Shown here: one piece after another, positions 1-36,386 of the stretch
How the letters are laid out: each line of letters opens with the position of its first letter
Numbering within the stretch: position 1 is the stretch's first letter
DNA from: a virus
Reading direction: 5' to 3' (one strand)
DNA: 36,386 bases
Virus record (IMG/VR): IMGVR_UViG_3300024520_000241
Coordinates: 1 to 36,386 of that record
Translations under genes and position numbers: made by a program
The notes under the pieces: generated by a model
What the model saw: only the letters and a program-made list of their open reading frames with translations
What the model was told of the DNA's origin: nothing
Databases searched by the model: none

Positions 1-695
1 TGTTCAAGGCGGGTGCAGGATTTACTTTTGCAGGGCGTGTGGCTATAAGTATTAACTGCGATTTACCCGCTACAGGTGCTTTAGTTGACTTCTCGGCTAG
101 TAACATAGATAATGATGAGTCACTAGAGTTATTTGACTGCCGTGTAACTCGTCAAGGTGTTCTTGATGCTTCGGACACTACTATACACCCAAACATTGAC
201 CACACATCTGTTAAGTGTCTATGGGGCAATAATGCAGGATTACCAAACACGACTAAGTACATTAAAGGTAATATAACTACAGAGATTGAAACAGTTGTTA
301 GTGCGGTTGATACCTATTACCCATTGTTAGGGACTTTCACCATTGAAACTGAATCGCACTTCGACATGCCTTCTAATGGAGAATTTAGATTGCTTTCGGG
401 AAATGGTACTTATCAATTAACAGGTGACTTAGTCATAGATGGTAGTTCAAATAATGAGCTTGATGTTCGTGTGACTAAATCAACAGATGGCGGTGCTACT
501 TTCCCGACTGAGATTACTCATATTAAAAGACAAGTTAATGCTCTTGTTGGTGGTAGAGATGTTGCATTTTTTCCCATTAACTTTATCGCTACATTGAGAG
601 AAAATGATAGGGTTAGGCTTGAAGTTGAGAACAAAACAAATACATCTAATGTGACAGTTGAATTAGATTCCTTCTTTATTATAACGGGGGTTTAA
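1..695 (+). CDS. Virion structural protein, C1q-like C-terminus (5' partial)
   Basis: The frame is open from base 3 with no start, so the gene begins upstream; an in-frame GTG at 39 has no ribosome binding site and is probably internal. About 230 residues are visible. The last ~100 residues look like a C1q/TNF-type beta sandwich: alternating short strands with a pattern such as RENDRVRLEVENKT followed by a final SFFIITGV strand, as seen at the tips of many phage tail or collar proteins. The protein would therefore be a host-contacting or head/tail surface component. This is fold-pattern recognition only. It ends three bases before the next gene, in the same late transcription unit. Confidence 0.6.
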   Translation, partial: FKAGAGFTFAGRVAISINCDLPATGALVDFSASNIDNDESLELFDCRVTRQGVLDASDTTIHPNIDHTSVKCLWGNNAGLPNTTKYIKGNITTEIETVVSAVDTYYPLLGTFTIETESHFDMPSNGEFRLLSGNGTYQLTGDLVIDGSSNNELDVRVTKSTDGGATFPTEITHIKRQVNALVGGRDVAFFPINFIATLRENDRVRLEVENKTNTSNVTVELDSFFIITGV

Positions 696-698
696 TTA

Positions 699-1112
699 AT
701 GAAACTGATCAGCGCAACACAAAAAGAGTTCTTGGACTCAAATCTTGAAGCTCAATTCATCTTCGGGGCTAGGTTAGTCGCTTATCCTCGTACTGACAGA
801 TGGGACAATGAGAACAACCGCTTGCAGAGCATTAGAGCAAATGGTGACTTAATATCTAATGTTTGGACAACTGCTTGGCAACCTGCAACGGCTCAAGGTG
901 ATAATTGGGTGGCTTTACACATTGAGGATTTCAATTTTAATCCTGCACCTATGTCAGAGCTTTACCCTGCTGAATATCTTGATGAGCAGTATGCTGATAG
1001 AGTCGAGGAAGGTGAGCTATTTTCTGAGGTTTACGGACATTTATCCTCGACTGAATATGTAACACAATTTATCATTGATACAGATGAAAATATCACTACT
1101 GTTACTGTTTAG
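699..1112 (+). CDS. Unknown phage protein, probably virion-associated
   Basis: 137 residues, not recognised. The product is acidic and rich in Trp and Tyr, with no membrane segment or signal peptide, which fits a soluble virion or assembly protein. The ATG lies just after the stop of the structural gene, with a G-rich ribosome binding site (ACGGGGG) inside that gene's end. Its own end overlaps the start of the lipoprotein gene by about 29 bases, implying translational coupling. Function is assigned from position only. Confidence 0.6.
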   Translation: MKLISATQKEFLDSNLEAQFIFGARLVAYPRTDRWDNENNRLQSIRANGDLISNVWTTAWQPATAQGDNWVALHIEDFNFNPAPMSELYPAEYLDEQYADRVEEGELFSEVYGHLSSTEYVTQFIIDTDENITTVTV

Positions 1113-1872
1113 CTTATTATTAGCTTCTTGTGAAAGTGTTTCGCCTGTAGCTTATAAAAAGGTCAAGAAAGCTCCTGTAATTGAATATAAGCCTACTGAC
1201 ACAATAGGAGTCGATGAAGCCAAGGAAACACTTGCTAACAATGCTAAAAAGCGTTTAGAGTTAGTTAAGCGAGGTGCTAAAAGGTCTGATGATTTTGAGC
1301 CTTTGATCCTCAGCTTAATAGCTTTTCATAATTATGACCAAGAATTAAAGTTATCTGATGTTTCGCCATTCATGAAAGAGTTGCCACATATTGCATCTAT
1401 TTCAACACATCAAGAAAAAGAGGAATTTATTAGGCTTGGAACTGCTGATAAGATAAGCACCAAAAAGCTTGGTGATGAGGCTAGTAAAGGTGAGATAAAT
1501 AATAAAGAATTTAAGAAGCTTAAAGTATCTTATGCTAAATTGCAGAAAGAAATAGATTCAAGGGTAACCGAAAAGACAGTTATGATCGGTGGATTATTTA
1601 TGACAATCGGTGGAATAATATTCGCAGTTAGTTTCTTTATTCCTGCTCTATCTAAAAAATTAATGCTTGGCGGTGGATCTATAATTTCTGTAGGCGGTTG
1701 TATTATGGCGTTTGGTTCTTTCATGGATTCATTCAGAAGCTTTATGGAATCAAATGGAAATAAGGTTTTTTGGCTTATTGTGATTCCCTTACTAGGTCTT
1801 CTATGGATTCCTTTTATGAAAAAAGCAGACAAAGCAATTGACGAAATAAAGTCTGATGATATAAATGATTAG
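1084..1872 (+). CDS. Lipoprotein with C-terminal membrane helices, spanin-like
   Basis: 262 residues from the ATG at 1084; a TTG three codons earlier is less likely because MKISLLLLF then forms a clean signal peptide. The lipobox is LAS-C with Cys16 as the predicted lipidated residue. A soluble, charged, mostly helical stretch of ~150 residues follows, then three hydrophobic segments at about 166-187, 194-214 and 228-245, and a short acidic tail. An outer-membrane lipid anchor plus C-terminal inner-membrane helices is the architecture of unimolecular spanins such as T1 gp11, which disrupt the outer membrane at lysis. Known u-spanins have one C-terminal helix, so three is unusual. Alternatives are another lysis-regulation or superinfection-exclusion lipoprotein. 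It is the last gene before the strong terminator at 2009-2041. Confidence 0.55.
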   Translation: MKISLLLLFSLLLASCESVSPVAYKKVKKAPVIEYKPTDTIGVDEAKETLANNAKKRLELVKRGAKRSDDFEPLILSLIAFHNYDQELKLSDVSPFMKELPHIASISTHQEKEEFIRLGTADKISTKKLGDEASKGEINNKEFKKLKVSYAKLQKEIDSRVTEKTVMIGGLFMTIGGIIFAVSFFIPALSKKLMLGGGSIISVGGCIMAFGSFMDSFRSFMESNGNKVFWLIVIPLLGLLWIPFMKKADKAIDEIKSDDIND

Positions 1873-2008
1873 CCTTTCAATTTATTAAACAATAAAATTG
1901 AGCAGTCAAAAAGGCTATTGTCCAAGTGGAGCAAGCTCCCAGTGACATTCATTCAAATTGTTAAATAAGTTTTTTAAATTCTTATTCATATAGTTTGATT
2001 TCTACTGT

Positions 2009-2041
2009 AGCTCCCTATCGTGCTTGATGGGGAGCTTTTTT
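2009..2041 (+). terminator. Strong intrinsic terminator, end of late module
   Basis: An 11-bp stem, AGCTCCCTATC with GATGGGGAGCT (one G-U pair), closes a six-base loop and is followed by six T. It ends the virion/lysis unit. The whole 1873-2180 stretch is otherwise non-coding: 1873-2008 shows no gene, and the part after the terminator carries the first early promoter and a ribosome binding leader. Confidence 0.9.
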
Positions 2042-2116
2042 GTCTCTATATACTATATGTTTTATATACTATTTTAAAGAAATATATATTTTTATTATAT
2101 TTTATTATAAAAACAC

Positions 2117-2144
2117 TTGTATTAATATTAATTATATATATATT
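2117..2144 (+). promoter_or_regulatory. Early promoter P1 (TTGTAT-16-TATATT)
   Basis: TTGTAT at 2117-2122, 16 bases, then TATATT at 2139-2144, just downstream of a terminator and ~37 bases before the next start codon. It is one of seven sites with the same -35 variant, spacing and AT-alternating spacer in this window. Confidence 0.7.
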
Positions 2145-2180
2145 GAAGTATTAACAAAACAAAACAACGGAGACAGAAAA

Positions 2181-2468
2181 ATGAGCTACAAACTAAACTT
2201 AATTAAAAACATCGACAGAAAAGCACTGAGATTTAATAAAAAAACAAATACTCAAAATACTTTTGAATCAATCGGCTATCCTAAAGCGTGTCACTTTACA
2301 GATAACGAAGGCAATAAAATAATGATAAATCAAAATGCAGGTGGTAGAATTAGAGCACAAAGAAGAGTTGGTAAAAGTTGGGGTGTCATTAAATTTGAAG
2401 TTGCCTTAAACACAATAGATTGGAGTAAGCCATTAACAGATGTAAAAGGAAATATTTACGAAGTTTAA
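2181..2468 (+). CDS. Small phage protein, unknown
   Basis: 95 residues from the ATG at 2181, which sits 8-9 bases after ACGGAG in the shared AAACAACGGAG leader; longer upstream starts run through the promoter and are rejected. The product is basic, soluble, with a C-terminal strand-rich part (KSWGVIKFEVALNTIDWSK). First gene of the first early operon. Not recognised. Confidence 0.75.
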   Translation: MSYKLNLIKNIDRKALRFNKKTNTQNTFESIGYPKACHFTDNEGNKIMINQNAGGRIRAQRRVGKSWGVIKFEVALNTIDWSKPLTDVKGNIYEV

Positions 2469-2478
2469 TTAAATAAAC

Positions 2479-2490
2479 GCCCTTCGGGGC
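2479..2490 (+). other. UUCG tetraloop hairpin
   Basis: GCCCTTCGGGGC forms a 4-bp GC stem capped by a C(UUCG)G tetraloop, an exceptionally stable RNA loop. It lies between a stop codon and the ribosome binding site of the next gene and has no T tract, so it is not a classical terminator. Three further identical copies are in the early region. Confidence 0.85.
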
Positions 2491-2509
2491 AACAACAAAG
2501 GAAATGAAG

Positions 2510-2866
2510 ATGAATCAAATAATAGCAATCATACTTATAATTTTATCCTCAATAGTGATAGGATATTTTGCAAGAAAGATTAAAGAAAAGAAAGTTTGCG
2601 ATAACTGCGAAGTTAAGCTTCGAGCCAAGGCTTTATGGTTTCGTATTGATGGAGAATGGAATCAGTTAATTTTAAACAGTGATTTCTCAGTAACTTTAAA
2701 CGGGCAGGATTCAGATGCAATCGGTAATATCATTGGATTTGATCGCTTATTAAGCAAGCAGGACAAGATAGATATATATAACTGCACAAAGGGCATCAAA
2801 ATGCTACCTAAAGAACTTCAAAAAGATATTAACTTTACTTTTGAAGACTTTGCAGAATTTAAATAA
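2510..2866 (+). CDS. Small membrane-anchored protein
   Basis: 118 residues from the ATG at 2510. An ATG at 2504 is in frame, but AAAGGA is only 1-2 bases from it, while it has normal spacing to 2510. Residues 2-21 form one hydrophobic segment (IIAIILIILSSIVIGYF), followed by KKIKEKK-type positive charges and a CDNC pair, so the C-terminal ~95 residues should be cytoplasmic. The soluble part contains DGEWNQLILN and no family I recognise. Confidence 0.7.
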   Translation: MNQIIAIILIILSSIVIGYFARKIKEKKVCDNCEVKLRAKALWFRIDGEWNQLILNSDFSVTLNGQDSDAIGNIIGFDRLLSKQDKIDIYNCTKGIKMLPKELQKDINFTFEDFAEFK

Positions 2867-2883
2867 ACAGCGAGGATAAAAAG

Positions 2884-3168
2884 ATGAGAATACTAGCAGT
2901 AGATGGATTTTATAAAGGTAGATTTTTGCCTAAAATGGAACGTGGGTTTTATTCGATTTTGATTGATTTAGGCGATTACAATTTAGAAGATAATCGTTTT
3001 TTTAAACAAACATATTACATGCACTTGTTTAGATATGATAATGAAGAATTTAATATTTATTCACAGAGTCAAGAAGGATTTGAAGCTAATCAATCGTTAA
3101 TTAACTTCTTTTCAGAATATAAAGAAAATAAAAATGAATTAAATAAAATAAGCAAACTTTTAAACTAA
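2884..3168 (+). CDS. Small phage protein, unknown
   Basis: 94 residues, soluble, rich in aromatic and acidic residues. The start at 2884 follows a weak GAGGAT site. It is cotranscribed with its neighbours, with short gaps on both sides. No motif recognised. Confidence 0.65.
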   Translation: MRILAVDGFYKGRFLPKMERGFYSILIDLGDYNLEDNRFFKQTYYMHLFRYDNEEFNIYSQSQEGFEANQSLINFFSEYKENKNELNKISKLLN

Positions 3169-3189
3169 ACAACAAAAGGAAAACAAAAG

Positions 3190-4056
3190 ATGGAAGCAAT
3201 AATTAAAGTAGAAAAAATGTCACCTTCTGAAATTTATGAAGGTAACAATATTGAGTTAATCTTATCTGAGATTAAAAAAGAAGCATTGAGTTTTATTCCC
3301 GATACGACTACAAAGAAAGGTCAAGCGGAAATCAAAAGCCTTGCAAGTAAAGTAGCTAGATCAAAAACTTTTCTTGATGGTGAAGGAAAAAAACTTGCTG
3401 ATGAACTAAATGCAAAATTAAAGCCTATTAATGGACTTAGAAAGAAGGTTCGAGAAACTTTGGATGAGCTTAAAGAAGAAGTAAGAAAGCCAGTTACAAT
3501 AATTGAAAACATTGAAAAAGAACGCGTGGCAAAATTGCAGGAGCGATTAAAGGTTTTTGATCTTGATGTTTATGAACTTTTATATAACTCAAAAAATATA
3601 AATAAAGCCATTGAAAATATTTCTAAAGTTATTGTTGATGAATCTTGGCAGGAATTTGAATTAAAGGCTGATAAGCTTAAAATCGAATGTATTGAAACAC
3701 TTACTAGCAAACTTAAAGAAACGCAAGAATACGAAGCTAAACAAGCTGAAATAGAAGCTGAAAAGCAGAAGCAACTTGTAGAAAAGATCCGCAAGGAAGA
3801 AGAACAGAAAGCTAAGTTAAAATATGAGCAGGAAGAACAGCGCAAAAAACAGCAAGAACTATTTAATAAACAATCCGAAGAACAAAAGAAGCTAGGTATT
3901 GAAGCAAGTGAAAATGCTAAAGTTCATCTTGAAAAATGCGAAGCTGAATTAATTAATGATCTTATGGTTTCTTTGTTTATGTCAAAAATTCAAGCTAAGG
4001 CTTTTGTTAATGAAATCGCTGATGGTAAAATTAGACATTTAAAACTGGATTATTAA
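3190..4056 (+). CDS. Coiled-coil phage protein of the early region
   Basis: 288 residues, almost entirely helical and charged. An N-terminal segment (~20-125) with regular hydrophobic spacing is followed by a long coiled coil (~165-235) dominated by E, K and Q. The C-terminus (IQAKAFVNEIADGKIRHLKLDY, given here as its last part ending HLKLDY) matches the recurring end of a family of early phage proteins often annotated only as coiled-coil or TolA-like and found next to recombination or replication genes. Its role is unknown. The ribosome binding site is AAAGGAAAAC, and the next gene begins two bases after its stop. Confidence 0.7.
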   Translation: MEAIIKVEKMSPSEIYEGNNIELILSEIKKEALSFIPDTTTKKGQAEIKSLASKVARSKTFLDGEGKKLADELNAKLKPINGLRKKVRETLDELKEEVRKPVTIIENIEKERVAKLQERLKVFDLDVYELLYNSKNINKAIENISKVIVDESWQEFELKADKLKIECIETLTSKLKETQEYEAKQAEIEAEKQKQLVEKIRKEEEQKAKLKYEQEEQRKKQQELFNKQSEEQKKLGIEASENAKVHLEKCEAELINDLMVSLFMSKIQAKAFVNEIADGKIRHLKLDY

Positions 4057-4057
4057 A

Positions 4058-4402
4058 ATGAGCAAGGTTGTTAAAAACAACGTTTCAGAAAAAGAAGCTT
4101 TGTTGCAAGAAGATAAAAGAAAGCAGTTTGAAGATTTTGTGAATACTTTTGGCAATACTTTTGATGGTCGTGGCGGTTGTGTAAACTATGCTAAATTCAT
4201 TGGATATGACAAAGGAGCAATCAGCAGAATGATGAACGGAGAAACCCCAGTACATGATATTCATTTTACAATTATAAGGCTAGTAAATGAAAGAGAAGAA
4301 GCAAAGAAGAAAGCAAGACAACAAACAAGACAAATTAAACTGCTTAAGATGTTCGACAGGTTGCGTGGTCTATCGCTCAAGCGGTCAAGTTTGCGAAGTT
4401 AA
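4058..4402 (+). CDS. HTH DNA-binding protein
   Basis: 114 residues. Residues ~44-80 read as a helix-turn-helix: VNYAKFIGYDKGAISRMMNG followed by a hydrophobic helix, the arrangement of Cro/C1-type repressors, where the second helix reads DNA. The C-terminal 40 residues are very basic (KKKARQQTRQIK, then RLRGLSLKRSS). A transcription regulator is likely; target sites are not known. It starts one base after the coiled-coil gene and is probably coupled to it. Confidence 0.6.
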   Translation: MSKVVKNNVSEKEALLQEDKRKQFEDFVNTFGNTFDGRGGCVNYAKFIGYDKGAISRMMNGETPVHDIHFTIIRLVNEREEAKKKARQQTRQIKLLKMFDRLRGLSLKRSSLRS

Positions 4403-4415
4403 GGAGAAGTGAAAA

Positions 4416-4643
4416 ATGTATTTAGTAAGAGTGAGCAGTCAAGATTTAATTGATGCTGAAAGAATAACAGGAATAAAAACTTTTATAGAGGGGGAGATAG
4501 AAGTTTTCTATAATGATGGGCATTCTTTCCATGTAGAAGAAGAATACAGGAAACAATTTATGAATCATATTAGTGAATTAAATGATAACAAAGCACTGAA
4601 CATTGATGAGTATATAAAGTACTGGAATGATTTTTTAAAATAA
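4416..4643 (+). CDS. Small phage protein, unknown
   Basis: 75 residues, acidic and soluble, with no recognised motif. AAGGAG lies close upstream of the ATG. The N-terminal half looks strand-rich (FIEGEIEVFYNDGHSFHV) and the C-terminal half helical. Confidence 0.7.
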   Translation: MYLVRVSSQDLIDAERITGIKTFIEGEIEVFYNDGHSFHVEEEYRKQFMNHISELNDNKALNIDEYIKYWNDFLK

Positions 4644-4664
4644 ACAAAACAAAAAGGAAAAACA

Positions 4665-5000
4665 ATGACAATCGAACCAACAACGAGACAAAGAGAGTTA
4701 GAACTACAAGTAACATCACGAATACTCAAAAATGATGAAATGAATAAGAATAAGAAAACCGCAGGCTCTAGCAACTATAAGCGCAAGACTATTGACAAGC
4801 CTAAGCCCGATGGTCGATTGATTAGAAAGCTGATGAATCAAGCTAAAATGAAGCCTAAAGACTTATGGAGCAAAGCAAATATAACTAGCGACCAGTTGCA
4901 AAAGACTCTCAAAGGTGTCGGCACTGATATTGAGAAGTTAGAAGCAATTGCAGAAGTTCTTGAAGTTGAAGTGAAGTATTTAATAAAAGGTGGTGAATAA
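4665..5000 (+). CDS. XRE-like HTH regulator
   Basis: 111 residues. A basic, probably disordered N-terminus of ~50 residues precedes a five-helix Cro/C1-type domain: RLIRKLMNQAKMKPKDLWSK, then ITSDQLQKTLKGV and DIEKLEAIAEVLEVEVKYLI. The last segment (IEKLEAIAEVLEV) is the typical fourth/fifth helix of XRE repressors. Probable phage regulator. Its stop overlaps the next start (TAATG). Confidence 0.7.
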   Translation: MTIEPTTRQRELELQVTSRILKNDEMNKNKKTAGSSNYKRKTIDKPKPDGRLIRKLMNQAKMKPKDLWSKANITSDQLQKTLKGVGTDIEKLEAIAEVLEVEVKYLIKGGE

Positions 5001-5368
5001 TGGGATACGAAATTAAGCTATTTATAGGGCATCAAACATCGCAAAGATTATATATAGATAATGATAGTTGTTGGCTAATGAAACAATTCACAATTGAATT
5101 AAATAAAGTTTCAAAATTTGATTTTTATTTAGAATCAATAAAATTAAAAAAAGAAAAAGAAAAATGCTATGTATACTATACAGATGATGGGGATTCTGTA
5201 GATTTTTATGGTAAGCAGTTATATTCTTATGGCATAAGCGATATGATTAAAGTCATTAAAAAAATGTGTAATGAAGATGGATATGAAGCGATACAGCCAA
5301 AACTGGAAATTATTAAAGCAATAAAAAAGAATTACCCAAAAATGAGAGTATGTCCTTTTGGGCATTAA
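5000..5368 (+). CDS. Small phage protein, unknown
   Basis: 122 residues, soluble and Lys/Tyr-rich, with an EKEKCYVYYTDDGDSVDFYG segment and a C-terminal amphipathic helix. Start coupled to the preceding HTH gene by TAATG. Not recognised. Confidence 0.65.
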   Translation: MGYEIKLFIGHQTSQRLYIDNDSCWLMKQFTIELNKVSKFDFYLESIKLKKEKEKCYVYYTDDGDSVDFYGKQLYSYGISDMIKVIKKMCNEDGYEAIQPKLEIIKAIKKNYPKMRVCPFGH

Positions 5369-5383
5369 ATAAAAGGAAATAAA

Positions 5384-5773
5384 GTGAAAGAACAAAATGA
5401 AATATCTGTAGCCTGTAATGAAATTCAGAATTTGCAGAACATAATTATAAAAAGAAATAGGCAAGCAGGTTGGTGGACTGATTTAAAAACAGGTGAGCCA
5501 TTAGAGCGCAATAAAGGCGAATTACTTTGCTTAGTTCATAGTGAAGTATCAGAAGCAATGGAAGGCGTAAGAAAGAACCTTAATGACGATCATTTACCAC
5601 ATTTAAAAATGGAAGTCGTAGAGCTTGCGGATACGATAATTAGAATTTTAGATTATTGCGGTGGATTTAATTTAGATCTTGCAGGAGCGATTGAAGCCAA
5701 GCTTGATTACAATTTAAAAAGATCGGATCATAAAATTGAGAACAGAAAAAAAGAAGGTGGTAAAACTTTCTAA
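5384..5773 (+). CDS. MazG-like nucleotide pyrophosphohydrolase
   Basis: 129 residues from a GTG start after AAAGGAAATAAA. The helical core has the metal-binding pattern of the all-alpha NTP pyrophosphohydrolase superfamily: Glu54, Glu57 and Glu60 in HSEVSEAMEG, and Glu77, Glu80 and Asp83 in EVVELADTIIR. Family members hydrolyse (d)NTPs to the monophosphate and pyrophosphate. In phages they are proposed to clean the nucleotide pool or lower alarmone levels. Which nucleotide is used here cannot be read from the sequence. Last gene of the first early operon, before a terminator. Confidence 0.75.
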   Translation: MKEQNEISVACNEIQNLQNIIIKRNRQAGWWTDLKTGEPLERNKGELLCLVHSEVSEAMEGVRKNLNDDHLPHLKMEVVELADTIIRILDYCGGFNLDLAGAIEAKLDYNLKRSDHKIENRKKEGGKTF

Positions 5774-5793
5774 ATCTAAATAAATAAATTCTT

Positions 5794-5852
5794 TCCTCTA
5801 CTTGCTGATTAATAATCATAGGTGACACTAAAAGCTTGTAGGGGATTTTTTT
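5794..5852 (+). terminator. Intrinsic terminator of first early operon
   Basis: TCCTCTAC at 5794-5801 pairs with GTAGGGGA at 5838-5845 (one G-U pair), with a 36-base loop, and is followed by eight T. The long loop makes it weaker than the one at 2009. Confidence 0.6.
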
Positions 5853-5914
5853 TGTTTGTTTTTTTAAATATATGTTTTAGCTTTATTTAATATTAAAAAA
5901 TAATAGGCTAAAAA

Positions 5915-6220
5915 ATGAAAGAAACAGAAATTAAAAAAGTTAGTGAAACGAATAATGCGCTTGCAGGGTTTTTATGTTTATGTATGTGTTTTATGGTTGG
6001 GTTCTTAATGAGCTTAACTGGAATTGGCGCGATTATAGGCATTCCTTTAATGATCGCAGGATTCGGATTTTTCTTATTTGGAGTAGCAAGCAAGAAGATT
6101 ATTTACAAGGGAAAATGCCCTACATGCGATGAGACTCAAACCAGTACAGGCGAGAAGTCTTTTAAGTGTTCCTGCTGTAAGCGAAGAATAATTGTAGGCG
6201 ATAAATTCAAAACAATTTGA
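5915..6220 (+). CDS. Membrane protein with C-terminal zinc ribbon
   Basis: 101 residues. Two adjacent hydrophobic helices at about 16-36 and 40-61 form a hairpin with a short SLTG loop. They are followed by a four-cysteine zinc-ribbon-like tail: CPTC at ~69-72 and CSCC at ~88-91. Both termini should face the cytoplasm. The pairing suggests a small inner-membrane protein that binds nucleic acid or a host partner. Function unknown. It lies alone between two terminators; the start has only a weak binding site (ATAGGC). Confidence 0.6.
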   Translation: MKETEIKKVSETNNALAGFLCLCMCFMVGFLMSLTGIGAIIGIPLMIAGFGFFLFGVASKKIIYKGKCPTCDETQTSTGEKSFKCSCCKRRIIVGDKFKTI

Positions 6221-6240
6221 AGTAAAAACAGCTTTATTTG

Positions 6241-6271
6241 AACTCGGTTCTTAATTGAATCGAGTTTTTTT
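6241..6271 (+). terminator. Intrinsic terminator
   Basis: AACTCGGTTC pairs with GAATCGAGTT in a 10-bp stem (one G-U pair) around a six-base loop, followed by a run of T. It separates the membrane/zinc gene from the next promoter. Confidence 0.85.
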
Positions 6272-6293
6272 GTATCTTTTTTTAAAAACTTGC

Positions 6294-6322
6294 TTGTATA
6301 ATTTGTTATATTATATTATAAT
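6294..6322 (+). promoter_or_regulatory. Early promoter P2 (TTGTAT-17-TATAAT)
   Basis: TTGTAT at 6294-6299 and a perfect TATAAT at 6317-6322 with 17-base spacing, directly after a terminator and 38 bases before the next start codon. Confidence 0.8.
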
Positions 6323-6359
6323 TAAATATAATAAATAACAAAACAACGGAGATAAAAAA

Positions 6360-6650
6360 ATGAATGCAATTAGAATTAATCAAGTAAATGATCTTTTAGA
6401 AGTGTGCGAAGGTGGTGTTTATATTTCAGACTATAAAGTTTGCGAAGAATTAAGAAGACCTAAGAATTCAAAATATGTAGATTCAAGATTCACTCATTTA
6501 AGAGGAAAAAAAATTCAAAAGTGGGCAAGTAAGGAAGGCGCAGGAACTTATGTAAAAGCATATGGATTTGATGAACTTGGAAATGTTATTGCTATAACTT
6601 GGGATAATAAAGTAAAGCAATTTATAGGCGAAGGATTAGCAGAAGCATAA
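6360..6650 (+). CDS. Small phage protein, unknown
   Basis: 96 residues, basic and soluble, first gene behind promoter P2 with an ideal AAACAACGGAG leader. The C-terminal part (KAYGFDELGNVIAITWDNKVKQF) looks like a small beta sheet. No family recognised. Confidence 0.75.
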   Translation: MNAIRINQVNDLLEVCEGGVYISDYKVCEELRRPKNSKYVDSRFTHLRGKKIQKWASKEGAGTYVKAYGFDELGNVIAITWDNKVKQFIGEGLAEA

Positions 6651-6656
6651 AAAAAA

Positions 6657-6701
6657 CAACCGCCCTTCGGGGCAATAAACAAAACAACGGAGACAGAAAG
6701 A
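6657..6701 (+). repeat. Hairpin-plus-leader repeat, copy A
   Basis: A UUCG hairpin (GCCCTTCGGGGC at 6662-6673) followed by an AATAAACAAAACAACGGAG leader up to the ATG. About 45 bases here are nearly identical to 9468-9512; the copies differ only in two bases between GGAGA and the ATG. The conserved unit spans hairpin, spacer and ribosome binding site, so whole gene starts seem to have been copied or kept alike. Confidence 0.85.
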
Positions 6702-6946
6702 TGAGTATGGAATTAAAAAAAGACCTAGCAAAGAAAGCACAAATGAATCGTCATGTTATGGCAGAACATTCAATGAAGATGGTAAAAAATCTTCAAGAAC
6801 TTTTTAAACTTGCTAATCCTTATAATCCATTTTGCGAAAAGCATTATGATCATATTATTGAAGATCTTGAAAAGGATTTTGCTTATGTAAAGAGCTGTTC
6901 AAAATCATATAATAAATTAGTAAAAGAACTAATGGAAATCAAATAA
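6701..6946 (+). CDS. Small helical phage protein, unknown
   Basis: 81 residues, predicted all-helical and basic, starting with MSMELKKDLAKKAQ. The start is fixed by the shared AAACAACGGAG leader. It overlaps the next gene by one base (TAATG). Not recognised. Confidence 0.75.
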   Translation: MSMELKKDLAKKAQMNRHVMAEHSMKMVKNLQELFKLANPYNPFCEKHYDHIIEDLEKDFAYVKSCSKSYNKLVKELMEIK

Positions 6947-7200
6947 TGAAATTTGAAATAACATCACATGACTCAACGCCCTTCGGGGCAATGAAGCCTA
7001 GTTTGCAAAGAGCAAAATCAAAATCATTAGCACAACAAATGTCGGCAGGATTTGTTTTAATAAAGTTCTATTCAGAGAATGAGGATAAGGACTTTTATTA
7101 TTACCGAGGCTTAGAAGTTTTAGTGTCGGATATTATTTGGCATAAGGATGATGGAGTACTGGAATTTGAATTTGAATATAAACATAAAATAAAGGCGTAG
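6946..7200 (+). CDS. Small phage protein with embedded hairpin, unknown
   Basis: 84 residues if it starts at the TAATG overlap at 6946. A later in-frame ATG at 6991 would give 69 residues. The choice is uncertain because a full copy of the intergenic UUCG hairpin (6978-6989) lies inside the first codons and is read as part of STPFGAMK. The rest (LVSDIIWHKDDGVLEFEFEY) appears to be a small beta-rich fold. Function unknown. Confidence 0.6.
   Translation: MKFEITSHDSTPFGAMKPSLQRAKSKSLAQQMSAGFVLIKFYSENEDKDFYYYRGLEVLVSDIIWHKDDGVLEFEFEYKHKIKA
6978..6989 (+). other. UUCG hairpin inside a coding start
   Basis: An exact copy of GCCCTTCGGGGC, which elsewhere sits between genes, lies 32 bases into the preceding gene's reading frame and one base before an in-frame ATG. 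It either marks the true start at 6991 or shows that the hairpin has been absorbed into a coding region. Confidence 0.8.
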
Positions 7201-7204
7201 TAAA

Positions 7205-7375
7205 ATGACAAAAGAACAGATACAGGAATTAAGATTTAAACTAGGATTAACTCAAAAGGCTTTTGCGGAAAAGCTAGAAGTTTCATTACCTACTGTTATT
7301 GCTTGGGAAAATGAAAAGAGCAGTCCAAGCCCAAGATTTTTATTCAGATTAAAGCAGTTAGAAAAAGAGGTCTAA
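7205..7375 (+). CDS. Short XRE-family HTH protein
   Basis: 56 residues. It is nearly a complete Cro/C1 helix-turn-helix: IQELRFKLGLTQKAFAEKL (helices 1-2), VSLPTVIAWENEKSSPSP (recognition helix and turn) and a closing helix FLFRLKQLEKEV. This arrangement is typical of small phage and antitoxin-type regulators. It lies directly upstream of the replication initiator gene, three bases away, so it could control replication expression. Confidence 0.8.
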   Translation: MTKEQIQELRFKLGLTQKAFAEKLEVSLPTVIAWENEKSSPSPRFLFRLKQLEKEV

Positions 7376-7378
7376 AAA

Positions 7379-8194
7379 ATGGCTAAGGATGCTTATTATT
7401 TTAGTCATGATGCCAATGCTCATTTAGATGAAAAAATAATTGAATTAAGAATGGATTTAGGTTGGGAAGGTTATGGCGTTTACTGGGCAATAATTGAAAC
7501 ACTAAGAAATGCTTCAAATTATAAATTAGAAATGAATTATAATCGCATTGCGTTCGCATTAAATACGGACAGCAATTTAATTAAAACAGTAGTAGAGAAT
7601 TATAAACTTTTTAATTTTAATGAAGGTTTTTTCTTTAGTGAATCATTGCTAAAAAGAATGCTTAAAAAAGATGCTAAAAGTAATAAAGCTAGAGAATCAG
7701 CCCTTGCTAGATGGAACAAATTAAACTCAAAACAATCCGATAGTAATGCGAACGCATTAAATTCGCAATGCGATAGCAATGCTAATAAAAGAAAAGAAAG
7801 TAAAGAAAAAGAAAAGAAAGTAAATAAAACTAAAGTAAATAAAACTAAAGAAACAGATTATCCTTTTGAGTTGTTTTGGAATATGTACGATAAAAAAGTT
7901 GGAAGACCTAAATGCGAAAAGAAGTATGAAGCAATTAGCGAACAAGATAGAGTTCTAATTTTTGAGCATGTTTTAAAATACATTGAAGCGCAACCCGACA
8001 AGAAGTATCGCAAGAATCCCGAAACATATCTGAATCAAAATGCTTGGCATGATGAAATTGTAGGAGCTACACAATCTAAAACTTTTGTTGAACAGCAACT
8101 TGAAAGGCAGTCAAGAAAAGGAATTGCAACGGAACAAGAAATTGAAGAGGCATCAAAACATGACACAATCATCGAACATGACACAGACTTTTAG
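7379..8194 (+). CDS. Replication initiation protein (DUF4373 / DnaD-type)
   Basis: 271 residues. The N-terminal ~100 residues match the Lin1244/Lin1753-type (DUF4373) domain of phage replication initiators: KDAYYFSHDANAHLDEKIIELRMDLGWEG is the family signature region, quoted here only in part as DAYYFSHDANAHLDEKI. A basic linker (~115-155, rich in K, N and S) joins to a C-terminal domain with FELFWNMYDKKVGR and TYLNQNAWHDEI, typical of lambda O-like and DnaD-like phage proteins. It should bind the phage origin and recruit the helicase loader encoded next. The linker-coding DNA carries direct repeats and an A-rich tract resembling an origin. Confidence 0.8.
   Translation: MAKDAYYFSHDANAHLDEKIIELRMDLGWEGYGVYWAIIETLRNASNYKLEMNYNRIAFALNTDSNLIKTVVENYKLFNFNEGFFFSESLLKRMLKKDAKSNKARESALARWNKLNSKQSDSNANALNSQCDSNANKRKESKEKEKKVNKTKVNKTKETDYPFELFWNMYDKKVGRPKCEKKYEAISEQDRVLIFEHVLKYIEAQPDKKYRKNPETYLNQNAWHDEIVGATQSKTFVEQQLERQSRKGIATEQEIEEASKHDTIIEHDTDF
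7738..7849 (+). repeat. Candidate replication origin inside the initiator gene
   Basis: CGATAGTAATGC (7738-7749) and CGATAGCAATGC (7771-7782) are direct repeats exactly 33 bases apart, or about three helical turns. Between them lie the palindromes TGCGAACGCA and TCGCAATGCGA. Immediately downstream is an A/G tract with GAAAAGAAAGTAAA twice (7791, 7811) and GTAAATAAAACTAAA twice in tandem (7820-7849). Iterons followed by an easily melted AT-rich stretch within the initiator gene is the plan of lambda ori. A related TGCGTTCGCATTAAAT lies 198 bases upstream, at 7549. Confidence 0.5.
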
Positions 8195-8891
8195 TCTAGG
8201 AAAAAATCTTTATGAGTGCAAATGTATTCAATGCAAAATTGAATTAGATGAACTTAAAGAACAATTTCCCGAAGGAACACCAATTCCGATTAAGTGCGAT
8301 AAGTGCAAAGAAGAAACTGATTACAAATTAAAGCTCAAAATATTTAATGATCGCTTTCAGTCTTTTTTGAAAGAAGTTCCCGAATGTTACAAGGAGCATA
8401 TTAAATTTAAACTTGACTTAGATACTTTTGATAAATATAAAAATTGGTTCAGCAATAAAGATAAATGGGGAGTCATTTACTACGGCACAACTGGAACGGG
8501 AAAAACTACCAAGGCACTTATTTCACTTGCTAAGGCAGAAGTGTTTCTTGGAATCAAAGGCGAGTTAATTGAAGCTCCAAGATTAGCAAAGCGTTTAAGA
8601 TCTGATGCAATGAATGGAAAAAATCCCGAAGAACAATTTAATTATTTTTCAAGATTAAGTGTTTTAATCATAGATGATTTTTTAACAGAACAGGATGACC
8701 ACAGGGATAAAGGATTAATTGAAAGCTTAATTGCAGAGCGTGAAAAGCACTTTAGAAAAACTTATCTTACAACGAACGCAACTCCCGAACAGCTAACAGA
8801 AGAAACCAATGGATATTCTTTGCGGATGCAGAGCAGGATGCAAAAAATGATTAGAATGGCAGTGAAAGGAAAAGATCTCAGATCGCAGTAA
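8160..8891 (+). CDS. DnaC-like AAA+ helicase loader
   Basis: 243 residues from the ATG at 8160, with GAAGAGG nine bases upstream inside the initiator gene, which it overlaps. The N-terminus has a CxCxxC ... CDKC cysteine set (Cys20, 22, 25, 46, 49), probably a zinc site. The AAA+ core has Walker A GTTGTGKT (109-116), Walker B VLIIDDF (168-174) and a sensor-1 TTNAT (204-208). Loaders of this DnaC/IstB group place the replicative helicase at the origin melted by the initiator. Gene order (initiator then loader) matches lambda O-P and related phages. IstB transposition helpers share the fold, but no transposase is nearby. Confidence 0.85.
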   Translation: MTQSSNMTQTFSLGKNLYECKCIQCKIELDELKEQFPEGTPIPIKCDKCKEETDYKLKLKIFNDRFQSFLKEVPECYKEHIKFKLDLDTFDKYKNWFSNKDKWGVIYYGTTGTGKTTKALISLAKAEVFLGIKGELIEAPRLAKRLRSDAMNGKNPEEQFNYFSRLSVLIIDDFLTEQDDHRDKGLIESLIAEREKHFRKTYLTTNATPEQLTEETNGYSLRMQSRMQKMIRMAVKGKDLRSQ

Positions 8892-9003
8892 ACAGCGTTT
8901 AAATCGTGTTTAATTGGTTTTGTATATCTTTTATTACAGAATAAGCCTAATTAAATATTTGATACGATAATGAATAAAATAAACAACGATAAGTCAATTT
9001 ATC

Positions 9004-9198
9004 ATGAATAAGAACAAGCCAAGTTTAGAAAATACTCTTTTTTGCTATGGTTTTTACCAAAAATCCTCAATATTTCAAGGACGAGCTAAGATTGTCCATT
9101 ATCCTTTTTTTGAGTGGAAAGGCTTAATATATAAAACCAGTAGTGGAAGATTGACTAAATTTACAAAGCAAGATTTAGTTAAAAATAAAATAAAATAA
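9004..9198 (+). CDS. Possible small protein, unknown
   Basis: 64 residues, basic. The leader (AAATAAACAACGATAAG) resembles the usual AAACAACGGAG site but has lost the GGAG, so translation may be weak. The 112 bases before it show no gene. No motif recognised; the codon pattern fits the neighbours. Confidence 0.45.
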   Translation: MNKNKPSLENTLFCYGFYQKSSIFQGRAKIVHYPFFEWKGLIYKTSSGRLTKFTKQDLVKNKIK

Positions 9199-9218
9199 AA
9201 CTTTTTTATCAAAAACGT

Positions 9219-9246
9219 TTGTAATTATATTAATTATATATATTAT
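9219..9246 (+). promoter_or_regulatory. Early promoter P3 (TTGTAA-16-TATTAT)
   Basis: TTGTAA at 9219-9224, 16 bases, TATTAT at 9241-9246, 35 bases before the start codon. The flanking sequence is very close to that of P1. Confidence 0.7.
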
Positions 9247-9280
9247 TGATAATATCAAGACAAAACAACGGAGAAAAAAA

Positions 9281-9466
9281 ATGACACAACAAGAAATCAA
9301 CACAGCGCAATTTGTGAAAATCGAAAAAATAGAAAATTTTTACAGAATTGTTGAAATTGGAACGAACCGAATCTATGGCATGGCTTATGATCGCATGGAT
9401 GATGCTATAGAAGCTCTTGAGGGAGCTAAGAAAAGTACTTACTGGTTCAACAGACAAGCTAATTAA
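9281..9466 (+). CDS. Small phage protein, unknown
   Basis: 61 residues with an ideal shared leader. The segment FYRIVEIGTNRIYGMAYDRMDDAIEALEGAK is a strand-turn-strand-helix typical of many small phage proteins (quoted in part: RIVEIGTNRIYGMAYDRM). First gene behind P3, followed by a UUCG hairpin. Confidence 0.75.
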   Translation: MTQQEINTAQFVKIEKIENFYRIVEIGTNRIYGMAYDRMDDAIEALEGAKKSTYWFNRQAN

Positions 9467-9467
9467 A

Positions 9468-9512
9468 CAACCGCCCTTCGGGGCAATAAACAAAACAACG
9501 GAGATAAAAAGA
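9468..9512 (+). repeat. Hairpin-plus-leader repeat, copy B
   Basis: The same UUCG hairpin (9473-9484) and leader as at 6657-6701, preserved over ~45 bases, between two unrelated small genes. Confidence 0.85.
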
Positions 9513-9691
9513 TGAATCGCAAATTAATCAATCTATTCAAAAAGAAAATGACTGCAACACGTGATGAGCAAATCAAGCTACACGAAAAAATTGATAAGTA
9601 CTCAGAACAAGAACAGGACAAAGCTTATTATCAAGCAGAAGTAGAACTTAATAACAAGTGGTTTCGTGAAATGATTATGGCAGGAGCTTAA
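9512..9691 (+). CDS. Small helical protein, unknown
   Basis: 59 residues, highly charged and predicted helical (NLFKKKMTATRDEQIKLHEK, then EQEQDKAYYQAEVEL). The start is set by copy B of the hairpin-leader repeat. Two bases separate it from the next gene. Confidence 0.7.
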   Translation: MNRKLINLFKKKMTATRDEQIKLHEKIDKYSEQEQDKAYYQAEVELNNKWFREMIMAGA

Positions 9692-9692
9692 A

Positions 9693-9887
9693 ATGATAAT
9701 AAAAGACATAACAGGCGACGAACTAGAAATCAGCCTAAGAACCAACAGAGATGGAACAAAGAGACTTTGGATTTGTAACACCGAAACTGATGAGGGTCAT
9801 GAATGTTGGAGAGTAGGAACGATATTCAACCCCAGTGATATTGATACAATTATTGAAGCTTTGCAAGAAATAAAAAGGAGTTTGTAG
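9693..9887 (+). CDS. Small phage protein, unknown
   Basis: 64 residues, probably an alpha/beta mini-domain: strands around DELEISLRT and RLWICNTE, then a helix DIDTIIEALQEIKRSL. GGAG is in the preceding gene's end. Not recognised. Confidence 0.7.
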   Translation: MIIKDITGDELEISLRTNRDGTKRLWICNTETDEGHECWRVGTIFNPSDIDTIIEALQEIKRSL

Positions 9888-9888
9888 G

Positions 9889-10023
9889 ATGAGTAAAAGA
9901 GAAGAATTATTAAAAGCAGTTGATGATGCTTACATTAAAGCATTGGAAGCTGACGAAGCACACGACCAAGCATTAACAGAATTAGAGTGTCATGAAGAGC
10001 AACAGAAGGGAAAAGGCGAATGA
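9889..10023 (+). CDS. Very small acidic helical protein
   Basis: 44 residues, helical and acidic, ending in GKGE. It starts the run of small genes whose 3' ends carry the AAAGGAGAAAGGCGAATG-type junction. Its stop overlaps the next start (ATGA). Confidence 0.6.
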   Translation: MSKREELLKAVDDAYIKALEADEAHDQALTELECHEEQQKGKGE

Positions 10024-10211
10024 TTGAATTATTAATTGTAATCGGAGCAATAGTTTGTGGATGTGGGATACTTTTATCATTGTTATGTGTTTTGACACTT
10101 ACCTTAAACATTGTTTTAAATAAAAAATTACCTTTTTATAAAGATTTGTTTGAATGGGTGAAGCACCGAAGAAAATTTAAAGAGTGGCTACTAAAGGAGA
10201 AAGGCGAATGA
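10020..10211 (+). CDS. Small membrane protein
   Basis: 63 residues. A hydrophobic stretch from about 3 to 34 (ELLIVIGAIVCGCGILLS, then LLCVLTLTLNIVL) is long enough for one long or two short helices. A basic tail (HRRKFKEWLLKEKGE) follows. It could be holin-like or a host-interaction peptide; nothing decides this. Coupled by ATGA on both sides. Confidence 0.65.
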   Translation: MIELLIVIGAIVCGCGILLSLLCVLTLTLNIVLNKKLPFYKDLFEWVKHRRKFKEWLLKEKGE

Positions 10212-10351
10212 AGTGTGATACATGCGGAAAATTCAGTAAAGAAAGTGACATAATACACATATGTGGTGAGTATGAAGAAGAATGGACAGAGTGTATAAGA
10301 TGCACAAGTCAATACGAATTAGATAAACTAAAGGAAAAAGGCGATGAGTGA
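10208..10351 (+). CDS. Small zinc-finger-like protein
   Basis: 47 residues with CDTCG near the N-terminus and CIRC about 26 residues later: two CxxC pairs as in a treble-clef or ribbon zinc site. It ends LKEKGDE. Probably a small zinc protein that binds RNA, DNA or a host factor. Overlaps both neighbours. Confidence 0.65.
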   Translation: MKCDTCGKFSKESDIIHICGEYEEEWTECIRCTSQYELDKLKEKGDE

Positions 10352-10505
10352 GGACTACACTGATGCTGATTATATCAGAGATATGACAGCTAAAAGATTT
10401 GGATGGATGGACTTCGACCACTACAAGATGAATATAGATCACATTGATATAAGATTACAACAAATGTTTGATTATATTGTAATTTTAGAGTGTCAATTAA
10501 CTTAA
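10344..10505 (+). CDS. Very small protein, unknown
   Basis: 53 residues, acidic at the N-terminus (MSEDYTDADYIRDM) with a helical C-terminus. Lies within the junction-cassette cluster. It overlaps the preceding gene by eight bases. Confidence 0.55.
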   Translation: MSEDYTDADYIRDMTAKRFGWMDFDHYKMNIDHIDIRLQQMFDYIVILECQLT

Positions 10506-10519
10506 AAGGAGAAAGGCGA

Positions 10520-10834
10520 ATGAGATTTAGAGGCACAACAGAAGAGGGTGAGGTAGTAGAGTTTAAATCATACTGCAAAGATTCAGATCATGTAATTGAG
10601 TATGGTTCTGAAATAGGCATTCAAAAAAATATTTGGAAGTATGTAAAGAAAGATAGCTTAATATGTGTAGAAGTTGAAGACCTCGAACGCCAACTTGCGG
10701 AGGCTAGGGAGAATATTTACAAGTTTGCTGAAATAGCCCTAATGGAAGGCAAAGACGAGTTTGGTCATTCTTGGGAAGATTTCAAAATTTATGTATTAGA
10801 TGAACAACTAAAGGAGAAAGGCGAGAATGAGTGA
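10520..10834 (+). CDS. Small phage protein with coiled coil, unknown
   Basis: 104 residues from the ATG at 10520, which directly follows AAAGGAGAAAGGCGA; a start at 10490 would lie inside the previous gene. A strand-rich N-terminal half (RFRGTTEEGEVVEFKSY) is followed by a helical segment (VEDLERQLAEARENIYKFAE) and the LKEKGENE tail. Not recognised. Confidence 0.65.
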   Translation: MRFRGTTEEGEVVEFKSYCKDSDHVIEYGSEIGIQKNIWKYVKKDSLICVEVEDLERQLAEARENIYKFAEIALMEGKDEFGHSWEDFKIYVLDEQLKEKGENE

Positions 10835-11009
10835 AGTAAAAAAAGCTGAAGCTATGTTAATAAAGTTTTTTAAATTTGATAAGCTAATTTTAGAGAATGC
10901 AGAGATTAATACAGACACAGAAAATGAAATTATTATTTATGAAGACACTGATTTTCAGATTATAGATAAAACAGGGACAAAGCTAACAATTAAGATGAGA
11001 AAAAAATAA
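10827..11009 (+). CDS. Small phage protein, unknown
   Basis: 60 residues, acidic. A strand-rich C-terminal half (EIIIYEDTDFQIIDKTGTKL) suggests a small beta domain. It overlaps the preceding gene by eight bases and abuts the nuclease gene directly. Confidence 0.65.
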   Translation: MSEVKKAEAMLIKFFKFDKLILENAEINTDTENEIIIYEDTDFQIIDKTGTKLTIKMRKK

Positions 11010-11357
11010 ATGACATTTAGAAAATCAAAATACAAAAACAAGAAAGTTATATACGATGGAATTAAATTTGATTCACTTCTTGAGATGAGAAGATATAAAG
11101 AACTTGTAATTCTTAGAGATCTTGGAGAAATTAGAAATTTAGAACTTCAACCAAAATTCTTATTACAGGATAAATTTAGGCATGAAGGAAAAGGAATTAG
11201 AGCAATTCATTATGTAGCAGACTTTAAGTATATTCGAGGCAATACAGTTATCGTAGAAGATGCAAAAGGAATGGAAACAGATGTATATAAGATTAAGAAG
11301 AAACTATTTTTAAACCAGTACGGAACTAAATATAAATTTATTGAGGTAAGAAAATGA
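11010..11357 (+). CDS. DUF1064-type phage endonuclease
   Basis: 115 residues. It matches the DUF1064 family common in phage recombination/replication regions: an N-terminal KYKNKKV-YDGIKFDSLLEM-RRY segment, LELQPKF, then YVADFKYIRGNTVIVEDAKG. Asp in VADF plus VEDAKG gives a D...E-x-K pattern of PD-(D/E)XK nucleases. The family is thought to cut branched or recombination-intermediate DNA; activity here is inferred. It overlaps the next gene by four bases. Confidence 0.75.
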   Translation: MTFRKSKYKNKKVIYDGIKFDSLLEMRRYKELVILRDLGEIRNLELQPKFLLQDKFRHEGKGIRAIHYVADFKYIRGNTVIVEDAKGMETDVYKIKKKLFLNQYGTKYKFIEVRK

Positions 11358-11569
11358 AAAACGATTTTGAAGATTTGAGCGATTTTGACGCTCCCAAAAT
11401 AAAGATTCCAAAAATAAAGAATATGGAAATAAAACCAAAAGATCCAGTGGAAATTATAACAGAAGAAGAAAGCAAAGAAAATAGAAAACGTGGACAAATT
11501 TTAAACTTGTTCTTATGGGTTTTTATTATAACTTCACTAACTTTTTATATTCTACTTAAATTAAACTAA
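11354..11569 (+). CDS. Small C-terminally anchored membrane protein
   Basis: 71 residues: an acidic, then Lys/Pro-rich cytoplasmic part and a single C-terminal hydrophobic helix at about 50-69 (LNLFLWVFIITSLTFYILL) with almost no tail. Tail-anchored topology. Function unknown. Confidence 0.65.
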   Translation: MKNDFEDLSDFDAPKIKIPKIKNMEIKPKDPVEIITEEESKENRKRGQILNLFLWVFIITSLTFYILLKLN

Positions 11570-11593
11570 AATAAACAACAAGGAAAAATAGCA

Positions 11594-11974
11594 ATGAGTG
11601 AACAAAAAATTTACGTAGGTGGAGCAAAAGAAATAAGTGGTAATTTTGGAGCTTTCCATAGAATCAGTTTTAATAAAGATGATCTACAATTATTAGTTGA
11701 CAACCTAAATGAAAAAGGTTGGGTAAATGTCAACATGAACAGAAGACGAGAACCTTCGCAATTTGGTCAAACTCATTCCTTAGTTATTGATAATTGGCAA
11801 CCTAATCAAAATAACCAAAATAATCAATCTAATAATGCTACTCAGCAATTTCAGCAGGGGCAGAATACTCAGTTTCAGCAACCTGTAAATGAGCCACCTT
11901 CTTTTAGTGAGTCTGCCTCAATGCCTAATTTTGATGATATTAATGATGAAGAGGAGGAAAACTTGCCTTTTTAA
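11594..11974 (+). CDS. SSB-like protein with acidic C-terminal tip
   Basis: 126 residues. The N-terminal ~68 residues are strand-rich and end with THSLVIDNWQPN. A low-complexity linker of Asn/Gln follows, then an acidic tail ending DDINDEEEENLPF. The linker plus acidic tip ending in Pro-Phe is the hallmark of bacterial-type SSB proteins, whose tip docks replication and repair proteins. The folded part is much shorter than a standard ~110-residue OB domain, so it may be a reduced or different ssDNA-binding domain. Position among replication and recombination genes supports the call. Confidence 0.6.
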   Translation: MSEQKIYVGGAKEISGNFGAFHRISFNKDDLQLLVDNLNEKGWVNVNMNRRREPSQFGQTHSLVIDNWQPNQNNQNNQSNNATQQFQQGQNTQFQQPVNEPPSFSESASMPNFDDINDEEEENLPF

Positions 11975-11999
11975 TTTTCAATAGAATAATATATTAAAT

Positions 12000-12053
12000 A
12001 AGGCTAGGTCTGTACAACCGAAAAGGAAATTACTCAATTCCCTGCCTTTTTTA
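12000..12053 (+). terminator. Intrinsic terminator after SSB-like gene
   Basis: AAGGC...AGG at 12000-12008 pairs with CCTGCCTT at 12041-12048 with one bulged T. A smaller hairpin (GGAAATT with AATTCC) lies in the loop, and a T tract follows. It isolates the HNH gene from upstream transcription. Confidence 0.6.
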
Positions 12054-12080
12054 TAATGAGTTAATAATTGGAGAATTATT

Positions 12081-12518
12081 ATGAAAGAATGTTTTAAATG
12101 TAAAAAACATAAGGTGCTAAGTGAATTTTATAAGCACTCGCAAATGAAAGATGGTCATGTTAATAAATGCAAAGAATGCAATAAAAAAGATGTAAATGAA
12201 AATTATAAGAAAAATATAGACCACTATAAAGCTTATGAGAAGACTGAGAAAAGAAAAAAATCTCATAATGAAAGATCTAAAAAGTTTTGTAAAAAGTACA
12301 GGAAATTAAACCCAAAGAAGTACAAAGCTCATCAAATAGTAAATAATTCAATTAGGTCGGGCATTCTAATAAAGTCAAAAACATGTTCTGAGTGTAATTC
12401 AAATTATCACATAAATGCCCATCATGATGATTATAATAAACCCTTGGAAGTAAGATGGCTTTGCTCTAGTTGTCATAATTATTGGCATAAACACAATCAA
12501 GCATTAAATCAATATTAA
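12081..12518 (+). CDS. HNH endonuclease, probably free-standing homing type
   Basis: 145 residues. The N-terminus has a zinc knuckle (CFKCKKHK ... CKECNKK), then a very basic helical linker (~45-95) rich in Lys and Tyr. The C-terminal nuclease core has CSECNSNYHINAHHDDYN and WLCSSCHNYWHKH: His-His-Asp with two CxxC pairs, as in phage HNH enzymes of the HNH_3/zinc-bound type. Such genes usually nick or cut specific DNA and spread as selfish elements between phages. It is bracketed by terminators on both sides, unlike its operonic neighbours, which fits a mobile insert. Confidence 0.75.
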   Translation: MKECFKCKKHKVLSEFYKHSQMKDGHVNKCKECNKKDVNENYKKNIDHYKAYEKTEKRKKSHNERSKKFCKKYRKLNPKKYKAHQIVNNSIRSGILIKSKTCSECNSNYHINAHHDDYNKPLEVRWLCSSCHNYWHKHNQALNQY

Positions 12519-12565
12519 TTTTTATTTTTATTTTTAGTATTCTAAACTATATTTAACTACTTACC

Positions 12566-12612
12566 CCCAACACTGGATTAGTTTTTTTAATTCTTTCGTT
12601 GGGCTTTTTTTT
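12566..12612 (+). terminator. Intrinsic terminator after HNH gene
   Basis: CCCAAC (12566-12571) pairs with GTTGGG (12598-12603), and inside it GGATTA pairs with TAATTC. Eight T follow. Confidence 0.75.
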
Positions 12613-12644
12613 GTTTTATTTTAATACTTTCTTATTATTTATAC

Positions 12645-12672
12645 TTGTATTTATATTAATAATATATATTTT
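12645..12672 (+). promoter_or_regulatory. Early promoter P4 (TTGTAT-16-TATTTT)
   Basis: TTGTAT at 12645-12650 and TATTTT at 12667-12672 at the same 16-base spacing as the other early promoters; a better TATATT overlaps it at 14-base spacing. It follows a terminator and precedes the next gene by 35 bases. Confidence 0.6.
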
Positions 12673-12706
12673 ATCTATACAAACAACGAAACAAAAGGAA
12701 ATAAAG

Positions 12707-12952
12707 ATGAAGACAGAATTTAACTTTCACCACCATGACTGCACATCGTCATTATTCAGAATGCTTTTAAACGGAAAGTATTACTGCCATTTAAGTATCT
12801 CAATGACTCATAACATGTCAAAGAAAAAACCTGTTTTAGTTAACAGTGATGGAACTGAATTTAGTGTAAGTAATCACAATTGGATTACTCAAGATCAATA
12901 TAACAAGTTTGTTGATTACCTAGTGAACGAAAAACAATTTAGCAGAATTTAG
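12707..12952 (+). CDS. Small His-rich phage protein, unknown
   Basis: 81 residues from the ATG after AAAGGAAATAAAG; upstream extension would cross the promoter. The N-terminus FNFHHHDCTS could bind a metal. The C-terminal half contains FSVSNHNWITQDQYNKFVDY. No family recognised. Confidence 0.7.
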   Translation: MKTEFNFHHHDCTSSLFRMLLNGKYYCHLSISMTHNMSKKKPVLVNSDGTEFSVSNHNWITQDQYNKFVDYLVNEKQFSRI

Positions 12953-12963
12953 GAGACAGGAAA

Positions 12964-13137
12964 ATGAAAACTTTAAAAAGAAAAATCGTTTTAGCTTGTT
13001 GTCAGAATCAGCACTTTAAAGCTGAATATCCAAATTATGATAATGACGCAGATGTAAGCCTTAGATGTCAGTTAAATTTAGACTCATCTAAGTACTGGGA
13101 TATTAATACATTTTTAATTCATGAGGTGATGAAATGA
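12964..13137 (+). CDS. Small phage protein, unknown
   Basis: 57 residues, with a preceding GGAGACAGGAAA site. Cysteines at CC near position 12. Its stop overlaps the next start (ATGA). Not recognised. Confidence 0.6.
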   Translation: MKTLKRKIVLACCQNQHFKAEYPNYDNDADVSLRCQLNLDSSKYWDINTFLIHEVMK

Positions 13138-13397
13138 GCAATAAAGCACAAAAAGAATATTGCGATATAATGAAAATTGAATTAAGCGAAAGAGAAAAAG
13201 TAATATTTGATGGAGCTTATACTTTTGGAAGAATTGATGGAGAAGAGTTTTTAAAAGAAAAAGAAAAAGAATGTGAAGAATTATTAAAAAAATTAGGTGA
13301 ATCTATTAATTATGTATCATTCGGATTAAATAGTAATGAAGCTTTAGATTTATTTAAAGAAGCTTTTTTAAAAAAGAAATTAAAGGAAAATAAATAA
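13134..13397 (+). CDS. Small acidic helical protein, unknown
   Basis: 87 residues, helical and charged (EEFLKEKEKECEELLKKLGE). Coupled to both neighbours by overlapping stop and start codons, immediately upstream of the holin-like gene. Confidence 0.65.
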   Translation: MSNKAQKEYCDIMKIELSEREKVIFDGAYTFGRIDGEEFLKEKEKECEELLKKLGESINYVSFGLNSNEALDLFKEAFLKKKLKENK

Positions 13398-13543
13398 TGA
13401 AATATTTAATGCTGATTATATCATGTTTATTTATTGCATTAGTTGATGAAGCTAAAGAAGGAAAAGAAGATCTTGTAATGCTTATAGGGATTATTTTTTT
13501 AAATTCTAGCCTTATTCTTTTTTCGTTAAAGGAGGATAAATGA
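13397..13543 (+). CDS. Candidate holin (two-helix membrane protein)
   Basis: 48 residues. A first hydrophobic segment at 2-15 (KYLMLIISCLFIAL), a charged loop DEAKEGKED, and a second segment at about 26-43 (LVMLIGIIFLNSSLILFS), then LKEDK. Two helices joined by a short charged loop and a charged tail resemble small class II holins. Its ATGA overlap with the endolysin gene is the strongest argument. The first helix is short and could instead be a signal peptide. Confidence 0.55.
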   Translation: MKYLMLIISCLFIALVDEAKEGKEDLVMLIGIIFLNSSLILFSLKEDK

Positions 13544-13944
13544 AACTAATATTACTATTAGCCCTTTGCTTATCCGCAGGGGCTCAAGACTACATTCTCA
13601 AAGACGTAATTGATAACCTTGTTAGAGTCGAAAGCGATGGAAATACTTTTGCTGTAGGTGATAACGGGAAAGCTGTGGGATGCCTTCAAATATGGGAAAT
13701 CATGGTGAAAGAATGTAACAGGATTTTAAGCAGAAATGAATTTACTTTAAAAGATCGCCTAAGTCCTAGACGCTCAAAATATATGGCTACTGTTTTTTTA
13801 TCAAAGCAGATAAGCAGGTATAAAGCAAGACTTGGAAAATTTCCCGATGAATACACTTTGGCTTCATCTTGGAATACAGGCAGTATTTTTAATCAACTAA
13901 ACAGAAAATATATAGTAAGATATAAACTAAAAAAGAAGGTATAA
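13540..13944 (+). CDS. Exported endolysin, lytic-transglycosylase-like
   Basis: 134 residues. A signal peptide (LILLLALCLSAGA, cleavage probably before Gln16) is followed by a lysozyme-fold domain. Glu31 in VESDGN would be the catalytic acid, with VGDNGKAVGCLQIW as the next conserved block and a later ASSWNTGS stretch. This pattern belongs to soluble lytic-transglycosylase-like lysozymes, which cut the glycan strand of peptidoglycan. A cleavable signal means export can use the host Sec system, so the holin may set timing or depolarise the membrane. GGAGG gives a strong binding site. Confidence 0.7.
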   Translation: MKLILLLALCLSAGAQDYILKDVIDNLVRVESDGNTFAVGDNGKAVGCLQIWEIMVKECNRILSRNEFTLKDRLSPRRSKYMATVFLSKQISRYKARLGKFPDEYTLASSWNTGSIFNQLNRKYIVRYKLKKKV

Positions 13945-13946
13945 AT

Positions 13947-14219
13947 ATGAATGAAGCAGTAAACGAAATGGATAAGAAACTTGATGAAATTAAAGAAAGT
14001 CTAAATGATATTAGAACTCCTGTTGATGATTCAATTACTCTTGATAATTATAAAAGATTATTGAAAAAGACAGGCTTAAAACAAAAGGAAATTGCAAAGA
14101 AATTAGGTATCAGTGAGTTGACTATTTCAGCAATTAAAAAAGAAAGAATGAAATTGCACAAGAAACATATTTTAAGTCTTATTGGCTTAATTACAGTATT
14201 AAACAACGAAGAAAATTAA
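13947..14219 (+). CDS. HTH DNA-binding protein
   Basis: 90 residues. A helical N-terminus (MDKKLDEIKESLNDIR) is followed by a Cro/C1-type helix-turn-helix at about 35-62: NYKRLLKKTGLKQKEIAKKL and GISELTISAIKKER. The recognition helix is ELTISAIKKE. Probable phage regulator, placed just after the lysis genes. Confidence 0.7.
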   Translation: MNEAVNEMDKKLDEIKESLNDIRTPVDDSITLDNYKRLLKKTGLKQKEIAKKLGISELTISAIKKERMKLHKKHILSLIGLITVLNNEEN

Positions 14220-14240
14220 ATAAACAACGAGAACCAAAAG

Positions 14241-15311
14241 ATGAATAATTACCAACTCAACAGACCTTCCAGTTTAGATAAAAGAATTGGATGCACTGCA
14301 AGCGGAACAGTAGAACAGGAATTTCCCGAAGAAGAAACAAGCCTAGTAGCAGAAAAAGGAATTAAGCTTCATAAGCTCTTAGAAACTGGTGAAACTCCCG
14401 ACAATTTAGATTCTGATGAACTTTGGAATTTAGAAACAGCAAGAAAGCAAATTAAAAAATTAGTAAGCGACCTTGAAGAAAAAACTGGCGAAGAAGTACA
14501 TATTCATAAAGAAATGAATGTAGATATATTTTTAGACTTTGATAAGTTCACAAAAGGAACTGCCGATCTAGTTCTTGTATCAAAAGATATGATCGTGATA
14601 ATTGACTATAAAAGCGGTCGTGTAAAGGTAGATAAAACATCTTATCAGCTCCAAGCTTATGCGCTAGGGGTTTCGCAGTATTTTAAGGCTTCTGATAAAA
14701 AAATAGTAATTGGAATCTGTCAGCCTTTATGTTATAAGAAAATTCAGATTAAAACTTTTGATGAACAATATGCAGTAGAAAGTTTTAGGAAATTATTAAA
14801 AGATCAAAAAAATAATCCTTATCATTTTAATACTGGAAGTCATTGTAAGTATTGCAAGTTTAGAACTCAATGCCCTGCCTTAGCTAACTCAAGTAAAGAA
14901 TTAGTAAAAGTTGCCAATGAAATCACAGCACAGCAAGCACCACAATTTTTAGAAAAATATACACTTGTAAAAGGTGTTCTTGATGATGCCTACAAGAAAG
15001 TAAAAGAGCTTGTTTCTCAAGGGCTTGTTAAAGGTTATGAGATCAAAGAAATTGCAGGAAGAAAAAAATGCACTGATATTGAAGGTGTTTATAAAGAGTG
15101 GAAAGATTATATTAAGCCAAGCGAATTTATGGGTTTATGTGATATTAGCTCAACGGAGTTTATTGACTTTGCTAAACGCAGATTAAAGGATATTGAGGAC
15201 ATTAAAACCTTAAAGGATTCTGAATTAAGAGTTAAAAAATCCATTGAGCCTTTTATGACTACTGGCAAGCCTTCCAAGAAGATTGTAAAATCTATAAAAA
15301 ACATAGAATAA
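14241..15311 (+). CDS. Cas4/RecB-like exonuclease with Fe-S cysteines
   Basis: 356 residues. The nuclease core shows His44, GTAD with Asp109, IIDYKSG with Asp122 and Lys124, and a YQLQAYALG helix: the PD-(D/E)XK exonuclease pattern of the Cas4/RecB group (DUF2800-like phage proteins). Cys202, Cys205 and Cys211 in HCKYCKFRTQC plus Cys18 would hold a 4Fe-4S cluster as in Cas4 and AddB. It probably resects DNA ends to make single strands for the RecT-like protein two genes downstream, a standard phage recombination pair. The C-terminal ~140 residues are a separate helical region. Confidence 0.8.
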   Translation: MNNYQLNRPSSLDKRIGCTASGTVEQEFPEEETSLVAEKGIKLHKLLETGETPDNLDSDELWNLETARKQIKKLVSDLEEKTGEEVHIHKEMNVDIFLDFDKFTKGTADLVLVSKDMIVIIDYKSGRVKVDKTSYQLQAYALGVSQYFKASDKKIVIGICQPLCYKKIQIKTFDEQYAVESFRKLLKDQKNNPYHFNTGSHCKYCKFRTQCPALANSSKELVKVANEITAQQAPQFLEKYTLVKGVLDDAYKKVKELVSQGLVKGYEIKEIAGRKKCTDIEGVYKEWKDYIKPSEFMGLCDISSTEFIDFAKRRLKDIEDIKTLKDSELRVKKSIEPFMTTGKPSKKIVKSIKNIE

Positions 15312-15325
15312 TAATATTAATTAAC

Positions 15326-15353
15326 TTGTAAAATTCTTAATTATGTATATTTT
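15326..15353 (+). promoter_or_regulatory. Early promoter P5 (TTGTAA-16-TATTTT)
   Basis: TTGTAA at 15326-15331 and TATTTT at 15348-15353, 36 bases before the next start. No terminator precedes it, so it probably adds transcription within the recombination unit. Confidence 0.6.
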
Positions 15354-15388
15354 TAATATTATAATTAAAAACAACGGAGTTAGTTAAG

Positions 15389-15598
15389 ATGAAAAAAATG
15401 AATCACGCAGAGTATCAAAAAAATGTAAAAAGTAAATCTGATGCAGAATTGCTTTACATCATTAAAGATTGCCAAGAATCACTTGTAACAAATCCCGATA
15501 CGATCAATGCTAGTTATTATGCTGATGAAATCTGTTATTGCGGGATGGAGCTTAAAAAGCGTAAAGACGAATTAAAAAAAGCTTTAGGAATTAAATAA
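15389..15598 (+). CDS. Small phage protein, unknown
   Basis: 69 residues, helical. SKSDAELLYIIKDCQESLVT and a run of cysteines near CYCGMELKKR. Shared AAACAACGGAG leader. It lies between the exonuclease and annealing protein genes, so it may act in recombination. Confidence 0.7.
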   Translation: MKKMNHAEYQKNVKSKSDAELLYIIKDCQESLVTNPDTINASYYADEICYCGMELKKRKDELKKALGIK

Positions 15599-15599
15599 A

Positions 15600-15722
15600 A
15601 TGAATATAACAAAGGAGCAACATGAAAAGATTTTAAAACGAGTTAGAGCGAAAGCTTTAGCAGATCTTAAAAATCCAAAACTTGCCAAAGTTGCTAGAAT
15701 GACTTTGGATAAATTGAAATAA
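15600..15722 (+). CDS. Very small basic protein, unknown
   Basis: 40 residues, basic and helical (HEKILKRVRAKALADLKN). The start is two bases after the previous stop. The binding site is weak, so the gene may be translated by coupling. Confidence 0.5.
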   Translation: MNITKEQHEKILKRVRAKALADLKNPKLAKVARMTLDKLK

Positions 15723-15743
15723 AAAACAACGGAATAAAAAAAA

Positions 15744-16865
15744 ATGAGTAATGAAGTAATAAAAGAAAACGAAGTTGATTTCTCTAAATTTTCAAATTTA
15801 ATTAATCCTCAAATTGCAGGACAACTTTCTAAAGTTGATACAATGGCAAATGAGCTATCAGAAATCAAAAAATTAAAACTAGCCACGATGGAAGCGGTCG
15901 CAGTAGCTTCTTTTAAGAATCAAGTAAAAGTTATGCTTGAACAAAACTCAGAATTGATTATGGGATTGCAGAACTCACCTATGGGTTTTAAAACTGATAA
16001 TAAAAGTGGATACGATCAAAATAAGGTAATTGAATGTGCTGTAGTTGCGCTTTCTTATGGTTGCCACTTGTCGGGAAATCATTTTAATATTATTGCCAGT
16101 AATGCTTACATCACTAAAGAAGGCTACTTTTATAAACTTTCTGAAATGGTTAAAAATAGTGGTTTGAATTATCGTATTGTTCATGGCATTGCAGAGCCTA
16201 CAGATAAATTTGAAACTCTTTGGAAAATTGAATCCGAAGTGTTTTGGAGCTATGGCAGAAATAAAGAAAAAGGTCAAAAGCTTTCTTTTGTAATTAAAGG
16301 CGCAGGACTTAAAAAAGATTGGAAGACTAAAGAAGTAATGGTCGATCAATATAAGCAAACGACTTCTTTAACTACTCAAGATCAAATTCGAGGCAAGGCA
16401 GACAGAAAAGTCATGCACTGGTTATGGTGTACCTTAACAAGTTCACATATTCCCGATATTCCCGAAGATATTGATGGTGATATTATTGAAGGAAAAGTTT
16501 CTAAAGATTCCAATGTTTTTGAAGAACTCGAAAAAGAAGAAAAGAAAGTTGTTTCAAACAACGAAACAAAAAAAGAAGAAAAAGCTGATAAAGCTCAAGA
16601 AGAAGTAATTGAGCAAAAGCAGGAAGAAAGTAAAGTTCCTACTCTTAAAGAAGAAATTGCTTCGCTAGAAACTGCCGATCATCATGTAACTTGGATGCTA
16701 CAAAGATGTTCGGCAGTAAATGTCAATCCAACTGAATTTAAAAATTATCTAGTTTCTAATGGCGACATAAAAGAAGGCGTAGTAATGAATTCACTCGAAA
16801 TTGAAAAGCTTGCCGATATTTGCACAAGAGCAGATAGCATTATAGATGAAATCAAAAAAAGCTAA
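15744..16865 (+). CDS. RecT-like single-strand annealing protein
   Basis: 373 residues. The region ~85-250 follows the RecT pattern: ECAVVALSYGCHLSGNHFNI, ASNAYITKEGYFYKL and QIRGKADRKVMHWLWC. RecT-type proteins coat and anneal single strands, working with a partner exonuclease; the Cas4/RecB-like gene lies just upstream. A long acidic/Lys-rich linker (~255-300) precedes a C-terminal helical domain of ~65 residues (HHVTWMLQRCSAVNVNPTEF), an extra module not found in short RecT. Leader AAACAACGGAA. Assignment to RecT rather than another annealing family is by pattern only. Confidence 0.7.
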   Translation: MSNEVIKENEVDFSKFSNLINPQIAGQLSKVDTMANELSEIKKLKLATMEAVAVASFKNQVKVMLEQNSELIMGLQNSPMGFKTDNKSGYDQNKVIECAVVALSYGCHLSGNHFNIIASNAYITKEGYFYKLSEMVKNSGLNYRIVHGIAEPTDKFETLWKIESEVFWSYGRNKEKGQKLSFVIKGAGLKKDWKTKEVMVDQYKQTTSLTTQDQIRGKADRKVMHWLWCTLTSSHIPDIPEDIDGDIIEGKVSKDSNVFEELEKEEKKVVSNNETKKEEKADKAQEEVIEQKQEESKVPTLKEEIASLETADHHVTWMLQRCSAVNVNPTEFKNYLVSNGDIKEGVVMNSLEIEKLADICTRADSIIDEIKKS

Positions 16866-16875
16866 ATAAGGTTAT

Positions 16876-16897
16876 GCAGGGGGCTAAAATCCCCTGC
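16876..16897 (+). other. Stable RNA hairpin between genes
   Basis: GCAGGGG pairs with CCCCTGC in a 7-bp stem. No T tract follows, so it is not a typical terminator. TATAAT occurs right after it (16898) and the next start is 10 bases on, leaving no good ribosome binding site. It may modulate readthrough or mRNA stability. Confidence 0.6.
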
Positions 16898-16907
16898 TAT
16901 AATAATC

Positions 16908-17120
16908 ATGACAAAATATGAGGGAGCTGTTATTTCAGCTTATACAGGCGTTTTAATTGGATGCCCTAAAGAGTTTCATAAATACGCAGAGATAAAACTT
17001 AAAAGATCTTTTTATATGCACGAATTTAAAAAGAAAGAAGTTAAGAAAGAATTGAGGGAAAAGTCTTTTAATAATTTCATTGATTTACATTTAAAAATAA
17101 TTAACCCACAGGGCAACTAA
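16908..17120 (+). CDS. DUF7736-like small phage protein
   Basis: 70 residues. The pattern AVISAYTGVLIG ... FHKYAEIKLKRSFYMHEF matches a recurrent small phage protein in which a 'TGV' N-terminus is followed by a '-R-(V/F)-(W/Y)-x-HE' stretch. Function unknown in that family. The upstream hairpin and missing SD suggest low or coupled translation. Confidence 0.55.
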   Translation: MTKYEGAVISAYTGVLIGCPKEFHKYAEIKLKRSFYMHEFKKKEVKKELREKSFNNFIDLHLKIINPQGN

Positions 17121-17121
17121 A

Positions 17122-17607
17122 ATGACTGTTAAAGCCGTTTATTACTCCGATAATAACAAACTACATGAAACACCTTTCTATGAAGGTTTTGATGCATCTA
17201 GGATGATTAAGGCAGGAGAATTTTTGCAGAAGGAAGAAGCAGTTGAAGTTGATTCAATAGAAATAATTGAAACTGATGAAGAAAACGAAGATCATGTTTT
17301 GCAGATTTGGAATAAGAATTTTCTTTGCGAATGGTTTGTTAATATTGCAGAAGATATTAAAAAGCATTATGAAGGCGAAGAGTTGCAATTTATTGAAGCT
17401 TTTGATTCCTGTATTCTTGGCGTAGTTTCAAAAGATAGTCACCTTTCAGTTTTGTACGATTCAGCTTTAATTGCAGAGCAGTTAATAAGATCTGATTTAG
17501 CTACCGAGGATGATATTCAGTTCGTTATGAATGAAAAAGAAAGAGTTTACAGCGAATGTACTTTTACTGATTTTCCTCAAACTTGGCTCAAGCGTTTGAA
17601 TTTATAG
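17122..17607 (+). CDS. Acidic phage protein, unknown
   Basis: 161 residues, strongly acidic and soluble, one base after its neighbour's stop. Motifs such as DSIEIIETDEENEDH and SDLATEDDIQFVMNEK give no clear family. Strong acidity could mean DNA mimicry or a protein-binding role, but there is no direct support. Last gene before a terminator. Confidence 0.65.
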   Translation: MTVKAVYYSDNNKLHETPFYEGFDASRMIKAGEFLQKEEAVEVDSIEIIETDEENEDHVLQIWNKNFLCEWFVNIAEDIKKHYEGEELQFIEAFDSCILGVVSKDSHLSVLYDSALIAEQLIRSDLATEDDIQFVMNEKERVYSECTFTDFPQTWLKRLNL

Positions 17608-17669
17608 TTCTTGCGGTGTAGCTTTTAAAAGAAATCCGCTTATTCATCTTTGTGGTTTTTCGTTGTTTG

Positions 17670-17697
17670 ACCTCCTTGAAATATAGGGGGTTTTTTT
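17670..17697 (+). terminator. Intrinsic terminator
   Basis: ACCTCC pairs with GGGGGT (one G-U pair) around a ten-base loop, followed by seven T. It closes the recombination unit before promoter P6. Confidence 0.75.
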
Positions 17698-17737
17698 GTG
17701 TCTTGATTAAATATATTAAAAAAATATATCAAAACAC

Positions 17738-17765
17738 TTGTAAATAGTCTAAATATGTATATAAT
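17738..17765 (+). promoter_or_regulatory. Early promoter P6 (TTGTAA-16-TATAAT)
   Basis: TTGTAA at 17738-17743, 16 bases, perfect TATAAT at 17760-17765, after a terminator and 37 bases before the ArdC-like gene. The best match among the early promoters. Confidence 0.85.
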
Positions 17766-17801
17766 TAATATTATTAACAATAAAACAACGAAGGAAATAA
17801 G

Positions 17802-18083
17802 ATGATGAATTATAACTCACTAACAGAAGCAGTTTACAGCGTAGCAAATCAAGAAAGCCTAGAAGGGTTCAAATTAATCACTGGTGTTAAATCTGATGAA
17901 TGGGCAGGTTTTCAGCAATGGATTAAGATTGGAAGAAAAGTTAAGAAAGGTGCTAAGGGAGCGCAAATTAAAATCGTAGTAACCAAGAAAATCAAAAACA
18001 AAGATGAGGAAGACGAGAAGAAAACAGTTTGTAAAAATCTTTATGTTTTTAATAAAGATATGACTGAAACAATCGAAAAGTAA
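17802..18083 (+). CDS. ArdC N-terminal-like antirestriction protein
   Basis: 93 residues. WAGFQQWIKIGRKVKKGAKG followed by a beta strand (QIKIVV) and NLYVFNKDMTE corresponds to the ssDNA-binding N-terminal domain of ArdC (DUF1738): the Trp...GRxVKKGxKG block is its signature. The metallopeptidase domain of full ArdC is absent, so this is the DNA-binding part alone. ArdC protects incoming DNA against restriction. Its neighbours, a DUF2958-like gene and a DNA methyltransferase, support an antirestriction unit. First gene behind P6. Confidence 0.65.
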   Translation: MMNYNSLTEAVYSVANQESLEGFKLITGVKSDEWAGFQQWIKIGRKVKKGAKGAQIKIVVTKKIKNKDEEDEKKTVCKNLYVFNKDMTETIEK

Positions 18084-18090
18084 TTACAAC

Positions 18091-18104
18091 GGGGCGAAAG
18101 CCCC
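18091..18104 (+). other. GNRA tetraloop hairpin
   Basis: GGGGCGAAAGCCCC: a 5-bp GC stem with a GAAA loop, between the ArdC-like gene and the next small gene. Like the UUCG hairpins it lies between stop codon and ribosome binding site without a T tract. Confidence 0.85.
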
Positions 18105-18124
18105 AAAGCAACGGATAGTGAATA

Positions 18125-18274
18125 ATGAAAATAAAAGAAACTGATGGAGTTTATAGAATCGAAAATGAGAACGGAAGCATAGTAGGATTTTTCAAAACTT
18201 TAGAAATAGCTGAAAGAAGATTAAAGCAAGAAAAAGCTTGTTTAAAAACTTTAAAACAAGACGAAGGAAAATAA
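18125..18274 (+). CDS. Very small protein, unknown
   Basis: 49 residues: a short strand-rich start (DGVYRIENENGSIVGFF) and a basic helix. The start follows AACGGATAG. Not recognised. Confidence 0.55.
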   Translation: MKIKETDGVYRIENENGSIVGFFKTLEIAERRLKQEKACLKTLKQDEGK

Positions 18275-18276
18275 AG

Positions 18277-18528
18277 ATGAAATATTATAACAACGAAACG
18301 AAACAAACTATTGATGTGATTGAGCATATTGTAACTCGCAATTTTTGGGAGTTTTACATCATAGAAAAATTAGATGATGATAGAGCTTTTGCTTTAGTTC
18401 ATGGACATGAAACTGAAATGGGATATGTGAGCATGAAAGAAATTAGCCCACATATAATTTCAAGAACAAGCGAACTAGAAGAATTGTTTCCGCCTATCGG
18501 ATGGGTTAAAAAAGAGGATGATAAATAA
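18277..18528 (+). CDS. DUF2958-like small protein
   Basis: 83 residues from the ATG after AAGGAAAATAAAG. The core FWEFYIIEKLDDDRAFALVH followed by ETEMGYVSMKEI resembles DUF2958, a small domain of unknown function often found beside ArdC-type antirestriction genes. The match rests on a few positions. Its position between the ArdC-like gene and the methyltransferase is consistent. Confidence 0.5.
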   Translation: MKYYNNETKQTIDVIEHIVTRNFWEFYIIEKLDDDRAFALVHGHETEMGYVSMKEISPHIISRTSELEELFPPIGWVKKEDDK

Positions 18529-18529
18529 A

Positions 18530-19924
18530 ATGTATAACGACACCGAGCAATTTTATCCGACTCCGAATTACTTAGCTTTGCGAATGGTAATGAAAATTAA
18601 AAGCAAGAAGCAACCTAGTTTAATTCTCGAACCATCGGCAGGTGATGGGCAAATTTTAAGAGCAGTTGATAAGCGTTGGAGTAGCAGGGCTACTCACTGG
18701 TTTGAGATAAATAAATCTAGACATGATGCACTTAGAAGACTTTCTCACTATGGCTATCAAGGAGAAGATTTTTTACAATCCGATATGACTGAAAAGTATG
18801 ATGCTGTAATTATGAACCCACCTTTCAATCGTGGTGAAGATCATATTTTAAGAGCTTATGAAGCACTGAAAAAAGGCGGTCAGCTTGTTTGTTTAATTTC
18901 ATCTGCAACACTGGATGGAAAGACTTTAAAAGAATCCAAGATAAATAAAATCTTAGAATTGGAAGAAGCAGAAGTTGAAGACCTTGAAGATGTTTTTTCA
19001 AGAAGCGAAGCAACACGCAAAACAGGCGTTCAATGTTCTTTGATAACTCTTACTAAGACTTATGGAGAAAGACAAGAATTTGATGCCTTAGGCGAAGGAT
19101 TAGAAGAGAATTTTAATCCGCTTGCAACTATTTCTCAGAATACAGAAGAAGCAAAAGTAAAAGTTTATAATTATATTGAAAGTTTGGTAGATCAATATAA
19201 TACGATGATTAAAGAATTTGATAAAGTTTGTATTTCCAGTGAAAAGCTTTTTAAGACTAAGCCAAGTTTTGTTTGCGAAAAAACTATGCCTACAATTCCT
19301 GCTACAATGGAATTTAAAAAGAATCTAACCAATGAGTTTTGGAAGAATGTTTTTAGGAAAACTGAAATGTCAGATTATATGACAACTACAGAACATGAAC
19401 GATTTATGGAAAGGCAAAATAGCCAAGCTGAAAAATCCTTTACTCAAGAAAATATTGCCAAGCTTATGATTGAGCTTATTGAATCCTCAAGCGAAATTAT
19501 TGAAAGATCTGTAAGGCATATTTTTAACTGCATCACTAGCAATCATTATTACTCAAATAAGTTTGAAGGATGGAAAACGAATAAGCATGACAAAGTTGAT
19601 AAGAAACTTATTATCCCGAATGTAGCTTGCTATAAATGGGGACAATCCTTTAACTACCATAAAGAGGAATACTTGGTAAATATCGAAAAAACTCTTTGCT
19701 TATTAATTGGAAAGAAGTTTAGAGATATAAGCATAAATCATAAATCAACAATTCAACATGCTTTGCACTATGCCGAAACTGGCGAGTGGCACGATTCTTA
19801 TTTCTTTAAATGTAAGATCTTCAAGAAAGGAACTGTTCACCTTACTTGGAAATCAGAAGAGTTAAGGCAGAAATTCAATCAAGTTGCCTGTAATGGCTCA
19901 AATAATATCGGAGGCGGTTTTTAA
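18530..19924 (+). CDS. DNA N6-adenine methyltransferase with DUF4942-like domain
   Basis: 464 residues from the ATG at 18530; an earlier in-frame ATG at 18518 is too close to AAAGAGG. The N-terminal domain has SAM motif I EPSAGDGQIL (34-43) followed by catalytic NPPF (96-99): the motif order of gamma-type N6-adenine methyltransferases. After ~170 a second, helical module ends with SYFFKCKIFKKGTVHLTWKS and a Gly-rich tail, the pattern of DUF4942 in phage and plasmid methyltransferases. No restriction enzyme is adjacent, so it is an orphan that likely marks phage DNA against host restriction. It completes the ArdC-like unit. Confidence 0.8.
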   Translation: MYNDTEQFYPTPNYLALRMVMKIKSKKQPSLILEPSAGDGQILRAVDKRWSSRATHWFEINKSRHDALRRLSHYGYQGEDFLQSDMTEKYDAVIMNPPFNRGEDHILRAYEALKKGGQLVCLISSATLDGKTLKESKINKILELEEAEVEDLEDVFSRSEATRKTGVQCSLITLTKTYGERQEFDALGEGLEENFNPLATISQNTEEAKVKVYNYIESLVDQYNTMIKEFDKVCISSEKLFKTKPSFVCEKTMPTIPATMEFKKNLTNEFWKNVFRKTEMSDYMTTTEHERFMERQNSQAEKSFTQENIAKLMIELIESSSEIIERSVRHIFNCITSNHYYSNKFEGWKTNKHDKVDKKLIIPNVACYKWGQSFNYHKEEYLVNIEKTLCLLIGKKFRDISINHKSTIQHALHYAETGEWHDSYFFKCKIFKKGTVHLTWKSEELRQKFNQVACNGSNNIGGGF

Positions 19925-19963
19925 TTATTTTTCATCTTTTATGTATTTTCTTTGTTTTTAGGC

Positions 19964-19991
19964 TTGTTTTATATTAAAAAATATGTATTAT
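19964..19991 (+). promoter_or_regulatory. Early promoter P7 (TTGTTT-16-TATTAT)
   Basis: TTGTTT at 19964-19969 and TATTAT at 19986-19991, 37 bases before the next start. No clear terminator separates it from the methyltransferase gene. Confidence 0.55.
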
Positions 19992-20027
19992 TAATATTAT
20001 CAAAACAAAATAAACAAGGAAATAAAG

Positions 20028-20240
20028 ATGAATACAGTATATCTAGCAGAGCAAATGAATAGGGAAGCAGATCAGCTTCAAAGTAAAATTTTAGATATAG
20101 ATTTCTATATCGAGAAATGCAGTGAAGCTAACCAACTCGAACAAGTAGAAGAGTTAGGAAAGATTTCAACTAAGCTTCTTGATTTTCAAGGACAACTTTA
20201 TGAATCAGCTAGAAAGTTGAGATCTCTAGGAGATAAATAA
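20028..20240 (+). CDS. Small helical protein, unknown
   Basis: 70 residues, all-helical with heptad-like spacing (VEELGKISTKLLDFQGQLYE). Binding site AAGGAAATAAAG. Not recognised. Confidence 0.7.
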   Translation: MNTVYLAEQMNREADQLQSKILDIDFYIEKCSEANQLEQVEELGKISTKLLDFQGQLYESARKLRSLGDK

Positions 20241-20247
20241 TAAAAAA

Positions 20248-20263
20248 GCTCCCTTCGGGGAGC
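20248..20263 (+). other. UUCG tetraloop hairpin, longer variant
   Basis: GCTCCCTTCGGGGAGC: a 6-bp stem with a C(UUCG)G loop before the next leader. The stem differs from the four GCCC copies but has the same loop and position. Confidence 0.85.
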
Positions 20264-20284
20264 GCAAACAACGGAGAAAATAAA

Positions 20285-20473
20285 ATGGTTATCAAAAACA
20301 GCGTATGTGGTAATTTTTGTATCACTAAAGATAAAACTAACAAAACATGTAGCGGATTCGTTTTTACTATTCATGACAAAGAATCTTGTGGAACACTTTA
20401 TCCTTTTTATGAAACTGGAACATTAGCAAAAATGGAATACTACGCAAATGAAATGGAAATTTTTTTTAAATAA
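20285..20473 (+). CDS. Small Cys-containing protein, unknown
   Basis: 62 residues with four cysteines (VCGNFC near the N-terminus, then TCSG and SCGT) in a strand-rich sequence. It could bind a metal. Shared AAACAACGGAG leader. Confidence 0.65.
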   Translation: MVIKNSVCGNFCITKDKTNKTCSGFVFTIHDKESCGTLYPFYETGTLAKMEYYANEMEIFFK

Positions 20474-20497
20474 AATAACAACGGAGAAAATGAGATA

Positions 20498-20962
20498 ATG
20501 AAATACTTATTATTACTAATTATCAGTTTAAGCACTTTTGCAGTAGATTATCCGCAAAGTGATTTTAATAATTACAGATCTTATCAAGAAAAAGGTAGAG
20601 AACTTTTAGGTAAGAAAAAACAAAACAAAAGAGATTTAGAATCTTTGGAAATTGAGATAGAAAAATTGGAATTAAAAGTAACTACTTATGAAGATCAATT
20701 GGATGCGCTTAGGGTAAGAAAAAATATTAGAAGATCTACCACTGATTCAATTAGAAATAAAATTCGTGTTCTTGATAATAAAGTAGATAAACTAAAAGAT
20801 AGCGAAAGAAAAATAAAATCAGAAGATTATAAGATAGAAAAGGAATTGGAAGAAGTTAGAGAAAAATATAATTATTACAGGATGAAAATTCAAAATTATT
20901 ACAAAGCAGTCAAGGCAGAAAAAGAAAAACAACAAGAGCAAAAAGATGAGGTAAAAAAATGA
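20498..20962 (+). CDS. Exported coiled-coil protein
   Basis: 154 residues. A signal peptide (KYLLLLIISLSTFA, cleavage near AVD) is followed by an almost continuous charged coiled coil from ~28 to 150 with no lipobox and no further membrane segment. It would be periplasmic. Candidates are a spanin-like partner or a protein that alters the envelope, for example against superinfection. Nothing decides this. It overlaps the next gene (ATGA). Confidence 0.65.
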   Translation: MKYLLLLIISLSTFAVDYPQSDFNNYRSYQEKGRELLGKKKQNKRDLESLEIEIEKLELKVTTYEDQLDALRVRKNIRRSTTDSIRNKIRVLDNKVDKLKDSERKIKSEDYKIEKELEEVREKYNYYRMKIQNYYKAVKAEKEKQQEQKDEVKK

Positions 20963-21222
20963 CAGACTTAGAAAAAGAAGAATGGCTAAAAAATAATCCT
21001 TTAGCTTGGGAAGAGTTTAAAAGACTTTCTTACAAAGTGGCAAGAACAGGAAAGAAATTCAGCTTCAAGGCAGTTGTAGAAAAGCTTAGATGGGAATCTT
21101 ATTTCTCTTATGAATCAAAATATAAATGGAGTAATTCAGTAACAAAATATGCAGGTATGAAGTTTTTGAAAGAGTATCCGCAATTCAGAAATCAAGTAAT
21201 TATTAAAGGACAAAACAAATGA
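20959..21222 (+). CDS. Small phage protein of a recurrent family, unknown
   Basis: 87 residues. The order NNPLAWEEFKRLS, a basic turn, KAVVEKLRWES, then SNSVTKYAGMKFLKEYPQF looks like a small phage protein seen repeatedly in early regions, with a winged-helix-like spacing. No function is established that I can name. Confidence 0.6.
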   Translation: MTDLEKEEWLKNNPLAWEEFKRLSYKVARTGKKFSFKAVVEKLRWESYFSYESKYKWSNSVTKYAGMKFLKEYPQFRNQVIIKGQNK

Positions 21223-21389
21223 AATTTTTAGTAACCGCAATCACAATCTTATCTTTCTTAATGTCATTCCTTGTATTTTTAATCTCTAAGTCTGCAATCC
21301 ATGAAATCTTATGTGTATTGTTATTTATAATTTCAGCAGGTGGTGTATTCACTTACTACATCGTTGAAACAATTAAAGGAAAAGAATAA
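21219..21389 (+). CDS. Small two-helix membrane protein, holin-like
   Basis: 56 residues: hydrophobic segments at about 3-22 and 27-48 joined by KSAIH, ending in KGKE. The shape is holin-like, but no lysis gene is adjacent, so it may be an antiholin or an unrelated membrane peptide. ATGA and TAATG overlaps on both sides. Confidence 0.6.
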   Translation: MKFLVTAITILSFLMSFLVFLISKSAIHEILCVLLFIISAGGVFTYYIVETIKGKE

Positions 21390-21571
21390 TGAACCACGAA
21401 ATCAAGAAGCTTAAAAGTAAGTTTATTATCAAGCTAGGAATTAATCAATACATAAATAGTAAAGGTCGTATGCAAAGGGGCTTAGAACATGCTGAAAAAT
21501 TCAAAACAAAGGAAATAGCAGAGCGTACTTTAAGATTTTGGATTAAGGGCGTTTTAAGAGAGGTTATGTAG
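21389..21571 (+). CDS. Small basic protein, unknown
   Basis: 60 residues, very basic (HEIKKLKSKFIIKLG, then RMQRGLEHAEKFKTKEIAER). The spacing of strand, basic turn and helix resembles many small nucleic-acid-binding phage proteins. Not recognised. Confidence 0.65.
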   Translation: MNHEIKKLKSKFIIKLGINQYINSKGRMQRGLEHAEKFKTKEIAERTLRFWIKGVLREVM

Positions 21572-21572
21572 G

Positions 21573-21698
21573 ATGAAAAAATTTAAGATCTACAGCGCAA
21601 CCGCATCACACACAAAAAGATGCAGATCAATTCAAGAAGCAGTAGCTTTTAAAAATAGCCTTTGCAGGTTTCAAAACTGGATTGTGAAAGAGGTTTAA
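21573..21698 (+). CDS. Very small basic protein, unknown
   Basis: 41 residues, basic. It resembles the preceding protein in layout (short strand, then SIQEAVAFKNSL helix), one base after that gene's stop and with GTAGG as the binding site. Confidence 0.5.
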   Translation: MKKFKIYSATASHTKRCRSIQEAVAFKNSLCRFQNWIVKEV

Positions 21699-21725
21699 AA
21701 ACAAATAAACAACGGAGTAAGAAAG

Positions 21726-22091
21726 GTGAATAAAAGATTATATAAAATAGAAGAGTTTAAAGATTTAAAAGAAGTTTATGGAATCCCTACAGGGAATAAT
21801 GCTCAGTATAACAAAGAAACAAAAAAGTTTGAAATACTCAAAGTAAAGAGAAAGTATATCACTGTAAGAATAGGTGACTACACGCCTTTTGATTGTGATG
21901 TGAATGGAAGAGAAAAAAGTGATTACAATGCAGGGTTTATGTTTTATAGATCTTTAGAAGATGTTGAATATTATAAATCAAGACTAGAAAAAAATAGATT
22001 CTTATCTGATGAATTAAGATTTGCGAATAGCTTTAACAGACTAAGCGATAAACTTATTGATATGATGGTTGAGGAGCTAAAAGAACAATGA
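21726..22091 (+). CDS. Small phage protein, unknown
   Basis: 121 residues from a GTG start preceded by the shared AAACAACGGAG leader at unusually long spacing and by AGAAAGG immediately upstream. The middle (KYITVRIGDYTPFDCDVNGR) is strand-rich and the C-terminus helical. Not recognised. It overlaps the next start. Confidence 0.65.
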   Translation: MNKRLYKIEEFKDLKEVYGIPTGNNAQYNKETKKFEILKVKRKYITVRIGDYTPFDCDVNGREKSDYNAGFMFYRSLEDVEYYKSRLEKNRFLSDELRFANSFNRLSDKLIDMMVEELKEQ

Positions 22092-22180
22092 CAAAAAAAG
22101 ACCTAGATAAAAAAGTTCAAGAGATAGAAAGCATCTTGAATAAATCAATTAAGAATCAAAGAAAGGGGTTTAGGGTATGA
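22088..22180 (+). CDS. Tiny helical protein, tentative
   Basis: 30 residues, a single charged helix (DLDKKVQEIESILNKSIKN). Support is only the overlapping ATGA at each end and normal neighbour spacing. It could be a spacer ORF used for translational coupling. Confidence 0.4.
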   Translation: MTKKDLDKKVQEIESILNKSIKNQRKGFRV

Positions 22181-22344
22181 GAATATTTATAGTTTATCAA
22201 GAACATCATTATTGTTATGGGCATTTTAAACAATCAGTAGATAAGGTTTTTGATTCAAGAAAAAAAGCGAAAGCTTATTGTGATAAAAAAAATGATAATC
22301 CAAATTCAAATTATAGATATGTAAGAAGTAAGGAGTTAATGTGA
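22177..22344 (+). CDS. Very small protein, unknown
   Basis: 55 residues. Aromatic N-terminus (RIFIVYQEHHYCYGHF) followed by a basic, Lys/Asn-rich helix. AAGGGG in the previous gene serves as its binding site. It ends by overlapping the next start. Confidence 0.55.
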   Translation: MRIFIVYQEHHYCYGHFKQSVDKVFDSRKKAKAYCDKKNDNPNSNYRYVRSKELM

Positions 22345-22682
22345 TGAAAAAAATTTATTCAATTAAAGCAGTATCAGTTTCAAAAGAAATAAACATAAGA
22401 GAATACAAATTACTAAAAGAAACTGAAAAAACTTTTCAATGTTGTGATGATTTAGGCACTAATATTATCAAGAGAAAAGCACTTAAAGATGTAATTGTAG
22501 AAGGGAATATAATAGGCTCAAGAAAATCGTTTACTGATGATAAAGAAAAAGCAATTTTGTTAGCGGAAAGAATTAGAGATATTTTAATAAAAATTGAAAA
22601 CTCAAGAATTGAAAGCGCAGAAAAAAATATTGGCAATTTGAAAGAAGCTAAGGTTTCAATAAAAAAGTTTAGGGACAATTAA
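22344..22682 (+). CDS. Small phage protein, unknown
   Basis: 112 residues from the ATG at 22344; a GTG just before it is also possible. AAGGAG lies 8 bases upstream. A strand-rich first half and a helical, Lys-rich second half with IEKN/IESAEKNIGNLKEAK spacing. Not recognised. Confidence 0.65.
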   Translation: MKKIYSIKAVSVSKEINIREYKLLKETEKTFQCCDDLGTNIIKRKALKDVIVEGNIIGSRKSFTDDKEKAILLAERIRDILIKIENSRIESAEKNIGNLKEAKVSIKKFRDN

Positions 22683-22683
22683 A

Positions 22684-22977
22684 ATGAAAAAGAATATTAC
22701 AAAAGAATTTGAAGATTTTGTTTTAAAGAGGCTAGAGCATGATGCTATTTTATCAATTTGGTGGATGAGTGATTTTTATGCTGATTGCTGTGATGTTCTA
22801 GGGATTGATGGAAATGAGATAAACAAAAGCTCGAATAAGATTAGAAGAAGACTTTTATCAATGAAGAAAAAGGGATTAATAGATAGTCGAAGAACTGGAA
22901 CAGGATATTTAGGTAAGACGGATTTTGGTCATAGTTCAAGCAATACTTACACTAAAAAAGGATTTTGGGACAATTAA
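22684..22977 (+). CDS. Possible winged-helix protein
   Basis: 97 residues. NKIRRRLLSMKKKGLIDSRR followed by a GTGYLGKTDFG turn and a final strand reads like the recognition helix and wing of a winged-helix DNA-binding domain. Probable regulator or host-interaction protein near the end of the early unit. Moderate confidence. Confidence 0.6.
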   Translation: MKKNITKEFEDFVLKRLEHDAILSIWWMSDFYADCCDVLGIDGNEINKSSNKIRRRLLSMKKKGLIDSRRTGTGYLGKTDFGHSSSNTYTKKGFWDN

Positions 22978-22978
22978 A

Positions 22979-23134
22979 ATGAGCGTTGGATTTAGAAAGG
23001 GCGAAGGCACTGGAACTAATACAGCAGGTAAGAACTGGCAGGATTCCAAACTTTGGAAATGCAAAAAATGCGGTGCAGATAAGTTTAGAAATAAATGTGT
23101 TAAGGGGTGTGATGAAAAACAAAAAGACACTTGA
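22979..23134 (+). CDS. Small zinc-ribbon protein
   Basis: 51 residues from the ATG overlapping the preceding TAA by spacing of one base. Cysteines CKKCG and C-x4-C (KCVKGC) form a likely zinc ribbon after a Gly-rich N-terminus. Possible RNA polymerase or nucleic-acid binder. It overlaps the next gene. Confidence 0.6.
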   Translation: MSVGFRKGEGTGTNTAGKNWQDSKLWKCKKCGADKFRNKCVKGCDEKQKDT

Positions 23135-23267
23135 ACAAAGTATGAATGACTTAAATGAAGCGACTAGTAATTGTGAAAAATCTATGCTTGATGTTATTTC
23201 AGTTCTCAACAAAACAACAAAAATCATAAATGATGGTTTTAAGAAAATTAAGGTAGGTAAGAAATGA
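23112..23267 (+). CDS. Small helical protein, unknown
   Basis: 51 residues from the ATG at 23112 with AAGGGG upstream; longer starts lie within the zinc-ribbon gene. Helical (EQSMNDLNEATSNCEKSMLD), ending in basic KKIKVGKK. Last gene of the early region. Confidence 0.55.
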   Translation: MKNKKTLEQSMNDLNEATSNCEKSMLDVISVLNKTTKIINDGFKKIKVGKK

Positions 23268-23424
23268 AGTACTGTTTTTGATAATGTATCTTAATGCTTC
23301 TTTAGCTATTTTATTAAAATGCTTTTTGAATGATATGAAGATTGACAAATAAGGATTTAAGAAGTAAGAATAAATATCAACATTTAGACTAAGCTTAGAA
23401 CCGAGAGGTTAAAGTTTATTTATT

Positions 23425-23458
23425 AAAACTCTATTCTTTGGCGAGGATGGGGTTTTTT
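23425..23458 (+). terminator. Terminator at the early/modification boundary
   Basis: AAAACTCTATTCTT and GAGGATGGGGTTTT form a continuous 14-bp stem (with several G-U pairs) around a TGGC loop, followed by a T run. It sits in the 366-base gene-free stretch 23268-23633. The sequence before it (23268-23424) holds no convincing gene; a TTGACA at 23342 lacks a good -10. Confidence 0.8.
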
Positions 23459-23525
23459 ATTATCCAAAAACTAGCAATTAACTGCCTATTTACTTTACAG
23501 TACCACTTTTATCACCTGCTTAACT

Positions 23526-23633
23526 TTGACAGGAGTTTACAAAAACACTGGAAAAACTCAAGAATAAGTGCTAATTTAGGGCGTAAACTACTAATAAACT
23601 CGCATTTTATGCACCAAAATAGGCTTAAACTCC
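23526..23633 (+). promoter_or_regulatory. Control region of modification operon, TAAACTCC repeats
   Basis: A TTGACA at 23526-23531 is followed by no good -10. The hexamer family TAAACT appears four times: reversed as GGAGTTTAC (23532) and forward as GTAAACTAC (23583), ATAAACTCG (23594) and TTAAACTCC (23625), the last ending at the start codon of the ParB-domain gene. The set looks like operator sites for a regulator, possibly the ParB-domain protein itself. Promoter position is not settled. Confidence 0.4.
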
Positions 23634-24191
23634 ATGAAAACTAATAATGATGTTAAACAAATTCAGCTCGTTAAGATAGACGATCTTGTTCCTGCTGAGT
23701 ACAATCCTAGAAAGCTAAGTGATAAGCAAAAGGAAGATTTAAAAGCTTCTCTTGAAGAGTTTGGATTCGATATTCCCGTTGCAGTTAATCAGCACAAGGA
23801 TAGGAAAAATGTTATTATTGGAGGTCACCAAAGAGCCTTAGTTGCTAAAGAAATGGGTTATGAAGAAATCCCTGCAATCTTTTTTAATCTTAACCTTGAG
23901 CAAGAAAAGCAGTTCAATATCCGATTGAATAAAAATGGTGGCGAGTTCGATTTTGAAAAGCTCGATGAATTTTTTGATAAAGATAAACTTGTTGACTGGG
24001 GTTTTGAAGAGTGGGAACTTGACACTGAGTGGAATGAGCTAGATCCAGTTGAGGAAGCTGAAGAGCCGTCATTGGAAAAAGATGTAGTACTAAAAATATT
24101 GATTAAAAAAGAATATTCAGAAATTGAAGAAGAATTAAAATCTAAAATTCAAGATGTTTTAAAGGGTTACAATGGCGCTTCATTACAATAA
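23634..24191 (+). CDS. ParB-domain protein
   Basis: 185 residues. The N-terminal ~90 residues are a ParB/Srx-type domain: IDDLVPAEYNPRKLSD, SLEEFGFDIPVAV and IIGGHQRALVAKEMG (GGHQR at 63-67, the CTP/nucleotide-binding block of the fold). Such domains occur in plasmid partition proteins, nucleases and methyltransferase-linked phage proteins. The C-terminal part is acidic and helical. No Shine-Dalgarno is visible before the ATG, unlike neighbours. It overlaps the DpdA-like gene by 20 bases, so it belongs to the modification operon, as a regulator or accessory DNA-binding protein. Confidence 0.7.
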   Translation: MKTNNDVKQIQLVKIDDLVPAEYNPRKLSDKQKEDLKASLEEFGFDIPVAVNQHKDRKNVIIGGHQRALVAKEMGYEEIPAIFFNLNLEQEKQFNIRLNKNGGEFDFEKLDEFFDKDKLVDWGFEEWELDTEWNELDPVEEAEEPSLEKDVVLKILIKKEYSEIEEELKSKIQDVLKGYNGASLQ

Positions 24192-25077
24192 CATAGAAGT
24201 AAATGTTCTTGCATCTTATGAATACCTTAGAGGTAAGGGAATAAGAACAACTTTTGCTGATAATGTTTTTCAAGATCATAAGAATGGCAAAATAAACCTT
24301 ATGGTTGATAGTGGGGCGTTTTCTGTATTTCAAAACAATAAAGAAAGAATAAAAATAGAAGATTATAATGCTTTCTTAAAAAGCTATCATGAGGAATGTA
24401 ATAAATATGTCATGCTTGACGTTATTGGAGATCAAAAAGAAACAGAATTAAACTTTAAAAGAATGGTTAAAAACAATCTTAGACCAATGTTCGTAGCAAC
24501 AATGAAAGACAAGGATTTAAACCTTCTAAGCAGTTCTATGGAAGTAAATAGAGATATATGCGTTGCGGGTGGTTTTACATCTAAAGGAAATTGGCTTAAA
24601 AAAAGATTTCAAGACATATATAAAAAAACAAATAATCAAGCACAGATACACGGTTTAGCTTATGTAAATTTTAAAGACATATTTAGACTACCTTTAAAGA
24701 GTGTTGATTCTTCATCGTGGACGTCCGGTAAACGATATGGAACATTAAGCTATTTTATTGAAGGACATGGAGTAAAGAGCTGTCAAGCAGGAGAAATTCT
24801 AACTGGAAAAGGTCTTACACCTACGCTAAAAAAACTTTTTAATAAATACAAAGTTAAGCAAAAACACTTTAAAGGGCAATATATGACAGGTAATAAATCT
24901 GTTATCGTTTTCTTTTGCATCCTTTGTCATTATCAATATCAAGTCTATGCAAAAAAGCAGAAGCTAGATTATTTTTTAGCTATTGCTTCAAATGCTGATT
25001 ATCTAGGATACATGAAATTTATCGAGTTATATAAAAAAAATGAACTAAGCTATGAAAGTTGGAGAAACCAATGCTAA
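24172..25077 (+). CDS. dpdA: DpdA-like DNA 7-deazaguanine transglycosylase
   Basis: 301 residues, start after AAAGGG. It has the tRNA-guanine-transglycosylase-like barrel pattern of phage DpdA proteins: VDSGAFS (45-51, Asp46), LDVIGD (82-87, Asp83), VAGGF (131-135), HGLAY (160-164) and VDSSSW (178-183, Asp179). Bacterial DpdA replaces guanine in DNA with preQ0; phage homologues insert several 7-deazaguanines. The classical C-terminal zinc cysteine cluster of TGT is not evident, as in other short phage forms. QueE, QueD and FolE downstream supply the base. Identity is strong; the exact base inserted is not known. Confidence 0.85.
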   Translation: MALHYNNIEVNVLASYEYLRGKGIRTTFADNVFQDHKNGKINLMVDSGAFSVFQNNKERIKIEDYNAFLKSYHEECNKYVMLDVIGDQKETELNFKRMVKNNLRPMFVATMKDKDLNLLSSSMEVNRDICVAGGFTSKGNWLKKRFQDIYKKTNNQAQIHGLAYVNFKDIFRLPLKSVDSSSWTSGKRYGTLSYFIEGHGVKSCQAGEILTGKGLTPTLKKLFNKYKVKQKHFKGQYMTGNKSVIVFFCILCHYQYQVYAKKQKLDYFLAIASNADYLGYMKFIELYKKNELSYESWRNQC

Positions 25078-25475
25078 AGCTACCTAAGTGCAGTAAGTGG
25101 AATTTATGGGAAGGTAAAGAAATAGAGGGTAATACCGATCTTGGAACTAAAACCTTATTTGTTAGAGCAGGCAACTTTGAAAAGTATAAAAAAAAATTTT
25201 CTAGGATATGGTTCTGCAAAGAGTATAGGAATTTTGATAAGATAAGAAATGTAATAGATACTCACCAAGTCGCTCTAGAAGTAACATTGAATGACATTAG
25301 CGAAATTCCTAGTGATGTTTTTCAGCGTGTTAAAATATATTTAAAAGTTGATGCTACATTAAAAAACGGTGATGAAATTTGCATTGGTACTCCTTTTTAT
25401 GATGAAGCCTTTTTAATTGGAAGTGGTAACTCAGTACATGGAGAACAATATCAAAACGACAAGGAATTAAAATGA
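25071..25475 (+). CDS. Unknown protein of the modification operon
   Basis: 134 residues from the ATG at 25071, with GGAG seven bases upstream inside the DpdA gene; it overlaps that gene by seven bases. Features include LPKCSKWNLWEGKEIEG, KTLFVRAGNFEKYK, WFCKEYRNF and a closing GDEICIGTPFYDEAFLIG. No catalytic motif is recognised, and it has no membrane segment. Tight coupling between DpdA and the QueD-like gene suggests a role in DNA modification, such as a subunit or a tailoring enzyme. Confidence 0.65.
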   Translation: MLKLPKCSKWNLWEGKEIEGNTDLGTKTLFVRAGNFEKYKKKFSRIWFCKEYRNFDKIRNVIDTHQVALEVTLNDISEIPSDVFQRVKIYLKVDATLKNGDEICIGTPFYDEAFLIGSGNSVHGEQYQNDKELK

Positions 25476-25813
25476 AAAAAATTTACATATTAGTAAACTT
25501 ACAAGTGGAAGGGGTTCATAGTTGGAGTTCGTGTGATATAACTCAAGTTTCTTATTTAAAAAATATTCATCGGCACCAGTTTTATATCAGAGTCGAAAAA
25601 AGCGTGAGTCATACTGATAGAGATATTGAAATTATAAAATTTAAAAGAGAGATAAAACAATATTTAATCAATAAATACTGGTGTGAAAAATACCAAGCTT
25701 GCAATTTTGGCAATATGTCATGTGAAGATATTTGCATTGACATAGATAAACAATTTAAAACAAATCTAGTTAAAGTAACAGAAGATAATGAAAACGGAGC
25801 AATATTAAAATGA
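25472..25813 (+). CDS. Divergent QueD-like (T-fold) protein
   Basis: 113 residues. VEGVHSWSSC and NIHRHQFYIRV place His16, His33 and His35 in the spacing of the QueD/PTPS zinc ligands (FSAAH ... HGHNY), HTDRDIEIIKFKREIKQYL fits the VIDFsxlK helix, and NMSCEDICIDI fits the PTAEN motif. It is therefore likely a tunnelling-fold relative of QueD, but with SCED in place of PTAEN and no obvious catalytic Cys before HRH. It is separate from the true QueD at 27602. It may act on a pterin or 7-deazapurine. Coupled by ATGA on both ends. Confidence 0.6.
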   Translation: MKKIYILVNLQVEGVHSWSSCDITQVSYLKNIHRHQFYIRVEKSVSHTDRDIEIIKFKREIKQYLINKYWCEKYQACNFGNMSCEDICIDIDKQFKTNLVKVTEDNENGAILK

Positions 25814-26970
25814 TTTACTATTTTGGGTTAGAACCTTACGAGGAAAGATACACTTTACAACTTACTGAATGGTGCGAAAGAGCATTTAAAAGAAGAGGTG
25901 TTGATTATAAAATAATTAAAGGTAAAACCTTAGATAAAAGTAAAAAGATAAAAACTGGTCAAGTTCTTGATGCTCATGGAAGAACTTTTTTTGCTATGTC
26001 GCAAATTATGGAAATGATAGAAGTATTAAAAAATACCGAAACTGATAAAAACGATGTTCTTTATTTTGAGGATATGTTTCACGCAGGAATAGAGTCTTTG
26101 CCTTATATCTTCGATCAGATACCTACAGAGAATAGACCTAAAGTTTTCGTAAGATGTTTAGCTCAAGCTATAGACCCCGATGATTTTGTTTATAAATGTA
26201 AAATGAATAAATGGATGACAAAATTTGAACAAATGCTTAACGAGTTTGTTGATGGTATTTTATTATCAAATGAAGAAATGGCATCTTATGCTCATGTTGC
26301 AGGATGGAAAGCAAAGCTCTACAATATTAGTGGGCTAGCTTTTGATAAAAATGAAGTTCAATCAAGATGTAAAAATTTTAACAAACCTTTTAAACAAAGA
26401 AAGGCAAGAGTTGCTTTTACTTCTAGGTTTGATGAGGAAAAACAGCCTCACTTCTACATGGACTTAGCAGAATTATATAAAAACTTAGATATAGAATTTG
26501 CTATATTTTCGGGAAGTAAAATTAGAAGCAATAATAAATCAGTGCTAGAAAGATTAGATAAGCTTAGAAAAAATAATACAATAAAGGTATATGAAAACCT
26601 AAGTAAAAATGAATATTATGATTTACTAAGTGAAACAAGACTTGTCTTTAACTGCGCTCTTCAAGACTGGACTTCCAATACAGTAAGTGAAGCCGATGCG
26701 TTAGGGTGTAACGTCTTGTTTCCTGCATATAGAAGTTTTCCTGAAATATTTAATAACGACAGAAACCGAATGTATGTACCTTGGAGTATAGAAGATGCTA
26801 AAGAAAAACTTGAAATTTTAATAGCTAATCCCTCTAATAAAATCGGTCAAATTAGTAATTATACTCACACAACAAATGATAGAATTATAGATATTTTATT
26901 AGGTAAAGGTGAAAAGTACTGTAGGTCAAAAGTTAACTATAGAAATCATCTAATTGAGGAAAAGTATTAA
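25810..26970 (+). CDS. GT-B-type glycosyltransferase
   Basis: 386 residues. The C-terminal half has the nucleotide-sugar domain of GT4-like enzymes: RVAFTSRFDEEKQPHFYMDL (~200-219), FAIFSGSK, VYENLSKNEYYDLLSETRLVF and SEADALGCNVLF (293-304), with Glu294 in the position of the donor-binding Glu of E-x7-E-type glycosyltransferases. The N-terminal half is more divergent, as expected for the acceptor domain. It overlaps both the QueD-like gene and queE, so it is part of the modification operon. A modified base in DNA is the logical acceptor, by analogy with T4 glucosyltransferases on hydroxymethylcytosine; this is inference. Confidence 0.7.
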   Translation: MIYYFGLEPYEERYTLQLTEWCERAFKRRGVDYKIIKGKTLDKSKKIKTGQVLDAHGRTFFAMSQIMEMIEVLKNTETDKNDVLYFEDMFHAGIESLPYIFDQIPTENRPKVFVRCLAQAIDPDDFVYKCKMNKWMTKFEQMLNEFVDGILLSNEEMASYAHVAGWKAKLYNISGLAFDKNEVQSRCKNFNKPFKQRKARVAFTSRFDEEKQPHFYMDLAELYKNLDIEFAIFSGSKIRSNNKSVLERLDKLRKNNTIKVYENLSKNEYYDLLSETRLVFNCALQDWTSNTVSEADALGCNVLFPAYRSFPEIFNNDRNRMYVPWSIEDAKEKLEILIANPSNKIGQISNYTHTTNDRIIDILLGKGEKYCRSKVNYRNHLIEEKY

Positions 26971-27602
26971 TGTTGAAGGTTAAGGAAATATTCGGCACAA
27001 CTATTGAAGGCGAAGGATTATTTACGGGAACAAAAGCAATCTTTATTCGCTTGAGTGGGTGCAATATTTGGAATGGTAAAGCAGAAACAAAAGCTAAGTC
27101 AGCTTGTCCATATTGTGATACTGATTTTGTAGGTGGTAAAGAATTAACTGAAAGTCAAATACTGGATAAAGTTTTTGATTTAGATAAAGATAAAAATACT
27201 CCTTTAATAAATCTTACTGGTGGTGAGCCATTGCTCCAAGATATTGATAAGCTTTGCGGTATGCTTATTTCTTGTGGCTACAAAGTTAATATTGAAACCA
27301 ACGGAACTAAGCCTTTGTCGAGTAATTTAAAGGACTTAAAATCAAAAGGTTTGTTTGTTACTTGTTCGCCTAAAGTAAAGAATATTAAGCTAGATAAAAG
27401 TGATATTGATTGCCTAAAAGTTTTGTATCCTCATAACTCAGTAAAGCCCGAGGATTTTAAAGATGTGGCAGGTGTTAAGTATCTTCAACCAATAGAACTA
27501 AATGGCGTTATGGATTACGAAACGTGCATTAGAAAGCTTTATTCAATGTCAAGCGATTGGAAGCTAAGTGTTCAACTTCATAAAATAATAGGTGTAGAAT
27601 AA
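26970..27602 (+). CDS. queE: 7-carboxy-7-deazaguanine synthase QueE
   Basis: 210 residues. A radical SAM enzyme that turns 6-carboxytetrahydropterin into 7-carboxy-7-deazaguanine. The Fe-S cysteines Cys31, Cys46 and Cys49 have CX14CX2C spacing instead of the usual CX3CX2C, a variant known for some QueE proteins, and IEGEG near the N-terminus and TGGEP (83-87) are the other QueE signatures. Size is normal for the family. Start overlaps the glycosyltransferase stop by one base (TAATG) with GAGGA upstream; its own stop overlaps queD in the same way. Confidence 0.92.
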   Translation: MLKVKEIFGTTIEGEGLFTGTKAIFIRLSGCNIWNGKAETKAKSACPYCDTDFVGGKELTESQILDKVFDLDKDKNTPLINLTGGEPLLQDIDKLCGMLISCGYKVNIETNGTKPLSSNLKDLKSKGLFVTCSPKVKNIKLDKSDIDCLKVLYPHNSVKPEDFKDVAGVKYLQPIELNGVMDYETCIRKLYSMSSDWKLSVQLHKIIGVE

Positions 27603-28027
27603 TGGAAGCAGTAAGAAGACTTCAATTCTGTTGCGGTCACAGAGTATTAAATCACGAAAGTAAATGCGCTAATGCCCATGGTCATAATTATGTAATTTAT
27701 ATCCATGCAAAGCCTAAAAGCGGTCTTGATGCTATTGGTCGAGTTATTGACTTTTCAGTTATTAAAAAGATTGCAGGGGATTGGATTGATAAATACTGGG
27801 ATCATTCTTTTTTGATTAACGAAGCTGATTCTGATTTAGTTAATATTCAAAATGTACTCTCAAAAAATAAGCCATGCTTTATCTGCCCGTTTAATCCAAC
27901 GGCTGAAAATATGGCTGAGTATCTTTTAAGAATTGTATTTCCTAAATTGTTTATTAATGAAGATATTGAAATCTGTAAAATTGAATTATTTGAAACTGAA
28001 AATTGTAAGGTAGTGGTAGAAAAATGA
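27602..28027 (+). CDS. queD: 6-carboxy-tetrahydropterin synthase QueD
   Basis: 141 residues. It converts dihydroneopterin triphosphate to 6-carboxy-5,6,7,8-tetrahydropterin. Zinc ligands His13, His26 and His28 (CCGHR, AHGHNY), the catalytic Cys22, [14 protein letters not shown] and PTAEN are all present. Full length for the family. Coupled to queE and to the folE fusion by overlapping codons. Confidence 0.92.
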
Positions 28028-28863
28028 AAAGATATACTTGGAAAGAAATTGAAACTTTAATCGTTCAAGCTTGGGGCGGGAAGCCAGTTTTAAAAGTATG
28101 GGGAGTTCCTAGAGGCGGTATTCATGTTGCTCAAATCTTGGAGAAATATTCCTTAGCAGAAATGGTTGATGAGTTGCAGGATTGCGAACTCGTTGTGGAT
28201 GATCTTATTGATAGCGGAAGAACTAAAGATAAGTATAAAGATTTAGGTTTTAATTTTTGGTGTCCAATTGAAAAAAGCGATACTGATTGGATTGAGTTTC
28301 CTTGGGAACAGGAAATGGATATTGACCATGAAGATATTATTACCCGTTACATTGAAGCAATTGGCGATGATCCTAAACGTGCAGGAGTTCTTGAAACACC
28401 TAAGCGAGTAGTGAAGTCATGGAAAGAAATTTATGGCGGTTATAAAGAAAATGCAGGAACTCACCTTTCTAAATGTTTTGATTCAGATTCAGATGAAATG
28501 GTTATTTGTAAAGATATTGAATTTTATTCTACCTGTGAACATCACATGATTCCAATTATGGGGAAAGCTCATATAGCTTATATACCCGATGGAAAAGTTG
28601 TTGGCTTATCCAAGCTTGCAAGAACAGTGGAAGTATACGCTAGAAGGCTTCAAATACAGGAACAATTAACTTGTCAGATTGCTGATGCACTAGAAGAACA
28701 TATTCCGAACATAAAAGGTTGTGCAGTAGTTATTGAAGCAAAGCATTTCTGTATGTGTTCAAGAGGCGCAAACAAGCAGAACTCAAGCATGGTTACAAGT
28801 GCTTTAAAAGGGTGCTTTAGAGAAACAGATGTAAGAACTGAGTTCTTTAATCTTATTAGATAA
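28024..28863 (+). CDS. folE: Phosphoribosyltransferase-like / GTP cyclohydrolase I fusion
   Basis: 279 residues. Residues ~1-90 look like a short type I phosphoribosyltransferase domain: [15 protein letters not shown] and [11 protein letters not shown] (57-67), the PRPP loop with two Asp. Residues ~100-279 are GTP cyclohydrolase I (FolE): CEHH with Cys171 and His174, HFCMCSRG with Cys243, and a RLQIQEQLT helix, all zinc and substrate residues. FolE opens GTP to dihydroneopterin triphosphate, the first step toward 7-deazaguanine. The PRT part is shorter than stand-alone enzymes, so it may be reduced or act as a binding domain. It could recycle guanine released by DpdA to GMP; this is inference. 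Confidence 0.88.
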
Positions 28864-28873
28864 GGAGTTTAAA

Positions 28874-29248
28874 ATGCCACGTCCTAAAAAATCAGATGCC
28901 GACAAAAGGCTATTTCTTGAATTGTATCCTAAGCTACAAGGAAACATTTCTGCGCTTTCTTCTGCCGTAAAAGTTAGTAGACAAACGATCTATAACTGGA
29001 TGAAGAATGACAAGGAGCTTAAAAAAGAACTTGATGAAATTAATGTAGATGATTTAAAATTGGACGTGGCTGAAAATCAGCTTCTTGCTTTAATTAAAGA
29101 AAAGAATTTTCCTGCGATTAGATTCTTTTTGGAGAATCAAGGCGGTTCAAGAGGTTATGGAGATAAGAAAGAAATTCGTCATACAGGGGAGATTACACTG
29201 GAAGCAAAAAAACCAAAAGTAGTATTTAAGCCAAGTAAAGAAGAATAA
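28874..29248 (+). CDS. Terminase small subunit
   Basis: 124 residues. An N-terminal helix-turn-helix (NISALSSAVKVSRQTIYNWM) and a KKELDEI-type oligomerisation helix, then a charged tail. This is the usual layout of TerS, which recognises phage DNA for packaging. The position directly before the large subunit, with a TAATG overlap, is diagnostic. Confidence 0.85.
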   Translation: MPRPKKSDADKRLFLELYPKLQGNISALSSAVKVSRQTIYNWMKNDKELKKELDEINVDDLKLDVAENQLLALIKEKNFPAIRFFLENQGGSRGYGDKKEIRHTGEITLEAKKPKVVFKPSKEE

Positions 29249-30516
29249 TGCAAGATGTATCCTTGTCGGAAAAGTTCGCTCCTATGTTTGAAACTGCAAA
29301 CAATGAAGATGATAATATTAGGTATATACTTCTTGAAGGTGGGCGTGGTTCGGGGAAATCATTCGGTGTTGGGACTTGGGTAAATATTAACTCATTTAAT
29401 GCAGGGTGGAAATTTCTATACACTAGGTACAATATGACCTCAGCTAATATTTCTGTTATTCCCGAATTTATAGAAAAATCAGAAGAAGAATTTTTGGATA
29501 ATGAACAGGATTTTGATGTTTTTAGAGGATTAGTAAAGAATAATAAAAGCGATGTTGAAATACTTTTTAAAGGTATTCAAGGGAGCAGAAAAAGCTCAGT
29601 TTCATTAAAGTCTTTAAATGGTGTTAATGTTTGGATAATTGACGAAGCAGAAGAACTTGATGATTTTGATTTATTTCAAAAAATAAACCTTTCTATTCGT
29701 ACTAAAAAGCAGAAGAATATAATTATCTTAATACTAAATCCAACGATAAAAACTCATTGGATATATTCGTTTTTTTATAAAGAAGATATTAATGGACAAG
29801 TAAAAAGAAAGCGTGAAGATACGATATATATAAAAACTAGCTATTTAGATAATTTAGATAATTTACACGAATCATTCATTCAAGAAGCAGAGCGTGAGAA
29901 AAAAGAAAATTTTGAGCGATATAGGCATGTTTTTATGGGTGATTGGGCATCAAAAATTGAAGGTGCTTTGTGGGATATTGATCTAATAAATAACCACAGA
30001 AGAGATAAAGATTTACTTGAGAACTATACGCAAATTGTAGTTGCCATTGACCCTGCTGTTACTAATACGGAAAAAAGCGATGCAACTGGAATATGTGTTG
30101 CAGGAGAAAAGAAAGATGGAACTTATGATATACTCGAAAGCGATAGCGAACAATGGAAACCGAGAGAATGGGCTTTAAAAGCTTTAGCTTTCTATAAAAA
30201 GTATGATGCTAATTATATTGTCGGTGAAGTTAATAATGGCGGTGATTTAGTAGAAGCTAACTTAAAATCTGTAGCAAAAGGAAATTTTAGTTATAAATCT
30301 GTAAGAGCTTCAAGAGGTAAATTAACAAGAGCTGAACCAGTTCAGACTCTTTATTCAGAAGGCAAAGTTTATCACACTGACTTTTTTACAAACCTAGAAA
30401 CTGAAATGGTTACTTTTACAGGCGTTCAAGGGGATAAGTCACCTAATGAACTTGATGCTATGGTGTGGGCAATTAACGCAATGAACAAAAAGAAACAATT
30501 TAAGATCTTCGGATAA
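29248..30516 (+). CDS. Terminase large subunit
   Basis: 422 residues. ATPase motifs: Walker A GGRGSGKS (31-38), Walker B VWIIDEAEE with Asp132/Glu133, coupling motif ILNPT near 162-166. Nuclease (RNase H fold) acidic residues: Asp268 in AIDPAVT, Glu327 in VGEVNNGGD and Asp403 in NELDAMVWAINA. It cuts concatemers and powers DNA into the prohead. Complete, of normal length for the phage terminase family with PBSX/XtmB-like order. Confidence 0.95.
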   Translation: MQDVSLSEKFAPMFETANNEDDNIRYILLEGGRGSGKSFGVGTWVNINSFNAGWKFLYTRYNMTSANISVIPEFIEKSEEEFLDNEQDFDVFRGLVKNNKSDVEILFKGIQGSRKSSVSLKSLNGVNVWIIDEAEELDDFDLFQKINLSIRTKKQKNIIILILNPTIKTHWIYSFFYKEDINGQVKRKREDTIYIKTSYLDNLDNLHESFIQEAEREKKENFERYRHVFMGDWASKIEGALWDIDLINNHRRDKDLLENYTQIVVAIDPAVTNTEKSDATGICVAGEKKDGTYDILESDSEQWKPREWALKALAFYKKYDANYIVGEVNNGGDLVEANLKSVAKGNFSYKSVRASRGKLTRAEPVQTLYSEGKVYHTDFFTNLETEMVTFTGVQGDKSPNELDAMVWAINAMNKKKQFKIFG

Positions 30517-30528
30517 GCTTAATTTAGT

Positions 30529-30627
30529 TATTGATAATTCTAATAATAAGATATTTAATTATTGATTTAGTTAATGTAAAAATAATGTTTTGTATATGTA
30601 TTGATATAATCAATAGTGAGTATTGAT
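30529..30627 (+). repeat. TATTGAT operator-like array upstream of portal gene
   Basis: TATTGAT occurs at 30529, 30560, 30599 and 30621, and its complement ATCAATA at 30609, which with the copy at 30599 forms the palindrome TATTGAT-ATA-ATCAATA. Five half-sites within 100 bases upstream of a TTGACA promoter suggest a regulator binding region, or a packaging signal. The 323-base stretch 30517-30839 contains no convincing gene. Confidence 0.55.
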
Positions 30628-30637
30628 TTTATATATG

Positions 30638-30668
30638 TTGACAATTCTAAAAAAGAAGTTTTTATATA
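30638..30668 (+). promoter_or_regulatory. Candidate late promoter of head genes (TTGACA-18-TTATAT)
   Basis: A consensus TTGACA at 30638-30643 is followed by TTATAT at 30662-30667 (18-base spacing). It differs from the TTGTAW early promoters. It lies ~170 bases before the portal start, giving a long untranslated leader that contains the G-rich tract. Confidence 0.55.
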
Positions 30669-30675
30669 CACATAT

Positions 30676-30732
30676 GGAGCAGGAGCGAAGCGGAGGCGAA
30701 GAGGCTCTAAGGATAAGGATAGGATAGGTTGG
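30676..30732 (+). other. G-rich purine tract with two-layer G-quadruplex pattern
   Basis: A purine-rich, comparatively GC-rich island in otherwise very AT-rich DNA. It contains GGAGCGAAGCGGAGGCGAAG and then GGATAAGGATAGGATAGG, four GG pairs at 3-4-base spacing, with another GG at 30731. Immediately downstream of the TTGACA promoter, so it would be in the leader RNA. A 17-codon frame from an ATG at 30674 lacks a binding site and is not called. Confidence 0.6.
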
Positions 30733-30839
30733 TTAATTATAAATAATATTATGATTATAAACTTAGCTTTGTTAATACTTTGAAAAATAGAAATCATGTG
30801 CATATATTTACGGATGTATACATAAGGAATTGATTCATA

Positions 30840-32306
30840 ATGAATTTGAAGAGTTTAACAAATAAGGCTAAGAATCTACTTAGCTTCAAATCTTCACGAC
30901 CAACAGAACAAAAGTCTAGTGGTTGGAGTGATTACAATTTAGGCAGTTCATGCAGTAACCAAAGTATAATTTCTATCTTATCAAATTCGGGTGAATATAA
31001 TTCTCTATCAGCTCGTTTTTTATGGGCGTGGTATAGGTCAGTTAAACCTATGCGCCATGCAGTTGAAGGAATTGTTTCTCCAAGTTTTGCAAGTATTAAG
31101 CCAAATATCTATGATTCTAAGGAAAACAGATTTCTCAATTCTGATGAAACAGTTGATCTTAGCAACCTTTTAGATCTTTTTAAAAATCCTAATCCAAGAC
31201 AATCGGGTTTGAAGTTCAGAGAAACTTTTGCTCCCAGTTATTTTGTAACGGGAAATCTTTACTTTGTTGTAGATATTGGAGTTGTTAGCAATCAGCCAGT
31301 TTACATCACTTATACACCACCTCAAGACGTTAGCCCTGTTAAAGGCTCAAGTGGTTTTGTAGAAAGCTATACAGTGACTTCAAATACATTGATTCAGACT
31401 TTTTATCTTGAAGAAGATGACGATGGTAATATCTCTTATATGAATAGAGATAGAGATAGAGAGCTTTTGCATATTGCGAATTTTAATCCTTGCTCCGATC
31501 CTATTGATGGGCTATCTCCTTTAAGTTCTACACTTGCAGAAGTCGAGCAATACTGGCAAGGCAATACTCATAATAATGCTTTTATTGCTAAAGGTGCTAG
31601 ACCTTCGGGAATGTTAATGATTCATCCCGACGTGGATTTATCAGCCGATCAAGAAGATCGGTTAAGGGATTTAGTAGAGAAGTCTACTTATGGTGAAAAC
31701 ACTGGTAAGGTTTTAGTTGCTCAAGGTGGTACAAGTTATCAAGAACTTTCGGTAAATAATAAAGATATGGATTATATCAATTTAATGGAAAGAGCCAAAG
31801 TTGAAATTTACACGACTCTAAATGTTCCGCTTCCATTGATTCGAGATAAGGCGATGACGCTAAATAATTATAGTGAAGCTAAATACATGCTTTATGATTT
31901 TTCTATTTTCCCGTTCGCTGATATGATTTATGATGAGTTAAATATTCAGCTTTCAAAATATTACGATACAGAGGAAGGAAGATATGTTTTGTCTTATAAC
32001 AAAGATGACGTGGATGCTACGCAAATTAGAAGAAATCTTGAGGTTGATAGGTTGGGTAAGTCGGGAGCTATTACACTTAACGAGCATAGAGATTTACTTG
32101 GATACGATGCACGCCCCGAAGGCGATGTTATTTATCAGCCACTTAATTTAGTTCCTGCAGGAGCTTCTACCGAGATTATAGAAGAAAACAATTCTGAATC
32201 TAAAGGGATAAAAAGAAGCAAAGAAATTTTTATTGAAAAGTTAAAAGAAACAAAGCAATTCTCAGAAGAAGAAATTCAAAAAAGAGCAGACGAATTATAT
32301 GGGTGA
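30840..32306 (+). CDS. Portal protein (HK97-type)
   Basis: 488 residues. The layout fits the HK97-like portal family: N-terminal arm, ETFAPSYFVTGNLYFVV, NPCSDPIDGLSPLS (the conserved 'G-SP' loop) and the later MERAKVEIYTTLNVPLPLIRD and NYSEAKYMLY segments. It forms the dodecameric DNA channel of the head. Start after an AAGGAATTG site. Its stop overlaps the next gene by eight bases. Confidence 0.88.
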   Translation: MNLKSLTNKAKNLLSFKSSRPTEQKSSGWSDYNLGSSCSNQSIISILSNSGEYNSLSARFLWAWYRSVKPMRHAVEGIVSPSFASIKPNIYDSKENRFLNSDETVDLSNLLDLFKNPNPRQSGLKFRETFAPSYFVTGNLYFVVDIGVVSNQPVYITYTPPQDVSPVKGSSGFVESYTVTSNTLIQTFYLEEDDDGNISYMNRDRDRELLHIANFNPCSDPIDGLSPLSSTLAEVEQYWQGNTHNNAFIAKGARPSGMLMIHPDVDLSADQEDRLRDLVEKSTYGENTGKVLVAQGGTSYQELSVNNKDMDYINLMERAKVEIYTTLNVPLPLIRDKAMTLNNYSEAKYMLYDFSIFPFADMIYDELNIQLSKYYDTEEGRYVLSYNKDDVDATQIRRNLEVDRLGKSGAITLNEHRDLLGYDARPEGDVIYQPLNLVPAGASTEIIEENNSESKGIKRSKEIFIEKLKETKQFSEEEIQKRADELYG

Positions 32307-33144
32307 AGTCCTAAAGTTAAGCTTTGAGCAAAAAGAAGAATTGGCAGAAGTTTATGATGAACAAAAACTTGAATACGAAGCTTCTCTTGCCACTGCTTTG
32401 ACTGCATTTTTTATCCGTATTGGAAGAGATTTTACAAATATTTATTCTGCAACTTCTGAAATAATTGATGCCAATGAATATTCAGATGAGCTTACAGGAA
32501 TTTTAAAAGAGTCTTATTTAGAAACCTCAGATTATTTTAGCAAGCACTTTGAAAGGGGATTAACTCAGCAACTAGATACCGATGATCCAAAGCTTTTAGA
32601 AAGCACAGCTTTATCCCTTGCTATTTTAAACATAAAGCGCCCTCAAATCGACAAAGACATAATTCAGTACATAAACACACAAACGCCAATTCAAGCAGGA
32701 TATATACTTGATACGACTAATGAAGTATTTGATAAATCTATACTTCAAGCAATCGAATCCTTGGAGCTAGAAGAAATTGATATTAACTCAAGTTCAGTTG
32801 GTAGAGCTTCGGGAAAAATTGCAAACGAAAGAAACTTAAATCGTGTTGGTACAATAAAAGAAACTGAGATCGCAAATGCTTCTTCTGAGTCAATGTCTAC
32901 GGAAGCAAGGAATTTACAGGAAGGATATAACGATCAAGGTTTAGCTTTTGAAATATTAAAGCAATGGATAACAAAGCTAGATAGTGCTGTTAGACCTTCA
33001 CATGTTTCAGCTCATGGACAAGCAAGAGAAACCACCAAGCTTTTTAATGTTGGCGGTGAAGAATTAATGTATCCGACTGACACTTCTCATGGAGCAAGTT
33101 TAGGAAATACAATAAATTGCCGATGCCTTTCAATTAACACTTAG
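32299..33144 (+). CDS. Head morphogenesis protein, Mu gpF / SPP1 gp7 type
   Basis: 281 residues. The C-terminal domain KQWITKLDSAVRPSHVSAHG with LMYPTDTSHGA and INCRCLSI is the MuF signature of minor head proteins (quoted in pieces). These proteins sit inside or on the portal and are injected or help assembly. Position right after the portal gene, with overlap, is typical. Confidence 0.85.
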   Translation: MGEVLKLSFEQKEELAEVYDEQKLEYEASLATALTAFFIRIGRDFTNIYSATSEIIDANEYSDELTGILKESYLETSDYFSKHFERGLTQQLDTDDPKLLESTALSLAILNIKRPQIDKDIIQYINTQTPIQAGYILDTTNEVFDKSILQAIESLELEEIDINSSSVGRASGKIANERNLNRVGTIKETEIANASSESMSTEARNLQEGYNDQGLAFEILKQWITKLDSAVRPSHVSAHGQARETTKLFNVGGEELMYPTDTSHGASLGNTINCRCLSINT

Positions 33145-33154
33145 GAAAACAAAA

Positions 33155-34255
33155 ATGGAAAAGAAAGAAAAAACTAAATTAAATTTTGAAGTAAAAGCTT
33201 TGCTAGATAATAGCGATGATAAGTATTATCATATTGAAGGTATTGCTTCTACTCCCGATATTGATAATGCAGGTGATATAGTAACACCACAAGCAATGCT
33301 CGAAAGCTTTAAAAACTTTGGTTTGCCTAAATTCCCTCACCAACACGATTTAGAACAGATGCCTTTGGGCGTTTGGGATAGTTACGAATTAAGAGGCGAA
33401 GCGACAATTCTAAAAGGTCGTATTCCTAAAGTAGATAATGAAAAGCTTTTTGCTCTTATTGAGATGGGAGCTTATGGCGGTTTATCAATTGGCTTTATTG
33501 TTATTTCTGCCGAAGATGAAGATGGTAATGATATTACAAGAAAGAGAAATCATAAAGGTCTTAGAGTTATTACTTCAATGTATGTTTTTGAAACTTCATT
33601 AGTTACTGTTCCATGCAATGAATTTGCAGAAGTTTTAGAAGTTAAGTCAGCTAATTTTGATGCGGATAAATTAAAAGAGATTAAAAGTTTTTATGAAAAA
33701 GAAAACAAAGGTAATGAAATGAAAATTGAAACTAAGGGCGCAATGCTTGCTAACTTTATTAATGAATCAATAAATGATAAAGAGAGTGAAGGCTTTACCC
33801 GTTCTGATTGGGTATCTTATATTGCTAGAATGATGAGCTTATCAGAAGAATCTGTTGAAGCGATGATTACAGGCGAAAGGGATCTTATTGGAGAAAACGA
33901 GGCATATAATCTTGCGTGGGCTTTAGATACTTATTCAGAAGTAATTAGACAGATAGCAATAGCTGAGAAGCTTGATGAGCTAGGTTTGTCAAATGAAGAT
34001 GGTGCTGAAACTAAAAATAGATTTGAAAATTGTGAAACTTTGCGTGATATTGAAAAAGAACTTAAAACACTTAATATTACAAGTGAAGAAAGTAAAACAA
34101 TAATTTCTAAAGTTAAATCGGTGAAGCGAGATGCTGAAAATGATTTAGAAGAAAAAACCGAGGGTAGTCGAGATGACGAAACTCAAAGCAAAACAGAATC
34201 GAAAGCTTTAGATGAAGCTTTAGAATCACTTAATTCTATAATTAACAAAAAATAA
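33155..34255 (+). CDS. HK97-type prohead protease with fused scaffold
   Basis: 366 residues. Residues ~1-185 are the HK97-like serine prohead protease: ASTPDIDNAGDIV (31-43), FPHQHD with His62/His64 and GGLSIGF with Ser111, SMYVFETSLVTVPCNE. From ~189 the sequence changes to a helical domain with an HTH-like core (YIARMMSLSEESVEAMITGE) and an acidic, coiled C-terminus ending in SINDK/NSIINKK, as in scaffolds. An in-frame ATG at 33719 with AAAGG seven bases upstream lies exactly at this boundary. The protease would mature the shell and digest the scaffold. Confidence 0.88.
   Translation: MEKKEKTKLNFEVKALLDNSDDKYYHIEGIASTPDIDNAGDIVTPQAMLESFKNFGLPKFPHQHDLEQMPLGVWDSYELRGEATILKGRIPKVDNEKLFALIEMGAYGGLSIGFIVISAEDEDGNDITRKRNHKGLRVITSMYVFETSLVTVPCNEFAEVLEVKSANFDADKLKEIKSFYEKENKGNEMKIETKGAMLANFINESINDKESEGFTRSDWVSYIARMMSLSEESVEAMITGERDLIGENEAYNLAWALDTYSEVIRQIAIAEKLDELGLSNEDGAETKNRFENCETLRDIEKELKTLNITSEESKTIISKVKSVKRDAENDLEEKTEGSRDDETQSKTESKALDEALESLNSIINKK
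33719..34255 (+). CDS. Nested scaffold protein, internal start (proposed)
   Basis: 178 residues in the same frame as the protease gene. The ATG at 33719 is preceded by AACAAAGGTAATGAA, nearly the same as the leader AACAAAGGAAATGAAG used at 2510, with AAAGG at ideal spacing. The start falls at the border between protease and scaffold parts, the arrangement of lambda C/Nu3 and related pairs, in which the scaffold is made separately in excess. It is supported by sequence only. Confidence 0.5.
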   Translation: MKIETKGAMLANFINESINDKESEGFTRSDWVSYIARMMSLSEESVEAMITGERDLIGENEAYNLAWALDTYSEVIRQIAIAEKLDELGLSNEDGAETKNRFENCETLRDIEKELKTLNITSEESKTIISKVKSVKRDAENDLEEKTEGSRDDETQSKTESKALDEALESLNSIINKK

Positions 34256-34270
34256 AAAAAGGATACTAAG

Positions 34271-35590
34271 ATGAGCGAAAAAGCAATTCTTGATGCAGTT
34301 GAAGAAGTGAAAACAATTCACGTTCAAATGCAAGAAAAACAAGCTGAGTATAATGAACAGCTTAAATTGGGTTCAGACAAAACTGAAAGCGTACAAAAAG
34401 CACTTGATGATATGAAAGTTGATTTCGATAAGAAATTATCTGTCGTTGAAAAATCACTTGCTCGTAAAAACCAAGGCGTTAAAGCTGATGAAATGACTGT
34501 AAAAAGTCTTAACCACTTGAACTCAGTTCTTAAATCTCATAACAAAAAAGAGATTGACGAAGCTCAGTTTAAAGATGCAAGCGGTGCTTTTGAAAAGTAT
34601 TTACGTAATAGAACAAACGAACTTACCTCAGAAGATCATATGGCACTTAAAGCTATTAATCTTGGTAATGGTTATGCTGTTCTTCCTCAAACAAAATCAG
34701 TGAATACTGTTATTGATCCTCAAGGTGGTTATTTCATGACTACTGAGCGTTCAAACAACATTACTGAAAAGCGTTTTGATGGTCATGGTTTATTTGAACT
34801 CGTTGGTAAAGTTAATAACTCTACTGGTCGTTTTGAAGAAATCATTGACTGGGCTGATTATGATATTGCTTACTACAAAAATGAACTTGATGATTCCTCT
34901 GCTCCTGCTGATGGTGAAGACTTCAAGCTTGTTACTTGGGAAGCTAAGACTCAAATGTATGGCAAAAAATTCTCTTATGAATCTTTGCAGGATATTCCCG
35001 AAGTTCAAAACCATGTAATGTCACGCCTTCTTAGCGGTGCAATGCGTCAGACTTCTGACCTTCTTGTTACTGGTAACACTCAAGGTAAGCCACGTGGTAT
35101 TCTCACATATGATAACGGCACAACTTACGGAAAAGTTGAACAAGTAGATTCTTCCGTTGCAGGTGCTTTCACTTTTGATGATGTTCTTACTACACTTCCA
35201 AGTGTTTTAAAAGATGATTATCATGCGAACAGTGATTTCATTATGAGACGTGCAACTTTCATGAATCTTCTTTCACAGAAAGATAATGAAGGCAAGTATC
35301 AAATTGGCAATCAAGTAAACTTCTTCGATGGAAGCGGATTTACAGCAGGTGCTTTAGGTCTTGGCGGTTATGGTATTCGTTTTGAAGCTTCAATGCCTGC
35401 AATGGCTACTGGTGCGCTTGCAGTTGCTTTTGGTGACTTCTCAGAAGCTTATACTTATGTGACTCGTAGCGATGCGAATATTCACCGTGACGATTCAAAG
35501 CCTGCTTACACTACTTTGACTCTTCGCAGACGTCATGATGGTAAAGTTAAGAACTTTGAAGCTTTCAAAATTCTCAAAATTAAAGCCTAA
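34271..35590 (+). CDS. Major capsid protein (HK97 fold)
   Basis: 439 residues. The N-terminal ~105 residues are a charged coiled coil like the HK97 delta domain that is removed by the protease. The rest matches HK97-type capsid proteins: GGYFMTTERSNNITEKRF, ELVGKVNNSTGR, LLVTGNTQGKPRGIL, DFIMRRATFMNLLS and GGYGIRFEASMPAMATGALAVAFGDFSEAY (last piece quoted in part). GGATACTAAG gives the binding site. Codon choice here includes more C/G-ending codons (cgt, ctt, gct) than in early genes, as expected for a highly expressed gene. Confidence 0.92.
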   Translation: MSEKAILDAVEEVKTIHVQMQEKQAEYNEQLKLGSDKTESVQKALDDMKVDFDKKLSVVEKSLARKNQGVKADEMTVKSLNHLNSVLKSHNKKEIDEAQFKDASGAFEKYLRNRTNELTSEDHMALKAINLGNGYAVLPQTKSVNTVIDPQGGYFMTTERSNNITEKRFDGHGLFELVGKVNNSTGRFEEIIDWADYDIAYYKNELDDSSAPADGEDFKLVTWEAKTQMYGKKFSYESLQDIPEVQNHVMSRLLSGAMRQTSDLLVTGNTQGKPRGILTYDNGTTYGKVEQVDSSVAGAFTFDDVLTTLPSVLKDDYHANSDFIMRRATFMNLLSQKDNEGKYQIGNQVNFFDGSGFTAGALGLGGYGIRFEASMPAMATGALAVAFGDFSEAYTYVTRSDANIHRDDSKPAYTTLTLRRRHDGKVKNFEAFKILKIKA

Positions 35591-35605
35591 TAGGAGGTAT
35601 TTAAA

Positions 35606-36004
35606 ATGCAAAATGATCTATATAATAACGTCAAAAGCGTTGTAGCACTTAACCATCAAACTATCAATACTGATGTTGATACTGTAGGTGTAGCTGTTGA
35701 TACTCTTGGTTTTGAGTCTGCAATCGCAAGCGTTAAAACTGGTGCTGTTACAGCAGGTGATGTAACTATCTCAGCCGTTCTTGAATCTGATGATGCAGGT
35801 ATGGCAGGAGCTACGGCAATTCCTGCTAATCGTTTAATCGGTTCTGCTTCTGCGGTTTCTACTGCAAACACAATTGATGAAATTGGTTTTGTAGCTGATA
35901 AGCGTTATGTCCAAGTTCAAGTAACTACTGCAAATACTGCCGATTTAGCAGTTGGTGCAAATGTTATCCTTGGCGATCCTGCTACTGCCTCAGTTAGAGG
36001 TTAA
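35606..36004 (+). CDS. Head accessory or decoration protein, probable
   Basis: 132 residues, Ala/Thr/Val-rich and strand-rich (DVTISAVLESDDAGMAGATA, YVQVQVTTANTADLAVGANV). The sequence type is common for small proteins encoded directly after the major capsid gene in phages, often head-decoration proteins. AGGAGG gives a strong binding site, implying high expression. Role is inferred from composition and position. Confidence 0.65.
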   Translation: MQNDLYNNVKSVVALNHQTINTDVDTVGVAVDTLGFESAIASVKTGAVTAGDVTISAVLESDDAGMAGATAIPANRLIGSASAVSTANTIDEIGFVADKRYVQVQVTTANTADLAVGANVILGDPATASVRG

Positions 36005-36009
36005 TTAAT

Positions 36010-36037
36010 TATAGGGGTTCTTAATTGAGCCCCTATA
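36010..36037 (+). other. 11-bp hairpin after capsid genes
   Basis: TATAGGGGTTC pairs with GAGCCCCTATA (one G-U pair) around a TTAATT loop. No T tract follows, so complete termination is unlikely. It may be a partial terminator or mRNA stabiliser that keeps the upstream capsid messages abundant. Confidence 0.75.
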
Positions 36038-36054
36038 AACTTTTAGGAGAAACA

Positions 36055-36386
36055 ATGAAAAAGTATAAATTCAAAGTTGATAAAGCTTTTAGTAATGATG
36101 GTTTAAAAGTTATCGAAGCAAAGAAAGGCGAAGAACACGAACTCACAGATTATTTAGCAAAAGCTTTTCTTGAGAGTAAAGTTATTGAAGGTTCAAAGCA
36201 AAAAAAAGATAAAGAACAAAAGCAAGAACAAGAAATAACAAGCGATGAAAGCGAAGTTGATTTAATGGCAATCTTTAATGAAGACCCCGAAAGATTAACT
36301 GTTCCCGAATTAAAAGAAGTTTGCAAAGAGCTTGGAGTAAAATTCCACCATGCTTCAAAAGAAGCTAAACTGATTTCATTAATCAA
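36055..36386 (+). CDS. HeH/LEM-like domain protein (3' partial)
   Basis: 110 residues visible; the gene runs off the window. A strand-rich N-terminus (KKYKFKVDKAF), an E/K/Q-rich linker, and LTVPELKEVCKELGVKFHHA near the end, the HeH/LEM-type helix-extended loop-helix motif. Such domains at this place in head modules are common in accessory or connector-adjacent proteins. Binding site AGGAGAAAC. Confidence 0.7.
   Translation, partial: MKKYKFKVDKAFSNDGLKVIEAKKGEEHELTDYLAKAFLESKVIEGSKQKKDKEQKQEQEITSDESEVDLMAIFNEDPERLTVPELKEVCKELGVKFHHASKEAKLISLI

Follow-up and report, generated by a model that had tools for sequence, protein, structure and literature searches.

A putative queC-free phage cassette for glycosylated 7-deazaguanine in DNA

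Phages 9g, CAjan, nt-1 and Dp-1 carry DpdA-based 7-deazaguanine modifications in their DNA (Hutinet et al. 2019, PMC6884629). The window analysed here, a viral stretch of 36,386 nucleotides (IMG/VR record IMGVR_UViG_3300024520_000241), resembles these phages in combining the synthesis genes FolE, QueD and QueE with DpdA. Unlike these QueC carriers, it has no QueC and contains orf138, orf113 and a glycosyltransferase (GT) gene. For the queC-less Mycobacterium phage Bipper (KU728633), 7-carboxy-7-deazaguanine (CDG) in DNA has already been suggested (Hutinet et al. 2019, PMC6884629). Like the window, Bipper keeps ParB-like, DpdA, QueD, QueE and FolE genes beside the terminase and lacks QueC, but it shows no match to the orf113 or GT families, and a 141-aa gene without a family match lies between its dpdA and queD. 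Clusters of the Cellulophaga phiST type share with the window a DpdA-like protein, FolE, QueD, QueE and an orf113 homologue (38% identity), again without QueC; they differ in having no GT-family gene and a DpdA of a different type. Cui et al. (2023) reportedly found the bases dCDG and dDG in phage DNA and predicted a CDG decarboxylase, DpdL, said to be linked, like these bases, to phiST-type clusters.

If our reading is right, the locus would also resemble T4 alpha-glucosyltransferase, likewise a GT-B enzyme of a phage that adds sugar to a modified DNA base, although the T4 base is hydroxymethylcytosine rather than a 7-deazaguanine and the two enzymes have no close sequence relation. A sugar on a 7-deazaguanine nucleoside, as proposed here, occurs in the mannosyl- and galactosyl-queuosine made by QTMAN and QTGAL in animal tRNA (PMC12518689); there, however, it sits on the cyclopentene diol of queuosine, a ring that the cassette genes cannot make. 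In the literature that we searched, whose coverage was limited, we found no report of glycosylated 7-deazaguanine in DNA. To our knowledge, all 7-deazaguanine bases of phage DNA carry small side groups.

Operon layout and synthesis genes

The genes ParB, DpdA, orf138, orf113, GT, QueE, QueD and FolE form, in this order, one overlapping chain on the plus strand (23634–28863), with intergenic gaps of -20, -7, -4, -4, -1, -1 and -4 nt, and the terminase lies immediately downstream. The initial annotation had read DpdA, QueE, QueD and FolE as members of one such chain, and family profiles do match all four where it had placed them. The ParB-like protein (23634–24191; ParB_N domain, PF02195, 2.2e-9) shares a 20-nt overlap with dpdA. 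A ParB-like gene adjoins phrog_887-type DpdA, or lies at most one gene away from it, in Sonali, Bipper, Roos and the small contig L090, and the protein is a possible partner of DpdA. DpdA itself (24172–25077) belongs to the small phrog_887 type of DNA-guanine transglycosylases (4.1e-21). It is TGT-like and has the two conserved Asp motifs of the family, Asp46 in DSGAF and Asp179 in VDSSSW, both of which align with other phage DpdA proteins; the CxCxxC zinc motif was not found in it, and a search against PDB sequences gave no significant match.

The synthesis genes overlap one another beside dpdA (26970–28863), as in other DpdA clusters. QueE, the 7-carboxy-7-deazaguanine synthase (26970–27602), matches phrog_2076 (1.4e-29) and TIGR04508 (queE_Cx14CxxC; 6.6e-40, under that model's curated cut-off), and its cysteines 31, 46 and 49 form the CX14CX2C cluster motif. 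In QueD, the 6-carboxytetrahydropterin synthase (27602–28027; PF01242, 2.4e-26; phrog_2389, 4.3e-36), all of the canonical residues H13, C22, H26, H28, D67, H68 and E131 are intact. The last protein ends in the GTP cyclohydrolase I domain of FolE (28324–28863; PF01227, 2.4e-68, residues 105–279). Its N-terminus (28024–28323) looks like a shrunken type-I phosphoribosyltransferase (PRT) domain, XGPRT-like, with a profile E of only 0.006; a motif region of 16 residues and the motif W-EFPWE align with PRT genes that stand alone within such clusters, among other loci in those of BUCT-ZZ01 and PA5oct. Neither this PRT-like N-terminus nor the ParB-like gene was in the initial annotation, which also lacked the QueD-like fold at 25472 and the glycosyltransferase at 25810.

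The GC content of the cassette (31.9%) gives no sign of a recent foreign insertion when compared with that of the whole record (32.0%). Close relatives of the window DpdA, orf138 and terminase were not found in viral_contigs; thus, that collection contains no phage closely related to this one. Since most tail genes are missing from the record, it looks incomplete, and queC may lie elsewhere in the phage genome.

The genes in the place of QueC

No match to QueC was obtained when the record was searched with PF06508, which detected 12 of the 14 control genomes, and none of the six frames of the window contains the PP-loop motif SGG-x-D-S. Both searches agree with the initial annotation, which had seen no PP-loop QueC gene here; the record, possibly incomplete, thus lacks the genomic queC that marks the preQ0-type subgroup. 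The same annotation had left the genes at 25071, 25472 and 25810 unexplained. This still holds for orf138, while the other two can now be assigned to a QueD-like fold and to a GT4-type glycosyltransferase.

The product of orf113 (25472–25813; phrog_17812, 5.3e-21) is a QueD/PTPS-like T-fold protein according to its predicted structure (AF2 pLDDT 88). The top Foldseek match of the model was E. coli QueD (8.6e-6; VIA Z 11.6), and profile–profile comparison with phage QueD gave 1.5e-5, while its profile had no significant match among PDB sequences. Together with the T-fold, the three zinc histidines of QueD (H16, H33 and H35) are kept and invariant. However, Leu29 replaces the catalytic Cys before HxH and the Asp-His pair is absent, so that we do not class the protein as QueD. 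Judged by sequence and model, orf113 is a zinc-keeping QueD paralogue that retains the fold and has lost the QueD catalytic residues. Gp4 of Bipper was also considered as a distant orf113, which found no support (hhalign probability 0.3).

Across the records examined, orf113 and QueC appear to be mutually exclusive. Full-length QueC was found in 0 of 13 records with orf113, and orf113 in 0 of the 5 QueC-positive DpdA phages tested; likewise, the orf113-bearing records searched, 9 complete isolates and 12 large contigs, yielded no QueC above the cut-off. The sole blemish on this pattern is a QueC-profile match in phage D479 (32.8 bits over only 69 positions), which we treat as another PP-loop protein rather than QueC. 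A PAPS-reductase-like gene beside folE in X1 was rejected as a QueC candidate, because PF06508 matched X1 weakly and elsewhere in the genome. The operon of Sonali, ParB-DpdA-QueC-QueD-QueE-FolE, equals that of the window with QueC replacing orf138-orf113-GT.

For orf138 (25071–25475; 134–138 aa), the only match was to the profile of a family that we call cl7 (E 5.7e-4 to 1.2e-3), which occupies the same place between DpdA and orf113 in related clusters. The match covers 26 residues of an N-terminal motif; for this reason, we reject certain membership and regard orf138 as possibly a diverged member of the family on sequence and gene order. The cl7 profile had no significant match to PDB sequences.

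The gene at 25810–26970 encodes, as far as sequence and predicted fold (AF2 pLDDT 80) tell, a retaining GT4-type glycosyltransferase (PF00534, 1.9e-7). The model has the GT-B fold and aligns with GT4 enzymes over about 300 residues at VIA Z scores of about 19–23 (best 22.8); the C-terminal donor site combines R206 and K211 with the conserved E294, all three invariant across 26 homologues. T4 alpha-glucosyltransferase (1ya6) was among the Foldseek matches (4e-8), although many other GT4 enzymes match too. No significant match to PDB sequences was found with the GT profile. Since the fold is generic, it does not reveal acceptor or donor; sugar transfer onto a DNA base is what we infer from the linkage of the gene to DpdA and orf113.

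Recurrence of the module in other phages

GT relatives were found in no fewer than 599 viral stretches. We sampled 38 viral loci with full flanks, chosen by GT sequence alone and coming mostly from related phages: a DpdA-type gene and orf113 were present in all 38, FolE in 36 and a nucleotide-sugar epimerase-like gene in 31. DpdA, orf113 and GT without queC were found in phages BUCT-ZZ01, PA5oct, ACP17, X1 and Phosso, and L090 repeats the window arrangement beside its own terminase. These six contexts include at least three DpdA types, where the 518-aa and 416–437-aa proteins were called DpdA from motifs, the annotation of one record and weak profile matches; the profile of the 518-aa type had no significant match to PDB sequences. 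In the window, L090, ACP17, X1 and PA5oct, the GT gene either separates DpdA from orf113 or lies next to them.

The GT family is missing from phages phiST, MA9V-3 and Roos, although all three encode orf113 and DpdA, which indicates that the GT is an add-on. In the phylogenetic trees, the window GT grouped with a clade of BUCT-ZZ01 and contigs (split support 1.0), whereas the window orf113 grouped with L090 (0.995). Such incongruence indicates that GTs move between orf113-bearing cassettes.

A proposed pathway and its alternatives

We propose, with a probability of roughly 55%, that the cassette makes a 7-deazaguanine other than preQ0, which is placed in the phage DNA and finally glycosylated there. 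FolE, QueD and QueE, as intact family members, should convert GTP to CDG, where the encoded pathway stops because QueC is missing; on this point, and in seeing the extra genes as making the difference, the initial annotation is supported. Protein orf113 would then replace QueC, with CDG or the already inserted base as its substrate, as its fold, its residues and the QueC exclusion suggest; our first guess for its chemistry is decarboxylation. DpdA, by analogy with its family, would exchange guanine in DNA for the modified base, perhaps aided by the ParB-like protein. With a nucleotide-sugar as donor, the GT would glycosylate the base, most probably once it is in the DNA, a step we include because of its 38/38 linkage with DpdA and orf113 over several DpdA types. 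This step meets a difficulty, in that neither CDG nor 7-deazaguanine has an ordinary hydroxyl for an O-glycoside; an ester on the carboxylate or an N- or C-glycoside would be needed, unless orf138 or the host adds a group to which the sugar could be joined. It is also conceivable, if speculative, that the PRT-like domain salvages the guanine released by DpdA. The likely purpose of the base would be protection from restriction enzymes, as in other DpdA phages.

The initial annotation had left the choice between the carboxy base and a product of the extra genes. We favour the latter, since a QueD-fold orf113 and a GT that travel with DpdA make plain CDG an improbable end product. Still, the DNA might carry plain CDG or a 7-deazaguanine made by orf113, and the GT might act elsewhere, for example on another base or a molecule of the host; phiST and MA9V-3 do combine orf113, a DpdA-like gene, FolE, QueD and QueE without a GT, and the reported dCDG and dDG and the predicted DpdL point the same way. 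We regard this as unlikely, given that DpdA and orf113 are kept in every GT-selected locus and that the GT gene stands so close to both; moreover, a thymidylate-synthase-like motif, which could point to a hydroxymethyl-pyrimidine, was not found in the window. Ordinary dPreQ0, with orf113 and GT peripheral, is less probable again. Hosts such as E. coli encode QueC, the apparently incomplete record might miss the gene, and a phage DpdA expressed in E. coli does insert preQ0 (PMC6884629), yet the lack of any QueC above the cut-off in the isolates and large contigs with orf113, and the placement of QueC in Sonali at the very position that orf138-orf113-GT take up in the window, speak against it. 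The mutual exclusion thus argues against preQ0 from host QueC, which the initial annotation had allowed for, as the main route.

Two further alternatives move the sugar away from a base in DNA. Tetrahydrobiopterin glucosyltransferases glycosylate a pterin, and two of them match the GT model well (9v0l, Z 20.8; 5zes, Z 20.3); as orf113 keeps a pterin-enzyme fold, the GT could glycosylate a pterin or a free base derived from FolE and the QueD-like protein; the outcome would be a small molecule, or a base that already carries its sugar, instead of a DNA mark added after insertion. However, these Z-scores are tied with those of many other GT4 enzymes, a pterin glycoside would need neither DpdA, which is always present, nor QueE, which often is, and the DpdA pocket would need room for a base with a bulky sugar already attached, all of which leaves this reading quite improbable. 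Least credible of all is an RNA target, with the TGT-like protein and the GT equipping tRNA with a sugar-bearing 7-deazaguanosine, much as in mannosyl- and galactosyl-queuosine. Such nucleosides are known in tRNA (PMC12518689) and a GT4-type fold is compatible with them, but the window protein belongs with phage DpdA and lacks the zinc motif, characterised phage DpdA proteins act on DNA (PMC6884629), and the gene chain leads straight into the terminase genes.

Overall, if glycosylated 7-deazaguanine is indeed the product, deazaguanine exchange and glucosylation, two known shields of DNA, would be united in one base, and guanine would be covered where T4-type glucosylation covers cytosine. More tentatively, a wide class of phages, from small siphovirus-like ones to jumbo phages such as PA5oct and Phosso, might have such DNA; in them, orf113 would draw CDG into another route, DpdA would insert the resulting base and a GT4 enzyme would attach the sugar, in many relatives with a dedicated nucleotide-sugar supply. 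Our results suggest a queC-free branch of the 7-deazaguanine pathway and a function for the frequent but unannotated family orf113 (phrog_17812). As the module is common and occurs in growable isolates, the base is open to direct search.

The operon and its synthesis enzymes

Neighbouring genes at 23634-28863 in the window all overlap, by 1 to 20 nt, and 10 nt after this chain start the terminase genes, small then large. Besides a ParB-like gene (23634-24191; PF02195), the chain encodes DpdA (phrog_887, 4e-21), QueE, QueD (PF01242, 2.4e-26) and FolE (PF01227, 2.4e-68), just as the initial annotation had described, and its remark that a PP-loop QueC gene is missing was borne out too: QueC is absent from the 36,386-base record, with the PP-loop motif in no frame. 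Three further genes had been left unexplained. One of them, orf138 (25071-25475), still has no matches in family assignment, whereas orf113 (25472-25813; phrog_17812, a family of unknown function) has a predicted QueD fold and the gene at 25810-26970 (PF00534, 1.9e-7) encodes a GT4-type glycosyltransferase (GT). GC content is equal in the cassette (31.9%) and the whole record (32.0%). The record looks incomplete, because most tail genes are missing.

Their motifs mark FolE, QueD, QueE and DpdA as intact. Both aspartate motifs of DpdA are present (D46 in DSGAF, D179 in VDSSSW) and align across phage DpdA proteins. The CX14CX2C cluster motif is found in QueE and the CEHH segment in FolE, while QueD retains the histidines for zinc, the catalytic cysteine and the Asp-His pair. 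According to the established pathway, FolE, QueD and QueE would together make 7-carboxy-7-deazaguanine (CDG).

The N-terminus of FolE (28024-28323) is fused to a shrunken XGPRT-like phosphoribosyltransferase domain of ~100 residues. Its ten-residue PRPP loop, GVPRGG loop and terminal W-EFPWE are retained, but part of the core found in stand-alone versions is missing. Stand-alone phosphoribosyltransferase genes occur in 18 of 82 GT loci, including the clusters of BUCT-ZZ01 and PA5oct, and IMPDH/GMP-reductase-like genes likewise occur in related clusters; these neighbours suggest that guanine set free by DpdA is recycled, and its salvage would be a natural role for the fused domain.

In all five phages examined, a ParB_N-like gene lies beside a phrog_887-type dpdA or at most one gene away (window 23634-24191; Sonali, L100 5414-6007; Bipper, L099 202-861; Roos, L085 8294-8995; a small contig, L090 9119-9754), and its product may assist DpdA in targeting or in contacting DNA. 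Elsewhere in the window, a short protein (17802-18083) resembles the anti-restriction factor ArdC over the N-terminal domain alone (PF08401, 3.9e-9), and a DUF4942 protein (18518-19924) whose N-terminal part is methyltransferase-like (PF05175, an NPPF motif and a weak match to Dam) is a possible second DNA modification gene product.

orf113 as a candidate replacement for QueC

Among 19 records, picked by homology and not at random, orf113 was found in 13; neither Bipper nor any of five QueC-positive DpdA phages (Sonali, 9g, CAjan, nt-1 and Dp-1) has it. QueC exceeded the cut-off in none of the 13 orf113 records, except for a 69-position match in D479. In the Sonali operon (ParB-DpdA-QueC-QueD-QueE-FolE), QueC stands where the window has orf138-orf113-GT, the operon being otherwise the same. 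This distribution and the Sonali operon make the strongest case for orf113 acting on CDG in QueC's place, and we consider such a replacement probable.

The structure model of orf113 (40 sequences, pLDDT 88) has E. coli QueD structures as its top Foldseek matches (8.6e-6) and aligns with QueD over 104 residues at 2.6 A (VIA-align, Z 11.6); profile-profile comparison with phage QueD gave 1.5e-5, against 0.43 for the control. The alignment shows no variation at H16, H33 and H35 or, towards the C-terminus, at E104/E107; an invariant leucine occupies the position of the QueD cysteine, and the Asp-His pair is lost. Since the structural match and the histidines are kept while the cysteine and the Asp-His pair are not, orf113 is predicted to share QueD's fold and metal site, not its catalysis.

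Homologues of orf113 carry an extra N-terminal part resembling an HNH homing endonuclease in MA9V-3 (L086 8452-9333) and an unknown one in Bakedbeans (L088 8224-9375), and a homing endonuclease gene adjoins orf113 in D479 (L097 7268-7945). The queC-less operon of Bipper has gp4 (L099 2047-2472, 141 aa) between dpdA and queD; this protein matches no family, and profile comparison did not support it as an orf113 homologue.

The glycosyltransferase and the recurrence of the module

Modelling (pLDDT 80) and sequence both identify the product of the gene at 25810 as a GT-B, GT4-type enzyme, with Z of ~19-23 (VIA) to many GT4 enzymes, tetrahydrobiopterin glucosyltransferases among them. T4 alpha-glucosyltransferase is among the Foldseek matches, and the donor site keeps R206, K211 and E294 without exception.

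At least 599 stretches, scanned by GT alone, encode a relative. In the 38 of the best 80 that have >7.5 kb on each side, a DpdA-type gene and orf113 are present in 38/38, FolE in 36, a nucleotide-sugar epimerase-like gene in 31, the cl7 family (between DpdA and orf113) in 30 and, counted within the stretch, QueE in 20 and QueD in 17. The common order, DpdA-cl7-orf113-GT-(epimerase)-FolE, agrees with DpdA-orf138-orf113-GT in the window. As loci selected by GT are related to one another, stronger evidence comes from different phages: the module occurs in BUCT-ZZ01, PA5oct, ACP17, X1 and Phosso, the last having its DpdA-type gene elsewhere in the genome. In the small contig L090, QueD-QueE-FolE-orf113-GT-DpdA-ParB adjoins the terminase, as in the window. 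The GT and orf113 trees place the window differently, which shows that GT has passed between cassettes sharing orf113; phiST, MA9V-3 and Roos have orf113 and a DpdA-like gene with no GT-family gene.

Nucleotide-sugar genes (epimerase, DegT aminotransferase-like, cytidylyltransferase-like and UDP-sugar dehydrogenase-like) adjoin GT in many of loci L002-L081, as if the sugar were a dedicated, possibly amino-substituted one. The BUCT-ZZ01 cluster holds a second GT4-type gene (L001 8991-10334, 447 aa), whose product could lengthen or vary the sugar.

A proposed modification route

At the level of sequence, the operon holds a predicted QueD-fold protein and a GT4 enzyme beside intact FolE, QueD, QueE and DpdA, has no QueC, and recurs. 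We propose, with a probability of about 0.8, that a 7-deazaguanine-type base enters DNA by a queC-free route. The operon enzymes would synthesize CDG, orf113 would then process it (decarboxylation being a first guess), and DpdA would insert the base into DNA, where GT would glycosylate it. That GT acts on this base we favour only slightly. The sugar bond is the weakest step, because CDG and 7-deazaguanine both lack a free side-chain hydroxyl; the linkage could be an acyl ester or an N- or C-glycoside, or could run through a group added by orf138.

The carboxy- and plain 7-deazaguanine deoxynucleosides (dCDG and dDG) were reportedly found by Cui et al. in 2023, who are also said to have predicted a decarboxylase, DpdL. 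To our knowledge, a sugared 7-deazaguanine is established nowhere but in tRNA queuosine (PMC12518689). The literature searched contained no report of glycosylated 7-deazaguanine in DNA, and a review of jumbo phages from 2026 goes no further than predicted incorporation of deazaguanine. The initial suggestion of CDG in DNA has a precedent, since Hutinet et al. 2019 (PMC6884629), describing DpdA phages, proposed that queC-less Bipper might carry it. Compared with DpdA phage clusters, the window cassette is a variant of the same kind, without QueC and with orf113 and a GT4 enzyme, and the outcome of its activity would be protection from restriction.
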